NCBI GenBank assembly: GCA_030427245.1 | Contig: JAUHXA010000014.1 | Coordinates: 1 to 64,000, forward strand | Length of the DNA: 64,000 bases | From: Bacteroidia bacterium | GTDB lineage: Bacteria; Bacteroidota; Bacteroidia; Chitinophagales; UBA2359 | Direction of reading: 5' to 3' | Shown here: positions 1 to 64,000 of the stretch, one piece after another | Layout: each line of letters starts with the position of its first letter | Numbering within the stretch: the first letter of the stretch is position 1 | Program-made: the position numbers and the translations under genes | Notes under the pieces: generated by a model | Seen by the model: only the letters and a program-made list of their open reading frames with translations | Told to the model about the DNA's origin: nothing | The model's database searches: none

Positions 1-1
1 T

Positions 2-112
2 CATCAAGTTGCTTCTGAATTTGAATCTGACGAAGCTTACGAAGCAGCACAAGGAATGTTAGATGCTATTAGAGATTTTGAGTTCGCAAATAGACCTTTT
101 CAAAATAATTAA
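2..112 (+). CDS. Hypothetical early protein, C-terminal 36 residues only
   Basis: An open frame enters from the left edge and ends at TAA 110-112. The visible residues are acidic and helical (EFESDEAYEAAQGMLDAIRD). The start lies outside the window. It is followed after 12 bp by the next small gene, whose AACAACCAAG leader begins at the stop of this one, so the two are probably co-transcribed. Function unknown. Confidence 0.6.
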   Translation, partial: HQVASEFESDEAYEAAQGMLDAIRDFEFANRPFQNN

Positions 113-124
113 ACAACCAAGAAA

Positions 125-364
125 ATGAAAAAAATGAACCCATTTGAAGATGCCCAAGAAAATTACAATAACCTAAAAAGGACTAAAAACGGGTTACTGT
201 ATGATCTTTTAGGTATGGAGGAAGAAAATGAAGAAGAAATGCTAAACGAGATGGACGAGCATCAAGAGGAGTCTGGAGATGTAGATTTGTGCTACAAACT
301 CCCAAGCGGTGTTTGTATGGCGGCAGGCAGCGAGTATTGTGATTTTGAATGTCCTTTTAACTAA
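125..364 (+). CDS. Small acidic Cys-containing early protein
   Basis: 79 residues. The N-terminal two thirds are strongly acidic (EEENEEEMLNEMDEHQEE). The C-terminal 25 residues carry four cysteines (C56, C64, C72, C76), which could bind metal. The ATG follows the AACAACCAAG leader that also precedes the genes at 888 and 60664. I do not recognise the family; an early phage host-interaction protein is a guess from position and size. Confidence 0.7.
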   Translation: MKKMNPFEDAQENYNNLKRTKNGLLYDLLGMEEENEEEMLNEMDEHQEESGDVDLCYKLPSGVCMAAGSEYCDFECPFN

Positions 365-371
365 ACCCTCT

Positions 372-396
372 AAACCTGTCGGATTCGACAGGTTTT
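372..396 (+). terminator. CCTGTCG hairpin plus U-tract, copy 1
   Basis: AAACCTGTCG (372-381) and CGACAGGTTT (386-395) form a 10-bp stem with loop GATT, followed by TTTT and AATAAACAACCAA. The same block, with loop AATT, occurs on the minus strand at 60679-60702 before another early gene. It looks like an intrinsic terminator or a processing hairpin. Conservation continues past the hairpin into the leader, which suggests a combined 5' regulatory unit. Confidence 0.65.
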
Positions 397-448
397 AATA
401 AACAACCAAGTAAAAATTATTAAATTACTAAACCTAAAATAGATAAAA

Positions 449-913
449 ATGAAAGTACTATCAAAAGCATATAGTTGTTCGTGTAGTGATTTTGAAGGAG
501 AAGATATTTTTTATGGAGAATCATCAAATAAAGCAAAGGCAAAGGCTTTTGATAGCTGGGATTTTATTCCGTATATCGAAATAAAAGCACGTAGAGCCAA
601 AGACTTAGACCTTATTAAGCCTAACCCTTCTTCGCTACTCAATAATCTGACCGAATCGCAGGTCAAAAAGATGAAGCATATGACTGGGTTAAGTGTTGGT
701 AGAAATCAGTATAGAAATTATTATACTTCTTGTAGCCCTGTTGAAGATTTAGAGATGCTGATTCCTATGGGTTTAGCAGGCAGATTCAATAAGTTCGATA
801 GCATTGTATATTACCTAACAGATAAAGGATTAGAGGTTATTAAATCTACCGTTCCTTTGACCAGAAAAGAAGTAAACAACCAAGCAAATGAATCTATTAA
901 AAAGAAAACATGA
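449..913 (+). CDS. Hypothetical early protein with winged-helix-like C-terminal half
   Basis: 154 residues, no family recognised. Residues about 64-140 (LTESQVKKMKHMTG ... YYLTDKGLEVI) resemble the helix-turn-strand pattern of small winged-helix proteins, which is weak evidence. It overlaps the next gene by 26 bp in another frame, and the overlap holds that gene's AACAACCAAG leader, so the pair is translationally close. It follows the CCTGTCG hairpin after about 50 bp. Confidence 0.7.
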   Translation: MKVLSKAYSCSCSDFEGEDIFYGESSNKAKAKAFDSWDFIPYIEIKARRAKDLDLIKPNPSSLLNNLTESQVKKMKHMTGLSVGRNQYRNYYTSCSPVEDLEMLIPMGLAGRFNKFDSIVYYLTDKGLEVIKSTVPLTRKEVNNQANESIKKKT

Positions 914-1169
914 TGCGATTATAAACGCATTAAAATCTATACCTAATTTAAGAGAAGGCAGGATAAATTTTCCTGTTCTCGCAAGTTATTATCATGATAT
1001 AGTAATTTACAAAAGATTTGTTCTCGCAGTAGAATCAGCAAACAGGAGAAAGCAAATAGAAAGTTTGTCTAAAGAATGGGATTCTTTCATCCAAATGAGA
1101 GACTTGGAGGACTATCCTATGCACCATGAAAGTAGCAATTATGCTTTCTATGATATGCTTTTCAGATAA
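888..1169 (+). CDS. Hypothetical early protein, basic N-terminus
   Basis: 93 residues. The N-terminus is basic and helical (MNLLKRKHDAIINALKS); the rest is unremarkable. ATG 888 lies inside the preceding gene behind AACAACCAAGCAA. The stop is 24 bp before the tRNA-Ala-like element, so the primary transcript probably runs into that RNA. Function unknown. Confidence 0.65.
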   Translation: MNLLKRKHDAIINALKSIPNLREGRINFPVLASYYHDIVIYKRFVLAVESANRRKQIESLSKEWDSFIQMRDLEDYPMHHESSNYAFYDMLFR

Positions 1170-1193
1170 TAGAACTTATCGGAAATTCATAAA

Positions 1194-1263
1194 GGGGCTA
1201 TTGTACCGAGATAACAAAATTATCAAGGGAATTGGTAATGCGGCTCGAAACCGCATAGCTCCA
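1194..1263 (+). ncRNA. tRNA-Ala-like RNA element, copy A
   Basis: Seen: a 70-nt stretch whose ends pair as a 7-bp acceptor stem, GGGGCTA with TAGCTCC, followed by A73. It has a T-arm of stem TGCGG/CCGCA with loop CTCGAAA, and an AATTGGTAA segment like a D-loop. The acceptor has a G3-U70 wobble, the alanine identity element of tRNA-Ala and tmRNA. The middle is too short (38 nt) and lacks an anticodon arm with a U33 loop; only a GATAA/TTATC mini-hairpin is present. An identical copy sits on the minus strand at 60766-60835, and identity ends exactly at the tRNA-like borders. Inferred: a substrate for RNase P/Z processing or for alanyl-tRNA synthetase, not a decoding tRNA. Confidence 0.7.
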
Positions 1264-1267
1264 CTAA

Positions 1268-1351
1268 AGAATAAAGCACTCTGATAAAAGGCTCTGTGTG
1301 TAGCCGCAAGATAGATGCTTAGTTATCCACACGTTAAAGCGGCTTTATTCT
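1268..1351 (+). ncRNA. Structured RNA with possible pseudoknot next to tRNA-like copy A
   Basis: AGAATAAAGC (1268-1277) pairs perfectly with GCTTTATTCT (1342-1351). Inside, GATAA (1283-1287) pairs with TTATC (1323-1327) and GGCT with AGCC (1290-1305). The GTGTG of that loop (1296-1300) can pair with CACAC (1328-1332), giving an H-type pseudoknot. It starts 4 nt after the tRNA-like element and ends before the small gene at 1374. A different but equally long hairpin follows the other copy. Confidence 0.5.
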
Positions 1352-1373
1352 ATTTTAAATCAAATCAAATCAA

Positions 1374-1526
1374 ATGAATAGAGCACAAAGATTTCTGATA
1401 GAAAACAATCAAGCAGATATTGTCTTAAATTCAGATAAATATCCCGATAACACCTCTCAAAATGCAGAAAAATGGATTTACTTGTCTGATTTAATGATGG
1501 TATTCTTGAAAGGAGAAACTCAATAA
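1374..1526 (+). CDS. Small hypothetical protein (50 aa)
   Basis: ATG 1374 to TAA 1524-1526, preceded by the repeat ATCAAATCAAATCAA, typical of the A-rich leaders here. The sequence (MNRAQRFLIENNQADIVLNS ...) is well balanced in composition and fills the gap between the structured RNA and the nuclease gene. It resembles small phage or plasmid proteins of unknown role. Confidence 0.55.
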   Translation: MNRAQRFLIENNQADIVLNSDKYPDNTSQNAEKWIYLSDLMMVFLKGETQ

Positions 1527-1576
1527 GACCTCCAAACACAAATCAACGAATTGAAGAAATAAAATCAACTTAATTC

Positions 1577-1972
1577 ATGCCTAAAGGAAAAATAGACTAT
1601 TCCAACGTAAAGCCTGTAAAAGCTCTCGTTGGAGGAAAGCTTTACTTCTTTCGTTCCAAATGGGAGCGGGATTTCGCCCTCTTGCTACAATGGTTTTTGG
1701 GGGCAGGATGGATAAAGTCCTGGAGATACGAACCAAAGCGGTTTCATTTTCCTGTACCCAAGCGAAACAAGAGTAGGGCTTATGTGCCAGATTTTGAGGT
1801 GACGCTAAATAATGGCAAAGTGCTTTACTACGAAGTCAAAGGACGGATGCATCCACTAAGCGGAGCGCATTTGGAGAACATGGAGAGGTTTTACCCTAAA
1901 GTTTTACTTATCGAAATCAGAGAAAAGGAAATGCAAAAAGTATGGAAATTCCTGCAAAAACTACGTACCTAA
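1577..1972 (+). CDS. PD-(D/E)XK-like phage endonuclease (DUF1064/resolvase type)
   Basis: 131 residues. The core is FRSKWERDFALLLQ at about 25-38, a basic -YEPKRFHF- strand, then Y-V-P-D-F-E-V at about 74-80 followed 12-15 residues later by Y-Y-E-V-K-G. The D ... E-x-K spacing matches the catalytic PD-(D/E)XK pattern of small phage nucleases such as T7 endonuclease I relatives and DUF1064 proteins. These cut branched or recombining DNA or trim replication intermediates. The fold is inferred from the motif; the exact substrate is not visible. Confidence 0.7.
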   Translation: MPKGKIDYSNVKPVKALVGGKLYFFRSKWERDFALLLQWFLGAGWIKSWRYEPKRFHFPVPKRNKSRAYVPDFEVTLNNGKVLYYEVKGRMHPLSGAHLENMERFYPKVLLIEIREKEMQKVWKFLQKLRT

Positions 1973-1994
1973 ACTTAAAATAAAAATGTAAGCA

Positions 1995-2213
1995 ATGAAC
2001 TCAGAACACACGTATATTCCCGACATCACATCAGCAAAAGCAAAAGACGGCATTTCTTTAGGCTTAATGGCCTTTTTGATATTCTACAATATTGCCTTTT
2101 TGATATTTGCCATTGTTGCATATCAAAAAGGATGGGTTATCCTATGCATGAGTATGTCTGCCGTGCTAATTTTTGGATTGTTTTTGTTGGTAGCAGTCAT
2201 CAAAAACAAATAA
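1995..2213 (+). CDS. Small two-helix membrane protein
   Basis: 72 residues with two hydrophobic helices (about 23-42 and 47-69) separated by YQKGW, and a short charged C-terminus. A holin-like or superinfection-exclusion role is possible but unproven. The CACGTATA/ATCAGCAA pair lies inside the first 15 codons (2009-2037), giving residues HTYIPDITSAKAK. Translation could therefore start later, at the ATG at about 2065, leaving a 49-residue protein. Confidence 0.55.
   Translation: MNSEHTYIPDITSAKAKDGISLGLMAFLIFYNIAFLIFAIVAYQKGWVILCMSMSAVLIFGLFLLVAVIKNK
2009..2037 (+). promoter_or_regulatory. CACGTATA / ATCAGCAA element 1
   Basis: CACGTATA 2009-2016 (in ACACACGTATATT) and ATCAGCAA 2030-2037. 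It is the leftmost of 13 copies and lies within the annotated 5' end of the small membrane protein gene. Confidence 0.6.
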
Positions 2214-2261
2214 CAAAAATCATTAGAGACATCACAAAGCATATTTGCAAAATTATAAAAC

Positions 2262-2292
2262 TTGCAAACTAAAGGATTAATTAGTATTTTTG
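2262..2292 (+). promoter_or_regulatory. Bacteroidota-type promoter
   Basis: TTG 2262-2264, a 20-nt spacer, then TATTTTTG 2285-2292, a full match to TAnnTTTG. The expected start is near 2299. It lies upstream of the terminator at 2360-2443 and so would first make a short RNA of about 145 nt. Confidence 0.6.
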
Positions 2293-2359
2293 TCGTCATT
2301 GAGTTGTTGTTATAAAAAAACAGTAACTCTTAAAAGACATAGTTGAATCGAAACAGAGT

Positions 2360-2443
2360 TCCCCTCTGAAAATTTAATGTAAGGGGATAGGTAAAATCCG
2401 ACACCTATCTATTACAGTGAATTTTCAGAGGGGATTTTTTTTT
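2360..2443 (+). terminator. Long intrinsic terminator before methyltransferase operon
   Basis: TCCCCTCTGAAAATT (2360-2374) pairs perfectly with AATTTTCAGAGGGGA (2420-2434), followed by nine T. An inner hairpin GATAGGT/ACCTATC is nested inside. The CACGTATA element begins 8 bp after the U-tract. Confidence 0.85.
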
Positions 2444-2453
2444 GCCCTAAACA

Positions 2454-2482
2454 CACGTATATTATGCCAAAGAAATCAGCAA
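2454..2482 (+). promoter_or_regulatory. CACGTATA / ATCAGCAA element 2
   Basis: CACGTATA 2454-2461 ends 2 bp before the ATG at 2464. ATCAGCAA 2475-2482 falls in codons 4-7 of the first methyltransferase. Confidence 0.75.
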
Positions 2483-3930
2483 AAAAAGCTGTTACACCAG
2501 ACACGAAGATGTTGGTGGACAGAATCCTATATTCCAAAAAATCCAAGTGGCGCACCTTCAAATGGCTGCAAAACGGAAACCTCAAACAACTGGATGAAGA
2601 CAAAACCCAACGACTTATCAATTCCCTTTCTATCCAAGATTTTGTTGCACCATTCTATGTTTGGTTTGAAGAAAAAACAGGCACTACTTGGATACTGGAT
2701 GGTTGTCACAGAGAAAAAATACTACACTTAGCCGAACTTCAAGGCAAATTCACAGCTCCTGACGAACTCACCGCTATTTACATTGATTGTAAAAGCAGAA
2801 AAGAAGCCGCCGAACTGGTGCTGGTCTATTCTGCTGTCTACGCTCAGACCACGAAGCAGGGGCTGTTTGAATTTGCTGCCGAAAACGCCATTGACATCAC
2901 AGCCATTGAAAGCATTGCCGCTATTCCGATGATTGAAGCTGCCGAATTTGAAGAAGAGCATCCAGATGCTGCGGGCCTAAATTCAGAGGAACAGGAGAAG
3001 GAATTTGATGTGGAGGTACCCGAAGACCCTTTCACACAGATGGGCGACTTGTATGAGATTCATTCTTTGGAGAAAAACTTAGTACATAGAATCCTTTGTG
3101 GCGATTGTTTGGACACCAATCAACTTACCAAACTCATGAACAAAGAGGAGGCTTCTATGATATTCGTAGACCCTCCATACAATGTGAGCATCAAAAAGGA
3201 CATTGGAAGCGGAAGCTCCCCAGAAGGCATTCAAAAGCACGATGAGTTTGCAATGGCGAGTGGTGAGATGAGTATTACCGAGTTTCAGCAATTCCTGTAC
3301 AGTGTCTTTAGAAATCTGGCGGCTTTCTCTACGAATGGGAGCATCCATTATGCGTGTATGGACTGGAAGCATGTCTATGAAATAATCACTGCAGGACAGC
3401 GAGCCTACACCGAACTAAAAAACATCTGCGTGTGGGCAAAAAACAACGGAGGCATGGGGACTTTTTATCGCTCTCAACACGAGTTGATATTTGTCTTCAA
3501 AAATGGTCAAGGCAAACACATCAATAACTTCAAACTTGGACAAACAGGAAGGTACCGCACTAATATTTGGGAGTATCCGATTATGACCAGTTTTGGCAGA
3601 AAGAAAACCGAATCAGTGAGCGGGAAGGAATCAAAGCTCCACCCTACACCCAAACCTGTGGCAATGGTGTACGACTGTTGTTTGGACTGCTCTCACGAGA
3701 AGGACATCGTGATGGATACTTTTCTTGGAAGTGGGACAACACTTATCGCTTGCGAACAAGCACTTCGACAATGCAGGGCCACCGAAATCGCTCCAAAGTA
3801 TGTAGACGTATCCGTAGCAAGATACATGTCCTATCAAATCCAACAATCAAAGAAATATAAAGTCCTTCGCAATGGTGTAGAACTCACTGATGAGGAAATG
3901 AATGGGTTGCTCAATATAATCAGAGGGTAA
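2464..3930 (+). CDS. ParB-like domain / DNA methyltransferase fusion 1 (DPPY type)
   Basis: 488 residues. Residues about 15-150 form a ParB/Srx-like domain with the signature WILDGCHREKIL. A linker of about 60 acidic residues follows. The rest is a beta-class methyltransferase: motif IV DPPYNV at about 235, and motif I as FLGSGTTLIACE near residue 421. DPPY usually marks N6-adenine transfer. The ParB half is nearly the same as in the next gene, while the catalytic halves have diverged. First gene of a three-gene methylase operon; it ends 1 bp before the next ATG. Likely role: self-modification of phage DNA against host restriction. Target sequence unknown. Confidence 0.85.
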   Translation: MPKKSAKKAVTPDTKMLVDRILYSKKSKWRTFKWLQNGNLKQLDEDKTQRLINSLSIQDFVAPFYVWFEEKTGTTWILDGCHREKILHLAELQGKFTAPDELTAIYIDCKSRKEAAELVLVYSAVYAQTTKQGLFEFAAENAIDITAIESIAAIPMIEAAEFEEEHPDAAGLNSEEQEKEFDVEVPEDPFTQMGDLYEIHSLEKNLVHRILCGDCLDTNQLTKLMNKEEASMIFVDPPYNVSIKKDIGSGSSPEGIQKHDEFAMASGEMSITEFQQFLYSVFRNLAAFSTNGSIHYACMDWKHVYEIITAGQRAYTELKNICVWAKNNGGMGTFYRSQHELIFVFKNGQGKHINNFKLGQTGRYRTNIWEYPIMTSFGRKKTESVSGKESKLHPTPKPVAMVYDCCLDCSHEKDIVMDTFLGSGTTLIACEQALRQCRATEIAPKYVDVSVARYMSYQIQQSKKYKVLRNGVELTDEEMNGLLNIIRG

Positions 3931-3931
3931 A

Positions 3932-5311
3932 ATGACAGGCAAAATATTAGTGGACAGAATCTTGTATTCAAAAAAAGCCAAGTGGAGGAAATTTAAATGG
4001 CTTCAAAATGGCAACTTGAAAGAATTATCTGATGAAAGGACTACTCAGCTAATCGCTTCTATGAATCAACAGGATTTTGTAGCGCCTTTTTATGTGTGGC
4101 TCGAAAAACCAACAGGGATTACATGGATTTTAGACGGCTGCCATAGGGAGAAGATATTGCACCTGGCAGAATCCAAAGAGGTGTTTACTGCTCCTGATGA
4201 ATTGACAGCTATTTATATTGACTGCAAAAGTAAAAAGGAAGCTGCCGAATTGGTTTTGATATATTCTTCGGTGTATGCTCAGACTACCAGACAGGGATTA
4301 GAAGATTTTGCTGCAGAAAATGCGATTGATATGACGGCAATAGAGGCCATCGCTCCTATTCCTTTTGTAGAGGTGTTTTTGCTTGACAACGAAGAGGAGA
4401 CCGAAAAAGAAGTAAAGGAGGATGGTTTTGAAGACAGTAAAACAGCAGAGCACACCCAAGCGATTACCGTCTCAGGAGATATTTATGAAATAAGGAGTGA
4501 AGGCTTGGTGCATCGTCTAATTTGTGGAGATAGCAGGAGCGTGGAGCTTGTCTCTCGATTGATGAATGGGCAAAAGGCTTTCTTATCGTTTACTTCGCCT
4601 CCATACAATGTTGGCGAAAATCCTCGTATGATTCAGCAAGGAAGAGAATCTTTCTATGAAGGGTTTTCTGACAATAAAGACAAGGATGAGTACCTGCATT
4701 TTTTGATTGACTATACCAACAATACGCTAAAGTTCTCCGAATATTCCTTCAATAATATTCAGATGGTAGCAGGCAACAAACTGGCATTGATAGAATATCA
4801 ACATCATTTCAGAAAGCAATTTGTGGATGTGATGGTTTGGGACAAAGGCTCAACACAGCCTGCAATGGCAGAATATGTTTTGAATTCTCGCTTTGAATTT
4901 ATTTTCATCTTCAAAGAAAACTTACTGCCTTCTCGCAGCATCCGGGGGAAATACTTTAGAGGTACGATTCCCAACGTCTACAATGGACCTCAACAATTCG
5001 GAAACAAATTCCATAAAATAAATGCAGCCACCTTTCCTGTTCACTTACCAGCGCATATTTTTGAAAGTTTTGTAGAGCGGGGAAGTGTCGTTTTGGACTT
5101 ATTTATGGGAACAGGAACGTCTATTATTGCGGCTGACCAAATAGGGGTTCATTGTTATGGCTCGGAGTTAAGTCCTTTTTCTTGTGACATAACGATTGCA
5201 AGATACCTCAAGTACAAACGTGAGGAGCTTCATTCCTTCGAGGTATGCAAAAACGGTAAGTTGTTAGGGCTTGAAGAGTTGGATGAGTACATCGAAAACG
5301 TTTTCACATAA
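3932..5311 (+). CDS. ParB-like domain / DNA methyltransferase fusion 2 (TSPPY type)
   Basis: 459 residues. Residues 5-150 repeat the ParB-like domain of the upstream gene almost position by position (ILYSKKAKWRKFKWLQNGNL, WILDGCHREKIL). The catalytic half differs: motif IV is FTSPPYNV, usual for N4-cytosine methyltransferases, and motif I is LFMGTGTSIIA. The shared N-half next to an unlike C-half suggests duplication followed by catalytic-domain replacement or strong divergence. It starts 1 bp after the previous stop. The ParB domain may recruit the enzyme to DNA or act as a nuclease-like module; this is not shown by the sequence. Confidence 0.85.
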   Translation: MTGKILVDRILYSKKAKWRKFKWLQNGNLKELSDERTTQLIASMNQQDFVAPFYVWLEKPTGITWILDGCHREKILHLAESKEVFTAPDELTAIYIDCKSKKEAAELVLIYSSVYAQTTRQGLEDFAAENAIDMTAIEAIAPIPFVEVFLLDNEEETEKEVKEDGFEDSKTAEHTQAITVSGDIYEIRSEGLVHRLICGDSRSVELVSRLMNGQKAFLSFTSPPYNVGENPRMIQQGRESFYEGFSDNKDKDEYLHFLIDYTNNTLKFSEYSFNNIQMVAGNKLALIEYQHHFRKQFVDVMVWDKGSTQPAMAEYVLNSRFEFIFIFKENLLPSRSIRGKYFRGTIPNVYNGPQQFGNKFHKINAATFPVHLPAHIFESFVERGSVVLDLFMGTGTSIIAADQIGVHCYGSELSPFSCDITIARYLKYKREELHSFEVCKNGKLLGLEELDEYIENVFT

Positions 5312-5324
5312 CAATAATATAAAA

Positions 5325-5462
5325 TCATATTTGCTTTTTTGGGTTTTCCTGCTCGTTTGCATCCTCTTTTTTGTCCATCATAGAGCGTAATATCAAAAGG
5401 CTTGTAGTTATGTCTATCACATTAGAAAGTAAATTTAATAGCTCGCTTATTGATTCCAACAT
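5325..5462 (-). CDS. Possible small antisense-strand protein (45 aa)
   Basis: ATG at 5462-5460, TGA at 5327-5325, in the 470-bp gap between methyltransferases 2 and 3. The product (MLESISELLNLLSNVIDITT ...) is amphipathic at the N-terminus and ends in a charged tail (KKEDANEQENPKKQI). It is plausible coding sequence but short, and no clear promoter was placed. Confidence 0.35.
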   Translation of the reverse strand: MLESISELLNLLSNVIDITTSLLILRSMMDKKEDANEQENPKKQI

Positions 5463-5646
5463 GTTGCTGTTTAATTATTTAGTTAAAAGGTTCAAATTGT
5501 CAAAACTTAAATTCAAGTCTTGGTTATTTTAGTTCTTTGGCTAAATTATCGCAAAAAACAAGGCGAGTCGGGGCTAATGATAGACCATAACAATTGTTTT
5601 TGAGACAGCTAATAAATATTAAATCATATTTGCAGTACATTTAAAT

Positions 5647-5677
5647 TTGTTTTGCAAAGTGGAAAGCATTATCTTTG
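5647..5677 (+). promoter_or_regulatory. Bacteroidota-type promoter
   Basis: TTG 5647-5649, a 20-nt spacer, TATCTTTG 5670-5677 (full TAnnTTTG match). Like the promoter at 2262 it lies before a terminator (5727-5765), so its first product would be a transcript of about 80 nt. The sequence AAATCATATTTGC just upstream (5621-5633) also occurs at 5322-5334. Confidence 0.6.
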
Positions 5678-5726
5678 AAGTCCAGACAATTGACATCCTA
5701 AGCTGTTTTTTACGGTTGTCACCACA

Positions 5727-5765
5727 AAAAGGCAGAAGGGTTTTTGCCTTCTGCCTTTTATTTTT
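5727..5765 (+). terminator. Intrinsic terminator before methyltransferase 3
   Basis: AAAAGGCAGAAGG (5727-5739) and CCTTCTGCCTTTT (5747-5759) form a perfect 13-bp stem with a 7-nt loop, followed by ATTTTT. The CACGTATA element follows at once. Confidence 0.85.
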
Positions 5766-5766
5766 A

Positions 5767-5774
5767 CACGTATA
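5767..5774 (+). promoter_or_regulatory. CACGTATA element 3
   Basis: CACGTATA directly after the terminator and 7 bp before the ATG at 5782. No ATCAGCAA half is visible downstream. Confidence 0.65.
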
Positions 5775-5781
5775 TTTTTTG

Positions 5782-7149
5782 ATGAAAAATCCCCCAACAA
5801 TAGATTCATCTGCAACGCCTATGCTTAAAATCCGTATGCTCAAAGAGGAGCATGTAGATTGGCGCACGCTCCACTGGTTGCAATCCGAAAACACCAAAAC
5901 ACAAATTGATATTGAAAAGCTGATTGAGTCCATTGTTCAAAATGGACTTATTAGAGGCTTTAGGGTATGGGAAGACGAAGAAGGTGTGCAGTGGATTTTG
6001 GATGGGCATCACTTAAAAAGAGCTTTAGAGGAAATTGAAAGCAGAGACTTGCTATCTATTCCTGATCAGCTCCCTGCTCATTTTATAGAATGTGAGAACA
6101 AAAAGGAAGCAGCAAAGTTGGTAGTTGTTTTTTCGGCTACTTATGCGAAGTTTTCAGCTACTGGATTGATGGAGCATTTGATGAACTACGAAATAGAAGT
6201 AGCAGATGTAGCTGCGGTTGTTCATCTTGAAGCTTTTGATGTATCAGAAGTAGAAGCTTTGGCGGCTCATGAAGGTCAGTCTTTTGATGAGGTGATTACT
6301 GCAGAAGCTCAAGAAGACGATATGTCACAGTCGGCCATGCCCAAATTTGCTATCACAGTGTTGGGGGACTTGTACGAACTCAAAAGCACCACAAAGGATT
6401 TGATTCATCGGGTGTATTGTGCAGATTCTACGGAGTATGACTCTATTGATAAACTAATGGATGGAGAGTTGGCGGAATTGTTGTTCTCCTCTCCTCCTTA
6501 TAGCAATAGCAAAGATTTTTCGGTAGATGAAATAGCTGATTTTATTACTTCTTTTTTGCCAATAGCGCAGTTTCTGGCTATTCATTTGCCTATCAAGAAG
6601 GATAAAAAAGGGATTGACCCTTATTGGGGTGCATACGTTGATAAGGCGAAGGATTGTAATTATCAGTTGTTGGCATGGAATATCTGGAATAAGGCAGAGC
6701 CTGGAGACGCTTCTGCAAAGAAAGCTATCTTCCCGATTATTCATGATTTTATACTTGTGTTTGGTAAAGAGGCGAAGGAGCTTGTTAAGGTTGGGAAGTT
6801 ATCCGATTCGGTGTTTACCTTACCTTATAAATCTCAAAAGGCTTTTGGTAAAAAGGTTACTGATATTCTGCCTGTCGAATTACCGTATGAGTATATTATT
6901 GCCATGACCAACAAAGGAGATATTGTAGCAGATCCATTTGTCGGGAGCGGCTCTACTATCATTGCTTGCGAACAGGCAGCGAGAGCGTGTTATGCTCAAG
7001 ACATCAACCCAAGTTGCGTTGATATTTCTGTGGCCAGATATATCAAGTTTATGAGGGACGCAAAGGAGGCATTTGAGGTTTGGCGCAATGGAGAGAAGTT
7101 GAAGGATAAGGAACTGGATGATTATGTAGCAAATGCGTTTAGTTCTTAA
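5782..7149 (+). CDS. ParB-like domain / DNA methyltransferase fusion 3 (SSPPY type)
   Basis: 455 residues from ATG 5782. The frame stays open upstream to 5647, but that stretch is a promoter and terminator, so the later start is chosen. It has a ParB-like domain (WRTLHWLQSENTKTQ ... WILDGHHLKRAL), more distant than those of the other two. Then motif IV FSSPPYSNS and motif I FVGSGSTIIACEQAA. SPPY suggests N4-cytosine methylation. Pairs with genes 1 and 2 as a modification cluster but has its own terminator-plus-element start. Confidence 0.85.
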   Translation: MKNPPTIDSSATPMLKIRMLKEEHVDWRTLHWLQSENTKTQIDIEKLIESIVQNGLIRGFRVWEDEEGVQWILDGHHLKRALEEIESRDLLSIPDQLPAHFIECENKKEAAKLVVVFSATYAKFSATGLMEHLMNYEIEVADVAAVVHLEAFDVSEVEALAAHEGQSFDEVITAEAQEDDMSQSAMPKFAITVLGDLYELKSTTKDLIHRVYCADSTEYDSIDKLMDGELAELLFSSPPYSNSKDFSVDEIADFITSFLPIAQFLAIHLPIKKDKKGIDPYWGAYVDKAKDCNYQLLAWNIWNKAEPGDASAKKAIFPIIHDFILVFGKEAKELVKVGKLSDSVFTLPYKSQKAFGKKVTDILPVELPYEYIIAMTNKGDIVADPFVGSGSTIIACEQAARACYAQDINPSCVDISVARYIKFMRDAKEAFEVWRNGEKLKDKELDDYVANAFSS

Positions 7150-7203
7150 AATAAAGACATCAGTTTGTAATAAATATTTTTCACCAAAAACTTTACACAA
7201 CAA

Positions 7204-7893
7204 ATGAAGTATTTACAATCAAGGTTCAGTCTTTTGTTTGTACTCCTTTTGGTTTTGCTGACATTTGTCGGCTGTCAGAAGGATGTTATTCATCCAATTG
7301 CTGAACCTGAAACAGGTGTGGACTTAAACGCCCAGAAAACAAGCACAGAAGAACAATTTGATTTTATCTTTTTCCCCACATTTGAATTCAATCAAACAGA
7401 GGAGGGTTTAAGCGTGACGTTTGTCGACCGCAGTAATGCCACTGGAATCATAACGGATGGATGCGGAGTAGGAACTTATGTTACGGCCATCTTTATCCCT
7501 AAAGAAGAATCCGAGCCAATTACACACGATTGGTCTCCTTTTATTCTGGAAGGGAATGATGATGATGTAGGAGGTACTTATATCGCAATTAATAAAAGCG
7601 AGCACTTATTCAAAGATTCAAAAGAGTGGAAGTCGGTGGTGCTTCATATTGGAGCATTTGCACAGGAATGTCTCCTTATCCCTACCGAATCTGCCATCGG
7701 TATAAGGTATGGAGGTAATGATCAACTGCTTGCATACAACTGTCAACCTATCTATGAAGGCGGTCCAAAATATTGCAATGGAGACCCCATTGCGCTTACT
7801 CTCCAATGGGAAGATATGTCGATTGGAGGGTTGAAGCAAGATATTGAAGTATTGAATCCTCACCGTATCAAAACGGTCAAGTTGATTAATTGA
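7204..7893 (+). CDS. Phage-encoded lipoprotein, unknown role
   Basis: 229 residues. The signal peptide (basic n-region, long L/V-rich core) ends in the lipobox FVGC, so C24 is the predicted lipidated residue. The mature part is rich in beta-type sequence with several further cysteines. No domain recognised. It could act at the host envelope, for example in superinfection exclusion. A terminator follows 40 bp downstream. Confidence 0.75.
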   Translation: MKYLQSRFSLLFVLLLVLLTFVGCQKDVIHPIAEPETGVDLNAQKTSTEEQFDFIFFPTFEFNQTEEGLSVTFVDRSNATGIITDGCGVGTYVTAIFIPKEESEPITHDWSPFILEGNDDDVGGTYIAINKSEHLFKDSKEWKSVVLHIGAFAQECLLIPTESAIGIRYGGNDQLLAYNCQPIYEGGPKYCNGDPIALTLQWEDMSIGGLKQDIEVLNPHRIKTVKLIN

Positions 7894-7932
7894 TGAATGA
7901 TTGAAGGTTAGGTTAGTAAAGGGAATTAAAGG

Positions 7933-7967
7933 CGGCTTGCGACACTTTGTTTCAAGCCGTTTTTTTG
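7933..7967 (+). terminator. Intrinsic terminator after lipoprotein gene
   Basis: CGGCTTG (7933-7939) and CAAGCCG (7953-7959), 13-nt loop, then eight T. Confidence 0.8.
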
Positions 7968-7977
7968 GACTTTGCGC

Positions 7978-7994
7978 TGTTTAGTTACTAAACA
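7978..7994 (+). promoter_or_regulatory. Palindromic operator-like site, copy 1
   Basis: TGTTTAGT-T-ACTAAACA, a perfect 8+1+8 palindrome 15 bp before the ATG at 8009. Near-identical sites lie at 8688 and 8736. Probably bound by a dimeric regulator; the HTH protein of 8406-8771 is the nearest candidate. Confidence 0.55.
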
Positions 7995-8008
7995 AAAAAA
8001 ATATTTTC

Positions 8009-8383
8009 ATGTTTGACGAAAGTTTTAAAAAGAAGCATCCTAAACCAATTCCGATTGGAAAGCAAGAATATGCCTATCAAATGGAAAGTGTGTTTTTTGA
8101 TTTTACTGAGATGCACGAAAAAATGCTCATTGATGCTTCCCCGCCTGATAGAGGTGGAAAAGAACCTTATCCGAATGAGGAAAAACAAGAAATTAAAAAA
8201 TATGAGTTTGAAATGAGGCGTAGTTATAATGGGATTGAAATTACTTTGAAGAAAATCTACAAAGATGGCAGAATCGGGGTTGTGACTACTTTTGTGAGCT
8301 TTTCTCAATTTGTCAATAGGTTGTTTGAAAATCATTCAGCGAGTTCTTGGCTTCATGAAGCCCCAAAGCAAATGTTTAAATGA
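8009..8383 (+). CDS. Hypothetical protein
   Basis: 124 residues, mixed charge, no family recognised (middle: YEFEMRRSYNGIEITLKKIY). It sits between the palindromic site at 7978 and the HTH gene, so it may belong to a small regulatory unit. Confidence 0.65.
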   Translation: MFDESFKKKHPKPIPIGKQEYAYQMESVFFDFTEMHEKMLIDASPPDRGGKEPYPNEEKQEIKKYEFEMRRSYNGIEITLKKIYKDGRIGVVTTFVSFSQFVNRLFENHSASSWLHEAPKQMFK

Positions 8384-8405
8384 TAAATTATAATAACCAT
8401 TAAGG

Positions 8406-8771
8406 ATGCTTGAAGTCTATATCATCACCAATGACCGCATAACGGTTCAGCACCCCATCAAACCAGCCCGACACTACGAATTTACCCGATGGTGGACAAT
8501 GGCAAGGTTCAAGGATGTTTTGAATGTAAGTTATCAAGTAGTCACTAATTGGAAGTTGAGAGGGAAAATTGCGGTGACTGAAATAAATATAGAGCATTTA
8601 GGGATAAAGGTAAATCTTGTAGATACAGCGTTTTCGGATTTACTTGATGATTGCCACAGGAAAACGATACAAAAAGAAATAAATACTTGTTTAGTAACTA
8701 AACGGCTAAATGGCATAGCCCAAATAAGCAATATTTGTTTAGCTACTAAACAGGCTGAAAATAACCAATAA
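8406..8771 (+). CDS. Helix-turn-helix DNA-binding protein
   Basis: 121 residues. Residues about 38-58 (FKDVLNVSYQVVTNWKLRGK) fit a helix-turn-helix with W in the recognition helix, as in small phage regulators. The C-terminal codons contain two of the three TGTTTAG-type palindromes, giving the repeated residues CLVTKR and CLATKQ. This suggests autoregulation or control of the terminase genes 1 bp downstream. Confidence 0.65.
   Translation: MLEVYIITNDRITVQHPIKPARHYEFTRWWTMARFKDVLNVSYQVVTNWKLRGKIAVTEINIEHLGIKVNLVDTAFSDLLDDCHRKTIQKEINTCLVTKRLNGIAQISNICLATKQAENNQ
8688..8704 (+). promoter_or_regulatory. Palindromic operator-like site, copy 2
   Basis: TGTTTAGT-A-ACTAAACG, one base off a perfect palindrome, inside the 3' end of the HTH gene. 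Confidence 0.45.
8736..8752 (+). promoter_or_regulatory. Palindromic operator-like site, copy 3
   Basis: TGTTTAGC-T-ACTAAACA, one mismatch, 36 bp before the ATG of the small terminase gene. Confidence 0.45.
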
Positions 8772-8772
8772 A

Positions 8773-9408
8773 ATGAGCCGAAGGTCAAAATTACAAGTAC
8801 GGCAAGATACGATTACTGCATACGAGATGCGGTTACAAGGGTATTCATTTGAAGATATAGCAGGTGTTTTGAATGCGCTCTATCACTATACTGCTATTAA
8901 CATAAATTTGGCTACTATTAAGGGCCAAGTTTCCAAGTATGAAAAGGAGATTCAAGAACGGCCTCTTGGTACTTTATCAGAGGAGGTGAATTATATGGTG
9001 AGTCATTATCAGATGCTGATAAAACAAGCTTATAAAGAGATTGAAAAAATAGAGGACAAAGGAACGTCTCAAACACGAGTGGTGTCAGATATCAAGGTGA
9101 AAGATGGCGCTCGAAAGGCTATCCCAAAGCAACAGATTGACGATATTAATAAATCCCCTAACGAGAAACTGCAATGGTATAAGTATATAAAGTCTTGTGT
9201 GGATGCTATTTGTAAGATAAAAGGCTTAATCAGTACTGCTGCTCAATTAAATATTATTCAGCAATTCAACCAACAGAATATCCAGGAGGATGGAAAGGGG
9301 GATGGATGGTTTGAAGTGCTGCCATTTGAGAAACAAGCCGCTTTAGTGGAATTGATTCAAAGTGAAGACGATGGAGATTACACAAAAATACTTCTTGGAG
9401 ATTCGTAA
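8773..9408 (+). CDS. Terminase small subunit (probable)
   Basis: 211 residues. N-terminal helix-turn-helix-like region (residues 12-50, TITAYEMRLQGYSFEDIAGV), a helical middle (YQMLIKQAYKEIEKIEDKG), and an acidic C-terminal tail. This is the usual plan of small terminases, which bind the packaging site and form a ring. The call rests mainly on its place 5 bp before the large terminase gene and on size and domain order. Confidence 0.7.
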   Translation: MSRRSKLQVRQDTITAYEMRLQGYSFEDIAGVLNALYHYTAININLATIKGQVSKYEKEIQERPLGTLSEEVNYMVSHYQMLIKQAYKEIEKIEDKGTSQTRVVSDIKVKDGARKAIPKQQIDDINKSPNEKLQWYKYIKSCVDAICKIKGLISTAAQLNIIQQFNQQNIQEDGKGDGWFEVLPFEKQAALVELIQSEDDGDYTKILLGDS

Positions 9409-9413
9409 GCATC

Positions 9414-10991
9414 ATGAACACACCTCCCAAAAAAAGAGTAAGCTCGGATGCGCTTCTTGACTTCAAGATTGAGTGTTATAAGCGTAAAAGATTTGACTTA
9501 CTGCAATTAACGCCTAAGCAAATCCAAGCGATGGAAATGCTCAATACGCATTTGATTGAGGCTTGTGTATTTGGAGGGGGTGCAGGGGGAGGTAAATCTT
9601 GGCTTGGGTGTGAGTGGATTCTTTGGAATTGCTTGGCTTTTCCTGGCACTAAGTGGTTTATTGGAAGAAAGGAACTCAAGAGGCTAAAAGAAACCACTGT
9701 AAGGACTTTTATAAGGGTATGTGGTAAGCATAGGTTAAGGAATGGATACCACTACAAATATAGCCCATCCATCTCCTCAACCATTTATTTCCGCAATCCC
9801 AACCCAAACGAGTACGCTAAAGATGTATGGGAAGGGGGTAGCCTTGTTGACCTCAAAGATTTAAAATTCATGCCTTCAGACCCACTGTATGAAGACTTGG
9901 GGAGTACGGAATACACAGGAGGGTTTATTGAGGAAGCAGGAGAGGTTCCAGAGGGTGCTTTTGATGTCTTGAATACTCGTACTGGAAGGATGCTCAATGA
10001 CCACTACCATCTAAACGGGACGATACTCCTAACCTGTAATCCCAAAAAGAACTTTCTTTACAGAGATTTTTACAGACCCTGGAAGAAAGGCGAATTGCCC
10101 GAAAGATATGCGTTTATTCAATCTTTAGTGGGGGATAATGATAAAGGGGAAAGTAGTTATGCCAAGAAACTGGATGATATCAAAGACCCTCTTAAAAAAA
10201 GAAGACTTAGAGACGGTGATTGGGAGTATGATTTGGACGAAACGGTATTGTTCGATTATGATTCTCTGACCAATATGTTTACCAATACCTATGTGCCAGA
10301 AGGGGTCAGCTACATCACTGCAGATATTGCTCGAATGGGTAGCGATAGAATTGTTGTGTTGGTATGGAAAGGGTTTAAAGTAGTTGATATTTATGTGGGG
10401 CAGAAAATGCCTATTGATGAAACAGCCAACCTAATCAAACGTTTGGCTAAAAAATACAAGGTCCCGATGAGTCGGGTGATTGCAGATGAAGATGGCGTTG
10501 GAGGAGGTGTGGTAGACATCTTAAAATGTAAGGGGTTTGTCAATGGAGGCAAAGTATTGAATGGAGAGAATTACGCTAATCTAAAGACACAATGTGCCTA
10601 CAAATTGGCTGCCAAAATCAATAACAATGAATTCTATGTTGATTTGGGCGCAAAAGCAGGAAGCTCTCTGGAAACGGAAATCATAGAGGAGTTAAGTGTT
10701 GTAAAACGAGATAAAATTGATTCAGACGGAAAGCTGCATATCAACAAAAAAGAAGAGCAAAAGATGATGTTGGCAAGCACAGACAAAGGTAAGCGTTCAC
10801 CAGATTTAGCAGATGCTTTTTTGCCTCGTATGGTCCCAGAATTAAAAAACGAAGAGACATCAAGCAGGGAAGTTTCTTTTGAAGAAGAAAGCCCTCAAAC
10901 GACCACTACTCTCCCCATTACCGAAGAAATCACACTTGAAGACGGCAGTAAGATTATCACCAGAGGAGGCATGAGGTATATTATTGAATAA
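9414..10991 (+). CDS. Terminase large subunit
   Basis: 525 residues. ATPase half: Walker A-like FGGGAGGGKS at 53-62, Walker B with catalytic acid GGFIEEAGE at 169-177, coupling motif LLTCNPK at 205-211. Nuclease half: TADIARMGSDR at about 299-310, IADEDGVGGG at about 357, and DLADAFL near 465 supply the metal-binding acids of the RNase H-like fold. It cuts and pumps DNA into the prohead through the portal. Unusually, the portal candidate is 40 kb away. Confidence 0.93.
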   Translation: MNTPPKKRVSSDALLDFKIECYKRKRFDLLQLTPKQIQAMEMLNTHLIEACVFGGGAGGGKSWLGCEWILWNCLAFPGTKWFIGRKELKRLKETTVRTFIRVCGKHRLRNGYHYKYSPSISSTIYFRNPNPNEYAKDVWEGGSLVDLKDLKFMPSDPLYEDLGSTEYTGGFIEEAGEVPEGAFDVLNTRTGRMLNDHYHLNGTILLTCNPKKNFLYRDFYRPWKKGELPERYAFIQSLVGDNDKGESSYAKKLDDIKDPLKKRRLRDGDWEYDLDETVLFDYDSLTNMFTNTYVPEGVSYITADIARMGSDRIVVLVWKGFKVVDIYVGQKMPIDETANLIKRLAKKYKVPMSRVIADEDGVGGGVVDILKCKGFVNGGKVLNGENYANLKTQCAYKLAAKINNNEFYVDLGAKAGSSLETEIIEELSVVKRDKIDSDGKLHINKKEEQKMMLASTDKGKRSPDLADAFLPRMVPELKNEETSSREVSFEEESPQTTTTLPITEEITLEDGSKIITRGGMRYIIE

Positions 10992-11044
10992 GTTCAAAGA
11001 AAAATTTTTAAGTCTTAAAAATAATTATTAAATTTACGCCACAA

Positions 11045-11073
11045 CACGTATATTATGCCTACCCAATCAGCAA
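11045..11073 (+). promoter_or_regulatory. CACGTATA / ATCAGCAA element 4
   Basis: CACGTATA 11045-11052 ends 2 bp before ATG 11055. ATCAGCAA 11066-11073 is inside codons 4-7. Confidence 0.75.
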
Positions 11074-11876
11074 TAAAAGTCCCCTTGGAAGAGGTCTTTT
11101 TGACCAATTTCCCCAATGCAACAGCCATGAATCTCTCCTTATTCATGGTCACCAACCAACGCACAAATAAATTAACACCTGATGATATACCTGCTTTGGC
11201 GAGTCTGATACAGTCCGTCAACTTTGGCGTGAAGGTCTACAAAGTGCAGGACAAGACCCCCGCTCCAGGGCAAAGGGTTTTGGTCAAAACGACCACAGGG
11301 TATGTATTTACTGCGGTGTATGACCTCAAGGACAACAAACCGTATTGGGATGTTCACGCCAATGTCGGAAAAAGCAAATTGGGAGAGGTGGAGTTTTGGA
11401 TACCGATTGAAGACGCTATGTTCCCTGTCGCTTCCAAAGAAAAGCGCCAGATGGTAATGCCCATCACTATGGGGAACAATGGGAAGCCTTCAAATGTCTC
11501 CTCCTCTTCCATTTCTTCCGAAGCTCACCTTCGAAAACTCATCGAACAAGACTCTTTCACTTATCCAGTAGTTTTGTTTAAATACAAGCCCTCTTGCAAT
11601 ATTGGTAAGACGGTGAATACAAGACTTAGGGAACAATGGAGCGATGAGCTTCCTACATTCAATTATATGAATCTTGCCGATTCGATGGAGTTGGGCAGAC
11701 AGGCAGCCGAGTTGCTGAACATGAAGCACGAATCTCCCCAGATATTTATTGTTTGGCAAGGCGAGGCGTATTGGGAAGCGTCCTTGTATAGCTGCAACAA
11801 TATGATGACTATACGCAACAAGATGAGGGAGATTGTATTGAGTCACAACCTAAAATCTCCATCCAATGAAGCTTAA
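11055..11876 (+). CDS. DUF551-like / bacilliredoxin (BrxC, YtxJ family) fusion
   Basis: 273 residues. Residues about 70-122 (GQRVLVKTTTGYVFTAVYD ... FWIPIED) resemble the DUF551 domain of phage proteins. Residues about 155-260 match the YtxJ/BrxC monothiol bacilliredoxin family: FKYKPSC with the single active-site C181, then HESPQI (225-230), carrying the cis-proline of thioredoxin folds. Known for the family: it removes bacillithiol from oxidised proteins, and the resulting BrxC-bacillithiol disulfide is recycled with bacillithiol and YpdA. This phage also encodes a YpdA-like reductase at 28336. The fusion itself is unusual. Confidence 0.75.
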   Translation: MPTQSAIKVPLEEVFLTNFPNATAMNLSLFMVTNQRTNKLTPDDIPALASLIQSVNFGVKVYKVQDKTPAPGQRVLVKTTTGYVFTAVYDLKDNKPYWDVHANVGKSKLGEVEFWIPIEDAMFPVASKEKRQMVMPITMGNNGKPSNVSSSSISSEAHLRKLIEQDSFTYPVVLFKYKPSCNIGKTVNTRLREQWSDELPTFNYMNLADSMELGRQAAELLNMKHESPQIFIVWQGEAYWEASLYSCNNMMTIRNKMREIVLSHNLKSPSNEA

Positions 11877-12162
11877 GGCAGGAGATAACGTGTGTGTTTA
11901 CACAAGCAGCGACTATTACGACCATGCCACACTAAAAAAAACGAAGGTGTTGGGATTTTATAGCTATGGAATATACATGAAAGACTTAGGAGTCATTCCG
12001 TTTACTCCAATAAGGTTTATAAGGTTCTATGGCGTGGGATATGATTCGGTGGAAAGATACATCACCGTAAAAAAGAAATGGCATCGTTATCCTGCAGTAA
12101 TCTGTGAATGGATAAGATTGAAATTGCCTCAAAAAATTAGTAAAAAAATATTCGGTATCTGA
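11866..12162 (+). CDS. Hypothetical protein, basic C-terminus
   Basis: 98 residues, starts 11 bp inside the bacilliredoxin gene. Beta-rich N-terminal part (MKLKAGDNVCVYTSSDYYDH) like small phage SH3-type proteins; basic C-terminal helix (LKLPQKISKKIFG). No function assigned. Part of a run of small genes to 12957. Confidence 0.65.
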   Translation: MKLKAGDNVCVYTSSDYYDHATLKKTKVLGFYSYGIYMKDLGVIPFTPIRFIRFYGVGYDSVERYITVKKKWHRYPAVICEWIRLKLPQKISKKIFGI

Positions 12163-12163
12163 T

Positions 12164-12502
12164 ATGGATAAGCACAAAGCAATAGAAGAATTATGCAGTC
12201 ACATCTGCAATAACATGGACGATGGGATACGCAGAGTTCATGAGAACTCGATGGTTTCGAGTAATGACGAAATCATTATTCTAATCCCTTTTTATTTGAA
12301 AGAGTATCTAAAAGGATATTTGCTTAATTATTACCAATTAGGTGGAATTGGCGCTCCTGTTAATAATAAGGATGAGTACAGAGGAATTAAATTATTAGAT
12401 GGATTTGAGAAGGACAAGGTTATGGTGTATGGGATACATTATCCTGTTTACGGCATAGAGCCACACATATATGCTCTCAACATAGAATTTACGACCGCAT
12501 AA
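12164..12502 (+). CDS. Hypothetical protein
   Basis: 112 residues, starts 1 bp after the preceding stop. No recognisable motif; the second half is rich in Y/G and beta-type residues. Confidence 0.65.
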   Translation: MDKHKAIEELCSHICNNMDDGIRRVHENSMVSSNDEIIILIPFYLKEYLKGYLLNYYQLGGIGAPVNNKDEYRGIKLLDGFEKDKVMVYGIHYPVYGIEPHIYALNIEFTTA

Positions 12503-12513
12503 AAAATAAAATC

Positions 12514-12699
12514 ATGCAATACACAGACGATAGCATAATGCCCTTCGGTAAGCACAAAGGCGAAAAGCTTATAGATGTTCCAGATGATTATTTGTTATGG
12601 CTTTACGAAAACGACAAAGCGGGAAGATTGAGCGATTATATTGAAGATAATTTAGACGCTATCCTTGCCAATGTGCCATCAAAAGAGGATGATTATTAA
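12514..12699 (+). CDS. DUF3820-family small protein
   Basis: 61 residues. MPFGKHKGEKLIDVPDDYLL is the core signature of DUF3820, a small domain found alone in phages and fused to exonucleases in bacteria. Biochemical role unknown. Same small-gene run as its neighbours. Confidence 0.7.
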   Translation: MQYTDDSIMPFGKHKGEKLIDVPDDYLLWLYENDKAGRLSDYIEDNLDAILANVPSKEDDY

Positions 12700-12717
12700 C
12701 CACAAACAAACAAAACA

Positions 12718-12957
12718 ATGTCTAAAATAATTTTTTCTAAAATCATTGAATTAGAACAGTGTCAAGTGCTTGTTACTAAGGATTATGACGATGAGGAGGG
12801 CAAGCCCCAATTAGTTATATCAACTCATATAGATGGAGGTGTGCCAACCATAAAAATGGGCTTTTCGGATACAGATAAAAGAGATGATGCTTTTAATCAG
12901 TACAACGAGACTTCTGCCCAGAGTTTTTATGAGAGGATGAAGCTTTTTTTTGAATAA
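12718..12957 (+). CDS. Hypothetical protein
   Basis: 79 residues behind an A-rich leader (ACAAACAAACAAAACA). Acidic, probably beta-rich, no family recognised. Last gene before the next CACGTATA element. Confidence 0.65.
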   Translation: MSKIIFSKIIELEQCQVLVTKDYDDEEGKPQLVISTHIDGGVPTIKMGFSDTDKRDDAFNQYNETSAQSFYERMKLFFE

Positions 12958-12981
12958 TTATTAACTCCAAAAAATAAAACA

Positions 12982-13001
12982 CACGTATGTCCAATCAGCA
13001 A
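12982..13001 (+). promoter_or_regulatory. CACGTATG / ATCAGCAA element 5
   Basis: Here the first half is CACGTATG and supplies the start codon (ATG 12987); ATCAGCAA is at 12994-13001. Confidence 0.7.
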
Positions 13002-14264
13002 CAACAGCAGCCCATCAAAAGAAACTGTGCTTTTGAAAGTTATCGAATCACAAGTGAAGCAGGCAATATAACTCAAAAGGCTTTAACTGCCTTTGAGTTA
13101 TGGATAAACAACATGACAGAACCAAACGTCAGCTTAATAATTACGCTCACCGCCAATGCGGATGAGGATTTGCTCTCTTGCTGGAAGAATGGCAACGAGC
13201 CTTACAGTGAAGATAGTCCTCGGTTTGCGCTCCAAAAGTTCGACCCGACTCAAAATACAGGCTTCTTTTCTGAAGGGGCTATTTCTAAGACGATTACAAG
13301 TGTAGAGGGAGCAATGGAGAACACTCGACACTTGGAAAGATTGTTTGATTTGGTGGACATCATTAGAAAATATCCGCAGCATTCTTTTTTACTGCAAACG
13401 TTTGGCTACCTTACTCCTGTAGCGACAAAAACAGGCAATGATGTGTTTTATCAAATGCCAGGCGTTAGAACACTTGCTGAAAAATACATTGAAAGCAGGT
13501 ATGAGGAGCTGCATACTGGAAAAACTCCTCCAAAAGGCTTCCAGATTACCTTTGAACACGCTGTTCCTAATCTATTCTTCACTGTCCACGTATCCAATTC
13601 GAGGCAGTTCAGAGGAATTGCAGAGGCTTTTCGGTATGATTACCACAAACGTATCGACCATAGAGGAAGAGAAACTTCGAATTGGGAGTGGGTCAGAAAG
13701 AATCTCAACGTCAGGAAATGCTTTTATTTGAAGTTTGACGAGCGGTGGAATCTTCGCAACAAAATGAACTGGGAGGGATTGGCGTATAGTTGGGCGATTG
13801 TAGACCCGATTGACTACCCAAAAACAGGACTTCGTGAAATACGCAAGTTTTGCAAGATGCTTTTAGGTGAGAATATCGGCACCTACATTAACCACATGTC
13901 AAAGGCTTGGCAGAAAGCCGAAATAAAAAAAATACAGCAGGAAATTGATACGGTTGATGCATGGTATTCTGATGTTGACCCTGCAGAAAAACTAAAAGAC
14001 AAAGATTATCAACAGCAGGTATTTGACCTGTTGAATCGCATAGGGCAGATTGAAAAAAGCGAAGATGCTATCATCCCTGATGCATTAGCACCTTATAGGA
14101 TGTTCCCTTCTGTCGGGCTTACAATCCAACATGAATGGGAAATGCCAAATGAATATCGAGACAAATGGCTCAAAGATGAGTTGCGGCTTAGATTTCAACG
14201 GTATTTGAGCCAAGAACCGAATGAGCAAGAAGAAGGTCAGCCGATAGAAGCAGCAAGTGTATAA
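12987..14264 (+). CDS. Large hypothetical protein
   Basis: 425 residues, Q-rich start (MSNQQQQQP), then mixed alpha/beta sequence without recognised motifs. A terminator lies 20 bp after the stop. Virion or replication role cannot be told from sequence; it is in its own element-headed unit with the coiled-coil protein downstream. Confidence 0.75.
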   Translation: MSNQQQQQPIKRNCAFESYRITSEAGNITQKALTAFELWINNMTEPNVSLIITLTANADEDLLSCWKNGNEPYSEDSPRFALQKFDPTQNTGFFSEGAISKTITSVEGAMENTRHLERLFDLVDIIRKYPQHSFLLQTFGYLTPVATKTGNDVFYQMPGVRTLAEKYIESRYEELHTGKTPPKGFQITFEHAVPNLFFTVHVSNSRQFRGIAEAFRYDYHKRIDHRGRETSNWEWVRKNLNVRKCFYLKFDERWNLRNKMNWEGLAYSWAIVDPIDYPKTGLREIRKFCKMLLGENIGTYINHMSKAWQKAEIKKIQQEIDTVDAWYSDVDPAEKLKDKDYQQQVFDLLNRIGQIEKSEDAIIPDALAPYRMFPSVGLTIQHEWEMPNEYRDKWLKDELRLRFQRYLSQEPNEQEEGQPIEAASV

Positions 14265-14283
14265 ATACTAAATATCATAACGA

Positions 14284-14354
14284 CAGAGGCAGGAGGTTTT
14301 TTAATGGGATTTTTTTTATGGGCACATACTCCCTCCTCCTCTGTTTATTTTTAA
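14284..14354 (+). terminator. Hairpin terminator between two large unknown genes
   Basis: CAGAGG-C-AGGAGG (14284-14296) pairs with CCTCCTCCTCTG (14332-14343) with one bulged C and a 35-nt loop, followed by TTTATTTTT. No CACGTATA element follows, so partial readthrough would supply the next gene. Confidence 0.7.
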
Positions 14355-14363
14355 CTTTATTTC

Positions 14364-16019
14364 ATGCAAAATCAAAACACACCCATCAAACACACCAAAC
14401 AAGAAAAGCGATTCATTCGTTATCTCGGCGCTATGGTCAAGAAGTACTTGACTGACATCAATGCGCCTAATAAGATAGCCTATAAGCTCGTACTCCAATA
14501 CGAGAAAAAAGAATGGACGGTGGAGGAATATTTGCCACTTGTGGAGGTGATTGAAAAAGGCGCAGTAGAAGGAACTCTCATGCACAAAACGTGGAAAGTG
14601 GTAAATATCAAAACCTTGTATGACAACAATGCTCGCCCTTTCTTACTTGCCACATTCGCACCATACGTGGATGTGTTTGTGGAGGATGGGGGTTTTATGG
14701 GAGGGGTGTCTTCGGAGCAGTGGCGACTCCTCATAGGAGACGAAGTGACCATTGGCATTGCAGATGCCTATATCCAAAAGTACAACGAGCTTGAAAACTT
14801 CTATGAAAAGAGAAAGTTGGAAATCAGCATCCATACCGAAGCGGCTACGGAACTTCAAAAGGAGCTGGATGCAATGTCGGAAGATATGGAGAACTTCAAC
14901 AAGGAAGAGTATCAGTCGAAGATGGAGGAAATGGAATTCCACATGGTGGAAGCGCAGATAATTACCCAATGTCTAATGACAGGTAATTGGGATGAGAATA
15001 GTTTTGATATTGACTTGACTCACTTCAAAAGCTCCCAATTGCTTTTTGAATACCAGATGGAAGAAAACGACTTGTGCCATCAATTGCTTGAGTTGATTGT
15101 GTACAAACCAGATGGTCAATCTCCCATCAAAGGCCGTAGTGTTGTCGGCTGTCGTGACCTGATCAAGTTTGCTCGCTTTGGGGAGCGAATGCTTCAAGTG
15201 CCTCAACCTATTGTGGAGTTTCAAATATGCGATGTGTCAGAGGAGGAGCTTGCGGCATTGCAGAGTGAAGTGAGTAGATTAAAAGAGGAGCAAGCAGAAC
15301 TAAAGGAGGAGCAGGAGAACATACGAAGTTTCTATGCCGAGCGACTTGATGCCGCAAAAATACAAATGTCGGAATTGGCGGACATTTTTATAGAGAAAAA
15401 GTGGTTAGGAAAGTATTTTGAATTACGAAAAGGAGCGACTCAAGCCAAAATTGACCATCGAAAAGCAGAGGTCGAAAGGTATAGGGAAGGGTTTGTCAAA
15501 AGTGCTACTCTACTTCAATCCAATCTTGCAACTGTTAATGAGAGTTTGTCCATTGCCTCTACAAGACTATATAGTGCAACTCATGCCACTTACAAAGTGG
15601 AGGCACAGCCCGAAAAAATCACCTTTAAGCAAATGACCGAGGCAAAGAAAATGCTTGAGGCGACTTATGAGAAAACGGAAGATGAAGCAAAGGACAACAG
15701 TAGGATTGAGTTGGCATCAAATATTGTTGCTTTGGGTATTGCTCAGGGAGCAGACAAGCAAGTAGCCACCAACAAAGCAATTGCCCTTACAGGAATGTTA
15801 TTTGACAGCGTGCATAGTGTCAATGCTTTGGCTTGGCTTGTGGCTATGGTTGCACGAAAGCGGACAGGCTTCTCTACCTTAGAGCCTTTTGACGTGAATA
15901 AGATTCAACAGATGGCAGAGTTGTTTGAGAAGCGAATGCCACTTCAAACAGCCTATGGGGTTTTTGATTTTTTTTTGAGTTTGAAACGTCCTATACTGAC
16001 TCAAAACAGCACATCTTAA
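14364..16019 (+). CDS. Large coiled-coil hypothetical protein
   Basis: 551 residues. Two helical coiled-coil stretches are visible, about 135-190 and about 290-345 (LQSEVSRLKEEQAELKEEQE). No enzyme motif. Near the 3' end a run of nine T (15968-15976) occurs, after which the -1 frame is open for another 108 codons of protein-like sequence. The zero-frame product ends with LKRPILTQNSTS; a frameshifted form of about 645 residues is likely. Confidence 0.8.
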   Translation: MQNQNTPIKHTKQEKRFIRYLGAMVKKYLTDINAPNKIAYKLVLQYEKKEWTVEEYLPLVEVIEKGAVEGTLMHKTWKVVNIKTLYDNNARPFLLATFAPYVDVFVEDGGFMGGVSSEQWRLLIGDEVTIGIADAYIQKYNELENFYEKRKLEISIHTEAATELQKELDAMSEDMENFNKEEYQSKMEEMEFHMVEAQIITQCLMTGNWDENSFDIDLTHFKSSQLLFEYQMEENDLCHQLLELIVYKPDGQSPIKGRSVVGCRDLIKFARFGERMLQVPQPIVEFQICDVSEEELAALQSEVSRLKEEQAELKEEQENIRSFYAERLDAAKIQMSELADIFIEKKWLGKYFELRKGATQAKIDHRKAEVERYREGFVKSATLLQSNLATVNESLSIASTRLYSATHATYKVEAQPEKITFKQMTEAKKMLEATYEKTEDEAKDNSRIELASNIVALGIAQGADKQVATNKAIALTGMLFDSVHSVNALAWLVAMVARKRTGFSTLEPFDVNKIQQMAELFEKRMPLQTAYGVFDFFLSLKRPILTQNSTS

Positions 16020-16300
16020 ACTTCAAGGATACCGTTCCTGCATCTGCTGAAGAAAAGCGACTCCAGCGACTACCGCAGACAAAGAAGCTCTCACGGCTCA
16101 AAGGCTTTGACAGGATGGTAGAGACCATGATAGATTCTATTCCCTCCTATCGGAACTACACCAAGGCAGAGGTGTATAATTTGTCTGCAGAACAGGTATT
16201 GGAAGACTGGTATGTTTATCGATTGGAGCAGGATGCAAACAGAGCTATGAACAAGGAACTCCAGAAGATACGAGACCAGGAGGCTGGAAAGATAAAATAA
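15968..16300 (+). CDS. Probable -1 frameshift extension of the coiled-coil protein
   Basis: The -1 frame is open from 15968 to TAA 16298-16300 and overlaps the zero-frame end by 50 bp. It encodes a charged, protein-like sequence that includes FKDTVPASAEEKRL, continues through LSAEQVLEDWYVYRLEQDAN and has no good start before ATG 16115. The slippery T9 run sits exactly at the frame switch. Alternatives: an independent 61-residue gene from 16115, or a real or sequencing indel in the T run. The organisation recalls gpG/gpGT tail-assembly chaperones, but the upstream partner is far too long for gpG. Confidence 0.55.
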   Translation, partial: FFFEFETSYTDSKQHILNFKDTVPASAEEKRLQRLPQTKKLSRLKGFDRMVETMIDSIPSYRNYTKAEVYNLSAEQVLEDWYVYRLEQDANRAMNKELQKIRDQEAGKIK

Positions 16301-16308
16301 AAGGTAAT

Positions 16309-16339
16309 TTGCTACATTGCTTAACAATATGTATCTTTA
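16309..16339 (+). promoter_or_regulatory. Bacteroidota-type promoter
   Basis: TTG 16309-16311, a 20-nt spacer, TATCTTTA 16332-16339 (one off TAnnTTTG). It heads a 320-bp region without a credible ORF. Confidence 0.5.
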
Positions 16340-16345
16340 CAAGGC

Positions 16346-16642
16346 GAACAACGAAAACAATTAGCAATCGTTTTCCGTAGTTATTAATAACACGTATAGT
16401 CAATCAGCAGCAACATAACTTCACTATGTATTTGCCGTTCGGCTATCAAAAAAATATGAAGCACAGAAACTTTTAGGATGTTAATAGCCACATGGTTTGT
16501 GGTTGTTCATCTAATAGTTGTGAATTTGACAATATTCGGGAGTTTAAATTGCATCTGTGCTTCTTTCTTTCATAATGTTTTGAATTAATGGATTAACTGC
16601 AAGGTGTGTCGGTTTTGTGTAAGCAATTCGGCACATCTTTTA
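16346..16642 (+). ncRNA. Candidate noncoding leader or small RNA
   Basis: About 300 nt between the promoter at 16309 and a hairpin of AAGGTGTGTCG (16601-16611) with CGGCACATCTT (16629-16639), which has two G-U pairs and ends in TTTT. Inside, GAAGCACAG and CTGTGCTTC (near 16455 and 16555) pair over a 90-nt loop that holds CCAC/GTGG. No ORF with a good leader was found. The terminator also argues against starting the next gene at 16604. Confidence 0.45.
16391..16410 (+). promoter_or_regulatory. CACGTATA / ATCAGCAG element 6
   Basis: CACGTATA 16391-16398, ATCAGCAG 16403-16410. Unlike most copies it is 250 bp from the next start codon (16661). Confidence 0.6.
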
Positions 16643-16660
16643 TTCACTGAATCAATAGTA

Positions 16661-17554
16661 ATGCCCAATCCAATACTTGTAAAAAAGGAGCTTTCTCAAA
16701 TCATAGACCACACACAAGGAGTCTACAGGATGCCGTTTATGCTGAATGTTCAGTATGGGCAGCAATATCCTGCGGTGTATGTGGATGAGGTGAGAGCATT
16801 GAGAAATGGGGAGCGTGTAGGATTGACGCTTTTTGTGGTGAGTAAGGAGTTACCCAGAGAAAAAGTAACGGCTATTGAACAAAGGCTTGGGCGAAAGACT
16901 GACCAACTGGAGCGAGATGGCATCTATGCTCTTCAAATATTGGAGTATCAAAATGAAGTCTTGATTCCAATGGCGGATTACTTGGCATCCATATTGGTTG
17001 GTGAACGTAATGTAAATCTCGAAAGGGAGAACAGTCTCCCTTACAAACTACAAGCCGCTAATTACGGCACAATAGATAATTTTAGCGGCTCTCAGCGAGG
17101 GGTGTTGAATTTCTACAATGAGGCGTTTACAAAGATGAACCTCATTGGCGTTACCTTGTCACTGGAGGTGAGCGGAGGAAATTCAAATGGTGTTTTCTGT
17201 CAATTGCCTCACAAGTTAAAGACGGATTGGAATACACTGAATAAGGAACGGTCCTTGTTCTGTAATCCTAAGCCTATTAACGAAGGATGCAAGCCAACGC
17301 CAGAACTTCCCGAAGGTGCGATATTAATCGACAAGCACAACTTCCCGACTGCTTTTTCGATGTCAAGAACAAACACAGGAAGATATTTCTATCCATTATT
17401 ATCCAAATGGCATTATGAGTCTGATTATGTACTGAAACTCGGATATGCAGCCCAAATTGAAGAGCTGTTGGTCTTAGATAAAGAATTGCCGCATTACGAA
17501 TTGGGCAGACAAGGCGACTTGTACTATGTGATCATTAAAGAAGCTCCTTTCTGA
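16661..17554 (+). CDS. Hypothetical virion-associated protein
   Basis: 297 residues from ATG 16661. The frame is open to 16604, but that part is the terminator hairpin. No recognised fold; beta-rich middle with SGSQRGVLNFYNEAFTKMNL. It overlaps the gp10-like gene (ATG within its stop) and stands just before the tail-tip block, so a head-tail or tail role is likely. Confidence 0.65.
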   Translation: MPNPILVKKELSQIIDHTQGVYRMPFMLNVQYGQQYPAVYVDEVRALRNGERVGLTLFVVSKELPREKVTAIEQRLGRKTDQLERDGIYALQILEYQNEVLIPMADYLASILVGERNVNLERENSLPYKLQAANYGTIDNFSGSQRGVLNFYNEAFTKMNLIGVTLSLEVSGGNSNGVFCQLPHKLKTDWNTLNKERSLFCNPKPINEGCKPTPELPEGAILIDKHNFPTAFSMSRTNTGRYFYPLLSKWHYESDYVLKLGYAAQIEELLVLDKELPHYELGRQGDLYYVIIKEAPF

Positions 17555-18048
17555 TGGCAACATATCAAGACATATTGATTGAAGAAACGGACAAAATGGT
17601 CAGCTATGCAGGAAATCAAATCGCTATTCCTGCACTGCAAGCGCAGATGGTCATAAACGACAAGCAGGTAACGAGCAAATCTATTGAAAGTCTGTACGGA
17701 TTTACCGAATCGAATCCTTTTGCTGCGACTTTCAATTTGTTGAGTACCGATTGGCTGTTTCATTATGCGACTGAGGGTAGAGGACCTGGCAAACGCCCTC
17801 CTATTGACCCTATCAAAGAATGGTTGCGGCTTAGAGGCTTGGATGAAGGATTGGCGTATCCCATCAGCGCCAAAATTGGAGCAGAAGGAACGAATCCTCT
17901 GTATCACAAACCCGATACGCTTGAAGAGGCAGCAGAGAAGTTTTTGCCAGCGGTTACAGCGTATTTTGAGAGCAATGTCGGGACGGTAATTGAAGATTTG
18001 GTGTTTGTCCCATTGAAGAATATATGGGAAGCCAAAAGAATAATTTAA
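17554..18048 (+). CDS. HK97 gp10-like minor tail/tail-completion protein (tentative)
   Basis: 164 residues. The segment GRGPGKRPPIDPIKEWLRL followed by AYPISAKIGAEGTNP has the layout of HK97 gp10-type tail-completion proteins, which sit at the head-tail junction. The match is by pattern only. Start overlaps the preceding stop; a strong terminator follows. Confidence 0.5.
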   Translation: MATYQDILIEETDKMVSYAGNQIAIPALQAQMVINDKQVTSKSIESLYGFTESNPFAATFNLLSTDWLFHYATEGRGPGKRPPIDPIKEWLRLRGLDEGLAYPISAKIGAEGTNPLYHKPDTLEEAAEKFLPAVTAYFESNVGTVIEDLVFVPLKNIWEAKRII

Positions 18049-18065
18049 AATACATTAAGAGTACG

Positions 18066-18116
18066 CCCTCTGCAAAGCCTGTTTCACCTTGCAGGAAGAT
18101 GCAGAGGGGTTTTTTG
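18066..18116 (+). terminator. Intrinsic terminator
   Basis: CCCTCTGCA (18066-18074) pairs with TGCAGAGGG (18100-18108), followed by six T. The CACGTATA element starts 4 bp later. Confidence 0.85.
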
Positions 18117-18119
18117 ACA

Positions 18120-18141
18120 CACGTATAATCACAATCAGCAA
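18120..18141 (+). promoter_or_regulatory. CACGTATA / ATCAGCAA element 7
   Basis: CACGTATA 18120-18127, ATCAGCAA 18134-18141; the last A is the first base of ATG 18141. Confidence 0.75.
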
Positions 18142-21100
18142 TGGGTGTAAACCTTATCAAATCACCTCATCAAAAAGGCAATTGCCTTCATTCGGTCAAT
18201 GACTGCTTGGAGATAGTTGTGGAGTCTACTGATTTGATACAGGACAAAGGGGCAAAGGAGCGAGCTTGCTTCCAAATCAATGCCCCTCTCGAAGTAGGAG
18301 ACAGGGTAATTTTCTTTGAAGGCACAGATGCACAAATCACCTTTGAAGTAGTAGAGGCTTCTGATATTGGAGGATTGAAGTGCAGGAGAATAGATTATGT
18401 TTGTCTGCCTGTGGTGCAGACTCTGACTGCCCAAGTCGAATTGTTGATAGAGGAATTGGGTAAGCGCCCTGTTTTTGCAGATAGTTACAATATCACACTC
18501 ATTGAAATAGAGGGCGAAAATCCTATTGTTTGCCTATCTGCAAAAAAGATAGGCAAACTCGCATCTCCTTTGGCTTTTACCGATAAAGCCATCGTTTCTC
18601 CAAGCGGAGCGATTACCACCAACATTGAAGGGTATCCGAATCAGACAGGAGCAGACATCGTACTGCTCGACCAATACGAAACCACCTTTTATATTTACTG
18701 CAAAGAGGTAACCGTCACTGAAGGAGGCGTAAAAAAAGAATGGAAGCAAGTATTCAAAAGTCCTCCACGACCCTACTTCATTACCAAAGAACCTTTTGTG
18801 AGGAATGAAATCTCTTATGAGATTCAAGAAGCAGTAAAAGCGTTTGTTTGGAGTGAGTTCAAGTGGGATGCCAACAACCAGAGCATTGCAGGGCTTCACT
18901 TGTTAAATACCCTTACCAAAGAAATCGAAGTACGAGCTTCGACCAAATACAAGATTCAATTAAATGATAAGGTCCAAGAAGTAGAGAGTAATATCTTGCC
19001 TCTTGGCGCAAGGTTTAGAGTGGTTAATGCCAGTCTGCCACCATGGGCATCTGGGTTTTTGAAATTCTGTGACTGTTTAGGTCAGTTGGACGGAATGGAT
19101 ACGAGGCTCTTCTCAATGTATCCTGACGGACTGGAAGTGGCAGACTGTGGCATTATCCCTATCCAAGCGTTTGTGTGTGTTCCTTCTACTGGAAAAGCAG
19201 CAGGAGAATCAATAGGTGCTTGGTATGTCGATGTTTTTTGGCAAGATGGAACTGTTTCGACTTCTATCAAGTTAGCAGATATAGATATTAAAGAATCAAC
19301 TGTTGTACAGTACAATTTAGATTTAAAAAACGATGCTGCTATTACTACTAATCTTCCTGACTTACAAGAAGGGTGTCTTCCTCCGATAGATTACTTCAAT
19401 ACCTACCTTGTTATCAATGCAGAGGGCAATCCTTTGGACTTCACGGCAAGTTGTCAATACAATGAAGGGAATGAGGATTACAATATCGTGTTTGTTCCTT
19501 TTGGACTTGAGGGCTTCGGCAACCAGACTTTGCAATATGAATGGGCTTTGTCTCAAGAGGGCGAAACATGGGAAGTGTTCAGTACGAGTCAGACAGGAGT
19601 TATTGACATGGATGCAGATGAGATTCTCGCTCGAATCGTTCGGCTTCGGGTAACGACTCCTTTGGAAGAAGGTTGTGTATTGGAGGTTCAGCGAGATATG
19701 GTTGCAGGAGGATGCAGAGTTTGGTCGGGTTTTGAACTCGAAACTGCTTACACTGGCAATGCGTCTCTTTGTCCCGATTTTGAACAAAATTCATTTACCG
19801 CAACACTACAAAGTCAAGGTGACAAGTGGGTTGCTTTTTTTGATATTGGAGATATTGTAACGGAGATTAATTTCTCCAACACCTCCAATAAGTTTATACA
19901 GCATGGGGTAAGTGGAAATTACACCAATTCCAAAACCTTTCTTCTCGAAGACATCCCTATTGGCAGCACGATTGATTATGAAGTCACCATTTCTTATGAG
20001 TACGATGGTAATCTGATTGTTCGTACTTTCAAAAAAACCTACACGGCTCCTGATGGAGCAGCCGACATCACCGAAACATTGCCTTGTGAAGACACTACTG
20101 GCGATACAGGAGTAAGTATTGACCTGATTGACAACAGCATTGGAGGTGGTCAAATTACTTCAAAAAAGCATTATTATGCTTTTGCTCCAAAGACTTGGGA
20201 TTTTGAGTCACAAGTCAAAGAAATCTTACAGGAATACGATTTTGAAGAAAATCCTCTGACTGTTTCTTACAATAGTCAATATTTTTTCAGTTCCAGCATG
20301 GTGCTGTGGATTGCTCAAATTATTGAAGGGTGTAATGGAGAGAAGTATTCTTATCGTCAGGTGACTTTTGAATGTGAATTACCAACCCCTCAGTATCTCA
20401 TTGCGGGGAACTGCAAGGGCTTGAACATTGAAGTAACCTCCTTCAATGCCAAAGATGGTAAACCTCCACGCATCTATACTTCTGCTGTTGAGAATCCCAA
20501 TGGGCATCACGATATTCGACTACTCAATGATACAGGTCAAGTAATTGCTCTTGTCCAAAGCACCGAAGAAAATACCCGGCCTATACTTGACACTTATGAA
20601 GTAGACGGCCTTGTATTGACAGATGGAAACTATACTGTTCAAGTCGTTACTGCTGATAATTGCAGCATCAAACGAACGGTGAATCTATTTGATGGAAGGG
20701 AGTGTCTTCCTCCTGCAAAGGTTCTTGTGCAGCCTACCAAAGAAGGAAAAGCGTTTGTGCAATGGACAGAAGTAGAAACAGCTGTCTATTATCGAGTCAG
20801 ATACAAAAGGGAAGATGCGCCAGAAAATGAAACATGGAAATCTTATTTCAATCGAGAGTGGTTTGCCAGCACAAACGGCAATCCGACTTCTAATAATGTA
20901 TTTATAGACAAAAAATTCGACAACTGTGGACTGTATCTCTTCGAGGTGACTGCGGTTTGTGAAGGGGATGGGGTGTCTGCTCCTGCTTATAGTGAGGTGA
21001 CGGAAATGTATTGTTGTGACCCATGTACTGACCCTTGCAAAAACTGTGATGATTCGGTCATGGCTCCTGTGTTGAATCCCATCGCTCCTCCGCTACAGCT

Positions 21101-21326
21101 TGGAGAGTTTGAAGTATATGGGGTGATGCAGTGTGGGGTTATTCCAGTGGCGGGAGATTTTGAGGTAAGTCCTGTTTGCCAACCTATTGAACAGTCAAGT
21201 GACTTTGAAGTGAGTCCTGTTTGTGAGGAAGAAGAAATCCAAAACGCAGGAGTTTTTGAGGTGAGGGGCGTTTGTTCTCCCGATACACTTAACTGTGATG
21301 AGGATTGGAGCGTAAGTAGTAATTAA
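18141..21326 (+). CDS. Large tail-tip/receptor-binding protein with Fn3-like domain
   Basis: 1061 residues. Beta-rich throughout. Residues about 850-955 fit a fibronectin type III domain (LPPAKVLVQPTKEGKAFVQW ... YLFEVTAVCEGDG). The last 75 residues hold four short repeats of the form (D/E/V)FEVxxV, three followed by C, in a Cys-rich tail. No signal peptide. Position before the tape measure and the domain type suggest a tail-tip or host-recognition protein displayed on the virion. It heads an operon of Ig-like proteins up to 24 kb. Confidence 0.7.
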   Translation: MGVNLIKSPHQKGNCLHSVNDCLEIVVESTDLIQDKGAKERACFQINAPLEVGDRVIFFEGTDAQITFEVVEASDIGGLKCRRIDYVCLPVVQTLTAQVELLIEELGKRPVFADSYNITLIEIEGENPIVCLSAKKIGKLASPLAFTDKAIVSPSGAITTNIEGYPNQTGADIVLLDQYETTFYIYCKEVTVTEGGVKKEWKQVFKSPPRPYFITKEPFVRNEISYEIQEAVKAFVWSEFKWDANNQSIAGLHLLNTLTKEIEVRASTKYKIQLNDKVQEVESNILPLGARFRVVNASLPPWASGFLKFCDCLGQLDGMDTRLFSMYPDGLEVADCGIIPIQAFVCVPSTGKAAGESIGAWYVDVFWQDGTVSTSIKLADIDIKESTVVQYNLDLKNDAAITTNLPDLQEGCLPPIDYFNTYLVINAEGNPLDFTASCQYNEGNEDYNIVFVPFGLEGFGNQTLQYEWALSQEGETWEVFSTSQTGVIDMDADEILARIVRLRVTTPLEEGCVLEVQRDMVAGGCRVWSGFELETAYTGNASLCPDFEQNSFTATLQSQGDKWVAFFDIGDIVTEINFSNTSNKFIQHGVSGNYTNSKTFLLEDIPIGSTIDYEVTISYEYDGNLIVRTFKKTYTAPDGAADITETLPCEDTTGDTGVSIDLIDNSIGGGQITSKKHYYAFAPKTWDFESQVKEILQEYDFEENPLTVSYNSQYFFSSSMVLWIAQIIEGCNGEKYSYRQVTFECELPTPQYLIAGNCKGLNIEVTSFNAKDGKPPRIYTSAVENPNGHHDIRLLNDTGQVIALVQSTEENTRPILDTYEVDGLVLTDGNYTVQVVTADNCSIKRTVNLFDGRECLPPAKVLVQPTKEGKAFVQWTEVETAVYYRVRYKREDAPENETWKSYFNREWFASTNGNPTSNNVFIDKKFDNCGLYLFEVTAVCEGDGVSAPAYSEVTEMYCCDPCTDPCKNCDDSVMAPVLNPIAPPLQLGEFEVYGVMQCGVIPVAGDFEVSPVCQPIEQSSDFEVSPVCEEEEIQNAGVFEVRGVCSPDTLNCDEDWSVSSN

Positions 21327-21370
21327 CAATTTAACAATAAATCTATTTAAATCAAATAAAAGGTAAGGCG

Positions 21371-21700
21371 ATGGCAAATTTAGATTATACTTTTAATTTT
21401 CAAAATGCAGATTCTTCAGGAGGAAGTAGTCTTTTCCCGGGGGATTCTGTGGACGCAGAGGTTACAGGGAACACAAATGCTCGGTCCACTTATCAGATAA
21501 TCTCGGAGGACTACAATGGCGACAATACCTATACGGTGGTTGTTCGTCAAATAAAGTTTGGAACAGATGGAGAGGCGGGGGTGCTTCGCACTGTCTTTTC
21601 TGCTTCCACTATTAGCGATACAGATTGTAACACCAAAACCAAAGACACTCCTTTAGAGTATACGCAATGTAACCCGAATTGGGATGTGGAATTGATATAG
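21371..21700 (+). CDS. Small beta-rich tail-tip protein
   Basis: 109 residues, rich in T/S/D/N, no signal peptide (MANLDYTFNFQNADSSGGSS). Resembles the domains of its large neighbours; two cysteines near the end. Probable structural subunit. Confidence 0.65.
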   Translation: MANLDYTFNFQNADSSGGSSLFPGDSVDAEVTGNTNARSTYQIISEDYNGDNTYTVVVRQIKFGTDGEAGVLRTVFSASTISDTDCNTKTKDTPLEYTQCNPNWDVELI

Positions 21701-21715
21701 TAAGAGTAAGAATCT

Positions 21716-21940
21716 ATGGATACCCGAATAGCAAATAATCTAAATGGCTTTGTGGCAACACAATGGGAATGGTCGGTTGAGCCTACTGGCAGTTTCGTTA
21801 TTGTTGGAAGCAATACTGAACAGTCCGTAAAGGTAACGACTGTGTTTGCTGAAAGTAGGGTGTATAGATTGCATTTGGTGGCACAAGATGCAAGTGGATG
21901 TGTGATAGAGAAAGAGAAGGAGTTTACTTATGAAGAATAA
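21716..21940 (+). CDS. Single PKD/Ig-like domain protein
   Basis: 74 residues. QWEWSVEPTGSFVIVG and YRLHLVAQDASGC follow the strand pattern of PKD-like Ig folds. 15 bp after the previous stop and 11 bp before the next gene. Likely a virion surface module. Confidence 0.65.
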   Translation: MDTRIANNLNGFVATQWEWSVEPTGSFVIVGSNTEQSVKVTTVFAESRVYRLHLVAQDASGCVIEKEKEFTYEE

Positions 21941-21951
21941 ACAATAGAATA

Positions 21952-24057
21952 ATGGCTTCAAATTTTGACCCACAAAAAGGGAGAATAACAATTAAGGCGG
22001 CACATGTGAGTGGGCTGACTCTTCCTTTCTTGATAAAGGTGACTTTTCCCAATGCGAGCACAAATTCGTACAATGCAACCCAGCTTCCTTGGGTATTGGG
22101 GAATTTGGAAGATGCAGGGTATTATGATTTTTTGATTGAGGATGACAATGGGCTTCTCAGACAAAAGCAGATGTATGTTCCTGCTATTGACTGCAACAAC
22201 AATCCTGACTTTCAGAGCACTTCTGACACAGCGGATTGTACGGATACGGATGTTGATGTCACTCCTCAAGACATGCTCAATGATGGGTACAATATTATTA
22301 GTGCTGAGATTGTGTCTGGCAAAGGCACGATTACGGCAAATACTGGCAATACACAGTTTTTGTACAATGTTCCTAATGTAGAGTATTCAGGAACCGTTAC
22401 TATTGAATTCACAGCAGGCAATGGTTCGGATACTCGCAAAAAACTGCATTATCTCACTGTAAACTGTGCATCTGCGCCTCCATCAGACGGCCCTCCTACT
22501 GTCGAAAAACAAGCATACTGTACAAGTGGAACGGTAGATGTTACTCCGACTTTGCCCGAAGGATGGACGCTTATCGAAATATTGACCCCAAATGGACTTG
22601 AGTATGGTTCTTACAATCCATCGAAGTTTCCAAAAATCATTTACACTCCTGATATAAACGCAGGACAAGGGGGCGATGTGGTAGAAGAATTCGGGTACTT
22701 GGCAGAAGATGCAAGCGGAAGAGAGAGAGAAGGGATTATTGAAGTGACTATTGGATGTGCTCTTCCTGTTGCGCCAACCTTAAATATTTCATTGCTTTGT
22801 AATGAAAGCCCAGTGCCTGTCTTCAAAAATACGGTGCAACAAATATTTGATGTCAATCCTAACAGTGCAATTTATATCCAAAGCCTCTCAAATGGAGACA
22901 ATGGAACGGTAAATTACATTCCAGGAGAAACGGCTGCGGGCAGAGGCTGGCAATACAACCTCACCGATACCAATGCAGAAACCGACCAATTGGACTATGT
23001 TATTGTAGATGCGGCTGGCCAAACAGCGCAAGGGGTTATTAATGTGACCATTGTTGCGACTGAGAATTGTGGTCAAGGGGGAGGCGGTATTGTCAACCCT
23101 ATGGTGGTGAAAACGTGTGATGGGGCGGTGTATATTCCTTTGGCGATTCCAAACGGATATGTATTGCAAGGCTTTTCTCACGACAATTTACAGCACAGTG
23201 ATTTTGGTACGCTTACTCAAGACAATAGCGGACAGTATAACTTTACGCCTGGAGAGGACTTTGACGAAGATTACACCTTCAATTATACGGTACGCAACAA
23301 TGCGGATAGCACGACCGAAACTTCCACGATTACGATTCAGTATGAATGTGACCCTTGTGAGCTTTCTATTACAGCCAAGCATTGTCCGAGTGGGTTTATT
23401 CGCTCTTCTGTTCAGTTGGGCCTTGACCAAAACGACAATCTTAGTTATGATGATGGAGATACCTTAAAATTTGAGGTGACTATTCCTAATGACGGAACGC
23501 AAGACTTGGCATCTGTTGAGGTGGAGGTTTTGAGTGGTCAAGGGCATACGGTAGTAGATAATGACCCATTAGAGTTTACTTTGGCGGCTGTTGATGACTT
23601 TATTCGCTTCCGCTATCGGGTGACTTCTTTGTGCAGTGGCTTTGTTTCGGAGTGGAAGATACAGAAGGTCACAAGAGATGGAACTGCATCTGGATTTAGC
23701 AATGAATTCTTTGATGCCAATGACAATCCTATTGGTGATGGGGTGCTTTATTATCCTCCTTTTGTGAAGATAGTTGTTCCTGAAGACGAAGACCCTGTGA
23801 TTACGGCTGCAGTATTGGCATTGGAAGACTCTGCTAATCCAAGTGCGACTCAAAGCATTGAGCTGCTCAACGAAAATGGGAATCCTGCAGGAGTGGGTTC
23901 TGATGTGACTTTGGATACGGATACTTTGCAGGCACAGCATATCAATGGTAATGGAGGCAAACTATATGGGTATATTCTAATTGAGGGGTGTGATACGCCT
24001 ATCAAAACACCTGTAATTGATGTGCCTGCGTTTATGGGACTGCCTTATGAATCATAA
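21952..24057 (+). CDS. Adhesin-like tail protein with Ig/cadherin-like repeats
   Basis: 701 residues. Several repeated units of 80-100 residues, each with a Cys-containing start (CTSGTVDVTP, CNESPVPVF, CDGAVYIPLA) and the strands NYIPGE or YNFTPGEDFDEDYTF typical of bacterial Ig-like/cadherin-like domains. Likely binds host surface polymers as part of the tail tip. Confidence 0.7.
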   Translation: MASNFDPQKGRITIKAAHVSGLTLPFLIKVTFPNASTNSYNATQLPWVLGNLEDAGYYDFLIEDDNGLLRQKQMYVPAIDCNNNPDFQSTSDTADCTDTDVDVTPQDMLNDGYNIISAEIVSGKGTITANTGNTQFLYNVPNVEYSGTVTIEFTAGNGSDTRKKLHYLTVNCASAPPSDGPPTVEKQAYCTSGTVDVTPTLPEGWTLIEILTPNGLEYGSYNPSKFPKIIYTPDINAGQGGDVVEEFGYLAEDASGREREGIIEVTIGCALPVAPTLNISLLCNESPVPVFKNTVQQIFDVNPNSAIYIQSLSNGDNGTVNYIPGETAAGRGWQYNLTDTNAETDQLDYVIVDAAGQTAQGVINVTIVATENCGQGGGGIVNPMVVKTCDGAVYIPLAIPNGYVLQGFSHDNLQHSDFGTLTQDNSGQYNFTPGEDFDEDYTFNYTVRNNADSTTETSTITIQYECDPCELSITAKHCPSGFIRSSVQLGLDQNDNLSYDDGDTLKFEVTIPNDGTQDLASVEVEVLSGQGHTVVDNDPLEFTLAAVDDFIRFRYRVTSLCSGFVSEWKIQKVTRDGTASGFSNEFFDANDNPIGDGVLYYPPFVKIVVPEDEDPVITAAVLALEDSANPSATQSIELLNENGNPAGVGSDVTLDTDTLQAQHINGNGGKLYGYILIEGCDTPIKTPVIDVPAFMGLPYES

Positions 24058-24076
24058 TGGACTGAATATTAGAATC

Positions 24077-24262
24077 ATGAAAAAATCAATAAATGATATG
24101 AAAGCACATTTTTCGAGGCATCATTTATGGGTAAGGACACAAATTGGAGTGATGTATCTGAAAAACACAAGAAAACACAGCTTGTTGTTCTCGGAGAGGA
24201 AAGGCTATGCGTGGGGTGTGCGAGTATTTAATTGGTATTTAGGTTTTAATAGAGAAAAATAA
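24077..24262 (+). CDS. Small basic hypothetical protein
   Basis: 61 residues from ATG 24077 (MKKSINDMKAHFSRHHLW). The frame is open to 24017 inside the previous gene; the later start avoids that overlap. Basic and aromatic; function unknown. Confidence 0.45.
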   Translation: MKKSINDMKAHFSRHHLWVRTQIGVMYLKNTRKHSLLFSERKGYAWGVRVFNWYLGFNREK

Positions 24263-24365
24263 CAACTATGATTTATTTATTTAAGTCCTTATGTTTGGTG
24301 GATTTTTTACCCATCATTTTTTTACCAAGTATTCTTTTGGAGTCAAAAGCTAATATTTTAATCCT

Positions 24366-25004
24366 ATGCCTATAACTATCCCACATCCAAGTGCCGAGAA
24401 TCAAAAAAAATGCACGGTCACGGTCGGCAAACAAGAGGACAACAACGATGGCCCTCCCTCTGATTTTTGCAGTTTATTGAAGATAGGCGAAGCCAAGCAC
24501 GTAGGCAACTGCTTAGTTCCCGAACGGCAGACACAAGAGCTTCGATTCAATATCGAGAAGGATTGTAAATGCTATGCGATGTTCAAGTATGGCTCGGCTG
24601 CATTGGGGGTTGAACACATCCTCCACACCTATTGTGAGCAACAGACCAAAGTGGTTCTGACACAAAACGATTTTGAACGATGCTCCTGTAAATACAAGCC
24701 TGATGTTCGCATATATAGAAGTAGATTGGAGAAAACCATCAAGGTGTCGACCTTTTCTATTACCAATAACTTTGACCACTACAAACGCTACATAGAGGAC
24801 TTTGTCTATGCGCCCGAAAAATGGTATCGATATGTGGAGAGAAGGGATGATGGCTCGGAGCTTCAATCGTCATGGCAAAAAGTGGTACTGGTAGGCAATA
24901 GCTATACTCAACTAAATCCATTTAACGACAAGGATGCAGAAATACGCTATTTGTTTGAGTTGCAGTTTACTCAATATGCGGAGGCGGTGACCAATTGGAG
25001 ATAA
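24366..25004 (+). CDS. Hypothetical tail-block protein, Cys-rich
   Basis: 212 residues with nine cysteines in the first 110 (CTVTV, FCSLL, NCLVP, CKCYAMF, YCEQQ, CSCKY). The C-terminal part, DFVYAPEKWYRYVERRDDGS ... RYLFELQFTQYAEAVTNW, looks structural. Between the adhesin genes and the next element; probable virion component. Confidence 0.65.
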   Translation: MPITIPHPSAENQKKCTVTVGKQEDNNDGPPSDFCSLLKIGEAKHVGNCLVPERQTQELRFNIEKDCKCYAMFKYGSAALGVEHILHTYCEQQTKVVLTQNDFERCSCKYKPDVRIYRSRLEKTIKVSTFSITNNFDHYKRYIEDFVYAPEKWYRYVERRDDGSELQSSWQKVVLVGNSYTQLNPFNDKDAEIRYLFELQFTQYAEAVTNWR

Positions 25005-25019
25005 GACTATTAAAAAACA

Positions 25020-25040
25020 CACGTATAAACTTAATTAGCA
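25020..25040 (+). promoter_or_regulatory. CACGTATA / ATTAGCA element 8
   Basis: CACGTATA 25020-25027; second half degenerate, ATTAGCA 25034-25040, overlapping ATG 25040. It supports starting the next gene at 25040 and not at 24995. Confidence 0.65.
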
Positions 25041-25642
25041 TGAACCCAACAAACATTTTATTATTTATAGGCGTGATTACGCTTGTTGTAATCGCAATCT
25101 GCCTTATTGCTAAAGCAAGGCGTGAAAACAAACACATGGATTTGCATGAAGCCTTCATCAAAAAAAACGATGAATTAAGGCAATTACAGGTGGATTGGCA
25201 TAAGAAAATGGATAATGAGCAAGAGGTGAGTCTATCGAAAGCCATTAGCGTATTAAGAAAAGACAAAGAACGTGCAGCTCCATTGCTTGGCAAAGCACTT
25301 ATCGCTATTTGGGGTAGTGAAGGGGGAATCGACACGAGTGGGCTTATTGCGGACAAGGCAATTCAAAATACCTTTGAAGCTCTTTATGGGAAGGGAAGTT
25401 ACGACAAAATTGATATGGATGACTTCTTCGACATAATAACTACGCTTCTATGGAAAAAAGGGCTGATAGAAGAACTCCCCACATCAGAGATTACCGATGT
25501 CAAAAACTTGGCTTACTACCTATTAGATGAAGCCAAAAAAGAATCTGCTAAAAAGGGGGCTTCACAGGATGCACAGGACGAACTGAGCGATGAAAGAAAA
25601 AACGGAATTTACTCAGAGGGTAATTATGATTTTCCTGCATAA
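25040..25642 (+). CDS. Membrane-anchored hypothetical protein
   Basis: 200 residues. One N-terminal hydrophobic helix (residues 5-24, ILLFIGVITLVVIAICLIAK) followed by a charged helical cytoplasmic or virion domain. The 5'-extended frame from 24995 overlaps the preceding gene and the element, so ATG 25040 is preferred. The next gene starts 3 bp later. Confidence 0.7.
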   Translation: MNPTNILLFIGVITLVVIAICLIAKARRENKHMDLHEAFIKKNDELRQLQVDWHKKMDNEQEVSLSKAISVLRKDKERAAPLLGKALIAIWGSEGGIDTSGLIADKAIQNTFEALYGKGSYDKIDMDDFFDIITTLLWKKGLIEELPTSEITDVKNLAYYLLDEAKKESAKKGASQDAQDELSDERKNGIYSEGNYDFPA

Positions 25643-25644
25643 CA

Positions 25645-27873
25645 ATGAACTGCATCCGAATCATACCAGATGGGCAAACGCTCGACATAACCAATCAAGA
25701 AATTGAGTTGGTTAAACTGCAATCCAGTTATGCACAACAGGGAGGTATTGCCAATGACTATACGCTGCCTGTTCAGCTTGTCGATAGCGTGCCGAACCAA
25801 AAGGTGATTCAATGGCTTCGGGATTGTAAAGGTACAGCGATTGAAACCGAGTTGTTGTCGAACGGAGTGCCTGTATTGAGGGGCAGCAAATTGAAGTTTA
25901 TTGACCAATCGGACGGTACTTCTTCCGTACAATTGGTCGGAAATTTTTATTTGTGGCGTAGCTTGCTTGAGGGGAAGTTCTTCTGTGAATTATTCTCGTT
26001 TGGCAGTCATTTTTTTACAGAGCAGCACATTGCAGAGGTACAACAACGCAATGGAGATAGCGGTGAGCTGTACACCTATCCTTCTATTGTATGGGGGGAT
26101 GAGCTGATACACAAACCCGCCTATTTCTGGAAGGAGCTACTCATCCGTAGTTTTCGGGCCATAGGCTATGAGCTTACTTATGATGGAGCGATTGCCGAGC
26201 TTCCTGCGTTTAGGGATTTGATTACGCCTCATTTTGCAGGAGTGGTTCAGACGGTTAAAAGCAACTGTATCGAACCAAGTCCAATTGACATATCAGAAGG
26301 GGAAGCAGGAGATGGTGAGGTAAGACCTCCAAGAAATGGGGACGGCTCTTCTGATACCGATATAAGCGAACCCAATACGGAAGAACCTTGTGTGGATGGT
26401 TCGGATGATGAAGTGGAGGCAAATCTGAATACCTGCACTGTAGCCCAAACACACCAAGTGTATGAGCTGCCAAGAGTTGGAAGCCTGTTGGATGCCGAAC
26501 CGATTTTGTTTGAAGCTCCGCTTGAAGGAAATGATCCAGAGGGATTGTTTCAGGTTCGGCAAATACAAACACAGGTAGGCGGGGAAACAAATATTTTTGA
26601 GGGCTACACACTTGTTCCCAATTCCAGAGGGGAATACCGAATCAAGGTAAAGTTTGATTTGTATAGGCGGTGCGCTCGACCTCCACGACAAGGAGGAGGA
26701 TTTAGCGACTACATTCTGTTCCACACCAAAACACTCACCAGAGAAGCCTCTACTAAGTGCGACAAGCCAATTTATCTGTATTATACCTATGAGTTCGCTG
26801 ACGACTTTGCTTCTCCTAACAAGTTTATTCGGGTGAGCTTGTGTGGCGAGTCAGAGGATGTGTATAGGGGGGATTTGCGAGTATGTCGTTTCACAGGAGG
26901 TGTCGGAACGGATGATGATGTCGCTATCCGTCCTGTGGACATCAAGATGGTAGTCACCATCACTGTTCAAAAAACAGGCAGTCAGCATGTGTGTAAAGGC
27001 GAGAAAGATACCAATGTGGTGGACTTGGATTTGAATTGCCCCAACTTGCAGCCACTTCAATTGGTCAATTTCTTGGAAGAATCCTTGGGGTTTATGTTTT
27101 TGGATAAAGGACAGAAACGAATCTCTATGACTCATCGGCTTGATCATTTTGGAATACCTCATCAAATAAATGCGGAAGACTGGCGGGATATTGTGAATTG
27201 CTCCTCTGCAAAAGAAACCTTGATTCGAGCCAAATACAAGGAGCTATTGAAGTTTACTTACCAAAATGATGATTATATTCCTCTTTCTCAGTACGAGGAT
27301 GTTTATGATAAACCTTTGGGTGAGGGTTCGTTTGAGATTGCAGATAAAAACAGTACTCAGTTAGGTGAGCAAGTCATGAATTCAAGCAATGTCTTTTCTG
27401 CTACGGCTATGATAATGCTTGACAATGGCTTGTGGCTTCCACAAATTGGAGATGCGCCTTTTGAGGAGGTTAATCCCAGAGTGTTGATTTATGAGGGAGA
27501 CAAGAGTATTTTGGATGATGCGGAGGTGGAGCCACAAGTAAAACAATATGGACTCTCCTATTTCTACAAGGAGAATGTCGAGGAGGATGTGGTTCAGTTG
27601 GATTTCTCCAATACGCATGGATTGGGATTGATGGACCGATTGTGGTGGAGGTATCTGCAAGTTATTGCCTGCGGAGTGGAGGTGGAGGCAAGTGTTTTGT
27701 TGGGATTGTTGGCGTATCAGGACTTGCAGATGGCTGCGGCTAAGTTTTTTAAGAGTAGGGATGCTAATGGGAGCTTACAGCTGCATTATCATTTCTTGAA
27801 TGAAGTGAATTTTAAAGTGGGTGCTGATGCGCCTACTGCCTGTCGGTTTTGGCAGATTCCAAATCTAAAATAA
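25645..27873 (+). CDS. Large tail-tip/baseplate structural protein
   Basis: 742 residues. N-terminal region (MNCIRIIPDGQTLDITNQEI, LPVQLVDSVPNQKVIQWL) resembles start domains of Bacteroidota phage tail proteins that replace baseplate hubs; residues 215-255 are a low-complexity acidic/Gly linker. The C-terminal half is well folded in appearance. No enzyme motif. Assigned by size, neighbours and style. Confidence 0.6.
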   Translation: MNCIRIIPDGQTLDITNQEIELVKLQSSYAQQGGIANDYTLPVQLVDSVPNQKVIQWLRDCKGTAIETELLSNGVPVLRGSKLKFIDQSDGTSSVQLVGNFYLWRSLLEGKFFCELFSFGSHFFTEQHIAEVQQRNGDSGELYTYPSIVWGDELIHKPAYFWKELLIRSFRAIGYELTYDGAIAELPAFRDLITPHFAGVVQTVKSNCIEPSPIDISEGEAGDGEVRPPRNGDGSSDTDISEPNTEEPCVDGSDDEVEANLNTCTVAQTHQVYELPRVGSLLDAEPILFEAPLEGNDPEGLFQVRQIQTQVGGETNIFEGYTLVPNSRGEYRIKVKFDLYRRCARPPRQGGGFSDYILFHTKTLTREASTKCDKPIYLYYTYEFADDFASPNKFIRVSLCGESEDVYRGDLRVCRFTGGVGTDDDVAIRPVDIKMVVTITVQKTGSQHVCKGEKDTNVVDLDLNCPNLQPLQLVNFLEESLGFMFLDKGQKRISMTHRLDHFGIPHQINAEDWRDIVNCSSAKETLIRAKYKELLKFTYQNDDYIPLSQYEDVYDKPLGEGSFEIADKNSTQLGEQVMNSSNVFSATAMIMLDNGLWLPQIGDAPFEEVNPRVLIYEGDKSILDDAEVEPQVKQYGLSYFYKENVEEDVVQLDFSNTHGLGLMDRLWWRYLQVIACGVEVEASVLLGLLAYQDLQMAAAKFFKSRDANGSLQLHYHFLNEVNFKVGADAPTACRFWQIPNLK

Positions 27874-27887
27874 ATGAATGCGCTATT

Positions 27888-28304
27888 ATGAAAAGAATAA
27901 CTAACATCCCAATAATAGTAGAAGGCTCTTTTCAAAAAATAAGTTTTTTAAAAGCAAGAGGTTTCCTGAGTGAACTATTGCCACTTATGGGGGAAAGAAT
28001 AATAGATGCAAGTGTGCTCGAAAGAGATGTGCCACGCATATCATATAGCGGCTACCCTAATATTTTATCTGTTGATGCTTTGCTTTTCCCTGATTTGGGA
28101 ATAGATGATACAAAATGGGCAGAGCATATCAAGGTTGTTTCAAATGATATGCTGAGAGGAACAGGGAAAGGGGTGTTAACTTATCGCATTAACTTGGATA
28201 CAATAATAGGTATACCAGACATTGTGTCTGATACTCTTACCTATGTTTTGGATTTCAACAAAGTAGAACCAGAAGAATGGTTTTGGAATAAGTTGGAACC
28301 TTGA
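27888..28304 (+). CDS. Hypothetical protein
   Basis: 138 residues from ATG 27888 (MKRITNIPIIVEGSFQK); the frame is open to 27849 inside the previous gene. No recognised family. Last gene of the element-8 unit. Confidence 0.6.
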   Translation: MKRITNIPIIVEGSFQKISFLKARGFLSELLPLMGERIIDASVLERDVPRISYSGYPNILSVDALLFPDLGIDDTKWAEHIKVVSNDMLRGTGKGVLTYRINLDTIIGIPDIVSDTLTYVLDFNKVEPEEWFWNKLEP

Positions 28305-28328
28305 TATAATAAATAAATATTCAATCAA

Positions 28329-28347
28329 CACGTATATGAATCAGCAA
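28329..28347 (+). promoter_or_regulatory. CACGTATA / ATCAGCAA element 9
   Basis: CACGTATA 28329-28336 ends on the first base of ATG 28336; ATCAGCAA 28340-28347. Confidence 0.75.
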
Positions 28348-29433
28348 AAGAATTACGATATAGCCATCATTGGTGCAGGGCCAGTCGGTATTGAATGTGC
28401 AGTGAGACTACAAAGAGCAGGGCTTGATGTAGTCGTCATTGAGAAAGGGGGCATTGCTCAGACTATCTACAATTACCCTAAGAATATGCGCTTTGTGCGC
28501 ACCAAACAGGAAATGCAGATTGAGGACATTGAGTACCGTGCCAAAACAGACTACCCCACAAAAGAGGAGGCGCTCACTTATTATCACAAGGTTGTGGAAC
28601 AAGAAGATTTGGAGGTGTGTACTTTTTGTGAATTAGAATTATTTACCAAAAAAATAGAGGGAGGCTACATTCTGTATGTGCAGGACTCCAGAACCAAACA
28701 AAAGAATAAAAATATTGACAAAATCAACGCCAATATGGTCGTAATGGCAATTGGGGCATGTCAAAAACTAAAGCCTTTTGTGGTAGAGGACTACACAACC
28801 AAACAGGTTATTGTTAGGGAGTTTGAAGATGGCTTGCCTTATCGTGGCAAAAAATGTGTGGTTGTCGGTGGAGGCAATAGCGGTGTTGATACGGCTTTGG
28901 ATTTGGTGAAGGCAGGCGCAAAGGTAAGGCTGCTGATTCGAGAGTCAGAGTACAGGAACAATGTGCCAGCGCATAAGATTGAGGAATTGGAGATTTATGA
29001 AAACCACAACAATATATGGATTGAGTTTGATACTGCTGTCAAGGCGGTATTTGATGATTTTGTGGTTTTGAATGATGATGGTTACATCTTTACCGATTTT
29101 GTTTTCCCCATGATTGGGTATCAAATCAATTGGGAGTTCTTGTCTTCAATTGGTATTCAATCGGGTTACGATTTGGTGCAAGCCAAGTTTGTTACACAAT
29201 GTGATGCACATACAAGAGAATCCGATATGGACAACGTATTCATTGCAGGGGCAGTGACGGGTTCGCTTGATGGCGGCATCCCAAAGTTTAAGAAGGGGAT
29301 TGAAAGGTTGGTGGAGACTATTTTGGTTAGACGAGGGGTGGAGCCTGATAGTGATTTGCAAGAAAGAATGCCCATTGACGGAGAGTCTTCTGTATGGATG
29401 GTTAAGGTTAAAAATGACGCAATAAAAGTATAG
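28336..29433 (+). CDS. YpdA-like bacillithiol-disulfide reductase
   Basis: 365 residues. FAD-binding GAGPVG at 13-18 in IIGAGPVGIECAVRL, the YpdA-typical EKGGIAQTIYNYP (36-48), NAD(P)H-binding VVVGGGNSGVDTALDL (175-190), and a final FAD motif VFIAGAVTG (301-309). Known role: NADPH-dependent reduction of oxidised bacillithiol (BSSB), closing the bacilliredoxin cycle. Firmicute YpdA has a cysteine at the V17 position; here the nearby cysteine is C21, so redox chemistry needs testing. Partner: the BrxC-like protein of 11055-11876. A general thioredoxin-reductase-like enzyme is the alternative. Confidence 0.78.
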   Translation: MNQQKNYDIAIIGAGPVGIECAVRLQRAGLDVVVIEKGGIAQTIYNYPKNMRFVRTKQEMQIEDIEYRAKTDYPTKEEALTYYHKVVEQEDLEVCTFCELELFTKKIEGGYILYVQDSRTKQKNKNIDKINANMVVMAIGACQKLKPFVVEDYTTKQVIVREFEDGLPYRGKKCVVVGGGNSGVDTALDLVKAGAKVRLLIRESEYRNNVPAHKIEELEIYENHNNIWIEFDTAVKAVFDDFVVLNDDGYIFTDFVFPMIGYQINWEFLSSIGIQSGYDLVQAKFVTQCDAHTRESDMDNVFIAGAVTGSLDGGIPKFKKGIERLVETILVRRGVEPDSDLQERMPIDGESSVWMVKVKNDAIKV

Positions 29434-29441
29434 GTGAATTT

Positions 29442-29729
29442 ATGAAAAATCCCAAAACAGACAAATACAGCTTCCTTTATTTCATTGCAGCTCTCGAAGG
29501 GAAGAATTTTGATGAAATAGAAGAAAATAATCGGAAGTGGGCAATTAGCTTCTTATCTAAGTTGCCCTCATCTATTGTAGGAATAGGAGAGGAAAGCGGA
29601 GGAGAACATCATGGTGACTGTACGCAGGATAATTATTCTTGTGTACTGTGTGTGCTTCAAGACTTACTGGAGCAGTATTCCCAATATTATTTTCACGAAG
29701 AGGAATTTCGTAAGTCTTTGGGAGAATGA
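29442..29729 (+). CDS. Hypothetical CxxC protein downstream of YpdA
   Basis: 95 residues, 8 bp after the reductase gene. Contains EHHGDCTQDNYSCVLCVLQD with a CVLC motif near residues 66-69. The CxxC next to a flavin reductase hints at a redox or metal role, but no family is recognised. Confidence 0.6.
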   Translation: MKNPKTDKYSFLYFIAALEGKNFDEIEENNRKWAISFLSKLPSSIVGIGEESGGEHHGDCTQDNYSCVLCVLQDLLEQYSQYYFHEEEFRKSLGE

Positions 29730-29760
29730 ATATTAGAATTTCCTCTCTCTTGCGTATTTT

Positions 29761-29798
29761 AAGCTCCTAAACATTGTTGTCTGAGGAGCTTTTTTTAT
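29761..29798 (+). terminator. Terminator between convergent genes
   Basis: AAGCTCCT (29761-29768) and AGGAGCTT (29784-29791), then TTTTTT. The stem overlaps the stop of the minus-strand HTH gene. Confidence 0.8.
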
Positions 29799-30147
29799 TG
29801 CCCTTCAGCTCTGCGATTTGATTCTGTATATCGGCAAGCATTTCTAAAACCTTATTCATGTTTTTCTCATTTTCTTGCATTTGTTTCATCAAATCAAGAA
29901 GCTTGTCTATCCGTTCTTCGCTTTTTTTGTATTGATTAATAGGTGAAATCTCTTCTTTCCTAAAGAATTCCTTATTTACACCCAAAACTTCTTTAATGGC
30001 CAATAAATGCGTTGGTAAAAGAACCTCTTTTTTTACAGCTGCAAAAAGCTGCGCCCTACTGATGTGCGGACTAAAATCCGCCACTGCTTTATTTATTGAC
30101 CCATATCTTTCTTCTAATAGGGATTTCAATTTCTTTCCTTCTGACAT
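29767..30147 (-). CDS. HTH regulator with coiled-coil tail
   Basis: 126 residues. N-terminal residues 5-55 fit a small phage-repressor-like helix-turn-helix (YGSINKAVADFSPHISRAQL ... LLAIKEVLGV). Residues 70-115 form an amphipathic coiled coil (IDKLLDLMKQMQENEKNMNK). It is transcribed against the late genes, behind the secreted-protein gene. Possible lysogenic-conversion regulator; target unknown. Confidence 0.6.
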   Translation of the reverse strand: MSEGKKLKSLLEERYGSINKAVADFSPHISRAQLFAAVKKEVLLPTHLLAIKEVLGVNKEFFRKEEISPINQYKKSEERIDKLLDLMKQMQENEKNMNKVLEMLADIQNQIAELKGNKKSSSDNNV

Positions 30148-30177
30148 AAGTGCGTTGTTTATATGCTAATGAAGTTA

Positions 30178-30738
30178 CTACCTAATGCAACTCAATACTT
30201 CTCCAATCCTGCTCCATTGTTTCTTTTTCTTCAATTCTCTATCGACATACCCATCAGTCGTATGGATACGAATATCGGTTACTTGGCTTGACAATACTTG
30301 AGAGATTTGTTCGTCACTGATTCTATATTGAATTCCTCCTTTCCAAATACTAAACATATCAGAAGAACTTGGCGCATCCGCAACAACTCCAAAGGCAGCA
30401 GGGATTTTTACCACTTCTTCATTTTTGAGGAGTAGCCATAGCTCACTGTTTTCAGAAATACCAAAAACATCGAAATAAGCCCATTCAAGCAATAAATATT
30501 TTGTGTCTCCCACAGACCTCCCCCTAATGCTCATGCTCTCGGACAACCCTTTCAAATATAAAATTTTAAGTTTAGTCTCCTTCACCACTTCCTTTGTAAA
30601 TTTATCGACTTGGTTTTCGATATACAAACAATCCCCCTCACTATGAACTACCTCATGGTCAGTATAAAGTTCGTCTTGTGCAAACGAATAGGAGGCGAAA
30701 AAAAGAAGGAGAGGAAAGAAGGCAAGTAAAATTCTCAT
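30178..30738 (-). CDS. Secreted protein of unknown function
   Basis: 186 residues. Signal peptide residues 1-20 (MRILLAFFPLLLFFASYSFA) with an AQ cleavage context. The mature part has no recognised domain. It has its own minus-strand promoter (30764-30796) and shares an operon with the HTH gene, 30 bp apart. The reversed orientation within late genes marks this pair as accessory ('moron') genes. Confidence 0.7.
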   Translation of the reverse strand: MRILLAFFPLLLFFASYSFAQDELYTDHEVVHSEGDCLYIENQVDKFTKEVVKETKLKILYLKGLSESMSIRGRSVGDTKYLLLEWAYFDVFGISENSELWLLLKNEEVVKIPAAFGVVADAPSSSDMFSIWKGGIQYRISDEQISQVLSSQVTDIRIHTTDGYVDRELKKKKQWSRIGEVLSCIR

Positions 30739-30763
30739 GGCATTTACATTTTACGTAAAAATG

Positions 30764-30796
30764 CAAATATAATAATACAAATAACAACAAACCAAA
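30764..30796 (-). promoter_or_regulatory. Minus-strand promoter of the accessory operon
   Basis: Read on the minus strand: TTTG (30796-30793), a 21-nt spacer, TATATTTG (30771-30764). The palindrome TTTTACGTAAAA at 30750-30761 lies at the expected start region. Confidence 0.6.
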
Positions 30797-30809
30797 TCAG
30801 GATTGGCTA

Positions 30810-30841
30810 TTGTGAATTCTCAACGAAAACAATTATCTTAG
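30810..30841 (+). promoter_or_regulatory. Plus-strand promoter before element 10
   Basis: TTG 30810-30812, a 21-nt spacer, TATCTTAG 30834-30841 (one off TAnnTTTG). Divergent from the minus promoter at 30764-30796. Confidence 0.45.
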
Positions 30842-30868
30842 CAAATTCGTATTACAATAGAGTAATCA

Positions 30869-30889
30869 CACGTATATTCCAATCAGCAA
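30869..30889 (+). promoter_or_regulatory. CACGTATA / ATCAGCAA element 10
   Basis: CACGTATA 30869-30876, ATCAGCAA 30882-30889. A hairpin with a U-tract starts at its end, about 190 bp before the tape-measure ATG. Confidence 0.7.
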
Positions 30890-30937
30890 AAGAACAATTC
30901 CCTCCTCTGAGTAAGGATAGTCTGTTCTTTTTGTTTT
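30888..30937 (+). terminator. Hairpin with U-tract upstream of tape-measure gene
   Basis: AAAAGAACA (30888-30896) pairs with TGTTCTTTTT (30923-30932), with a 26-nt loop. It would stop transcription begun at 30810 and release a short RNA of about 90 nt. A second stem, AAGCAG/CTGCTT, lies downstream near 30970-31005. The rest of 30938-31079 holds no ORF. Confidence 0.55.
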
Positions 30938-31079
30938 GTTATCATCGTGTGTTTGCCAAATAAAAAAAGCAGCAAAGAAAAACTTGTGTGTCTATTCTTC
31001 ACTGCTTCAAATGTAAATGTCATCAGTTAAAGTACAAATGTACTAATATTTATCCGATTTTCCCAAATCGAACGGCACG

Positions 31080-34000
31080 ATGGCAAATAATCAGTTGGTT
31101 TATACAATAGAGCTTCGCAATGGCAAGCTCATCAAGGACATCAATGACTTCATTAAGAAGAACCAGGAGGGCGCAGATTCTATTGAGCAGATTGCGGAGG
31201 CGAATAAGAAGCTGATTGCTGTTGCTAAACAAGCTACCGACCGAACTACCGAGGGCTACAAAAAACTCGCTGCTCAAATCTCTGCCAACAAAGCGGAGGT
31301 GAAAGCCTTCAATCAGGAAATAACCAATACTCCCAACAACAAGTCCTACGAACAACTTCGCAGCGAAATTGACCGAACAGCCAATACCATTGAAGGGCTA
31401 CGACTCAAACAAAAGCTGCTCAAGGAAGCGTTTGAAAAGCAAGAGATAGGCTCACAAGGATATGCCCAACTCCAATTACGACTCAAGGAAACCAATCTTG
31501 AGCTAAAAAAACAGCTGGATACAGTCAAGAAGTCCACCCAATCATTGGGAGGGGTAAACGAAAGCGCAAAGTTTGCGGCTGGCTCGTATGGTGAATTAAG
31601 GCAAAATATCAAGACAGCCAAAGATGAGCTCCAAAAATACACCGTAGGCAGTAAACAATACGAAGTAGCTCAAAAAAACCTCAACGAACTCCTGCAAAAA
31701 GAGGTCGATATTCGCAGGACTCAACCTTCCCTCTTCCAAACCCGCATCACCCAAGCCATTAACGAATCGGATGCGGTCAAAAAACTCCAAACTGCAGCCG
31801 CCAATCTTCGGCTGGAGCAGGGAGCTTTGACTCAAGCTTCTAAAGACAATGCGGATGCTCAAGCGGAGGTACGCAAGGAAATGGAACGCACCGCAAAGGT
31901 GTCTGGTAAATCTTCGGCTGAGTACAAAGAACTTGAACAAAAGCTCAAATCACTCGAAACCCAAGAGGTTCGCAATACCAAAGAGTTTAAGCGGATTCGG
32001 GAGGAATTACAGAAAACCAATACAGCCATTGACAAAGCATCCAAAGGGTTTAGCGGCATTGGTAAAAACCTAAAAACTGTCGGGGCTTTAGTGGTAGCAA
32101 AGTTGGGCTTCGATGCGGTCAAAGATTCCTTTTTAGCGACAGTGAAGGCAGGAGCGACCTTCGAGCAGAAGCTAAAAGATGTACAAGCGGTTAGTGGAGC
32201 GACTGGTCAAGAACTTCGCAAGATTGAACAGTTGAGTTTGAAGCTTGGAGGAAGTACACAGTTCACCTCCAGCGAGGTGGCCGAGCTTGCAAAAGAATAC
32301 AGCAAACTTGGTTTCACTATTAATGAAATCGTACAAGTCGCTCCTGGCACCTTGGATTTAGCCACAGCAACAGGCACTACCCTTCAAGAATCGGCTGTGA
32401 TTACTGGGGCCACGCTGCGAGCCTTCCAACTCGATGTTTCCGAAACAAGCCGAGTTGTAGACGTATTGGCGCTTTCTTCTTCTAATTCTGCATTGGATAT
32501 GGAAAAGATATCCAATTCCTTAAAATTTGTAGCCCCAGTTGCTGCAGCTGCGAATATTGATTTAGAAGCGGTAGTGGGAACATTGGGGGCATTGGCAAAT
32601 GTTGGAATAGATGGGTCAAGGGCAGGGACTTCATTGCGTAGAATTTTTTCTGACATCAGCACAGAGGGGTCAAAACTCACCAAAACACTTGGTTTTACAG
32701 TCAAAACAGGGGATGATTTGATTCGGGCCTTCAAACAACTGCAAAAAGAAGGGGTAGACAATGCTAAGGCTCAAGCATTGGTAGGTCGTGAAGCGCAGTC
32801 TGCATTTGTGAGTTTGGTAGCACAAGCCGACAAAGTAGAGGAATTGGCAAAAACGTATGATGGCGCAACAGGAAGCGCAGAACGAATTGCCTCTGTCCAA
32901 AGAGATTCATTGAATGTGGCTTTTCTTACCTTCCTTTCTGCCATCGAAGCCTTGCAGATAAACATTACCAAATATCTCAACGGACCTTTGCGTGGTTTGT
33001 TAGCAGGAATGACTTCTTTGGTCAATTTATTCAACGACTTCATCAAGATACCTGTTAGCGAGCAATTGAAAGACGAGCAGCGAGAATTGGGCAATCTTGT
33101 CAAATCAATTCAAGTCACCAATAAGAACCAAGAAGCCCGCAAACAACTCATTGAAGAATTGCAAGCAAAATATCCTGACTTCTTAAAAAATATTGACGCT
33201 CAAACAGTCAGCAATGAACAGTTAGCGGGCCGTTTATTGGAAGTCAATCAAATATTAGAAGACAATATTAGGCTGCAAGTAGAGCAAGAAAAGTTCGATA
33301 TAGCTCAAGCAAAAAGGGATGCAGTACAGGAACAAAGAAAAGCAACTCAAAAAAAACTCACTGAATTGCTTATTGAGGCCGAAAAAGAATATGGAGTCAC
33401 TATCAAAACAACAGGCTCTGCGACAGAAATAGCAGCGGATGCTTTTGAACAACTCCGCAAGCAATCCACTGCCTCCACATTGGGGCTAAACTTTTTTGCT
33501 AAAAATTTTGTAGAAACGCTCAATGAATTAAGGTTTGCAGAGGAAGATTACTCTAAAGCAAGCGAAGGGGTTGCCGAGGCGGTGAACGGTAAGATTGGGG
33601 CACTCCGTTCTTATGTACAAGACACAGGTGATGCCACCAAAAAAACAGAACTACTCACTCTTGAGTTAGAGCAGCTTAACAAACAGTATTCGGTGTTGTC
33701 AGCAGAGGGCGCAGATGCCAATCAAATAGCCAGTGTTTTGAGCCAAATCAAAGCCACCCAAAAAGAACTCTCTGCTTTAGAGATAGAACTCGCTCCTGTA
33801 CCCAATGCCGAAGATGCAGGAGATGAAACAGGCAAAGATTTTACGAAAGGATTCTCCTCTCAAATCTCTAAAATCCAAAGAGAAATTGCCGATAACTTAG
33901 AACTTGGATTGTTTGATGTGTCTGATAAGTTAGCGGCTTCCTTAGAGAAGTTTGGGGAAGATGGGAAGAGAGCGGCTAAGAGAGCCTATGAGCAAATTTT

Positions 34001-36281
34001 GTCTGCTCGAATTAAGTTCATTGACCAACAAAATGACCTCGACCAAACCCTACTCGAGTCAGAATACATCCGCAATGAACAATCCCTCAACGCATTTATC
34101 GAAACCGAAAAAGCAAAATTAGAGCAGTTAGAAAGTCTAAACGACCAGAAAAAAGAAGGGCTTATCCGTTTTGCCTCCACCGAGCAGTCGGTTCAGCAAG
34201 AAATAGCAGACAAGAACATTGCCTATGAAGAAGCAAAACTAAAATCCTTCTTAGATGCTGCCAATAAAAAACTGGAAGTTCTTCGGCAAGCAGGCAAAGC
34301 CGAGTCGCTCGAAGCGAAAAAAATACAACTTGAAATTCTCAAGGAACAGGAAGCCTTTGAGGACTTCAAATTGAAGCGAATAGAAGACTTGAATGACCAA
34401 CAATTAGAGAGCATCCTCCGAAACAAGGCGCTCGAAATTGAGGTCATGCGAGAAGGAAACCAAAAAGTGTTAGCAGAGCTTCAACTCAATCAGGTAGAAC
34501 GATTCAGGACCTTCAATGAATCCGAAGAAAAACGGCTGGAAGATTTCTCCAAAGCGCAAGCCGAGTATCGTCAAAAACTCATAGATGCGGACTATGAAGA
34601 AACCCAAATAGAGCGCAAATTAGCGACTGAGAGAGAGAAGTTTATTGAAGAAAAAGAACAGCGAGAACAAGCTCTTCGTGATAAATTTGCGGAAGAACGT
34701 TTGCAGCTTAGAAGGGATGCACTCATCAAAGAGAGTCAGCTTGTGGCTGATTTTATCAATGTGGCCAGTGAACGAGGGCAATTGGAATCTGATTTTGGGG
34801 TATCAAATCAAATCCTTGCATTACAACAACAATTAAAAAACAGAGAAATATCCCTCAAGGAATTTGAAGACAAATCAGAGGGAATTCAGCAGCAAGCATT
34901 AGAAGTCTTTAGAGAAAAGCAAAAGCAGCGCACAGAGGCATTGATTGTAGAATTAGAAAAACAAGCCGATTTATTAGCAGCAGGAACAGAGGAGGAAAAG
35001 CTCCAGGCAGAAGAATTGAAAAACGAAATTCTACGCATCAAAAAACAACAAGTAGATGAGGAGATAGAAGTAATCGAAAAGGGCCTGGAAGGAGAAAAGA
35101 AAAAACGAGAAGACTTTATCAGAGACTTGGAGGAAGACTTCGAGCGAATCCTACAAGTACTTGATATTGCAGGAACATTTTTTGAGGCTGCTTCCAATAA
35201 CAGAATTGGGGCAATCGACAAACAGATTGACCGAAGCGAGAAGCGTATTGAAGAACTGCAAGCAAAAGCCGAAAATGCCAATGAGCAGGAGCGATTAAGC
35301 ATTGAGGCAAAAATCAAATCAGAAGAAAGCTTAATAGAAGGGTTAGACAAAAAGAAAGAAGACCTTGAGCGCAAAGAATTTGAAAGAAACAAAGCCAAAT
35401 CCATTGCAGAAGCATTGATCGCTGGAGCATTGGCTATTTTGAAGGCGACTCCCAATCCATTCTTAATTGCATTGGCTTCTGCTACAACTGCAGCACAAGT
35501 AGCCCTCATTGCAAGCCAAAGCTATGCGATTGGCGGGCTACTCATGGAATCTATCCAATCAAGCATGTTGCGTCAATCACTTGGACTTTCCAAATACGCC
35601 AAAGGGGACTTACTTGCCGATGGGCTGCAAGTGCTTTCACATGGACACATACCAAGTCGAAGCGGAATCATATCAGGGCCACCTCATGCAGCAGGAGGTA
35701 TCAAAGCCCGAACCGCATCTGGAAGAATCATAGAAGTCGAAGGACAGGAACCCACGGCAGTACAAGGCACAGGAGCAAACGCCATTCGCCTCATTTATAC
35801 CAAGAAAGTAGCCCGCAATCCATTTTTGAAGCAAGTAGCCCTTATGACCGAATCGGGCAAAATAGACCCCATCAAATTGGCGGTTGGTAGCTTCATCAAC
35901 AGACTTAGTGGAGGCAAAGACTTTTACAATACGACAGGAACAGGAGGATTGAAATTTGAATACGGGGGCTCGCTTGCCGACAGAATGACACCCCGATTGC
36001 CCATGTCGGTACTGTACAACACAGGAGGAGCTACAAGTGGAGGCTTTGGGAGTGCCGTTGTTAGCACAAACGATGCATTGGTAAAAATGCAAATCGCAGC
36101 AACCGAAAAGCAAAATCGGTTGATAGCCGAACAAAACGCACTGCTCCAAGAAAACACCCAAGAAGTACGAGCTGTTTCGGGGGCAATCAACGCCCTCGAA
36201 GCAGATGCCACTATCCCTTTCACCAAAAAAGTAACCGACACTCAACAAAAGATTCAACAATTATCCAATAATGCCAAATAA
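31080..36281 (+). CDS. Tail tape-measure protein (TP901 family core)
   Basis: 1733 residues. The N-terminal 330 residues are coiled coil. Residues about 335-620 carry the TP901-type tape-measure core (GATFEQKLKDVQAVSGATGQ, then FTSSEVAELAKEYSKLGF and GIDGSRAGTSLRRIF). Long E/K/Q/R-rich coiled coils run to about 1500. Hydrophobic helices near 1440-1490 (SIAEALIAGALAILKATPNP) may insert in the host membrane, and a Gly-rich C-terminal part follows. The length sets tail length; this size fits a long flexible tail. Confidence 0.93.
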   Translation: MANNQLVYTIELRNGKLIKDINDFIKKNQEGADSIEQIAEANKKLIAVAKQATDRTTEGYKKLAAQISANKAEVKAFNQEITNTPNNKSYEQLRSEIDRTANTIEGLRLKQKLLKEAFEKQEIGSQGYAQLQLRLKETNLELKKQLDTVKKSTQSLGGVNESAKFAAGSYGELRQNIKTAKDELQKYTVGSKQYEVAQKNLNELLQKEVDIRRTQPSLFQTRITQAINESDAVKKLQTAAANLRLEQGALTQASKDNADAQAEVRKEMERTAKVSGKSSAEYKELEQKLKSLETQEVRNTKEFKRIREELQKTNTAIDKASKGFSGIGKNLKTVGALVVAKLGFDAVKDSFLATVKAGATFEQKLKDVQAVSGATGQELRKIEQLSLKLGGSTQFTSSEVAELAKEYSKLGFTINEIVQVAPGTLDLATATGTTLQESAVITGATLRAFQLDVSETSRVVDVLALSSSNSALDMEKISNSLKFVAPVAAAANIDLEAVVGTLGALANVGIDGSRAGTSLRRIFSDISTEGSKLTKTLGFTVKTGDDLIRAFKQLQKEGVDNAKAQALVGREAQSAFVSLVAQADKVEELAKTYDGATGSAERIASVQRDSLNVAFLTFLSAIEALQINITKYLNGPLRGLLAGMTSLVNLFNDFIKIPVSEQLKDEQRELGNLVKSIQVTNKNQEARKQLIEELQAKYPDFLKNIDAQTVSNEQLAGRLLEVNQILEDNIRLQVEQEKFDIAQAKRDAVQEQRKATQKKLTELLIEAEKEYGVTIKTTGSATEIAADAFEQLRKQSTASTLGLNFFAKNFVETLNELRFAEEDYSKASEGVAEAVNGKIGALRSYVQDTGDATKKTELLTLELEQLNKQYSVLSAEGADANQIASVLSQIKATQKELSALEIELAPVPNAEDAGDETGKDFTKGFSSQISKIQREIADNLELGLFDVSDKLAASLEKFGEDGKRAAKRAYEQILSARIKFIDQQNDLDQTLLESEYIRNEQSLNAFIETEKAKLEQLESLNDQKKEGLIRFASTEQSVQQEIADKNIAYEEAKLKSFLDAANKKLEVLRQAGKAESLEAKKIQLEILKEQEAFEDFKLKRIEDLNDQQLESILRNKALEIEVMREGNQKVLAELQLNQVERFRTFNESEEKRLEDFSKAQAEYRQKLIDADYEETQIERKLATEREKFIEEKEQREQALRDKFAEERLQLRRDALIKESQLVADFINVASERGQLESDFGVSNQILALQQQLKNREISLKEFEDKSEGIQQQALEVFREKQKQRTEALIVELEKQADLLAAGTEEEKLQAEELKNEILRIKKQQVDEEIEVIEKGLEGEKKKREDFIRDLEEDFERILQVLDIAGTFFEAASNNRIGAIDKQIDRSEKRIEELQAKAENANEQERLSIEAKIKSEESLIEGLDKKKEDLERKEFERNKAKSIAEALIAGALAILKATPNPFLIALASATTAAQVALIASQSYAIGGLLMESIQSSMLRQSLGLSKYAKGDLLADGLQVLSHGHIPSRSGIISGPPHAAGGIKARTASGRIIEVEGQEPTAVQGTGANAIRLIYTKKVARNPFLKQVALMTESGKIDPIKLAVGSFINRLSGGKDFYNTTGTGGLKFEYGGSLADRMTPRLPMSVLYNTGGATSGGFGSAVVSTNDALVKMQIAATEKQNRLIAEQNALLQENTQEVRAVSGAINALEADATIPFTKKVTDTQQKIQQLSNNAK

Positions 36282-36300
36282 CAAATAAACTGTATAGCGT

Positions 36301-36672
36301 ATGTATTCAATACCACCCAACAAAGAAACCGTCCAACAATGGAAGAAGTTGTTTTTAGCCAGAATTTGTCCCGACTTAGATGTTCAAACCGCTATCGAGA
36401 CAGGATTAATCCCTCCGCTAACCATGCGGAATTATGCCATCATCTACGAATTAGACAGCCTAATAGTCGACCAAGGATTCACCAAAGACTTTGCGTGTGA
36501 CCTTCTGCTGTCACAAGAGCTGTTTTTTTACAATGGGAAACTCTTATCTAAAAGCACACTCAATAAAGTCTATACCCACAATAAGTACGACTTTACAGAT
36601 GCGTTTAATAAGTGCAAGAAAAAAGAAGGAGAAGAAGAAGAGGAGAATGTAGAAGAGGTTTCCGCCACATAA
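36301..36672 (+). CDS. Hypothetical protein after tape measure
   Basis: 123 residues, 19 bp after the tape-measure stop. Helical, ending in an acidic tail (KKKEGEEEEENVEEV). Position suggests a tail protein, though the family is not recognised. A 16-bp hairpin overlaps its stop. Confidence 0.65.
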   Translation: MYSIPPNKETVQQWKKLFLARICPDLDVQTAIETGLIPPLTMRNYAIIYELDSLIVDQGFTKDFACDLLLSQELFFYNGKLLSKSTLNKVYTHNKYDFTDAFNKCKKKEGEEEEENVEEVSAT

Positions 36673-36710
36673 AGCAATGGGAGGATTTTAGATGAATCCT
36701 CCCATTGCTT
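36672..36710 (+). terminator. Strong 16-bp hairpin after tape-measure unit
   Basis: AAGCAATGGGAGGATT (36672-36687) is perfectly complementary to AATCCTCCCATTGCTT (36695-36710). No U-tract on either strand, so it is a stabiliser or factor-dependent terminator and not a classic one. Confidence 0.65.
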
Positions 36711-36713
36711 ATA

Positions 36714-36908
36714 TAAAAAATAAAAAATGGCTCTCAGCTTATGACTAAGACAAGAGCCCTGACAAATTGCTTCTCCAGAATGAGTGAAACAATACTATAA
36801 AAAACGTGTGAGGAATCAAATTTCGGCGATGAAATTCGGGGCGTATTCCTAAAACACTTATAATAAAAATCAATAAATTAATAATTAATTTATTGAGTCA
36901 ATTGTAAT
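36714..36908 (-). ncRNA. Candidate minus-strand small RNA
   Basis: On the minus strand a promoter (36944-36915) is followed after about 150 nt by a terminator: GGCTCT/AGAGCC (36758-36729) and then a T-rich tract (complement of 36713-36728). No minus-strand ORF is credible here. The RNA would contain the palindrome at 36870-36896 and a GAATTTC/GAAATT hairpin. Confidence 0.45.
36870..36896 (+). promoter_or_regulatory. 27-bp AT-rich perfect palindrome
   Basis: TCAATAAATTAAT, A, ATTAATTTATTGA: 13+1+13. It lies just downstream of the minus-strand promoter, so it may be an operator or the 5' hairpin of the candidate small RNA. Confidence 0.5.
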
Positions 36909-36914
36909 GTCGTG

Positions 36915-36944
36915 CAAAGATAGAAAAACAATTGTAGAATACAA
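36915..36944 (-). promoter_or_regulatory. Minus-strand Bacteroidota-type promoter
   Basis: Minus strand: TTG (36944-36942), a 19-nt spacer, TATCTTTG (36922-36915), a full TAnnTTTG match. The remaining gap to 37144 holds no gene I can support. Confidence 0.55.
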
Positions 36945-37144
36945 GTATAAGAATTGTCAAGGTATAAAAACTAAATGTCGAGACATAAAAAAAGAGCATA
37001 AATAACTATAAGTTAATCACTTGCGCCAATAAAAAAATAAACTCCTTATTTATACCTCCTTTCATAACAGACCATATAGACCTATATTAGCGTAATAGAA
37101 ATTAAAAACTGAACCGAAATACTTTTCTCACGCAAAACAAGAAC

Positions 37145-38728
37145 TTGAAAAACCAAATACAAATCGAGGGAGATTGGCTCATCTCTGCCAATGGAAGAAG
37201 TGCTTTGGAGGATAGAATCAACAGTCCAGAAAGCACGAACCTCGAGATGATGGTCGCAGAGAAAGGAGAAGAAGCCGTAAAGATTCCCAAAAGCTGGTCA
37301 AGCAACAACCTACAGCCCCGATACGCCAGTATATCACAAGACTCTTGGGATATTGGTCACGAAGATTGGGAAGAGCGAAGAAAAAGCAAAGTTCAAACCA
37401 CGTTCATTGAAACCTCCAACGGGCAAAGCATTGCAGTGCTGGCCATCAAAGGCACGATACTCTATGACTGCTCAGTTTACCAAGAATATTGGTACGGAGT
37501 CTGTAGCATGAAGCGCATAGCTCGACAGTTAGACGAACTGCGAAACAACAACAATGTACTCGGAGTCGTACTATGTGTCGATTCACCAGGAGGAGCAGTA
37601 AGTGGAACATCCCTTGCGCTCAAACACCTAAAGCTACTCAGAGAAAAAAAGCCTGTATGGTCGGTTGTTGAAATGGCAACGTCAGGCGCACAGCTTTTGG
37701 TAGCAGAGACAGAACGCATTATCTGTATGACCGAAGCAGTGACATTAGGAAGCTTAGGCGTTTTTACTCAACTGCAAGACAGAAGCGGATTTGAAGAGCA
37801 AATCGGAATCAAAACAGTCTACGTAACCGCTACAAGGTCCGTCAGGAAATTAGACTACCGAGGAGACCAGCCGATGTCAGAAGATGCAGAAGCAGCCATC
37901 ACCCACAGAATGAATCAAATTCTCGATTGGATGATAACCGTCATGCGAGAAGGCAGAGGCATATCGGAAGACAGTGAGGCGTTTAATGCCGACATGTATC
38001 GAGCAGATATAGCCATACAGTTAGGTCTTGCCGATGAAATAGCCGAAGGAGACGCAGTAGAAGCCGCTATCAATGGCCTGCTCGTAGGATTGAGAAGTTA
38101 CATCCCTCCAAGCAGACGAATAGACACTGTGGAGGCCACCAACAATGCAAACACAAAATTATTAAACAATAACACCATGTCAAAAGAGAATCTAACTTTT
38201 GCGAATCTACCCGCAGCAGCCGAAGGACAAAGCGGTGAAATCATTGCTTTCACTAACACTCTTGCAGCAAGAGAATCGCACGAAATGCAAGAGACAGGAG
38301 ATTATGTGCTTGTACCCAAAAGCTACATGACCCAGCTTGACGAAACCTTTGCTAATAGCGATGTAGAAGCCTCTGCAAAGCTCAAAGAACAATTGAATAC
38401 TGTCTTGGACAAGGATGAAAAAATACTTGGTGCACACATTCAGTTGAAGAAGGACTTGGCAACCGCTAAGACAAGCAATGACGAAGCACAAGCAACCATC
38501 ACACAGCAAAACGACCGCATCCAAGTCTTAGAAGGAATCATTACCACAAAAATTGGTAAAGATGCATTGAAAGGCGGAGGAGGTTCTGGTTCGGGAAACG
38601 AAGACGGTAGTTTGACAGGCGACAATACCGACAACGCACAAGGAGGAACTCCTGAAGGCATCACAGGCGGAATTGAAAGCAGAATTGCAGCAATGCAAGC
38701 AAAAATGAAAACAGCAGGGATTGAGTAG
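37145..38728 (+). CDS. Prohead protease (S49/SppA type) fused to scaffold
   Basis: 527 residues from a TTG start; an in-frame stop lies just upstream and the first ATG is codon 35. Residues about 95-320 match S49 peptidases as in lambda gpC: VDSPGG at 145-150, nucleophile S180 in ATSGAQLL, LGSLGV at 201-206, and K235 as a possible general base. Residues 345-527 form a helical, Gly-rich scaffold-like tail with coiled coil. The protease matures the prohead; the scaffold part directs capsid assembly. Immediately upstream of the capsid gene. Confidence 0.82.
   Translation: MKNQIQIEGDWLISANGRSALEDRINSPESTNLEMMVAEKGEEAVKIPKSWSSNNLQPRYASISQDSWDIGHEDWEERRKSKVQTTFIETSNGQSIAVLAIKGTILYDCSVYQEYWYGVCSMKRIARQLDELRNNNNVLGVVLCVDSPGGAVSGTSLALKHLKLLREKKPVWSVVEMATSGAQLLVAETERIICMTEAVTLGSLGVFTQLQDRSGFEEQIGIKTVYVTATRSVRKLDYRGDQPMSEDAEAAITHRMNQILDWMITVMREGRGISEDSEAFNADMYRADIAIQLGLADEIAEGDAVEAAINGLLVGLRSYIPPSRRIDTVEATNNANTKLLNNNTMSKENLTFANLPAAAEGQSGEIIAFTNTLAARESHEMQETGDYVLVPKSYMTQLDETFANSDVEASAKLKEQLNTVLDKDEKILGAHIQLKKDLATAKTSNDEAQATITQQNDRIQVLEGIITTKIGKDALKGGGGSGSGNEDGSLTGDNTDNAQGGTPEGITGGIESRIAAMQAKMKTAGIE
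38177..38728 (+). CDS. Nested scaffold protein from an internal start
   Basis: In-frame ATG 38177 (codon 345 of the protease) stands behind AAACAATAACACC, a leader of the same style as true starts here, and right after an Asn-rich linker. The 183-residue product (MSKENLTFANLPAAAEG ...) would be a free scaffold, as lambda Nu3 is to gpC. Supported by position and leader only. Confidence 0.5.
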   Translation: MSKENLTFANLPAAAEGQSGEIIAFTNTLAARESHEMQETGDYVLVPKSYMTQLDETFANSDVEASAKLKEQLNTVLDKDEKILGAHIQLKKDLATAKTSNDEAQATITQQNDRIQVLEGIITTKIGKDALKGGGGSGSGNEDGSLTGDNTDNAQGGTPEGITGGIESRIAAMQAKMKTAGIE

Positions 38729-38747
38729 ATAAAACTCCTCTTCCTCA

Positions 38748-38823
38748 CACGTATATTTTTTTTGTTGGCTGATTTGAATCAGCAAAGATAAAACACAAAT
38801 CAGCCAACCTATTCACACGTATA
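38748..38823 (+). promoter_or_regulatory. Double CACGTATA element flanking a hairpin (elements 11 and 12)
   Basis: CACGTATA at 38748-38755 and again at 38816-38823. Between them GTTGGCTGATTTG (38764-38776) and CAAATCAGCCAAC (38796-38808) form a perfect 13-bp hairpin whose loop contains ATCAGCAA (38778-38785). It is the leader of the capsid gene, the most strongly expressed gene in most phages. Confidence 0.75.
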
Positions 38824-38838
38824 TTAACACTAAGGCAA

Positions 38839-40554
38839 ATGTTCAGAGTTAGCGACAATAGACTTAATACCTATGCGGAGCAAGTGCAAGAGTGTGGAGG
38901 TTGGATACCTGCACAATCACAATCCGCAACCTACCGCCATCAAACGGCAAGCGGAGCAAGAGTAGCCATTGAGGTAATCCCTGGCACTTACGACTATTCC
39001 ATCAGTGATGATTTTCACATGCTCCAAATGGCAATCCAAGAACGTCAAATCGGAGAAAGTATGCTCGCAATGTCTGGGGGGGAATACCTCTACATGACAA
39101 CAGAAAGCGATGCAGCACGAAAAATTCCAATCGTAGAAGATGATATTGTCATCGGATACGCAAAAGGGAAATACTCTGGAGCATCAGACGAGCGAAGCTG
39201 CAGTAAGTTCAGAGACAGTGTTGGACACGATTTGGTGACCAATAGATTCATCTGTACATTTCCTATGGAAAACAACTTCACCAAATGTTTACTCACTTAT
39301 CTGCAGACAATTGGGGAAAGATGGATTCGCAGACAAAGCAGTCGAAATACAAATGGAGTCATCTACCCGATGGATGGAGAACAAGCCATTCAGTTGGGCG
39401 AAAGGTTGAAAGACAAGATGATTGCACAGTTGATGCTCAACAATCAAGAGCAGCTCGCTCGCAACATCATTCAAGGAGACACCATGTCTTCTGACCGCAA
39501 ACTCACCATCTTAGAAGGAGCCTTGAAGCAACTTTTCTATGTCGCACAAATTGGGCAGTCTAAAGAATCGGTACAATTCACCTTGCAGCGAGTAACCACC
39601 GATATGGCTATTGAAATCCAAATGGGAGCGCAACTCTTCCGAGTGGATTATGATACCAATGACGCAACAACCGTAGAGGCTCTTATCAGCAAAATCAACA
39701 ACATCACTGTTGGTGGCAAATACCCAATGCAAGCCACACGAGTTATCAACTCTGACGATTCGCTTGCAACGGATTCTTTTGTTATCACCAGTACAGATGC
39801 CTCTCAGCCATTGCCGATTGACCCACTCAAAGTAGTTTGGAAAACTCCTTCTTCAATGAATCCAAACGCAGAGGTCAAAGCAGACGTGTTGGTAGACTAT
39901 TCCGTAGTAGACAAATCCCTTGTGCTTCCATACCGAGCAAATGAAACCTCTCTCAACAAAATTCAAAACTTGTTGGCTGATTGGAAAAAATATGTTCGCT
40001 ACAATGAAACCTTCCAGGAGGTAATCGGAGATGTATGGATTCACATCAGCAGAGAGTTGGCAGTAGAATGGGAAGAAGGTTTTGCCATGTTGCAGCCCAA
40101 TGCGGTTGGACTTGGACAAACTTCATTGGATCAAACACGAGCCCAATCGCTATCCGACAAAAACGTACTCCAATCTCTTGCAGCCAAATTGGGGGTGAGA
40201 GGAATTCATGTAGACCCATATATGACTGGAGACATCTGGTTTGGTACGCCAAAAGAGAACTTCATCTTTGGAGTAAACACAGGCATGAATGACAACTACA
40301 TCAATATTTCAATAGGTGGAATAGGCGCTCACAAAACTTGTAGTGTAACAGGTCAAATGAAGAGCATTGAAGGGCATTTGGTAGTTGATTCAAAAGCACA
40401 CTACGGTGTAGGCTTTAGACGGTATGCTTATGTTATTAGCAATCTGTCTCAAGATGGAGACCCATTGCCTGTATCATTCAAGCCACTTGACCCTGATTGT
40501 TTTGGACGCAAACCAATTGAAAGCAATGTAATTGTGCAGGCAGTAGCCGCATAA
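38839..40554 (+). CDS. Major capsid protein (probable)
   Basis: 571 residues, first gene after the protease/scaffold. Long, soluble, mixed alpha/beta, without signal or enzyme motifs. Segments such as FHMLQMAIQERQIGESMLAM and VGFRRYAYVISNLSQDG are compatible with a capsid fold, but sequence alone does not prove it. Position after the S49 protease and the special double-element leader support the call. Confidence 0.65.
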   Translation: MFRVSDNRLNTYAEQVQECGGWIPAQSQSATYRHQTASGARVAIEVIPGTYDYSISDDFHMLQMAIQERQIGESMLAMSGGEYLYMTTESDAARKIPIVEDDIVIGYAKGKYSGASDERSCSKFRDSVGHDLVTNRFICTFPMENNFTKCLLTYLQTIGERWIRRQSSRNTNGVIYPMDGEQAIQLGERLKDKMIAQLMLNNQEQLARNIIQGDTMSSDRKLTILEGALKQLFYVAQIGQSKESVQFTLQRVTTDMAIEIQMGAQLFRVDYDTNDATTVEALISKINNITVGGKYPMQATRVINSDDSLATDSFVITSTDASQPLPIDPLKVVWKTPSSMNPNAEVKADVLVDYSVVDKSLVLPYRANETSLNKIQNLLADWKKYVRYNETFQEVIGDVWIHISRELAVEWEEGFAMLQPNAVGLGQTSLDQTRAQSLSDKNVLQSLAAKLGVRGIHVDPYMTGDIWFGTPKENFIFGVNTGMNDNYINISIGGIGAHKTCSVTGQMKSIEGHLVVDSKAHYGVGFRRYAYVISNLSQDGDPLPVSFKPLDPDCFGRKPIESNVIVQAVAA

Positions 40555-40665
40555 TCGAAAGCTATACAGTAAAGTTCTTTTCATATTCATTTTACGAATG
40601 CTCAGAAGGAGGTTAATGGCATTGCCTCCTTCTAATAGCATCTTTTTTTTAAATCAAGTAATAAA

Positions 40666-41205
40666 ATGGCTACTACTGTTCACATACCTCTTTATACCAC
40701 TGCAATAGGTGGAAAGATTGAAGAAATCGAATTTGATGTTTTTGTAAAAGGCAGCGACACAGCTGTTGCTACTGCCAAGGCCACAGCCGCAAATGGCTAT
40801 GTGGTGAATGCAACAGGACTCACCGCAGGAGTCGTTTATTTGTTTAAAATGAAAAGCGCAGATGGGGTAGTTCTTGCACCCTCTCTTCAAAAAACGCCAT
40901 TTATTGGCGCATTGGAGTTTGAAGCGTATGTTCCTCAAAGTGGCCATGCCGTTGCTACGGTAGAAGACACTGCCACAACTCCTTTTACTGCACGAGGATT
41001 CGTAGCGGGAGAAACCGTAGTGACTTTTCCTGATGGCAAAGAACTCAAACAGCATGGTACGCCATCTGTCAATGCAGGAACAGGAGCGATTATTTACACA
41101 CCTGAAGATGGGTTTACAGGCAAAGACCAATTTTTGTACATCGTTTCAAAAGACGGTACGCCAATTGGACAACACTTAGTGGTCATTACTGTAAATGCAG
41201 AGTAA
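40666..41205 (+). CDS. Ig-like capsid decoration or head protein
   Basis: 179 residues. The second half has the bacterial Ig-like pattern GAIIYTPEDGFTGKDQFLYI. Ig-like proteins directly after the capsid gene commonly decorate the head. Short A/T-rich gap of 110 bp before it, including a weak hairpin. Confidence 0.6.
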   Translation: MATTVHIPLYTTAIGGKIEEIEFDVFVKGSDTAVATAKATAANGYVVNATGLTAGVVYLFKMKSADGVVLAPSLQKTPFIGALEFEAYVPQSGHAVATVEDTATTPFTARGFVAGETVVTFPDGKELKQHGTPSVNAGTGAIIYTPEDGFTGKDQFLYIVSKDGTPIGQHLVVITVNAE

Positions 41206-41207
41206 AG

Positions 41208-41266
41208 GCAAATATGATTCTGCATTTTACTTTGCATTACAATGATATTTGAAGAATCATATTTGC
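41208..41266 (+). promoter_or_regulatory. 13-bp perfect inverted repeat with CATATTTGC boxes
   Basis: GCAAATATGATTC (41208-41220) and GAATCATATTTGC (41254-41266), 33 nt apart, between two virion genes. The right arm repeats the AATCATATTTGC found at 5323-5334 and 5622-5633. CATATTTG is one base off the TAnnTTTG box, so promoter function on either strand is possible. Confidence 0.45.
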
Positions 41267-41333
41267 ATCACATAACAAAGAAATTATTTTCAAGGCTTAA
41301 AAACCCTGTAATCCTCATAAAAAACAAGGCACA

Positions 41334-42008
41334 ATGAATTGGGATTGCTCAACAGCTTCAAATTGTAAACTAACAAGATGCATCAAGAAGTCTTATGGCT
41401 CTTGTGATTTAACAGGCGGAACTGGCGGTGTTCAGAATGTTCACGTAGCCGTCCGCAATGCGATATTAAGCAAGGACTATGAAACGGTTGATGGTGTAAC
41501 CTATGTTCGCCAAATAGACCTTAACAACACGACCAATAATCCGACATCAGGTTGTGACAAGCATAAATTTTATCAAGCCTGTACCGAAAGCGACAACATA
41601 GCTTTCACGTTCAATGCGGATGTTGATACAACCAACAATGATGCGGTGACTCGTCCTGTGAGTTTGGCTTTGACGTTTACCGACATCACTCCCGAACTGG
41701 TGGCCACGTTTGAAGATTGGCTGCGTAAAGAGGTAGAGTTTTTCACGCAAGATGTGGAGACAGGCGAATGGATTTATGTCGGTGATGGCGGAGGGGTGAA
41801 AGTGACCAACTATGCGCTCGATTGGGGGAATAGTGAAACACCCAAATCTGCAATACTGACTCTTTCGGGTAGTGCTAAGAAGCCTGTCCAGTGGATAGTC
41901 CATACAACAGACACCGATGACGAAGATACAAACCTTGCGGAGCAGACCAATGCTTACCTGGAAGACATCGTACATGACTGTGCTGCTCAGGGAGCCGTAG
42001 CTTGTTAA
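41334..42008 (+). CDS. Candidate major tail (tube) protein
   Basis: 224 residues. Cys-rich first 40 residues (CSTASNCKLTRCIKKSYGSC), then a beta-rich body (RPVSLALTFTDITPELVATF ... YALDWGNSETPKSAILTLSG) in the style of tail-tube proteins. Acidic C-terminal stretch TDTDDEDTNL. Assigned by style and position, with modest certainty. Confidence 0.5.
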   Translation: MNWDCSTASNCKLTRCIKKSYGSCDLTGGTGGVQNVHVAVRNAILSKDYETVDGVTYVRQIDLNNTTNNPTSGCDKHKFYQACTESDNIAFTFNADVDTTNNDAVTRPVSLALTFTDITPELVATFEDWLRKEVEFFTQDVETGEWIYVGDGGGVKVTNYALDWGNSETPKSAILTLSGSAKKPVQWIVHTTDTDDEDTNLAEQTNAYLEDIVHDCAAQGAVAC

Positions 42009-42065
42009 GGCTGAGTTTAGAACGCCGAATAATAATTACAAAATTTTAACCCAATAATAAGTAAG

Positions 42066-42785
42066 ATGGCAGTTTACACATCAAAATACTACCCATTCCT
42101 CGAAAGGCAAACAAACAATGAGGCTGACGACAACTGGACGTTTAAGAGTGGTGATATTCACAAGAATACTTTGCTTAAAGGGTTGGAGGTAAACAAAGCT
42201 CGCATAGGCGGCAACTGGTATGTCCTTTTCCCTAATGCGGATATGAAGACGTATACCTCCAAAGAAAAACTGGATAAGAAGTACCTTAATACTGCAACCA
42301 AAGAGTACGAATTGCCTGATGGTGCAAGATTGGTCGAGTCTACGGTCAAAAACCACGACAACACCCATCGCAACCACAAGCAGGACGTAAACACTGCTCA
42401 ATATGGCAAAGAAGGACAGATTCCTGTGCTTTTGGCAAATGCCAAATACGTCTTTTTAGGGTACACGCCCGAAGGAGGGGAGTTCATTGCGTTTGACAGT
42501 GCCAAACCAATCAGCAGAATTGGCAACAAAGAACGCAATGGGATTTTTACGCATGGTCAAGCAAGGGCTATCAATACATTTTTGGGGCAATATCGCAACA
42601 ACAAAACATTGGCCCAACTGGATCTGGAGGATGCTAAAGCCGAGCCTGTTGTTCCGTCTACTGTAACAACTACCCCAGCTTCATCAAGCACTCCTCCATC
42701 CATTAGAACAGCCACTCCTCCTCCCCATACTCCAAAACAAGAGGCGGAGGACAACAAATCAACGGATACAAAGAAGAAGAAATAG
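42066..42785 (+). CDS. Hypothetical virion protein with Pro/Thr-rich tail
   Basis: 239 residues. Globular N-terminal 180 residues, then a low-complexity segment (TTTPASSSTPPSIRTATPPP) and a K/D-rich end (KKKK). No family recognised. Confidence 0.65.
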   Translation: MAVYTSKYYPFLERQTNNEADDNWTFKSGDIHKNTLLKGLEVNKARIGGNWYVLFPNADMKTYTSKEKLDKKYLNTATKEYELPDGARLVESTVKNHDNTHRNHKQDVNTAQYGKEGQIPVLLANAKYVFLGYTPEGGEFIAFDSAKPISRIGNKERNGIFTHGQARAINTFLGQYRNNKTLAQLDLEDAKAEPVVPSTVTTTPASSSTPPSIRTATPPPHTPKQEAEDNKSTDTKKKK

Positions 42786-42855
42786 ACATAGGGTTAGCCT
42801 CCTATTGAATTGGAAAACATAATTTTATTTTTATCAGTAAAACTATATTGATACC

Positions 42856-43095
42856 ATGAGTACAACTTCTAAGAAAATCAACTTATCCTCTTTGACACTG
42901 CGTCAAAAAACCAGACCTCATTATACAATTATTGAAGGTGCTGGCGACAAAATCAAAACAAGAACTTTGGGTCCTGACGAATTCCTAAAAGAAGTTCAAG
43001 AAGACAAAACAGGGAAAATGGCCATGCAGCATCACAACCTGTTGAATGGCCCAAAGGGAACTATGGAAGGGATTGCCTCCATGTTTGGGGGATAA
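42856..43095 (+). CDS. Small hypothetical protein
   Basis: 79 residues, basic N-half, ending in GIASMFGG. Ends 4 bp before the next start. Possibly a connector or tail assembly accessory protein. Confidence 0.65.
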   Translation: MSTTSKKINLSSLTLRQKTRPHYTIIEGAGDKIKTRTLGPDEFLKEVQEDKTGKMAMQHHNLLNGPKGTMEGIASMFGG

Positions 43096-43099
43096 GACC

Positions 43100-43429
43100 A
43101 TGAACACCATCACTAAAAATAGCACCGTCACGGTTGGCTTCCTCCTAAAGCGACTCTCCGAAACAATATCATTTGGACAGGAGTGTATGACAGCAGAAAC
43201 CTACACATTGCGATTCTGCAAAAACGGAAAAAGCTGTAGCCTGACTGAGCGAAAAGGCAAAAAAAATGGCTGTATGCTGTGGTTCGATTTTGAAGAAGGT
43301 TGTGAGAAAGACATTTCTCTCAAGCTCGGAAATCACGAGCTTCTCCTGCTCAATTCCTCAGAACACATCATCGGCAGACAACCTGTATTGGTTCAAAAAA
43401 GATTTTTCACCATCACCTATCATTACTAA
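43100..43429 (+). CDS. Small Cys-containing hypothetical protein
   Basis: 109 residues from ATG 43100; the frame is open to 43046 within the previous gene, and the later start removes the overlap. Overlaps the next ATG by one base (TAATG). Beta-rich; function unknown. Confidence 0.6.
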   Translation: MNTITKNSTVTVGFLLKRLSETISFGQECMTAETYTLRFCKNGKSCSLTERKGKKNGCMLWFDFEEGCEKDISLKLGNHELLLLNSSEHIIGRQPVLVQKRFFTITYHY

Positions 43430-43779
43430 TGACCCGCTACCAAAAAAAAGGCAATTTCATTCATGTCATTGAGGATGGTCAGACTATATCTGTCATTCCA
43501 TTGGCTTCTGCCAACATCAATCTTGTAGAGGGGATGAATGGCAAGGTAATCAGCATTGAAACACCAATTACGGAGTCAGTTTCGTTTGGGGCGAAAGAGA
43601 ACTACAAATGGACAGAGGATGGTGACGCTATTGAACCGAGTGACAATCTGTATGAAAAACTAATCGAATGGCAATTGAATAGTTATGGGTCAGATAGTGG
43701 AGGCGGAGGAAGTTCTAACAACCTTATTCCATTAGGAGGCCTGGCTTTTAAACTTTGTGCTGAAGAAACAAACCCTTAA
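43429..43779 (+). CDS. Small hypothetical structural protein
   Basis: 116 residues. Start coupled to the preceding stop. Gly/Ser-rich stretch SDSGGGGSSNN near the end, typical of linkers in virion proteins. Confidence 0.6.
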   Translation: MTRYQKKGNFIHVIEDGQTISVIPLASANINLVEGMNGKVISIETPITESVSFGAKENYKWTEDGDAIEPSDNLYEKLIEWQLNSYGSDSGGGGSSNNLIPLGGLAFKLCAEETNP

Positions 43780-43785
43780 ACAACT

Positions 43786-44406
43786 ATGAACTCCAATATC
43801 CAATTATCCTCCTCACAGTTTATACCGCTTGCAGATTCGGAGTTTGTTCGTTTTGTAGGGATTTATCTAAATACCTTCACTGGACAAACGAGCACTGCAG
43901 TCGCTCATTTTGATTCAAAAGGACAGCAAGTCCCCAATGACGACCCTCGACTTGACGGACTGGAGGCCTCTAAGCCAATCATAGCGGTAGCGCACTGGAA
44001 GAGCGAAACATCTGGCAATAAAATAGCCTATAGAGAGCTGATACATTTAGCAGACCAAGAAAGTACGTGGTATGACATCAGTGGAGAGGAAGATGTAAAG
44101 CTAAGTAGCAAGCCAGATGATATTGCAGGATTTAGCGTAGAGGACCAAGCAGAACAATTAAGGCCAATTATCATTCAGCAGCCCACTTCCGATTTATGGG
44201 AACTGTCTGTTGGAGATTACTTGTCAGATTGGGAAACCAAAACCTATACAGTAGAAGCTTTTAGTAGTGAGGATAAGTCTGCTAATCTGTTTGACAATCC
44301 GAATTTAACTATCACCGTAAACAATCTGACTGGCAATTACACTATCGTTACTTCTTTGCTTGATTCTGAATATAGGCGAGGATTTTGGCGCATTAGCCTA
44401 TCCTAA
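43786..44406 (+). CDS. Hypothetical structural protein
   Basis: 206 residues, beta-rich, no signal peptide, no recognised motif (YLNTFTGQTSTAVAHFDSKG). Between connector-size genes and the fibre; may belong to the distal tail or fibre network. Confidence 0.6.
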   Translation: MNSNIQLSSSQFIPLADSEFVRFVGIYLNTFTGQTSTAVAHFDSKGQQVPNDDPRLDGLEASKPIIAVAHWKSETSGNKIAYRELIHLADQESTWYDISGEEDVKLSSKPDDIAGFSVEDQAEQLRPIIIQQPTSDLWELSVGDYLSDWETKTYTVEAFSSEDKSANLFDNPNLTITVNNLTGNYTIVTSLLDSEYRRGFWRISLS

Positions 44407-44441
44407 CATCCCGCTTATCATGAATTTCAAAGACGCAAATT

Positions 44442-44954
44442 ATGGCACAAGAACTATATATTAAATACGATAATCTTTCAGGTAAAATTTATGTGGACTT
44501 GCCTAATAACTTAGGGCGGTCATTCACATTGGGGACGAGCGCAAGTGTCGTAGAGGACGTAGACGCATGGGTAGACGTGCGATTTATGCTTAGAGAAGGA
44601 TTTGATTTAGAGGTAATAAATGAAGGGCGTAGAGAAGGTATAGACCTCAACCCCAACCCTGTTTACAATGAGACAGGAAGTTTTTTTGAATTTAGAATTG
44701 CCAATGCTAACATATCATTTGGAGGCAAGCGCCTATACATTCAAACACCGTTGGTTTACGAGCAGTCTTTTGAAAAAGACCAAGTAAGCGTTCAGTTTAT
44801 CGTACAGCATGACTTGTACCGCTACCCAAAAATAAAGGTCCTGGATGGGAATGGGTCAGGCAGAATGGTAGGCATTATTTATCAAGACAAACGTAAGGTC
44901 AATATGACCATATCGGGGATTGATAATTTTGAAGGAATAGTGATATGCACCTAA
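44442..44954 (+). CDS. Hypothetical structural protein
   Basis: 170 residues, beta-rich (YIKYDNLSGKIYVDLPNNLG). Located 62 bp before the tail fibre gene; possible fibre-attachment protein, without direct evidence. Confidence 0.6.
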   Translation: MAQELYIKYDNLSGKIYVDLPNNLGRSFTLGTSASVVEDVDAWVDVRFMLREGFDLEVINEGRREGIDLNPNPVYNETGSFFEFRIANANISFGGKRLYIQTPLVYEQSFEKDQVSVQFIVQHDLYRYPKIKVLDGNGSGRMVGIIYQDKRKVNMTISGIDNFEGIVICT

Positions 44955-45016
44955 TTAATTCGGAAATATATTTTTTTCATTTATAGCTTTTTTTATTATT
45001 AAAATAATTTTTAACA

Positions 45017-46762
45017 ATGCAAAAATTTCATACGGAAATTGATTTTCAAGGCAATCAATCTAGTAATTTCGGAATCAAGCCTGTTCCTGCCGCAAGCGGG
45101 TTTCCATCAGGTGCAACAGGAGGAGCTTTTCACGTCAAGGACATAGGAAGTGGCGTTGTAGGGTTTTATCTCTACACAGGCAATTCTAATGTTGGTGACA
45201 ATGGTTGGATTGAAGTGACTCAATTGACCGCAGCACAGGTAAAATCATTGTACGAATCAAATGACGAAACAAATGCTTTTACCGACACGCTTCTTACGAA
45301 GCTCAATGGTATTGAGGCAGGGGCGCAAACCAATCTTACAGCAACAGAAATCAAGACTGCTTTGTTCGCATTGAGCGATACAAACAACTTGACTGACACC
45401 CTTCTTACGAAGCTGAACAATCTCGATGAAGCAGGAGAGGCTAATGCGGTTGATTCTGTGAATGGTCAGACAGGCGAAGTCGTTCTTGATGCGGATGATA
45501 TTGGATTGGGTAATGTTACCAATGATGCTCAAATTCCATTGACTCAAAAAGGCGCAGCAAATGGTGTTGCAAGCTTGGATGGTAGCGGTACAATCCCTTT
45601 GGCACAATTGCCCGATGCTGCTAAACGACAAACAAAGGTAGTGGCAGACATTACTGAGCGTGACGCTTTGGCGGGTTCTGAATTGTGGGAAGGAAGGATT
45701 ATCACCGTATTGGATGCAAGCGCAGACAATACAGTGGGCAGTGGAAGTGCTGGTTATATTGTAATGTCGGATGATTCGTTTGAGAAGATTTATGAGTTTG
45801 AGTCTATGGACTTGGACACAAGCGTATTCTTCAACAAATCAACCGAAACGACTGACGACATCACCGAAGGAGATGCAAAGTTTGTGACGGATGCTCAATT
45901 GGTCAAAATCAATGCGATTGTAGAAGCCTTTACTTCTGCTGAAAAAACCAAGTTGGCGGCTATTAGTGGTACAAACACAGGTGACGAGGCGGATGCTTCT
46001 GACACGGTGAAGGGGATTGTTGAGTTGGCGACTACGGCTGAAACCGAGTTGGTGACAGATTCAGAACGTGCTGTTACTCCTGCTGCGTTGGTAAACAATA
46101 CGTGGGGCAAAGTATTTGATTTTGCGGGTGACGGAACCGAAACAAGTTTTGACATTACGCATGGATTTGATGCAGAAACTGTACAAATCAATGCAAAAAT
46201 CAAAAACAACAGTACTGGTGTAATGACGAAGGCATATCCTTCTGAAACTTACCCGAGTTCAACGTTGCTTACCTTGGGTGTCACTCCTGCTCCTGCGGTT
46301 GGAGAGACTTTGATTGTGAGTGTATCGGGAAAAAATAAGGCTGCTGGAGAAACAATCAATATTCGTTCAGTCGATGACATCGGAGTTACTCAAGCTAACA
46401 ATTCTTTTCAACCTGCGGAGGTTATATTTTTAGTTAAAGTGGGTAATAATGAAACCCCTTATGCTGTGAACGGAACAATTGACACTTACTCAGTTAGCAC
46501 TAATGATGCTGGAACTCCGCATATTGTCAGTATTGGAGTTGGAAGAGTTGGGGGCACTGAGGGCTTGCAGGATGGTAATTACGGGGATGCTTATTATGCC
46601 GCAAAACCATATACAGTAAACTGGGGGGATGGGAATACCACCTCTGTTACATCTGGGAACGAAGCTTCACTAATTCATACCTATGCAGCACAAGGCACTT
46701 ATATAATTACAGTGTCTCAAACTGGCGAGGCTGACATTACGGCTAAGGTGACTACTGATTGA
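45017..46762 (+). CDS. Tail fibre with fibre repeats and C-terminal PKD domain
   Basis: 581 residues. Two repeats of (T/N)DTLLTKLNxxxEAG, then the classic fibre segment VNGQTGEVVLDADDIGLGNV and further fibre-type repeats. The last 60 residues fit a PKD domain: YTVNWGDGNTTSV ... HTYAAQGTYIITVS. PKD domains often bind polysaccharide or protein on cell surfaces, so this is the likely receptor-recognising tip. Confidence 0.8.
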   Translation: MQKFHTEIDFQGNQSSNFGIKPVPAASGFPSGATGGAFHVKDIGSGVVGFYLYTGNSNVGDNGWIEVTQLTAAQVKSLYESNDETNAFTDTLLTKLNGIEAGAQTNLTATEIKTALFALSDTNNLTDTLLTKLNNLDEAGEANAVDSVNGQTGEVVLDADDIGLGNVTNDAQIPLTQKGAANGVASLDGSGTIPLAQLPDAAKRQTKVVADITERDALAGSELWEGRIITVLDASADNTVGSGSAGYIVMSDDSFEKIYEFESMDLDTSVFFNKSTETTDDITEGDAKFVTDAQLVKINAIVEAFTSAEKTKLAAISGTNTGDEADASDTVKGIVELATTAETELVTDSERAVTPAALVNNTWGKVFDFAGDGTETSFDITHGFDAETVQINAKIKNNSTGVMTKAYPSETYPSSTLLTLGVTPAPAVGETLIVSVSGKNKAAGETINIRSVDDIGVTQANNSFQPAEVIFLVKVGNNETPYAVNGTIDTYSVSTNDAGTPHIVSIGVGRVGGTEGLQDGNYGDAYYAAKPYTVNWGDGNTTSVTSGNEASLIHTYAAQGTYIITVSQTGEADITAKVTTD

Positions 46763-46795
46763 TACTACTGATTGATATTTCTTTTAAATATTTTA

Positions 46796-46827
46796 CTGCC
46801 AGCAATTAAGTAATTGATTGCTGGCAG
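46796..46827 (+). terminator. Hairpin after tail fibre gene
   Basis: CTGCCAGCAA (46796-46805) pairs with TTGCTGGCAG (46818-46827), 12-nt loop. The U-tract is weak (ATTTC). Confidence 0.6.
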
Positions 46828-46846
46828 ATTTCAAATAAAATAATAC

Positions 46847-47536
46847 ATGAATTGCATCAAAATTTTATTACTGGCCTTATTGCCTTTTTTTATTTGTATC
46901 AGCTGTCAAGAACAAGAGGGATTATTTGCCGAAACATTTCAACAAAATGCTTCAAGCGGCAAAAGTAATGCAGCAAAACCTTCCTTGAATCTCGAAGTTA
47001 ATTTTGATGGGTATGAATCTGGATGGCCTGCCTCAATAACAAACGAACGAAAGTATTGGACTTTGAAATCTACACCGAAAGACGAAGCAGGGAATTTGAT
47101 TGACATAAACAATAACCCCGATTCTTTCATCAAAATTTGGGTTTATCATGGAGATGAATCACACTACAACTTCCCTTACGATAAAATAGCTCCTACCCAA
47201 TTAACTTTCTTTGGCAAATACCCTTTAGATGGCGTTATCTGGACAGAGGCAGATAATCCTACGACTCCTATTTTGTTAGGGGCATTTAAGGATGTTCCAA
47301 TATCAGAGGCGTTTAATCAAACAGACTTTATGACTCGTTGTGATGCTAAGACAGGCGGAGATATTGACGATGCTGTTATAGGAGATGAATTCAGATTTAA
47401 AACAAGAAGTAGGGCTTCATTACAAGCATGTTCTACTTGTAGCGAAGGGTCTCCTGTGGTCTATTATGTAGTATTCCAACTAAAGCACAACGGAAAAACT
47501 TCAAAGAAAGAAAAGTTTTGGTTCTCAAATCAATAA
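46847..47536 (+). CDS. Second phage lipoprotein
   Basis: 229 residues. Signal peptide with core ILLLALLPFFICIS and lipobox CISC before Q, giving lipidated C20. The mature sequence contains ACSTCS near the end and no recognised domain. Same length as the lipoprotein at 7204 but no clear sequence similarity. Envelope role, target unknown. Confidence 0.72.
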   Translation: MNCIKILLLALLPFFICISCQEQEGLFAETFQQNASSGKSNAAKPSLNLEVNFDGYESGWPASITNERKYWTLKSTPKDEAGNLIDINNNPDSFIKIWVYHGDESHYNFPYDKIAPTQLTFFGKYPLDGVIWTEADNPTTPILLGAFKDVPISEAFNQTDFMTRCDAKTGGDIDDAVIGDEFRFKTRSRASLQACSTCSEGSPVVYYVVFQLKHNGKTSKKEKFWFSNQ

Positions 47537-47581
47537 CGTGGTTTTCGCTAAAAAACAAAAGACAATAAAATTTTAAGTTCT

Positions 47582-49579
47582 ATGAACAGCAACCCCAATA
47601 AGCCTCAATACGGCATACTCAAATACGGAGGGCGTGAAGTAGCCGTTCACAAAACCGAATTCATCGCCTACAAAACCTCTGACCTGCCCATGGGTGCGAG
47701 TATGGATACACTCCCGCTCAAAACAGTAGGAGAATATGTTTTGGAGCGCAAGCCTGTATCCAATCTCGAACAAAGCTTGGAGGATATCAGGGTAATGAGT
47801 TCGGTAGAAGTAGGCACACACACCTTTACGCTTGGGGAAGAAACCGAACCTCGCATACCTAATGGCGAAATCTATGTAGTCGTCAAGGAGGGCAGCGAAG
47901 GTATGTTGGAAGGGGTTATAGATACTTACTTTCTCAAGAAAGTAAAAAATACAGCAAGTGGAGTAGTTGTATCCGTAAGCTCCCTTTCGCCAAACCCTGT
48001 AAAAGTTGCCCTCTCGCTTCAAGACCTCGATTATATCGAGATAGCAGAACCTGATTTCATTGAAGAAGTAAATCCGCACAGCTTTAATTGGGATGGCAAA
48101 TACATCTCTCAGCAATGGGCATTTGAAAACAAAGGAGGAGGACAAGGGCTCTTCCCCAATCCTGTTTATTTCAAAAAAGGCGCAGACTGCAAAGGTTTTG
48201 CGGCTCTTAGATGGATTGAAGAAAACAACATTCCTTTGGAGGATGGCGTAGAGGTTGGAGTTATTGATGATGCGATAGCAGAGTTTGAAGGAATCAATCT
48301 TCAAAGCACCTTTTCCTGTCGTACTCAAAAACCAGATGCCAGTCCAAGATTGGGAGTAGATAAGCATGGTACGGCTGTATGCAGCACCATTGCAGCAAAC
48401 AACGACATGCTCGGAGTGAGTCCTGATGCCCCTATTCATTTTATTGGGTTTTGGGTGCTGTCGGATGATATTATTGAGCAGCAGTTCAAGAGAATGGAAA
48501 AAGCGCATGTAGTGGCCGTATGCTGCAGTTGGGGAGCATCTTCAAACAACTATGTGTTGAGTACCCGCAAAAAAGAAGCCTTGAAGTCCTGCACCCTCAA
48601 TGGGAGGCAAGGCAAGGGAACGCTGATTTGTTTTGCTTCTGGTAATGCTGCCTTGAAACAAATTGCAGGATTTGCAGCCGACAAACACACGCTCGCCATT
48701 GGCGCATGTACTTCAAAGGATGAATTAAGTCACTACTCCAATACTTCAAATGACAATCCCGAAGGAGAGGGTGAAATATTTTGTGTTGCCAGTTCTTCCA
48801 TTGTCCCCAATCTTTCCTGCAATGTGCCTGGATGGTTTGACGAGGCTCAAAAAATCCCCAATGGGTACGATGGCATTGTACTTGGAGACGGAGAGATAGA
48901 GACTCGATTCACGAACGGGTTTGGAGGCACCTCCAATGCTGCCCCAAAGGTAGTAGGAGCGATTCATCTCTGCGCTCGAATCAACCCTCAACTGACAGCA
49001 GATGAATTGAAGGCTATTATTTCACAAAGCTGTGACTTGATAGGAGGGGCAAAAGAAAAGACTCCCGAATTTGGACATGGAAAACTCAATGTTCTCAAAG
49101 CCGTAAAGTTGGCTTATGCAACAACTCAAGAAGAAGAAGAAGAAGAAGAAGACAACAACAACAACGAGGATAAAGACAAAGAAGACAACATTCCTACGCT
49201 AAACGTTCAAGAGCTTATTGCTTATGCACAAGGAGTGGGTCAAATTTCTACATCCAACAAAGAAGAAGGCGCAATACACTTCTGGAACTCTATGGTGTCA
49301 GGTAATTACATTGTGGTGATAACAGACATCAATGGAGAGGCATTCAACAATCCAGATTTTGATGTATACATGAAACGAATAGGAGATGCAGGAATGAATT
49401 TCAGAGAAGTTCAATCTTATAAGGCACTTCCGACTAAAGAAGACTATGACTATGCAGGAACTGGCACAGGAGAACAAGAGGTCTTAATGCTCAAAGATAT
49501 CAAAGGCGGCACTTACGCCTTTAGAGTCCATAGCAAAGACCATGATGGCCCTTACAAATTGACCGTAAGAACTTATTAA
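47582..49579 (+). CDS. Subtilisin-like serine protease (S8) with C-terminal domain
   Basis: 665 residues, no signal peptide. Catalytic triad visible: D229 or D230 in VGVIDDAI, H262 in DKHGTAVCSTI, S451 in GGTSNAAP, with oxyanion N355 in FASGN. An E/N/D linker (about 518-540) leads to a C-terminal beta domain like pre-peptidase C-terminal domains (GGTYAFRVHSKDHDGPYKLT). Placed between fibre and lysis genes, it could be a virion protease cutting host surface proteins or a processing enzyme. Uncommon in phages. Confidence 0.85.
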   Translation: MNSNPNKPQYGILKYGGREVAVHKTEFIAYKTSDLPMGASMDTLPLKTVGEYVLERKPVSNLEQSLEDIRVMSSVEVGTHTFTLGEETEPRIPNGEIYVVVKEGSEGMLEGVIDTYFLKKVKNTASGVVVSVSSLSPNPVKVALSLQDLDYIEIAEPDFIEEVNPHSFNWDGKYISQQWAFENKGGGQGLFPNPVYFKKGADCKGFAALRWIEENNIPLEDGVEVGVIDDAIAEFEGINLQSTFSCRTQKPDASPRLGVDKHGTAVCSTIAANNDMLGVSPDAPIHFIGFWVLSDDIIEQQFKRMEKAHVVAVCCSWGASSNNYVLSTRKKEALKSCTLNGRQGKGTLICFASGNAALKQIAGFAADKHTLAIGACTSKDELSHYSNTSNDNPEGEGEIFCVASSSIVPNLSCNVPGWFDEAQKIPNGYDGIVLGDGEIETRFTNGFGGTSNAAPKVVGAIHLCARINPQLTADELKAIISQSCDLIGGAKEKTPEFGHGKLNVLKAVKLAYATTQEEEEEEEDNNNNEDKDKEDNIPTLNVQELIAYAQGVGQISTSNKEEGAIHFWNSMVSGNYIVVITDINGEAFNNPDFDVYMKRIGDAGMNFREVQSYKALPTKEDYDYAGTGTGEQEVLMLKDIKGGTYAFRVHSKDHDGPYKLTVRTY

Positions 49580-49590
49580 AAAAAACGAAC

Positions 49591-49983
49591 ATGCACGAAT
49601 TGCCATTACCCGCAATCAATATGGGGTTCAATATGCTAATCAATCCCATCTGTTTGGTTTTGCACGCATATTACCTTCGCAAAGGCAAAGAAAGGGTTGT
49701 GCGTTCAGAAATACTGAACCCATTTCAGATAAAGGTTTTGGAGAGGGGTCTTTGGATAATTTCGCTTGGAGCTTTTTTTACGTTGTTTTTGTCAATTGTA
49801 TTATTTGCCTATAGTACTGTAAACGCATTTGCCATTGGGTCTTATCCCCCGGGCAAAGGTGTTGAGTTGTCTGTTCGATTAATAAATCTATTTAATAACA
49901 CTACCAAAACAACCATAATTTTTTTTGTGATAGCTATCATATTTAATTTAGAAGGCCTACCAAGTCTTCTATCGAAAAAATAG
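49591..49983 (+). CDS. Membrane protein, three predicted helices
   Basis: 130 residues. Hydrophobic segments at about 8-28, 53-77 and 108-125. 11 bp after the protease gene. Together with the next two small membrane proteins it forms a probable lysis cassette; a holin role is possible. Confidence 0.65.
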   Translation: MHELPLPAINMGFNMLINPICLVLHAYYLRKGKERVVRSEILNPFQIKVLERGLWIISLGAFFTLFLSIVLFAYSTVNAFAIGSYPPGKGVELSVRLINLFNNTTKTTIIFFVIAIIFNLEGLPSLLSKK

Positions 49984-50049
49984 AAACCACAACTGTAACC
50001 AGATTTAGAAAGTACACCCTGATGCTTTATTCACCCTAAAGATTTGAAC

Positions 50050-50307
50050 ATGATCATCATATTACAGGCAGGGAGTCAGGCCTTAGACATGTCTGACAAG
50101 GTATTGAATCCTGAGTTTATAACGTGGTTGGTTGAATATTTCGGTGTTGGACTTTCAATGACCGTGTTTGTTATTGTTATTATTTACAAATTGATAATTG
50201 CACTAATTGGCTTGATAAGCAACCCTAATATGATAGCCAATTTGAGTTATATAGCAGGACATATTAAGCGATTCAAAAAAGAAAAGGACAAAACAAAGGA
50301 TGGTTAA
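50050..50307 (+). CDS. Holin-like small membrane protein
   Basis: 85 residues from ATG 50050 (a TTG two codons upstream is the alternative). One long hydrophobic helix (FGVGLSMTVFVIVIIYKLII), a second weaker one, and a highly basic tail (KRFKKEKDKTKDG). Size and layout fit a phage holin. Confidence 0.6.
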   Translation: MIIILQAGSQALDMSDKVLNPEFITWLVEYFGVGLSMTVFVIVIIYKLIIALIGLISNPNMIANLSYIAGHIKRFKKEKDKTKDG

Positions 50308-50340
50308 GAGGATGTTTTACACAACTAAATCAACGAAAAG

Positions 50341-50619
50341 ATGAATCTCTTGGCTCTTTATCGAAAACATAAATACCTCCTCATTAGTGGAGTGTTTATG
50401 CTGGTATTTTCATTGGCAAGTCCAGTGGTAAACACGATAGTAAACCACAGGCTTAAAGATGATTGCAAGAAACTAAACAAAGGATACTTCGATAACCTAT
50501 TGACGATTCCTTCTTTGAGAATATCCACCTCTTGCATTGTCCCTAAAGAAAAGAAAGAAGATGAAAAAAGTAAAATCACTGGTAATTCTACTTCTGATTT
50601 GGTGTACTATTGGAAATAA
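50341..50619 (+). CDS. Membrane-anchored small protein (spanin-like position)
   Basis: 92 residues. N-terminal membrane anchor (YLLISGVFMLVFSLASPVV), then a charged periplasmic-type domain. Its last 59 bp overlap the next gene in another frame, an arrangement that recalls Rz/Rz1 spanin pairs, though neither sequence is diagnostic. Confidence 0.55.
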   Translation: MNLLALYRKHKYLLISGVFMLVFSLASPVVNTIVNHRLKDDCKKLNKGYFDNLLTIPSLRISTSCIVPKEKKEDEKSKITGNSTSDLVYYWK

Positions 50620-51181
50620 TTATTCCACAGCCCAAGTTTTGGAGCAGCCATATCAAGAAGATACCGAAGGATACAGCTTAGAGGACACCCTCAATTGCAA
50701 CACAAACAAAGAGGTTGTACCACAGTCTTATTGGAGTAAGTTGAAAAGGAAATGGCTGAATCCACCTTCTTACAAAATAACCTTTGAAGAGTTTCAGTAT
50801 GAAAACTATTTCAAGTCCAATCTTGAAAGAACATTTTACTTGGAACTGCGAAAAGATTATTACTACGACATAGACACGCATTATTCATACGAAATCTTTT
50901 ACATCACCAAAGCATCCCTTAGAGCGCACGCACATTTTGGGTTTCATTCAAGAGAAGAGTTAATCAACACGCCTTTTTTTTGTTTGTTGAGCGAACAAGG
51001 GATTCGGTATTTCCAAAAAGTTTTCAATGACTATACCAGAGGCTGTGAAAGTTCTTTGGATGTTTTTGAAACGGATGTGATTGTTAAGTCAGAAAAACAG
51101 CATCACTTCAAAAACATCGAATGGATATTCATGCGATTGGAAGACAATAAGATTTTTTTACAAGGCACATCGTCACTATAA
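50561..51181 (+). CDS. Secreted protein overlapping the lysis cassette
   Basis: 206 residues from ATG 50561; a TTG-started frame from 50537 is less likely. Signal peptide MKKVKSLVILLLIWCTIGNN to STAQ. Mature domain aromatic-rich, unknown. Overlaps the membrane-anchored gene by 59 bp. Confidence 0.65.
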   Translation: MKKVKSLVILLLIWCTIGNNYSTAQVLEQPYQEDTEGYSLEDTLNCNTNKEVVPQSYWSKLKRKWLNPPSYKITFEEFQYENYFKSNLERTFYLELRKDYYYDIDTHYSYEIFYITKASLRAHAHFGFHSREELINTPFFCLLSEQGIRYFQKVFNDYTRGCESSLDVFETDVIVKSEKQHHFKNIEWIFMRLEDNKIFLQGTSSL

Positions 51182-51209
51182 GCGATGTATTTGATACAGT
51201 TTTTAATCA

Positions 51210-51235
51210 CACGTATATTAAATTATTATCAGCAA
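51210..51235 (+). promoter_or_regulatory. CACGTATA / ATCAGCAA element 13
   Basis: CACGTATA 51210-51217, ATCAGCAA 51228-51235, overlapping ATG 51235. It is the last copy and heads the portal/endolysin unit. Confidence 0.75.
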
Positions 51236-51690
51236 TGGAAAACATTCAGTTAACAACCGAAACGCCTATTGAAAACAAATATGGCATCAGCGAGATTTTC
51301 AAAGTAATTGATGCTGCAGGAACAGGAGCTGCTGCTTTTGACAATGTACTAAAAGACGACCGTAAAATATCGGGATGGGACGAGTACACTGCATTGGGGT
51401 TTGCCATGCTTCCGTTGAGCAGAATAGACTGGGCATTGTTTGCTATGCAAGCAGGCAAAGACTTTACTGCCGAAGAAAAGAAAGAAGCATTTGCCTACTT
51501 CAAGGAAGTGTACAGTATGCCCAACTTCAAGAGCTTTGAAGAGATGTTTGAAGAAGCGGTGGCGTTGGGTTTTGAAGCAGAGGCTTTTTTCCAAAACTCC
51601 AGAAAGCGAATGATCAAAATTTCTGCCTTCTTTAAAAAAGAAGATGCAGAGGAAGGCGAAGAAACTCCACAGGAAACTCCACATCTATAA
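51235..51690 (+). CDS. Hypothetical protein upstream of portal
   Basis: 151 residues, helical and acidic, with a low-complexity end (EEGEETPQETPHL). Located 23 bp before the portal candidate; possibly a head or packaging accessory protein. Confidence 0.65.
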   Translation: MENIQLTTETPIENKYGISEIFKVIDAAGTGAAAFDNVLKDDRKISGWDEYTALGFAMLPLSRIDWALFAMQAGKDFTAEEKKEAFAYFKEVYSMPNFKSFEEMFEEAVALGFEAEAFFQNSRKRMIKISAFFKKEDAEEGEETPQETPHL

Positions 51691-51713
51691 CCTCTATATT
51701 CTCATAATCCGTT

Positions 51714-53387
51714 ATGGCTAAAGCCAAAGAAAATATAGAGCTAAAATCTGAGCAGATACGGTCTGCCTTTGACAATGCAAGCACACTGTCAGAGGCGGAC
51801 TTTGCCAGTTTGATACAGGCAGGAGGAGGCGTGCAGATGGATATGACCTATCATGCGGCAAAAGACCTGCTGGGAGGCGTAACCGAACTACAAGCCATTG
51901 AGTCTTCTTCTGTACAGAGATACGGCAAGACTGGAGTTATCAAGGCGGGCCGAGACAACAACCTGTACCAACACATTGCAGAACTCAAAAGCAAGTGTGG
52001 TCTATTGAGTCGCATACAGGCCTTTCTTATTTCTACTTTTTACACCGAACTCGGATTTAAGGTCGGAGGGGAAGATGTGAGCCAGAAAGACGATGATGGA
52101 GATTATTCGGATGCTCATAGAGCCTTAAAAGAAAGATTGGAAAATGTAGGAGTGACGGATTCGTTCAGAGAGGAATTTGGCATTGATGTTTTTCTAAACG
52201 GATTTGCTTCTCCCGAAATAGCTTACTCCAATCAAGGAGGCGACAAGACTCCCAATCACGTCAAAATCACCAAGAGCAGAAAAGTCAGACTGTGTAAGCT
52301 CCGTCCTATGACTTCTCGTCAAGGCTCTGCTATGTATCCACAAGAAGTGCTGGTGTCTTCTAACAATTGGAAGGATGTCAGAAAAACAATGGTATTCCCC
52401 ATCGTTGGCAGTACCAAACATGGATTTGGATACAGATGGAGAGAAATGGGAGCAGACAATAAGTGGGTTTTCTCTGTCGAAAACTATATCAAGAAAAAGA
52501 AAGAAGATGGCAAAATAAAAGTAGGATACACCAACAGTGTAGACTTCAATGAGGCGTACAATCAAAATGGGGAGCTTGGGCTTGTGGGATATTATCTCGC
52601 TATCATTCCAGACTCCATATTAGAGTTTGTGCCTTATCCTTATTGGGGAGCCTCCACAACTTACGACATTCTTTGGAGCTACGCACAAATGGCCGCCATC
52701 AAAGCAGGATACATGAAACGCAGTCTTTTTAAGGCGCACATCATTGTTTTGAACCGCAAACGATTAGACGACCCTAAGAAAGAACAAGCTCTCAAGGTAG
52801 CCGAAAGACAGAAAATAGAAAATGAGAGTGGGGCAGCCAATGCAGGAGGCGCTATCCTGATGTGGGAACACAGCACAAAAGACGACCCAACCTATCTCAC
52901 TATCTACGAAATGCCCCAAATCAGCAACCATCAGTTCTTAAAATATTTGGACGATGGGTATGACCGTCAAGGAGCATTTGAATTGGGGGTAGACCCCGAA
53001 CTCCTCAATCTATTTGAAAAATCATCTGGATTCTCCAACAAAGCTCAAACCTTGCTGCTTAAGTATGTGACCATGATGGGGGATGTAGGAAAAAAATTAC
53101 GCAGTCCTTTCTTGGCTTTTATCAATTTCTTGGTCAAGCAAATGGGAATGGAAGACGTGGAGGTGTATTTCCAAAAGCCTGAACTGCTCCAGTTTTTGGA
53201 AGACCAGGCAGAGAAGGAAAACAAGACCCCTAAAAACGCTCAGGAAGTCACCGATAGAACTACCGATGACTTACAAGCCAAGATTCAGACGGCCATTAAT
53301 GATGCCATGACAAGCATTGGATTCCAAATAGAAAGCGAACTAAGCAAGCAATTTGCCAATCATTTTAGTAGTAAATCCAAATCATAA
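51714..53387 (+). CDS. Portal protein (probable)
   Basis: 557 residues. The region 330-480 has the portal-like plan: long helix (YAQMAAIKAGYMKRSLFKAH), linker, QISNHQFLKYLDDGYDRQGA and FELGVDPELLNLFEKSSGFS, the last resembling the common 'GVPP' stretch of portals. A C-terminal helical crown region follows. Forms the dodecameric gate at the capsid vertex that binds the terminase. It lies 40 kb from the terminase and 11 kb after the capsid gene, an unusual place. Confidence 0.6.
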   Translation: MAKAKENIELKSEQIRSAFDNASTLSEADFASLIQAGGGVQMDMTYHAAKDLLGGVTELQAIESSSVQRYGKTGVIKAGRDNNLYQHIAELKSKCGLLSRIQAFLISTFYTELGFKVGGEDVSQKDDDGDYSDAHRALKERLENVGVTDSFREEFGIDVFLNGFASPEIAYSNQGGDKTPNHVKITKSRKVRLCKLRPMTSRQGSAMYPQEVLVSSNNWKDVRKTMVFPIVGSTKHGFGYRWREMGADNKWVFSVENYIKKKKEDGKIKVGYTNSVDFNEAYNQNGELGLVGYYLAIIPDSILEFVPYPYWGASTTYDILWSYAQMAAIKAGYMKRSLFKAHIIVLNRKRLDDPKKEQALKVAERQKIENESGAANAGGAILMWEHSTKDDPTYLTIYEMPQISNHQFLKYLDDGYDRQGAFELGVDPELLNLFEKSSGFSNKAQTLLLKYVTMMGDVGKKLRSPFLAFINFLVKQMGMEDVEVYFQKPELLQFLEDQAEKENKTPKNAQEVTDRTTDDLQAKIQTAINDAMTSIGFQIESELSKQFANHFSSKSKS

Positions 53388-54028
53388 TGCCAGAAGATAC
53401 CTCACATACCGATTGTAATTGTGGCTGTGCACCTTGCAGTTGCCCTGTCAAAACAAAACCCTGTGTCATTGTTGATTATAGCTATGCCGTAGACCCTGAC
53501 ATGCCCTTTAGTAGAAAGTTCAATCAGAACGGAACACCTGAAGAACTCGTGAGGGATGCCCTACAACAAGCCCACAATGTGGTCATTGCGAGGTCTAAAA
53601 TCCCTAAGAAATGCATGGATAAAGTATGTGGGGCGATTGCAAAAAGAGAGCAAGCCGAAAATGCAGAATGTCCTTCTCCTTGTATCCAAGCACTTATTGA
53701 CAAGCTCACTCGATGTATTATCGCATGGGCTATTTTTGAGTATGTCAAGGATGTAGGGCATGATGATTTTAGGAACCCTAATGCAAACAAAGCGGATATC
53801 GAGAAGCGCATACAGATGTGGAATTACTACGAGAAGGAAGCTGAATCGGTACTGGACAACGAGGATATTGATAATTTTTTATTGACTGCTAAAAAAAGCG
53901 ACTATGATACTGATAATCCTACTGATGATGGATTCTGCTTTGAGTGTATTGACCGTCCTACTGTTGGCGGGGATTGCCTTCCTTCTAAAGAAGAAGACTA
54001 CTTCGACATCCCGCTTGCCTTCATCTAA
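53387..54028 (+). CDS. Cys-rich head-tail adaptor candidate
   Basis: 213 residues, start overlapping the portal stop by one base. First 30 residues hold a dense Cys cluster (CNCGCAPCSCP), likely metal-binding or disulfide-rich. Residues 55-155 are helical, of the kind seen in connector proteins. Assigned from the position directly after the portal. Confidence 0.55.
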   Translation: MPEDTSHTDCNCGCAPCSCPVKTKPCVIVDYSYAVDPDMPFSRKFNQNGTPEELVRDALQQAHNVVIARSKIPKKCMDKVCGAIAKREQAENAECPSPCIQALIDKLTRCIIAWAIFEYVKDVGHDDFRNPNANKADIEKRIQMWNYYEKEAESVLDNEDIDNFLLTAKKSDYDTDNPTDDGFCFECIDRPTVGGDCLPSKEEDYFDIPLAFI

Positions 54029-54875
54029 CGAGCAGGAAGATAGAGAAGACAAAGGCTCTGCGCCTGTCGAATTCGGAGGCGAAAGCTATATAGGAGGGAA
54101 TGACAAAGAAAAATTGGTAGAAAAAATCACCACAGCCAAAGATGCGCTGACAGGAATTGAAGTTATTGCCGAGCGATTGAAGCTCACCGAAGAACCTATT
54201 GAACCAAAGCCTTGTCCAGAGCCTATTGAACCCAAAAAATGGCGATATGCCATCTTTGTGGATGCAGGACATGGTACTTTGAAGAATGGCATCCATACCA
54301 CCATTGCAGGGATGGGAAGGTATTGGACTCACAAACAAGGGAAGTTTCACCAAGGCACGACTTTTTATGAGGGGGTTTCAAATCGCATTTTGGCAGAAAA
54401 GTATATCAAGCGATTAGAAGAATTGGGGATGAAGGTAGTGAGGACTTATAGTGATTCGGATTTATCCCTTAGTGATAGGGTTTCGATTATCAATTATCAT
54501 CATGAACACATACAAGAAGGGCTCACTCTAAGCTTTCACTCTAATGCCTCTCCAGGTCACGATGCGAGAGGAATTGAATACTATACTACAATAGGAGAAA
54601 CGACCAGTGACCCTCTTGCACAGAAAATTTGGGAAGAAACAAAAATCTTTTTCCCAAACTTTATGCGTTCACAGCATCACATTGATGGGGATGCCGATTA
54701 TGAGAAGAATTTTGACATTATCTTCAAAACAAAAGGACCTGCAGTGCTACTTGAAAATTTCTTTTTTGATCATTATGAAGATGCACTCCTGCTCATGGAT
54801 GAAGAAGTACAAGACAAGCTGACAGAGGCTTTGGTGAAAGCCACTGTTTGGGCACAAGAGAACTTACAACAATGA
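53928..54875 (+). CDS. N-acetylmuramoyl-L-alanine amidase (Amidase_3), membrane-anchored
   Basis: Start at ATG 53928 or 53904, both inside the adaptor gene. N-terminal signal-anchor (LSVLTVLLLAGIAFLLKKK), linker of about 60 residues, then the amidase: zinc ligands H in VDAGHG, E in TFYEGVSN, H in LSFHSNAS, catalytic E in VLLENFFF. It cleaves the stem peptide from muramic acid in peptidoglycan. The anchor suggests a SAR-type endolysin exported without a holin and released at lysis. Confidence 0.85.
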   Translation: MDSALSVLTVLLLAGIAFLLKKKTTSTSRLPSSNEQEDREDKGSAPVEFGGESYIGGNDKEKLVEKITTAKDALTGIEVIAERLKLTEEPIEPKPCPEPIEPKKWRYAIFVDAGHGTLKNGIHTTIAGMGRYWTHKQGKFHQGTTFYEGVSNRILAEKYIKRLEELGMKVVRTYSDSDLSLSDRVSIINYHHEHIQEGLTLSFHSNASPGHDARGIEYYTTIGETTSDPLAQKIWEETKIFFPNFMRSQHHIDGDADYEKNFDIIFKTKGPAVLLENFFFDHYEDALLLMDEEVQDKLTEALVKATVWAQENLQQ

Positions 54876-54907
54876 AATGTTTTTCATGGCTAATATAGTT
54901 TATCAAT

Positions 54908-54944
54908 AGCCCTTTGCTAAAACATTTAGTGAAGGGTTTTTTTT
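54908..54944 (+). terminator. Intrinsic terminator between the two endolysin genes
   Basis: AGCCCTT (54908-54914) pairs with AAGGGTT (one G-U), with CTAAA/TTTAG extending inside, followed by eight T. It overlaps the extended frame from 54914 and supports ATG 54962 as the next start. Confidence 0.8.
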
Positions 54945-54961
54945 CACGAAAAAATACACCA

Positions 54962-55801
54962 ATGAAAAATGCAATATTATTATTGTGTGCAACAATTATT
55001 CTAACTTTTTTAGCATTAGGCTGCAAAGTATATTTCAAATCCAATCATTACGAGCAAACCAATACCATTAAGGAAGGAAAGACGGTGATTAAGAAGCCTA
55101 ATACGGTAGTGATAGGAGAGGAGCAGAGCAAAGATTCGAGCTTCCAATTCTTTCCACAGTCAAAAGATAGTGTTACGGTAAGTACTCAAGATAAAAGAAG
55201 CGAAAAAGAAGCTACGTTTTTTAGCAAAAAAATGGATGTTTTGCTAAAAATTGAAGGCGGGTTTCAACTTGACACCAATGACCTTAGCAACAAGTCGGGT
55301 ATTGGCACAAAGTATGGCATTACGGCTGAGACTGCTAAAAGATTCAGCTTTAACTATCTCCCCTCTACAAGAGAGATGCAGCTATTGTCAAAAAATAGGG
55401 CCAAGCGCATCTATCAAAAATATTTTGAGTATTTCAAACTGGACCATATTCAAAACGACACCCTCGCTTTCTTTATCTTCGATGGGTATGTGAATATGCC
55501 AAGCAGGATGCCTGTGCTGCTCAATGAATGTTTGAAAAAGCAGGGGATTGGATTTGAATCCGAAAAAGCTTGTAGGAATTGGGTGAGTACATTGTCTAAT
55601 ATGGCCGACTCCAAAGAGTTGTTTGATGACCTATGGGAGCTTCGGTGTGATTACTATAAACATCGAGCAGGGGTATTGGAGGAAGAGAATCCCCATCATG
55701 CGTTTTTGTCTGAGCATTGGACTCCAAGATTGCAGGATAAAAAATATCTGAACGGATGGCTCAACCGCATGGATTATTGGAAACAAAAATTATTCGAATG
55801 A
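54962..55801 (+). CDS. GH108-type lysozyme with lipoprotein signal
   Basis: 279 residues. N-terminal signal with lipobox-like LALGC (C20). Linker to about residue 90, then MDVLLKIEGGFQLDTND ... GTKYGITAETAKRF, the hallmark of GH108/DUF847 lysozymes with catalytic E in the EGG motif. Cleaves the glycan strands of peptidoglycan. Together with the amidase it gives two complementary wall-degrading enzymes. Lipidation would fix it to a membrane, which is unusual for an endolysin. Confidence 0.82.
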   Translation: MKNAILLLCATIILTFLALGCKVYFKSNHYEQTNTIKEGKTVIKKPNTVVIGEEQSKDSSFQFFPQSKDSVTVSTQDKRSEKEATFFSKKMDVLLKIEGGFQLDTNDLSNKSGIGTKYGITAETAKRFSFNYLPSTREMQLLSKNRAKRIYQKYFEYFKLDHIQNDTLAFFIFDGYVNMPSRMPVLLNECLKKQGIGFESEKACRNWVSTLSNMADSKELFDDLWELRCDYYKHRAGVLEEENPHHAFLSEHWTPRLQDKKYLNGWLNRMDYWKQKLFE

Positions 55802-55905
55802 AATCAGAAGTTTACAATCCCAAGACAGGTAAGATTATTGTCATTAAATATGGTGACAAGAAAATCAAGGCGGTGAAGACACGAGAGAAAGAGAAGAAGG
55901 AGTGA
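55798..55905 (+). CDS. Very small basic protein (35 aa)
   Basis: ATG 55798 overlaps the lysozyme stop (ATGA). The product (MKSEVYNPKTGKIIVIKYGD then K/E-rich) has coding character and a coupled start. Function unknown. Confidence 0.5.
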   Translation: MKSEVYNPKTGKIIVIKYGDKKIKAVKTREKEKKE

Positions 55906-55933
55906 GGCGATATTTTCAATACCTTTGGGCGTT

Positions 55934-56113
55934 ATGGATGGCACAGAACAGCTTTACTGGATAGATATTGGTTATGCTTGCTTTGGCATTGTGGCAAAAG
56001 ATGGCACTGTAATAGATGCTGCACCTATCGTAAGATGGATGATAGGACAGTCATTGGCAAACATAAAGCCTTGGTTGTTGAAGCGCAAAGCAAAGGGAAT
56101 TTTGGTTGAATGA
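55934..56113 (+). CDS. Small hypothetical protein
   Basis: 59 residues from ATG 55934 (MDGTEQLYWIDIGYACFGIV). The sequence recalls small phage proteins that follow lysis genes; the last rightward gene before transcription converges with the minus strand. Confidence 0.6.
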   Translation: MDGTEQLYWIDIGYACFGIVAKDGTVIDAAPIVRWMIGQSLANIKPWLLKRKAKGILVE

Positions 56114-56114
56114 A

Positions 56115-56396
56115 TTATGCTAAGAAAACTCTTTGAGGGTCAAGTGTAAATACTTCACGATATTCTTTTTCGTAGGACATCTTGTAAGGATGTCGATAAA
56201 ACAATATGCCTTTAATCTTGTAATGAGGAAGGTATCTGTTGTTGGAATCGTCTTGAATTACAATCCCTTCAAATTGTATCCCTTCTCCCCAATCTCCTTT
56301 TACATAGTCTCCTGTCTTGGGCCTTAATCCAAACAAGCGTCTAAGGGAATGCCATAAAGACATTTTTTTAGGTATTTTGAAAGCATCTTCATTCAT
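56115..56396 (-). CDS. Hypothetical protein downstream of recombinases
   Basis: 93 residues, end of the minus-strand operon, 1 bp from the convergent plus-strand gene. Middle part YVKGDWGEGIQFEGIVIQDD looks like a small SH3-like barrel. Function unknown. Confidence 0.65.
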   Translation of the reverse strand: MNEDAFKIPKKMSLWHSLRRLFGLRPKTGDYVKGDWGEGIQFEGIVIQDDSNNRYLPHYKIKGILFYRHPYKMSYEKEYREVFTLDPQRVFLA

Positions 56397-56423
56397 AGTG
56401 AAGTTAGTTGAATGAAATGTGAT

Positions 56424-57572
56424 TTATAGGATTGATTTATTGTGTTTTACTACATCATACTGGTCAGTGTACCTCCACATTATTTCTTTTGACTCCCATC
56501 CACCATTATTCATGATTATTTCAGTTGGAACATTTGCTTCCAACATAGCGACTGCCATTCCAACACGCAGAGAGTGACTACTTTTATCTGCTCCTAAAAA
56601 CTCCTTAACTAATCGTTGCACAGTTTGGGAGCTTATGTGTATTTCAGACTTGTCAAGCCCTTTGTTTCTGATTTTGTAAAATAAACACCCTGACGAGATG
56701 TTGGCTTCTTGAATATACTGACGGAGCGTTGCGATTGGGCAATGGAGAGGGTTTTCGACTGGAAGAATATGCTTTCTGTAGTTATTTCTTGTTTTGTTGT
56801 TTTCTTCGTCCATTTTAATAAATAGAGCATCATTGCTAAATTCCAGTTGCTCAAAACTCATAGATGCCACTTCAGATACTCTGCACATGCCATGAAAACC
56901 AATTAATATTATAGTGCGGTCTCTAAGTGAAGTTAGGCGGATTTTGGCTTGCCGAATTTTGAGGGTTTTAACCAATAACTTCTTTGTAAGAAGGCTATCT
57001 ATCTGTTCGTTTTCCTTCTTGATGATTTTATTTATGGCATCTTCAATATCAATAGACGTTGCTTTCTTGGCTTGCTTAGGGTGTACATGCTTACCCCTCT
57101 TTGCCATGGTTCTTTTTGTTTTTTTTAAATAATCCTTCGTTCTAAAAGTGTATGGAGAAGGGACGGACTCTTGCTTATGTAGCCAAGATACGAACATTAC
57201 TCTACGCTTGATCGTGTTATAACTTGCGCCTTTTTTTACAACTACATTATTTTTGTAAATAGGCTTAATAAACGCCATGTAGGTTATGTACATTACTAAA
57301 GCAGTTTCGGGCATAACAATACGTTCCCCTTTCTTGTTTTGTGCGTACAAATAGAACGATTTACTTTCTTCATCTATATGAACGAAATCACACCCTATCA
57401 TGCTTTCAAAGAAAGCGTTTATACACTTAGCGTCTGACAGTCGAGACAAATAGGTGTTATTACACATTTCTTCTGACTTGATTGTTTGAAGGCTTGAAGG
57501 TATTCTACTGCGTGAGGTCATTTGACTTTGTATAATCTCAAGGGAATCTTCAAAATTTTCGTATGTTGACAT
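56424..57572 (-). CDS. Tyrosine recombinase 1
   Basis: 382 residues. N-terminal core-binding domain with basic KRTMAKRGKHVHPKQAKKA (about 157-175). Catalytic domain: first R in FHGMCRVSEVASM, HSLRVG with H and R of box II, W in NNGGWESKEIM, nucleophile Y in MWRYTDQY. It is a paralogue of the next gene upstream, with the same end (KHNKSIL against KHNKSVL). Both probably act on the phage's own attachment or resolution site. Confidence 0.88.
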   Translation of the reverse strand: MSTYENFEDSLEIIQSQMTSRSRIPSSLQTIKSEEMCNNTYLSRLSDAKCINAFFESMIGCDFVHIDEESKSFYLYAQNKKGERIVMPETALVMYITYMAFIKPIYKNNVVVKKGASYNTIKRRVMFVSWLHKQESVPSPYTFRTKDYLKKTKRTMAKRGKHVHPKQAKKATSIDIEDAINKIIKKENEQIDSLLTKKLLVKTLKIRQAKIRLTSLRDRTIILIGFHGMCRVSEVASMSFEQLEFSNDALFIKMDEENNKTRNNYRKHILPVENPLHCPIATLRQYIQEANISSGCLFYKIRNKGLDKSEIHISSQTVQRLVKEFLGADKSSHSLRVGMAVAMLEANVPTEIIMNNGGWESKEIMWRYTDQYDVVKHNKSIL

Positions 57573-57605
57573 TGAGTTAAATATTGATTTAGGTTAAAAA
57601 ATATC

Positions 57606-58727
57606 CTATAAAACTGATTTATTATGTTTTGCAATATTGTATTGCTTAATGTACCTCCATAGCATCGCCTCTGTTTTCCATCCTCCATTGTTCATTATCA
57701 CCTGAATAGGTATACCTGCCTCATACATGGCGACTGCCATACCAATACGCAGAGAGTGACCGCTTTTGTCCGTACCAATATGCGTTTTTATCAACCGAGC
57801 TACGGTCTTATCGCTTAGATGCTTCCCCGATTTATCCAAGCCTTTATTTCGGATTCGGTAAAACAAATACCCATCTGTAATCCCTGTGACTTTCAAATAT
57901 TGCCTCAGTGCTGCGATAGGACAGTAGAGAGTATTTTCGGCAGCGGGGATGTGTTTTTTGTAATCATACGAAGTCTTGCTGTCCTGGTCAGTCATGTGAA
58001 TAAACAACTGATTGCTGCCAAACTCCAATTGCTCATATTTCAATGCAGCGAGTTCCGCCCTACGAAACATGCCTGTAAATCCTAACAGCAACAAAGTTCT
58101 GTCTCTCAATGCTGTGAGCTTAATTTTATTTCTTCTTATGTCTGCCTTATGTACATTTAATTTATTGATTTGCAAATATCTAAGCTTTATCTTAGCCGAT
58201 TTAATAACATCATCAACGCCTTCCTTTAAGTCAAAAACATTGATTTTTTTGGCTTGATTTGCATGGATATGCTTTCCGTCTCGGCCCATACGCTTTTTAA
58301 CGGCCTTTAGAAATTTTTTAATATTGGAGGTGTAAGGGGAAGGGATATTATTCTCTTTATGTATGTGGCTGATAAAAGCCACTCGGTGAGTAATTGAGGC
58401 GTAACTCATTCCATAACGCAAAACTTCGCCTTTTTGACTAATCACAGGTTTCTTATCCGCTACATAGGCAATGTAGGCTACCAACATTTCTTGACTGATA
58501 CCTTCTGTGATTAAATAAAATTTCTTCTGAACTTCGTCAATATTAATAACGGATTCGTTGGCGACCAATTCAAAAAACTCATTGATGCAATGAGCATCCG
58601 AACGATACGCCTCAAAAGTATTTCTTGGTACCGCATCAATAAGTGCGCCTTCTGAGTAGTCGTATAAGTCGGGTAGTAAATTACTGGCAAGTTTAGAGTT
58701 CTGGTTATTAACCTTTAATTTGTTCAT
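57606..58727 (-). CDS. Tyrosine recombinase 2
   Basis: 373 residues, same architecture: basic KRMGRDGKHIHANQAKK, R in FTGMFRRAELAAL, HSLRIG, NNGGWKTEAM, catalytic Y in LWRYIKQY. First gene of the pair; its ATG lies 3 bp from a 44-bp perfect inverted repeat. Two tandem, similar recombinases suggest a heterodimeric XerC/D-like reaction or a paired-integrase system, not a single integrase. Confidence 0.88.
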   Translation of the reverse strand: MNKLKVNNQNSKLASNLLPDLYDYSEGALIDAVPRNTFEAYRSDAHCINEFFELVANESVINIDEVQKKFYLITEGISQEMLVAYIAYVADKKPVISQKGEVLRYGMSYASITHRVAFISHIHKENNIPSPYTSNIKKFLKAVKKRMGRDGKHIHANQAKKINVFDLKEGVDDVIKSAKIKLRYLQINKLNVHKADIRRNKIKLTALRDRTLLLLGFTGMFRRAELAALKYEQLEFGSNQLFIHMTDQDSKTSYDYKKHIPAAENTLYCPIAALRQYLKVTGITDGYLFYRIRNKGLDKSGKHLSDKTVARLIKTHIGTDKSGHSLRIGMAVAMYEAGIPIQVIMNNGGWKTEAMLWRYIKQYNIAKHNKSVL

Positions 58728-58730
58728 GTT

Positions 58731-58774
58731 GTATATTTATGTCCGACAACTTTAATTGTCGGACATAAATATAC
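58731..58774. promoter_or_regulatory. 44-bp perfect inverted repeat, candidate recombination site
   Basis: GTATATTTATGTCCGACAA (58731-58749), spacer CTTTAA, TTGTCGGACATAAATATAC (58756-58774). Two 19-bp arms around a 6-bp centre match the layout of tyrosine recombinase core sites (inverted arms around a 6-8 bp crossover region). It could also be an operator or RNA hairpin in the recombinase leader. The rest of 58775-58880 has only A-runs and GTGTCACAC. Confidence 0.6.
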
Positions 58775-58880
58775 AAAGAATTTTCGAAGGAGTAAAAAGT
58801 ATTTTAAATGTTTTTTTAGAAAAAAAACGGATGAATGTGTCACACTTTGAGTCTTGAATGGCATTACTATATGAACGGCC

Positions 58881-59207
58881 CTATGACTTCACAATATTCG
58901 ACTTATCAAATCTTCTCTGTTTGATAAATCTAAATCTTTTGTTTTGGCAGAAGTCGCTGTACTGTTTGTTGGTTAACAGCCCTTTTATCTTCTCCTTTGT
59001 CACTAAACCATCAAAACACCAATTCCTTTCACCTTGATACCTCCAGCGAAGAGTCAAAAAGGTATCATTTTCTGTGATGTATTGTTCAGATATTGGAGCG
59101 TCTTTAGACCTATTGACTTTTTTTACCTCAATCCAATACTCTATATTTTTCAAAGGTTTTTTGTTTCGAGGTATGTTTTTGTTGGCAAAATATTTATTCC
59201 TACTCAT
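58881..59207 (-). CDS. Basic hypothetical protein
   Basis: 108 residues, very basic N-terminus (MSRNKYFANKNIPRNKKPLK) and C-terminus (RFRFIKQRRFDKSN), so nucleic-acid binding is likely. Just upstream of the recombinase operon in transcription order; an accessory excisionase-like role is a guess. Confidence 0.6.
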   Translation of the reverse strand: MSRNKYFANKNIPRNKKPLKNIEYWIEVKKVNRSKDAPISEQYITENDTFLTLRWRYQGERNWCFDGLVTKEKIKGLLTNKQYSDFCQNKRFRFIKQRRFDKSNIVKS

Positions 59208-59238
59208 ATCAAAATACTTTTATATCAAAATACTTTTA
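59207..59238. repeat. 16-bp tandem duplication at a gene junction
   Basis: TATCAAAATACTTTTA occurs twice back to back (59207-59222 and 59223-59238), spanning the start of one minus-strand gene and the stop of its upstream neighbour. Confidence 0.8.
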
Positions 59239-59685
59239 ATTGTTTTGAATTTCAGACAAATTACTATACGCTCCTACTATATGAAGGTTAGACAATATGG
59301 CTATCCGCTTGGCTACGCTGTCCAAAATCCCCATTACTGTGCCTTTGTAAGCTGCGGTGTTTTCATCCTTATCAACACCCAAAGAATTGAATGACATGGC
59401 AAAAAAGCGAGGATTTTTGTCATCATCGTACAAGGCTAACTCAATAGCAGCTAATATTTTGTTGTGGTCAGACGACTCAAACTGATTTGGTTTGAACAGG
59501 GAGAAAAATCCTATCCAAGCCGAACTAACCACCTCCAATATAATTTGCCTGTGTTGGTTATTGTGCGTGTCCACCAATGGGCAGGTCATTTCAACAATAA
59601 TCTCCCCATGTTTCCCCTTCAGAATACTGGCAGATGATTCTGTGTGGGTAAAAGCGTTTTTTAATTTTTCGTTTTCTTGTTGCAT
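59236..59685 (-). CDS. Hypothetical early protein
   Basis: 149 residues from ATG behind AAACCAACC. Acidic, mixed alpha/beta; no motif recognised. Part of a minus-strand chain of small early genes. Confidence 0.65.
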   Translation of the reverse strand: MQQENEKLKNAFTHTESSASILKGKHGEIIVEMTCPLVDTHNNQHRQIILEVVSSAWIGFFSLFKPNQFESSDHNKILAAIELALYDDDKNPRFFAMSFNSLGVDKDENTAAYKGTVMGILDSVAKRIAILSNLHIVGAYSNLSEIQNN

Positions 59686-59728
59686 GGTTGGTTTGAATAT
59701 TTGCTTTTTTTGCGGGTCAATTATTGTA

Positions 59729-60022
59729 TTATTTTGATTTGATTATTTTAACCCAAATAATCTCATTGTTAGGGTCGTCAAAGTTTTTTATTTCATTCCA
59801 GTCATCACAAAGCTCCTGCAAATCAGTGTACTCCTTATTGTTCCCGTCCATAAAGAAGTAGGTTTTACGGCTTCCAAAAGAACCATCTGCGTTCTTTTTG
59901 GTAATAATTTCTCTCTGAATACCAAAATTATCATCTCTATGCAACTGGTGATGGAGGGTAGTGTATGCCATTGACTTTCTGAATCGGAATTCTATATCGT
60001 CAACTTCTAACTTATTGCTCAT
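59729..60022 (-). CDS. Hypothetical early protein
   Basis: 97 residues from ATG 60022 (MSNKLEVDDIEFRFRKSMAY); the longer frame to 60082 runs through the upstream gene. Overlaps that gene by 11 bp. Function unknown. Confidence 0.6.
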   Translation of the reverse strand: MSNKLEVDDIEFRFRKSMAYTTLHHQLHRDDNFGIQREIITKKNADGSFGSRKTYFFMDGNNKEYTDLQELCDDWNEIKNFDDPNNEIIWVKIIKSK

Positions 60023-60227
60023 AAGGTAATGCTTTTTTTGAAGGGGTAGAGTTGTCATGGATGAACATCCCCCATGCCCCATTATTCAATTTTTCTTTGG
60101 TCAATAACTCGCTTAACGAAATATTAGGGTCACACATGTAGCAATAGTCTTTGGTTCTTAAGCTGAAGCTATTTGGTAGTTCATGACCACAGCCGTTACA
60201 AGTAAATTCAGTGTTTTTAGTATTCAT
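60012..60227 (-). CDS. Small zinc-ribbon protein
   Basis: 71 residues. CNGCGHELP ... YCYMCDP gives two CxxC pairs about 19 residues apart, a zinc-ribbon layout. Typical of small phage proteins that bind nucleic acid or host transcription factors. Confidence 0.65.
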   Translation of the reverse strand: MNTKNTEFTCNGCGHELPNSFSLRTKDYCYMCDPNISLSELLTKEKLNNGAWGMFIHDNSTPSKKALPYEQ

Positions 60228-60242
60228 AGTTGATGATTGTTT

Positions 60243-60449
60243 CTAATGACATGCTTCGTTGTCGGAGATGTGGTAACTCTCATAATCGGGATTATGAGTA
60301 AAATAAAGTTCAGATAACATTAATCTTATATTCTCAATATTATGCCATTCCGATGAAAAAGGAGCAAGTTCTCCTTTTTTATCGCTTAGAAATTCTCTGA
60401 ATTTAGTGATAGTAGCTAAATCCTGTCTTGTGAATTTGCTGTTTTTCAT
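60243..60449 (-). CDS. Small hypothetical early protein
   Basis: 68 residues, helical; leader AAACACCCAAGCAA is a variant of the early AACAACCAAG leader. Overlaps the upstream gene's stop by 4 bp. Confidence 0.65.
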   Translation of the reverse strand: MKNSKFTRQDLATITKFREFLSDKKGELAPFSSEWHNIENIRLMLSELYFTHNPDYESYHISDNEACH

Positions 60450-60664
60450 TTGCTTGGGTGTTTATTTTGTTTTCTTTTAATGTTTTGCTTGGCATTCCTT
60501 AGATACAGCTTATATCTCCTATCATTTATAATTTTTTTAACTTCATCATACCTTGCAAGCGTTTCTTCATACAATCCCGATTCGTCACCATCTGCATTTT
60601 GAATAAAGAAATCACGAAAATCAGAAAGCAAGGATGATATTTTACTGATTTCATTTAAGTTCAT
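60446..60664 (-). CDS. Small hypothetical early protein after hairpin copy 2
   Basis: 72 residues (MNLNEISKISSLLSDFRDFF then a basic C-terminus, KQNIKRKQNKHPSK). The ATG directly follows the CCTGTCG hairpin and AATAAACAACCAA. Confidence 0.65.
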   Translation of the reverse strand: MNLNEISKISSLLSDFRDFFIQNADGDESGLYEETLARYDEVKKIINDRRYKLYLRNAKQNIKRKQNKHPSK

Positions 60665-60678
60665 TTGGTTGTTTATTA

Positions 60679-60702
60679 AAACCTGTCGAATTCGACAGGT
60701 TT
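60679..60702 (-). terminator. CCTGTCG hairpin plus U-tract, copy 2
   Basis: AAACCTGTCG, loop AATT, CGACAGGTTT, a perfect 24-bp palindrome. On the minus strand it is followed by T-rich sequence and AATAAACAACCAAATG. It matches copy 1 at 372-396 including the leader. Confidence 0.65.
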
Positions 60703-60711
60703 AGGTTACTT

Positions 60712-60764
60712 AATATTGCCCTCACTTCTGATAAGCCTCATTATCAGGAGTGAAAGCAATAATT
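60712..60764 (-). ncRNA. Long hairpin next to tRNA-like copy B
   Basis: On the minus strand, ATTATTGC ... GCAATAT encloses TCAC/GTGA and TGATAA/TTATCA with loop TGAGGC. It starts 1 nt after the tRNA-like element ends. It is unrelated in sequence to the structure after copy A but in the same position. Confidence 0.5.
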
Positions 60765-60765
60765 G

Positions 60766-60835
60766 TGGAGCTATGCGGTTTCGAGCCGCATTACCAATTC
60801 CCTTGATAATTTTGTTATCTCGGTACAATAGCCCC
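60766..60835 (-). ncRNA. tRNA-Ala-like RNA element, copy B
   Basis: Identical over 70 nt to copy A at 1194-1263 (71 with the next C): acceptor GGGGCTA/TAGCTCC with G3-U70, T-arm TGCGG-CTCGAAA-CCGCA, no anticodon arm. Its 5' end overlaps the end of the 171-residue gene: the last codons (GAIVPR and stop) lie inside the element. Processing at its 5' end would therefore remove that gene's stop codon. Confidence 0.7.
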
Positions 60836-61330
60836 ATGATTTTTTTTAAGTGATAAATATTCATCCCAATCCTCCGCCCTTATATTCTTCTCCAGAAACT
60901 CATCCATGCCCATATCACGACACTCGTTTACAAATCTCATAAACCCAACCACTCCCCTACACTCCTCCAATCCATCTCTTCTAAATTTGGACTTCATAGG
61001 TTCATCAAGTGATGCAATCCAATCATCAAATTCTTCTGGAGTAGCATCCTCTCCTTCTGGTTGGTCATAGTATCGCTTACACCAATATCCAAAGCGAAAA
61101 ATATAATCTTCCCATAAGGGGATTATGGATACCGAATGAGCCTTTTTCAGCAAAGCATCATCCGCAGACGTGTAATAGTCTTTTTCGGCTCCTGCAATCT
61201 TCATTTCAATGCGATATTCAACCGCCTCCGCAGGCTTGCCGAGTTCTTGCAGCTTCGATTTAATCGCTGCTTTACGGTAAGCAAGAGATTGGTTTTTGAA
61301 TTGGATAGGGTGTATTTCTGGTATCTTCAT
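60815..61330 (-). CDS. Hypothetical protein ending inside tRNA-like element
   Basis: 171 residues, acidic and helical (YCKRYYDQPEGEDATPEEFDDWI). No family recognised. The last six codons are part of the tRNA-Ala-like element. Its start overlaps the upstream gene's stop by 4 bp (61327-61330). Confidence 0.7.
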   Translation of the reverse strand: MKIPEIHPIQFKNQSLAYRKAAIKSKLQELGKPAEAVEYRIEMKIAGAEKDYYTSADDALLKKAHSVSIIPLWEDYIFRFGYWCKRYYDQPEGEDATPEEFDDWIASLDEPMKSKFRRDGLEECRGVVGFMRFVNECRDMGMDEFLEKNIRAEDWDEYLSLKKNHGAIVPR

Positions 61331-62316
61331 TGTGCTTTCTTGTATTGCTTATCATAAGCTGCTGCCTGTTTTAACCACTCTTCATGTTCTTTCTTTAAGG
61401 GTACTCGCTGACAAATCGCACCAGCTCCTGATGTGGGGTAATTGTTCCAATCCCAAGCATCACCATCCCCGCCATTGTTGCGAACATAATAAAAGTGATT
61501 TTTATCCTTGTGAAGCCATGAACCTCCACCGTTTAGTGTTGGCCCCTGATGGGTGAATACCATAATGCGGGGCAGTTCTGCAATCAATTTACATTCTTCT
61601 TCAGTAGGATTGTTGTCGGGTACACTGGAGAAAAAAGCATGAAACTCACTCTTCAAACGCTTTGTTTCTGCCTTTTGGGTTTCGTGAGACTTCTTGTCTG
61701 CCTCCTCAATGTCGTTTAGTTGCTGCAAAATAGGCGTGTCCCCGAGCAATACCTGTGAACCGTAATAACTCACCTTTATTCCTGCCCTCAACAGGTCTGC
61801 TATCGCCCCAACAGCGTAGTACCATCCTCTCACCTCTCTTGTGGAGGTATAGTACCCTGGCATTTGGTCATCCAGCCATTCCATCTCTTCCTCGCTTCCG
61901 TTATTGTAGGTGCGATGAGAAGAGGAGATGATGTTCCAAATTCCTTTGGGTAGTCGTTGGGTGATAACCAATCCTAAGCCCATCTTTGATTTGAATTCGA
62001 CAGCCGTACTACCTCCACGAATGGAAGACTCCAGTATTGTCTCATCTCGAACCCTTCTGTGTTCTTTTGATTCTACAAAATAACCATGCACGTTCTCTCC
62101 TACTTTTAGGCAGATTTCGGGGTGCTTTATCAGTAGTGTACCTTTTCTTGTCATCTCCAACACCTCCTCTTTTCGCAATCCCGCTTTTTCCATTGCCTCC
62201 GAATTGACGAATGGTTTTTGATTGTAGTTGTACAGATAGCCCTGTGAATCGGAAGCAGCCGAGAAGTATCTTTCTGTACCGTCTGGCTTGGTGAGGATAT
62301 ATTGATTTGTTTTCAT
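61327..62316 (-). CDS. Hypothetical protein in Csf3-like operon
   Basis: 329 residues, no signal peptide. Contains a Gly/Trp-rich stretch near the C-terminus (YVRNNGGDGDAWDWNNYPTS). No enzyme motif recognised. Tightly packed with its neighbours, so it probably serves the same pathway as the Csf3-like gene. Confidence 0.7.
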   Translation of the reverse strand: MKTNQYILTKPDGTERYFSAASDSQGYLYNYNQKPFVNSEAMEKAGLRKEEVLEMTRKGTLLIKHPEICLKVGENVHGYFVESKEHRRVRDETILESSIRGGSTAVEFKSKMGLGLVITQRLPKGIWNIISSSHRTYNNGSEEEMEWLDDQMPGYYTSTREVRGWYYAVGAIADLLRAGIKVSYYGSQVLLGDTPILQQLNDIEEADKKSHETQKAETKRLKSEFHAFFSSVPDNNPTEEECKLIAELPRIMVFTHQGPTLNGGGSWLHKDKNHFYYVRNNGGDGDAWDWNNYPTSGAGAICQRVPLKKEHEEWLKQAAAYDKQYKKAQ

Positions 62317-62334
62317 TATATGATGTTGTTTTTT

Positions 62335-62454
62335 TTATTTAAACACTACTTTGGATTCGTAATCCAGTCCTCTTTCATTATACCCCCTTTCGTAGATTAC
62401 GCCTGATTTACAAACAAGCGTAAGGCAATATCCGTCAGAAGATATGTTAAGCAT
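62335..62454 (-). CDS. Small hypothetical protein (39 aa)
   Basis: ATG 62454-62452 to TAA 62337-62335. The product (MLNISSDGYCLTLVCKSGVI then YERGYNERGLDYES) is protein-like and fills the gap between two genes of the operon. The hairpin AGCATTT/AAATGCT overlaps its start. Confidence 0.5.
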   Translation of the reverse strand: MLNISSDGYCLTLVCKSGVIYERGYNERGLDYESKVVFK

Positions 62455-62492
62455 TTCTAAAATGCTACGCAAATATTTTTTTATAAAAACGC

Positions 62493-62984
62493 TTAAAAAG
62501 ATAATTTATTTTTGATAGCAGTTAGTTTGCTTCTCGTAACCTCCACTTCGTCAGTGCTTGACAGTCCTTTCTGCATAAGCGTTTCCCAAAGCATTAGCTG
62601 TGTATCAATCCCATCCAAAAGCGTTTGTTGGTTGTCTTGGGTGAGTGTGACAGACTTTGAAGCTTTGCCTGTTACTAGTATGGTCATTTCTCCGCTTTCA
62701 ATCTCCACGTTTGCAGCAGATGCTTCTTTCAATAATTCCTGCGCTGCATCCATGATGGCTTGCTGTTCTTGATGACTCAGTGTGCCAAGGCTAATCTTTG
62801 AACTCAACCCTGTACGTTTGGCGGTGCGAGTTTTGTTGGTGTTCCCCGCATGAGGAATGAGGTGTTTTCGCTCAACAAGCAAATCATACGCTCGACACAA
62901 CAAAGTCGTTTTGTTGAGAATCTTTTTTTCGTCACATATAGTCTTCAAAAACTGATATGCGTCTTGTGGTTTAGGCTGCTTCAT
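62493..62984 (-). CDS. Hypothetical helical protein next to Csf3-like gene
   Basis: 163 residues from ATG 62984 (MKQPKPQDAYQFLKTICDEK), which overlaps the Csf3-like stop region by 14 bp; the longer frame to 63173 lies within that gene. Basic middle (KTRTAKRTGLSSK), helical C-terminal half. A small-subunit-like role beside a RAMP protein is possible but not shown. Confidence 0.65.
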   Translation of the reverse strand: MKQPKPQDAYQFLKTICDEKKILNKTTLLCRAYDLLVERKHLIPHAGNTNKTRTAKRTGLSSKISLGTLSHQEQQAIMDAAQELLKEASAANVEIESGEMTILVTGKASKSVTLTQDNQQTLLDGIDTQLMLWETLMQKGLSSTDEVEVTRSKLTAIKNKLSF

Positions 62985-63801
62985 AAGATATTGCGTTTTT
63001 TGAAAGTTCAGTAAATGGCACGTAGCACTTGTCAATATTTTCGGGTAGCCATGCAGGAGCTGCCCATGAGCGTTGTTGGATTTGAAATCCATTTCGCCCA
63101 TACCTATAATTATCCTCCTCATCCAAAACAGACAGTGGCATTGGTCGGAGTAGATGTGAATGAAAATCAACACTGGAGTTTTCTATTTCAAAACCACTGA
63201 CCACTCCCCTACCCTGGCTTCTTCCTTTCTTGCCGATGCTTCGAATATATTTTTTACACAACCGAGACACTTCCGTAGAATCTCCTTCAAAGTAAAACCA
63301 CGCCTCACTAATCAGGTGTCGCTCCTGCGGAATATCTACCGCCTTATCTGGTCCTGCATTGGTTCGGTATTTTCGTTTTCTGCCATCCGCAGCTATCAAA
63401 TGTGAGTGCTGCGAGTCGAATTTTTGGCGAGTAGGTTCGATGTAGCTGTGTCCTCCTGGAGCATAAAACATCTGACTGCCATACAACCATCCGTCTTTAT
63501 GCACTTCCAAAGGAAAATCTGTTAGCCTGTTTACTTCCAATCGCCTATATTGAACCTTGCCAATATCATTTTTGTGGATGAGTATTTCAATACCATCCAT
63601 ATTAATGGCTATCACAAAGTTTCTTGCTCCTTCCAAAGCTATGCGGTTGAAGTCAATACGAGGCTCGGGCAAATGAGTGCGAGCCTTTGGAGTATATTGA
63701 AGATTGTCTACAAGCCATGCGTAGCCTATTAAGTCCTCCAAAAGTGGAGGGAAGGTGAAGCTTGGAGGCGAGTCGAATTTGAAGGTTATTTTCTGTGTCA
63801 T
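62971..63801 (-). CDS. Csf3-like (Cas5-group RAMP) protein
   Basis: 276 residues. N-terminal FPPLLEDLIGYAWL; FPLEVHKDGWLYGSQMFY at 96-113; NAGPDKAVDIP at 148-158; then FEGDSTEVSRLCKKYIRSIG followed by KKGRSQGRG (190-199), the glycine-rich loop of RAMP folds; C-terminal APAWLPENIDKCYVPF, like the PYWHPENR...C..P ending of type IV CRISPR Csf3 proteins. In type IV systems Csf3 binds the 5' part of the guide RNA. No csf1, csf2 or CRISPR array is in this window. It follows an IbrB-like ParB gene by 24 bp. It may be an RNA-binding protein of a phage system distinct from CRISPR. Confidence 0.6.
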   Translation of the reverse strand: MTQKITFKFDSPPSFTFPPLLEDLIGYAWLVDNLQYTPKARTHLPEPRIDFNRIALEGARNFVIAINMDGIEILIHKNDIGKVQYRRLEVNRLTDFPLEVHKDGWLYGSQMFYAPGGHSYIEPTRQKFDSQHSHLIAADGRKRKYRTNAGPDKAVDIPQERHLISEAWFYFEGDSTEVSRLCKKYIRSIGKKGRSQGRGVVSGFEIENSSVDFHSHLLRPMPLSVLDEEDNYRYGRNGFQIQQRSWAAPAWLPENIDKCYVPFTELSKNAISYEAA

Positions 63802-63825
63802 AATTTAAAAGCGATTAAAAATGTT

Positions 63826-64000
63826 CTATTCCCAAGCGGGAGAATATTCGTGATCTTGAAACAATCCAGAAACTCCCAATCCCACAAAAACTTTCAGTCT
63901 GGTTACCTCATCGGTTTTCATGCCAATCTCCTTCCCTATTTTCTCATCATCCCATCCAAGTTCCACCATATCCTTCACAAGTTCGGCAGTAGAACCTGCT
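63826..64000 (-). CDS. ParB-like (IbrB type) protein, C-terminal 57 residues
   Basis: The frame enters from the right edge and ends at TAG 63828-63826. ELVKDMVELGWDDEKIGKEI, then TDEVTRLKVFVGLGVSGLF and EYSPAWE, is the typical end of IbrB-like ParB proteins, with a helix-turn-helix. IbrB genes are commonly paired with IbrA, a PAPS-reductase-like gene, which would lie to the right, outside the window. Confidence 0.6.
   Translation of the reverse strand, partial: AGSTAELVKDMVELGWDDEKIGKEIGMKTDEVTRLKVFVGLGVSGLFQDHEYSPAWE

Follow-up and report, generated by a model that had tools for sequence, protein, structure and literature searches.

A tRNA-Ala-like element in two identical intergenic copies on a probable phage-plasmid contig: a candidate site of RNase P-type mRNA processing

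RESULTS

Gene arms and repeats of the contig

The window analyzed here (64,000 nucleotides) is the first 64 kb of a 107,784-bp contig (C70) within a 7.58-Mb bacterial genome. This contig carries terminase, tape measure, and two tyrosine recombinase genes, as well as a Rep3/RepM-RepE-like plasmid initiator (L011:10244-11680). Given the combination of phage genes (terminase, tape measure) with a Rep3-type initiator, it is probably a phage-plasmid. Searches with the terminase, recombinase, RecA-like, 171-aa, and 329-aa proteins revealed no close relative of the phage. Its genes form two arms that diverge near 87-88 kb of the contig. Elsewhere in the window, three genes in a row (2464-7149) all match DNA methyltransferase family phrog_498, and parts of the first two are 70% alike at the DNA level. 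In addition, the phage encodes a lone RAMP/Cas7-like protein (L010:9220-10629), whose similarity to Csf2 and Csm3 lies under the curated cut-offs.

Each arm hosts one copy of a short tRNA-like element (Table 1). The initial annotation described it as a 70-nt RNA in two identical inverted copies; identity and inverted orientation hold, and direct reading extends the shared span to 71 nt. Both copies are intergenic and in the sense orientation, copy A in the rightward arm and copy B in the leftward arm. In both cases, a predicted hairpin domain follows, after 4 nt for copy A and after 3 nt for copy B, and the next ATG lies 100-110 nt 3' of the element. As noted earlier, the gene preceding copy B, which encodes 171 aa, has its stop codon (TAA, 60817-60815) inside the element. 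The proposed location within an early transcript would follow from gene order only.

Table 1. Coordinates of the tRNA-like element, its parts, and its surroundings
Feature	Position	Strand	Remarks
tRNA-like element, copy A	1194..1264	+	letter-identical to copy B over 71 nt
tRNA-like element, copy B	60765..60835	-	holds the stop codon of the upstream 171-aa gene
Acceptor 5' strand GGGGCTA, copy A	1194..1200	+	pairs with 1256-1262; direct reading
Acceptor 3' strand TAGCTCC, copy A	1256..1262	+	T at tRNA position 70 opposite G3
7-8 bp hairpin, loop GGGAA, copy A	1219..1239	+	stands where D and anticodon arms would be
T-arm TGCGG-CTCGAAA-CCGCA, copy A	1239..1255	+	T-loop 1244-1250
93-aa ORF upstream of copy A	888..1169	+	stop 24 nt before element; no family match
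Structured domain behind copy A	1269..1350	+	folding prediction: stem GAATAAAGC/GCTTTATTC, possible GTGTG/CACAC pseudoknot; no Rfam match
50-aa ORF, next frame 3' of copy A	1374..1526	+	
171-aa ORF upstream of copy B	60815..61330	-	last codons and stop within element; no family match
48-nt hairpin behind copy B	60714..60761	-	CACT(C)CTGATAA..GGCT at same offset as in the domain of copy A
72-aa ORF, next gene 3' of copy B	60446..60664	-	
Two tandem XerC-like tyrosine recombinase genes	56424-58727		2 kb from copy B
48-bp near-perfect palindrome	58729-58776		directly before recombinase genes; likely recombination site or operator
Dispersed intergenic repeats	370-409, 60665-60704, 62446-62530; C70 near 66.2, 69.2, 74.9, 81.2, 96.1, 99.3, 101.0, 104.2 kb		
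F1 repeats, inter-arm	C70 near 81.2/96.1/99.3/101.0 kb		sense in both arms
F3 repeats, inter-arm	370-409/60665-60704		hairpin plus AAACAACCAA leader; sense in both arms
F4 repeats, inter-arm	C70 near 74.9/104.2 kb		sense in both arms

The contig also hosts other dispersed intergenic repeats. Families F1, F2, and F4 are promoter-like, with TAnnTTTG boxes, which are typical of Bacteroidota promoters. A TAnnTTTG-like box also lies just 5' of a candidate small RNA (2290-2445) that contains two hairpins, of which the second is long and precedes a run of nine T. The copies of these other families are ~80-97.5% identical, whereas the tRNA-like element alone is 100% identical, which would fit either tighter constraint or more recent copying. 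We attribute the inverted position of copies A and B to the divergent transcription of the arms, as with the other inter-arm repeats; being inverted does not in itself point to an inversion device.

A tRNA-Ala top half within the repeat borders

All of the alanine-type features claimed for the element were present on direct reading: the acceptor GGGGCTA/TAGCTCC with its G3-U70 pair, and the T-arm. Together with A73, the acceptor forms a top half in which it is stacked directly on the 5-bp T-stem with loop CTCGAAA, and so the element shares with tRNAs a 7-bp acceptor and a T-arm bearing a TTCRA-type loop. Between the acceptor and the T-arm lie 38 nt with a hairpin at element positions 26-33/39-46. 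Direct reading of the element revealed neither a D-arm nor a usable anticodon, and CCA is not encoded. The earlier view that a proper anticodon arm is lacking is borne out, since ARAGORN makes no call and the sole 5+7 anticodon-arm reading has G at position 33 instead of U33. The stretch AATTGGTAA, by contrast, had been called D-loop-like but does not occupy the site of a D-loop; it adjoins the T-stem and forms the 3' side of the 7-8 bp hairpin.

To estimate chance occurrence, 2x10^7 random 71-mers were drawn at contig base composition, and 3 of them showed the stems and T-loop consensus at fixed borders (~1e-7); with the stems alone and the T-loop ignored, the chance was 1.3e-5. A scan of the whole contig with free spacing uncovered the same architecture at copies A and B only, against an expectation of 0.65 places per randomized contig. 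The observation as such is a real, non-random tRNA-Ala-like element.

Folding of the element alone gave an RNAfold z-score of -3.1 relative to shuffled sequences, and of about -1.4 to -1.5 when ~20-nt flanks were included. Two folds are nearly equal in energy, one tRNA-like (-21.0 kcal/mol) and one rod-like without the T-arm (-21.5 kcal/mol; ~0.4 of the ensemble), and the acceptor helix occurs in both. With 100 nt of context per side, pairing within the acceptor helix amounts to 0.76-0.98 for both copies. For copy A in context, acceptor pair probabilities are 0.83-0.98, and four of the five T-stem pairs reach ~0.55-0.6.

Flanks of the two copies and alternative origins

Identity between the copies starts at acceptor base 1 and stops one base past the discriminator A. 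It had been claimed that identity ends at the tRNA-like borders and that the flanks differ. This is correct upstream, where the flanks of A and B are unrelated (banded P 0.35). Downstream they have mostly diverged, yet CACT(C)CTGATAA..GGCT is common to both at equal offset; the banded P for this likeness is 0.003-0.006, a post hoc value for a comparison chosen after inspection, and it becomes 0.10 when the offset is left unfixed. Beyond copies A and B, the 71-nt sequence occurs nowhere else in the whole 7.58-Mb genome.

The copies may also be a recently copied, functionless tRNA-derived relic or small repeat, that is, a degenerate phage tRNA-Ala gene that recombined into the second arm. Phages do have atypical, short tRNA-Ala genes with the same acceptor (L036, L038, L039), dispersed intergenic repeats are abundant on the contig, and no homologue indicates upkeep of the element. 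However, a relic in decay should not retain fully paired acceptor and T-stems together with a sound T-loop, the downstream likeness at a fixed offset suggests an older duplication whose identity has persisted over the 71 nt only, and inspection showed no target-site duplication. We regard this origin as possible but unlikely.

Because two XerC-like recombinases are encoded 2 kb from copy B and the copies are inverted, the element might instead serve these adjacent enzymes as a recombination site, inverting the 59.5-kb segment between the copies or acting as an attachment site. tRNA T-arms commonly serve as attachment sites. A tyrosine recombinase site would be expected beside the recombinase genes, with arms around a core of 6-8 bp; 6-bp arms do flank the T-loop of the element, but what adjoins the recombinase genes is a palindrome. 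Against such a role, which we deem very unlikely, the recombinase operon has a 48-bp palindrome of its own, the other inter-arm repeats are inverted too owing to arm divergence, and neither the 5' acceptor strand nor the ends at tRNA borders would be explained. No host tRNA 3' end matching the element was found in the assembly, in which the host UGC tRNA-Ala itself was not found.

The shared sequence could also be part of a small overlapping protein, since each copy is traversed by a 52-aa ORF in one common frame (GLLYRDNKIIKGIGNAARNRIAP), open in both and with an upstream ATG, and the shared part has a codon usage that falls between those of coding and non-coding sequence. Beyond the 71 nt, however, the two peptides show no relation, codon scores over the entire ORFs lie close to zero, between the means of coding and of non-coding sequence, neither Pfam nor the genomes gave a match, and an open frame of 23 codons is often expected. 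A coding element was rejected on these grounds (neutral codon scores, no Pfam or genome match, unrelated flanking peptides), and a small protein appears extremely improbable.

Comparison with known RNA classes and search for homologues

The element belongs to none of the Rfam families tested. An ordinary tRNA was rejected, with no ARAGORN call and no match to the Rfam tRNA model at E up to 10. A tmRNA was rejected too: there was no gathering-level covariance match, and a weak partial match to permuted tmRNA scored 14.5 bits against a cut-off of 47. The tRNA-like domain of tmRNA resembles the element in its alanine acceptor and T-arm and in the absence of an anticodon arm, but the element is too short and has no mRNA-like domain, and a separate tmRNA is encoded by the host (L013). 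An antisense role like that of C4, for which complementarity to the start of a phage mRNA would be expected, was also rejected, as the longest complementary seeds are 12 nt and the best duplexes equal those of shuffled controls. Unlike the F1, F2, and F4 repeats, neither the element nor the flanks scanned contain a TAnnTTTG box, and it was rejected as a promoter repeat.

Related sequences were sought at several levels. No homologue was detected by blastn against INPHARED and PLSDB, by exact and degenerate patterns in IMG/VR, by patterns in GTDB contigs, or by blastn in 100 related genomes. The pattern matches in IMG/VR and GTDB proved to be true tRNA-Ala genes, unrelated T-arm/acceptor look-alikes, or chance occurrences. 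A single-sequence covariance model run on 299 related genomes returned matches at E 0.005-0.5 per genome, which are ordinary tRNAs or chance; one look-alike (L042) was dismissed as chance at such an E-value over 299 genomes, and by eye it may lie in another open frame.

A putative processing element in two operons

We postulate that the element acts as a tRNA-like mark for RNase P-type processing, placed between cistrons of two polycistronic mRNAs, one per divergent arm, and assign this reading a probability of about 0.4. It ranks first because the element is in sense, lies between genes of two operons, and has a hairpin behind it, which is the expected look of a processing mark. It is also favored by the top half at the exact repeat borders (~1e-7), its uniqueness in the contig, and a fold better than that of shuffled sequences, as well as by the acceptor helix that stays paired in context, the missing promoter box, and inter-arm repeats that follow the direction of transcription. 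The processing reading is weakened in that the databases searched yielded no homologue and the identical copies could be recent duplicates. The rod-like fold of equal energy, the lack of an encoded CCA, which RNase P prefers, and the drop in z-score with flanks likewise speak against it.

Model RNAs consisting of an acceptor stem, T-stem, and T-loop are cut by RNase P, and among the substrates other than tRNA that it has in nature are polycistronic mRNAs and the phage RNAs M3 and C4 (reviewed in PMC11143913, PMC4919922). By analogy, the host RNase P would probably cut at the 5' end of the element, before G1, and the 3' end may be set by 3' tRNA maturation enzymes or by the following hairpin. 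Such cutting would separate the part of each mRNA upstream of the element from the part downstream, each with its own fate, and may release a small, stable tRNA-like RNA. The initial annotation further held that cutting would create a non-stop mRNA; this would apply to copy B, whose stop lies 18 nt past the predicted cut, but not to copy A, where the gene ends 24 nt earlier. Since the gene upstream of copy A would keep its stop codon, a non-stop mRNA is not common to both copies.

The RNA-level role proposed at the outset is in keeping with the non-chance top half, the border-matched identity, and the sense intergenic siting, and its RNase P/Z part is predicted from known substrate rules. We infer that the element may be kept by selection, acting on the RNA. 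No evidence emerged for the suggested use as a decoy or as a replication signal.

The element shows the acceptor/T-stem minihelix and the position between genes that mark RNase P-processed mRNA elements, its transcription and cleavage being predicted. If it functions, it would do so in the manner of established tRNA-like substrates of RNase P. The C4 antisense RNA of P1 and P7, which are phage-plasmids as the present contig probably is, and the phage M3 RNA are similar in being phage non-coding RNAs that look tRNA-like to the host RNase P. In contrast to these, the element yielded no antisense target and no Rfam C4 match, which led us to reject it as a C4 RNA, but has an explicit tRNA-Ala acceptor and T-loop and occurs in two copies. 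With mascRNA/menRNA, mitochondrial t-elements, and RNase P sites in E. coli polycistronic mRNAs, it shares a tRNA top half and a degenerate bottom inside a longer transcript, whereas it differs in being of phage origin and intercistronic, with one copy per arm and with cleavage that is predicted only. If RNase P does cut here, this would amount to tRNA punctuation of phage operons by a purpose-built tRNA mimic.

Possible action in trans

Alternatively, the released RNA could gain CCA and be alanylated via G3-U70, acting in trans as a decoy or aminoacyl donor toward AlaRS, EF-Tu, or a tRNA-targeting defence. AlaRS charges minihelices, and the element offers an acceptor/T minihelix with G3-U70 and A73; two identical copies would increase dosage. 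AlaRSs depend mainly on G3-U70 (PMC6451123). Nevertheless, no D-loop GG is placed for the elbow targeted by the C-Ala domain, CCA is lacking, and a decoy would not need siting within operons, which makes action in trans improbable. We are equally doubtful of a combined scheme in which a dedicated phage tRNA-Ala mimic in both arms recruits host RNase P, CCA enzyme, AlaRS, or EF-Tu, cuts phage mRNAs, and frees a non-decoding, alanylatable RNA. If the element were charged with alanine as well as cut, it would be a bacterial-virus counterpart to the tRNA-like structures of plant viruses.

The phage tRNA-Ala genes mentioned above (L036, L038, L039), of ~70 nt and with the same GGGGCTA/TAGCTCC acceptor, differ from the element in having a UGC anticodon and being called by ARAGORN. 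In the same genome, contig C35 carries an array of 16 tRNA genes (L018) that resembles a phage/plasmid tRNA cluster.

What the first reader, a model, noticed from the sequence alone, without database searches (positions are those of the whole stretch)
62971..64000. Csf3-like RAMP protein paired with an IbrB-like ParB protein in a phage
The 276-residue protein shows a Cas5/Csf3-like glycine loop and the Csf3-type C-terminal signature, and is coupled to a ParB-like gene of the IbrB type. Type IV-B CRISPR loci are known to associate with CysH-like genes, and IbrB partners IbrA, a CysH-like enzyme. This suggests a phage-borne RAMP/CysH/ParB system without a CRISPR array, possibly acting in DNA modification, anti-defence or competition between mobile elements. 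The genes down to 60815 are packed with it and may be components.
Basis: partly seen in the sequence, partly recalled or inferred. Interest (0 to 1): 0.78.

Follow-up and report, generated by a model that had tools for sequence, protein, structure and literature searches.

The report
Phage-borne CRISPR-like complex with IbrA/IbrB
A phage (probably a phage-plasmid) carries a complete but memory-less CRISPR-like RNA-binding machine (type IV-B), interleaved with two ATP-using enzymes (CysH and IbrA) and a ParB-like protein (IbrB); the same combination recurs in unrelated viruses and archaeal plasmids, which makes IbrA/IbrB a concrete lead on the unknown function of type IV-B systems.

Summary
The 276-residue protein is Csf3 (Cas5 of type IV): profile E=7e-19 to solved Csf3, and the best fold matches are the three solved Csf3 chains. 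The gene cut at 64000 is IbrB. Past the window edge, on the same contig, lie IbrA, a GNAT, a CysH-like enzyme, a Cas6-like protein, Csf2 with Cas11 nested inside it, Csf1 and a PD-(D/E)XK exonuclease. Phage genes (terminase, tape measure) plus Rep_3 and ParA share the contig. No CRISPR array was found near the locus and no cas1 in the host genome. A 30-bp promoter/operator element occurs only three times in 107.8 kb, all inside this cluster. IbrB accompanies type IV-B csf genes in nine lineages of about 45 loci, against 0.43% of phage records; in five it sits inside the csf operon, with nearly the same gene set in phages L058 and L141. I file it as a new variant of type IV-B. That IbrAB works with the Csf complex is inferred (about 0.65); the chemistry (ATP-dependent modification of RNP-bound nucleic acid, for counter-defence or element competition) is inferred and weaker. 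The main rival is a generic phage IbrAB cassette inserted beside csf.

The parts
62971..63801 (-). csf3 (Cas5-type subunit), 276 aa
   Evidence: PADLOC typeIV_Cas5 7e-21; profile to PDB Csf3 7e-19; fold matches Z 10.5
63826..64000 (-). 3' end of ibrB (ParB-like, 227 aa; whole gene 63826-64509 in contig numbering, which equals window numbering). The rest of the system lies right of the window on the same contig and strand: ibrA 64506-65732, GNAT 65725-66153, 30-bp element copy 2 66188-66217, cysH 66242-66958, cas6-like 66986-67774, 172-aa ORF 67743-68261, 258-aa ORF 68302-69078, element copy 3 69156-69185, csf2 with nested cas11 69220-70629, csf1 70583-71380, PD-(D/E)XK exonuclease 71394-72062.
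   Evidence: phrog_2159 6e-61; 56% identical to IbrB of phage L058. Neighbours:
62493..62984 (-). 163-aa ORF overlapping the end of csf3, same operon, no known family
   Evidence: read; no hit for the longer reading of this ORF in Pfam or PHROGs
62447..62476 (-). 30-bp promoter/operator element, copy 1 (before the 329/171-aa genes)
   Evidence: three copies in 107.8 kb, none elsewhere, 0 in 20 shuffles
61327..62316 (-). 329-aa ORF downstream of element copy 1; membership only by the shared element
   Evidence: no family, no relative in csf loci
60815..61330 (-). 171-aa ORF overlapping the 329-aa gene by 4 nt; membership unproven

Best explanation
A phage, probably replicating as a phage-plasmid in a Bacteroidota host, encodes a type IV-B-like Csf ribonucleoprotein module and uses IbrA, IbrB and a GNAT as further components. 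Shown by sequence: csf1, csf2 with nested Cas11, csf3, an IV-B CysH, a Cas6-like protein, IbrA, IbrB, GNAT and a PD-(D/E)XK nuclease on one strand in one gene cluster; two of its sub-operons and one flanking gene pair carry the same promoter/operator element; no array nearby. Inferred: Csf2 units, each bringing its own Cas11 half, polymerise on short RNAs capped by Csf3 and Csf1; the Cas6-like protein trims or selects the RNA; the complex recruits CysH and the IbrA-IbrB pair. CysH and IbrA keep the ATP-pyrophosphatase residues but no invariant cysteine, so they would activate (adenylate) nucleic acid, nucleotide or protein substrates rather than reduce PAPS or insert sulphur, with IbrB as the NTP-binding, substrate-presenting partner. 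The likely purpose is control of host or competitor transcripts or defences, not adaptive immunity. Identity about 0.95; functional coupling of IbrAB to the Csf complex about 0.65; the adenylation chemistry about 0.3.
For: Gene identities. Overlapping or tightly packed genes, gaps of -47 to 141 nt from the exonuclease gene to csf3. The 30-bp element sits only at three unit starts in this cluster. IbrB accompanies IV-B csf genes in nine lineages: window phage, L058, L141, L034, L051, L027, L024-26, Natrinema, Actinarchaeum. In L034, L051, L058, L141 and the window phage ibrAB lies between csf genes. Base rate 217 of 50,697 phage records; binomial for 8 of 45 is 2e-11, and 5e-5 even at a 3% base rate. 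On the Csf2 tree the IbrB label needs at least 5 changes. L141 combines csf1, csf2/cas11, cysH, ibrA, ibrB, GNAT, PD-(D/E)XK and csf3 in one operon. PP-loop SxGKDS and GxRxxESxxR are kept (near-invariant) and no Cys is invariant in IbrA (9 sequences) or CysH (13). Nested Cas11.
Against: IbrAB is a common phage pair without csf: 79 of the 80 viral loci with the best-matching IbrB have no csf hit, and GNAT and PD-(D/E)XK genes also flank such csf-free pairs. Most IV-B loci lack IbrB. The Cas6-like gene was found only here and in G389, so it is not a general part. No RNA, binding or enzyme data exist for this locus. The two CysH-type enzymes may have separate roles.
Confidence: 0.6

Rival explanations
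1. Neighbours, not partners: a generic phage IbrA-GNAT-IbrB(-exonuclease) cassette and a type IV-B module share one accessory-gene island, and the common promoter element only shows shared timing of expression.
For: IbrAB with GNAT and PD-(D/E)XK occurs without csf, for example L103; at least 578 IbrB relatives in IMG/VR; IbrB of L034 groups with csf-free phages.
Against: Embedding between csf genes in five lineages with gene overlaps; co-occurrence in bacterial phages and haloarchaeal plasmids; enrichment over base rate.
Confidence: 0.3
2. RNA-guided competition: the complex loads crRNA-like guides made elsewhere, or from an unrecognised mini-array, processed by the Cas6-like protein, and silences rival phages or plasmids as type IV-A does.
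For: A Cas6-like protein with a histidine at the expected place sits in the operon; type IV-A silences plasmids (PMC11656645); an archaeal virus IV-B has a two-repeat mini-array (PMC10848311).
Against: No array in the contig or near relatives, no Rfam CRISPR hit, no cas1 in the host genome; no Cas6-like gene was seen in the other IV-B loci with IbrAB; the one studied IV-B complex was not enriched for crRNA (PMC7937560).
Confidence: 0.2
3. RNA sponge or anti-CRISPR: the Csf filament soaks up short guide RNAs of host defences, and CysH/IbrA inactivate the bound RNA.
For: A IV-B complex assembles on heterogeneous RNA of uniform length (PMC7937560); the sponge hypothesis is published (PMC8175902).
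Against: Does not by itself explain CysH, IbrA and IbrB; the present host genome has no cas1, though other hosts may.
Confidence: 0.2

Closest known systems
Type IV-B CRISPR-Cas (csf1-cas11-csf2-csf3 + cysH), Mycobacterium sp. JS623 complex (PMC7937560) and Fuxivirus of Bathyarchaeia (PMC10848311)
   Same: csf1, csf2, csf3, Cas11 and CysH present; no array at the locus (Fuxivirus has a two-repeat mini-array); on a mobile element; Fuxivirus also carries a Cas4-like nuclease.
   Different: Cas11 is nested inside Csf2; a Cas6-like gene is present; IbrA, IbrB and GNAT are interleaved; csf3 is separated from csf1/csf2 by about 5.4 kb.
IbrA/IbrB phage pair (phrog_2302 and phrog_2159; DUF3440 and ParB), described as co-activators of prophage gene expression
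   Same: Both genes, overlapping by 4 nt, with a GNAT neighbour also seen in several csf-free phages.
   Different: Usually without csf genes; here inside a type IV-B cluster.
Type IV-A CRISPR-Cas (Csf3 structures 8rc3, 7xfz)
   Same: Csf3, Csf2 and Csf1 families; a Cas6-type gene.
   Different: No DinG seen in the cluster, no array; carries CysH and Cas11.
Glacial phage-plasmid CY1_63_1964 (PMC4490671)
   Same: ParA/ParB phage-plasmid with IbrA/B and a CRISPR-Cas system.
   Different: Its CRISPR-Cas is type I-E with three arrays.

Membership tests
Type IV-B CRISPR-Cas | csf1, csf2 and csf3 present | tested here: met
Type IV-B CRISPR-Cas | Cas11 small subunit | tested here: met
   As a domain nested in Csf2: (7e-9; relatives 4e-17 to 2e-14)
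Type IV-B CRISPR-Cas | CysH-like gene | tested here: met
   238-aa gene at contig 66242-66958, closest to CysH of other IV-B loci
Type IV-B CRISPR-Cas | no CRISPR array at the locus | tested here: met
   also relatives
Type IV-B CRISPR-Cas | no crRNA-processing Cas6 (a described rather than required feature) | tested here: not met
   Cas6-like genes in G000 and G389. Hence filed as a variant of IV-B, not as typical IV-B.
Type IV-B CRISPR-Cas | Csf2 groups with IV-B Csf2 on a tree | tested here: inconclusive
   Tree of IV-B-like Csf2 only; the nested-Cas11 group is one starred clade; IV-A and IV-C were not included
Type IV-A CRISPR-Cas | DinG helicase and array | tested here: not met
   No array; none of the ten cluster proteins scanned is a helicase
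Cas6 endoribonuclease | RAMP fold with C-terminal glycine-rich loop and catalytic histidine | tested here: inconclusive
   Profile matches and G-rich loop; the histidine matches by eye; no cleavage data, no model of this protein
IbrA/IbrB pair | DUF3440 PP-loop gene overlapping a ParB-like gene | tested here: met
Phage-plasmid | Virion genes with plasmid replication and partition genes on one molecule | tested here: met
   Terminase, tape measure, ParA, Rep_3 on one contig; circularity not shown

The most novel reading that the evidence does not exclude
Probability: 0.25. Interest if true: 0.92.

Novelty: new variant of a known kind. Interest (0 to 1): 0.72.

Why it matters
The function of type IV-B is an open question and its CysH partner is the main clue. 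IbrA is a second PP-loop enzyme with a known genetic partner (IbrB), and its recurrence inside csf operons gives new, testable pieces: a compact phage-borne locus, a Csf2-Cas11 single chain convenient for structure work, and a Cas6-like protein that may reveal the natural RNA. I found no paper in the held library that describes IbrA/IbrB with type IV or Cas11 nested in Csf2, but two key type IV surveys were not readable here.

Tried and rejected
The archaeal gene annotated Cas6 in a IV-B locus (Thermococcus nautili) turned out to be Csf3, so a general Cas6 association was dropped. Single-sequence searches with Csf2 in viral contigs and phage records found nothing; alignments were needed. The eight-sequence alignment gave no usable pattern. 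Repeats on the contig at 85963-86159, 87399-87590 and 93984-94133 were looked at as possible arrays and rejected: short palindromic or irregularly spaced repeats near the ParA/Rep region. The idea that the locus is decayed was rejected: all frames are open and the element is conserved. The IbrB tree is limited, because the csf-free sequences were chosen by similarity to the window's IbrB.

Full report
The window is the first 64,000 bases of contig C70 (107,784 bp) of a 7.58-Mb genome, so contig and window numbering agree. A Csf2-bearing genome of the same phylum (G369) has a 4,835-bp contig of the same length as an Ignavibacteria record that the Csf2 scan also returned, so the phylum is probably Bacteroidota in the GTDB sense. 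The contig carries a large terminase (9414-10991) and a tape measure gene (31080-36281) in the window, and ParA (87855) and a Rep_3 initiator (89244) further right, which fits a phage-plasmid. G+C is even along the contig and the ends do not overlap.

The 276-aa protein is Csf3. It matches PADLOC typeIV_Cas5 at 7e-21 and the NCBI Csf3 model at 5e-6, below cut-off. A 25-sequence alignment with relatives hits solved Csf3 at 7e-19 and 6e-18. The predicted model is of moderate quality (pLDDT 61), yet the three solved Csf3 chains are its best matches, Z 9.8-10.5 against 7.4 for the next family.

Right of the window the same strand carries IbrB (63826-64509), IbrA (64506-65732, DUF3440 1e-29), a GNAT (65725-66153), a CysH-like PP-loop enzyme (66242-66958), a Cas6-like protein (66986-67774), two unknown ORFs (67743-68261, 68302-69078), Csf2 (69220-70629), Csf1 (70583-71380) and a PD-(D/E)XK exonuclease (71394-72062). 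Gaps from the exonuclease gene to csf3 are -47 to 141 nt. A 30-bp element (TTAAGCATTTCTAAAATRCTACGCAAATAT, read on the + strand) lies at 62447, 66188 and 69156 and nowhere else in 107.8 kb at up to 6 mismatches; 20 shuffles gave none at up to 3. Read on the minus strand it looks like a Bacteroidota promoter (TTTG, then TAACTTTG in two copies) with a palindrome between; that reading rests on general knowledge. It links three transcription units, including the 329/171-aa genes below csf3.

Csf2 holds a nested Cas11. A model built only from standalone Cas11 proteins hits the insert in the window phage (7e-9), G389 (4e-17), L058 (2e-15) and L031 (2e-14), and no ordinary Csf2 control significantly; profile comparison gives 98.9%. 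The predicted structure of the L058 protein (pLDDT 81) shows a helical insert at residues 48-151 within a Csf2 fold that matches type IV Csf2 (Z 17-19; IV-B 7jhy 17.0). The four nested forms are one well-supported clade, though two of them are long branches; more were found in L139-L142.

Relatives. The archaeal plasmids of Natrinema and Actinarchaeum carry csf1-cas11-csf2-csf3 with cysH and IbrA/IbrB beside them. Thirty-six viral loci with Csf2 were fetched. IbrB is present in L024-26, L027, L034 (csf1-cas11-csf2-ibrA-ibrB-csf3) and L051 (csf1-cas11-csf2-ibrA-ibrB-cysH-csf3). Phage L058, whose IbrB is the closest found (56%), has csf2/cas11-ibrA-GNAT-ibrB-cysH-csf3-csf1. L141 has csf1-csf2/cas11-cysH-307aa-ibrA-ibrB-GNAT-methyltransferase-exonuclease-csf3 (the GNAT frame has a stop after 84 codons in this contig, and the methyltransferase call rests on similarity to the L024 gene, whose own family match is weak). 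That is nine lineages of about 45 distinct loci (my count; duplicates removed by eye). IbrB is in 217 of 50,697 phage records; the binomial for 8 of 45 is 2e-11, or 5e-5 at a 3% base rate. These figures ignore sampling and relatedness; on the Csf2 tree the label still needs at least five changes.

Against coupling: IbrAB is widespread without csf. At least 578 viral IbrB relatives exist, and of the best 80 only L058 has csf. GNAT and exonuclease genes flank csf-free pairs too. A generic cassette placed in a csf island remains a serious rival.

Mechanism. IbrA and CysH keep the PP-loop SxGKDS and GxRxxESxxR as near-invariant residues and lack an invariant cysteine, as reported for IV-B CysH, for which ATP alpha-hydrolysis was proposed (PMC8175902). 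A IV-B complex forms a Csf2/Cas11 filament on heterogeneous RNA of even length (PMC7937560). The Cas6-like protein adds a possible RNA-processing step: the G389 protein hits solved Cas6 at 6e-8 and the pair profile at 3e-4, and a histidine lies at the corresponding place in both (by eye). No array was found on the contig or near the relatives examined, no Rfam CRISPR hit and no cas1 in the host. The most likely reading is an RNA-bound complex that brings ATP-activating enzymes to nucleic acid for counter-defence or element competition; the last steps are inference.

Literature. Type IV-B with CysH, mostly without array, in plasmids and some viruses is known (PMC11656645, PMC10848311, PMC12669027). 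No held paper that I found links IbrA/IbrB to type IV or describes Cas11 nested in Csf2; two central surveys could not be read. The verdict is a new variant of a known kind.

Noticed in passing
G389: L012:7887-12059 and L013:8063-12235: Two copies, with identical translated proteins, of a compact csf1-cas6like-csf2/cas11-cysH-csf3 operon on different contigs of one genome, each beside restriction-modification genes and an integrase.
   Followed up: partly
L012:18915-19727, L013:2090-3088: ParB-like proteins with a DGYHR motif lie about 5-7 kb from the G389 csf operons.
   Followed up: no
56424-57572 and 57606-58727: Two adjacent minus-strand genes that look like tyrosine recombinases, next to the csf cluster (by eye, no family search).
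   Followed up: no
contig 87399-87590 (L003:7399-7590): Four A+T-rich palindromic repeats just upstream of ParA, possibly partition sites or iterons.
   Followed up: partly
contig 74952-75785 and 78457-80157: An N6/N4 DNA methyltransferase (Pfam 1e-6) and a likely cytosine methyltransferase (by eye) upstream of the cluster; methyltransferase-like genes also accompany ibrAB in L024, L141 and Actinarchaeum.
   Followed up: partly
L024:7105-7908 and L018:11780-12565: A conserved protein of about 265 aa with no known family beside ibrA in two distant IV-B loci (31% identity).
   Followed up: partly
L058:5604-5680: Flavo-1 RNA (Rfam RF01705) in phage L058, which suggests a Bacteroidota host.
   Followed up: no
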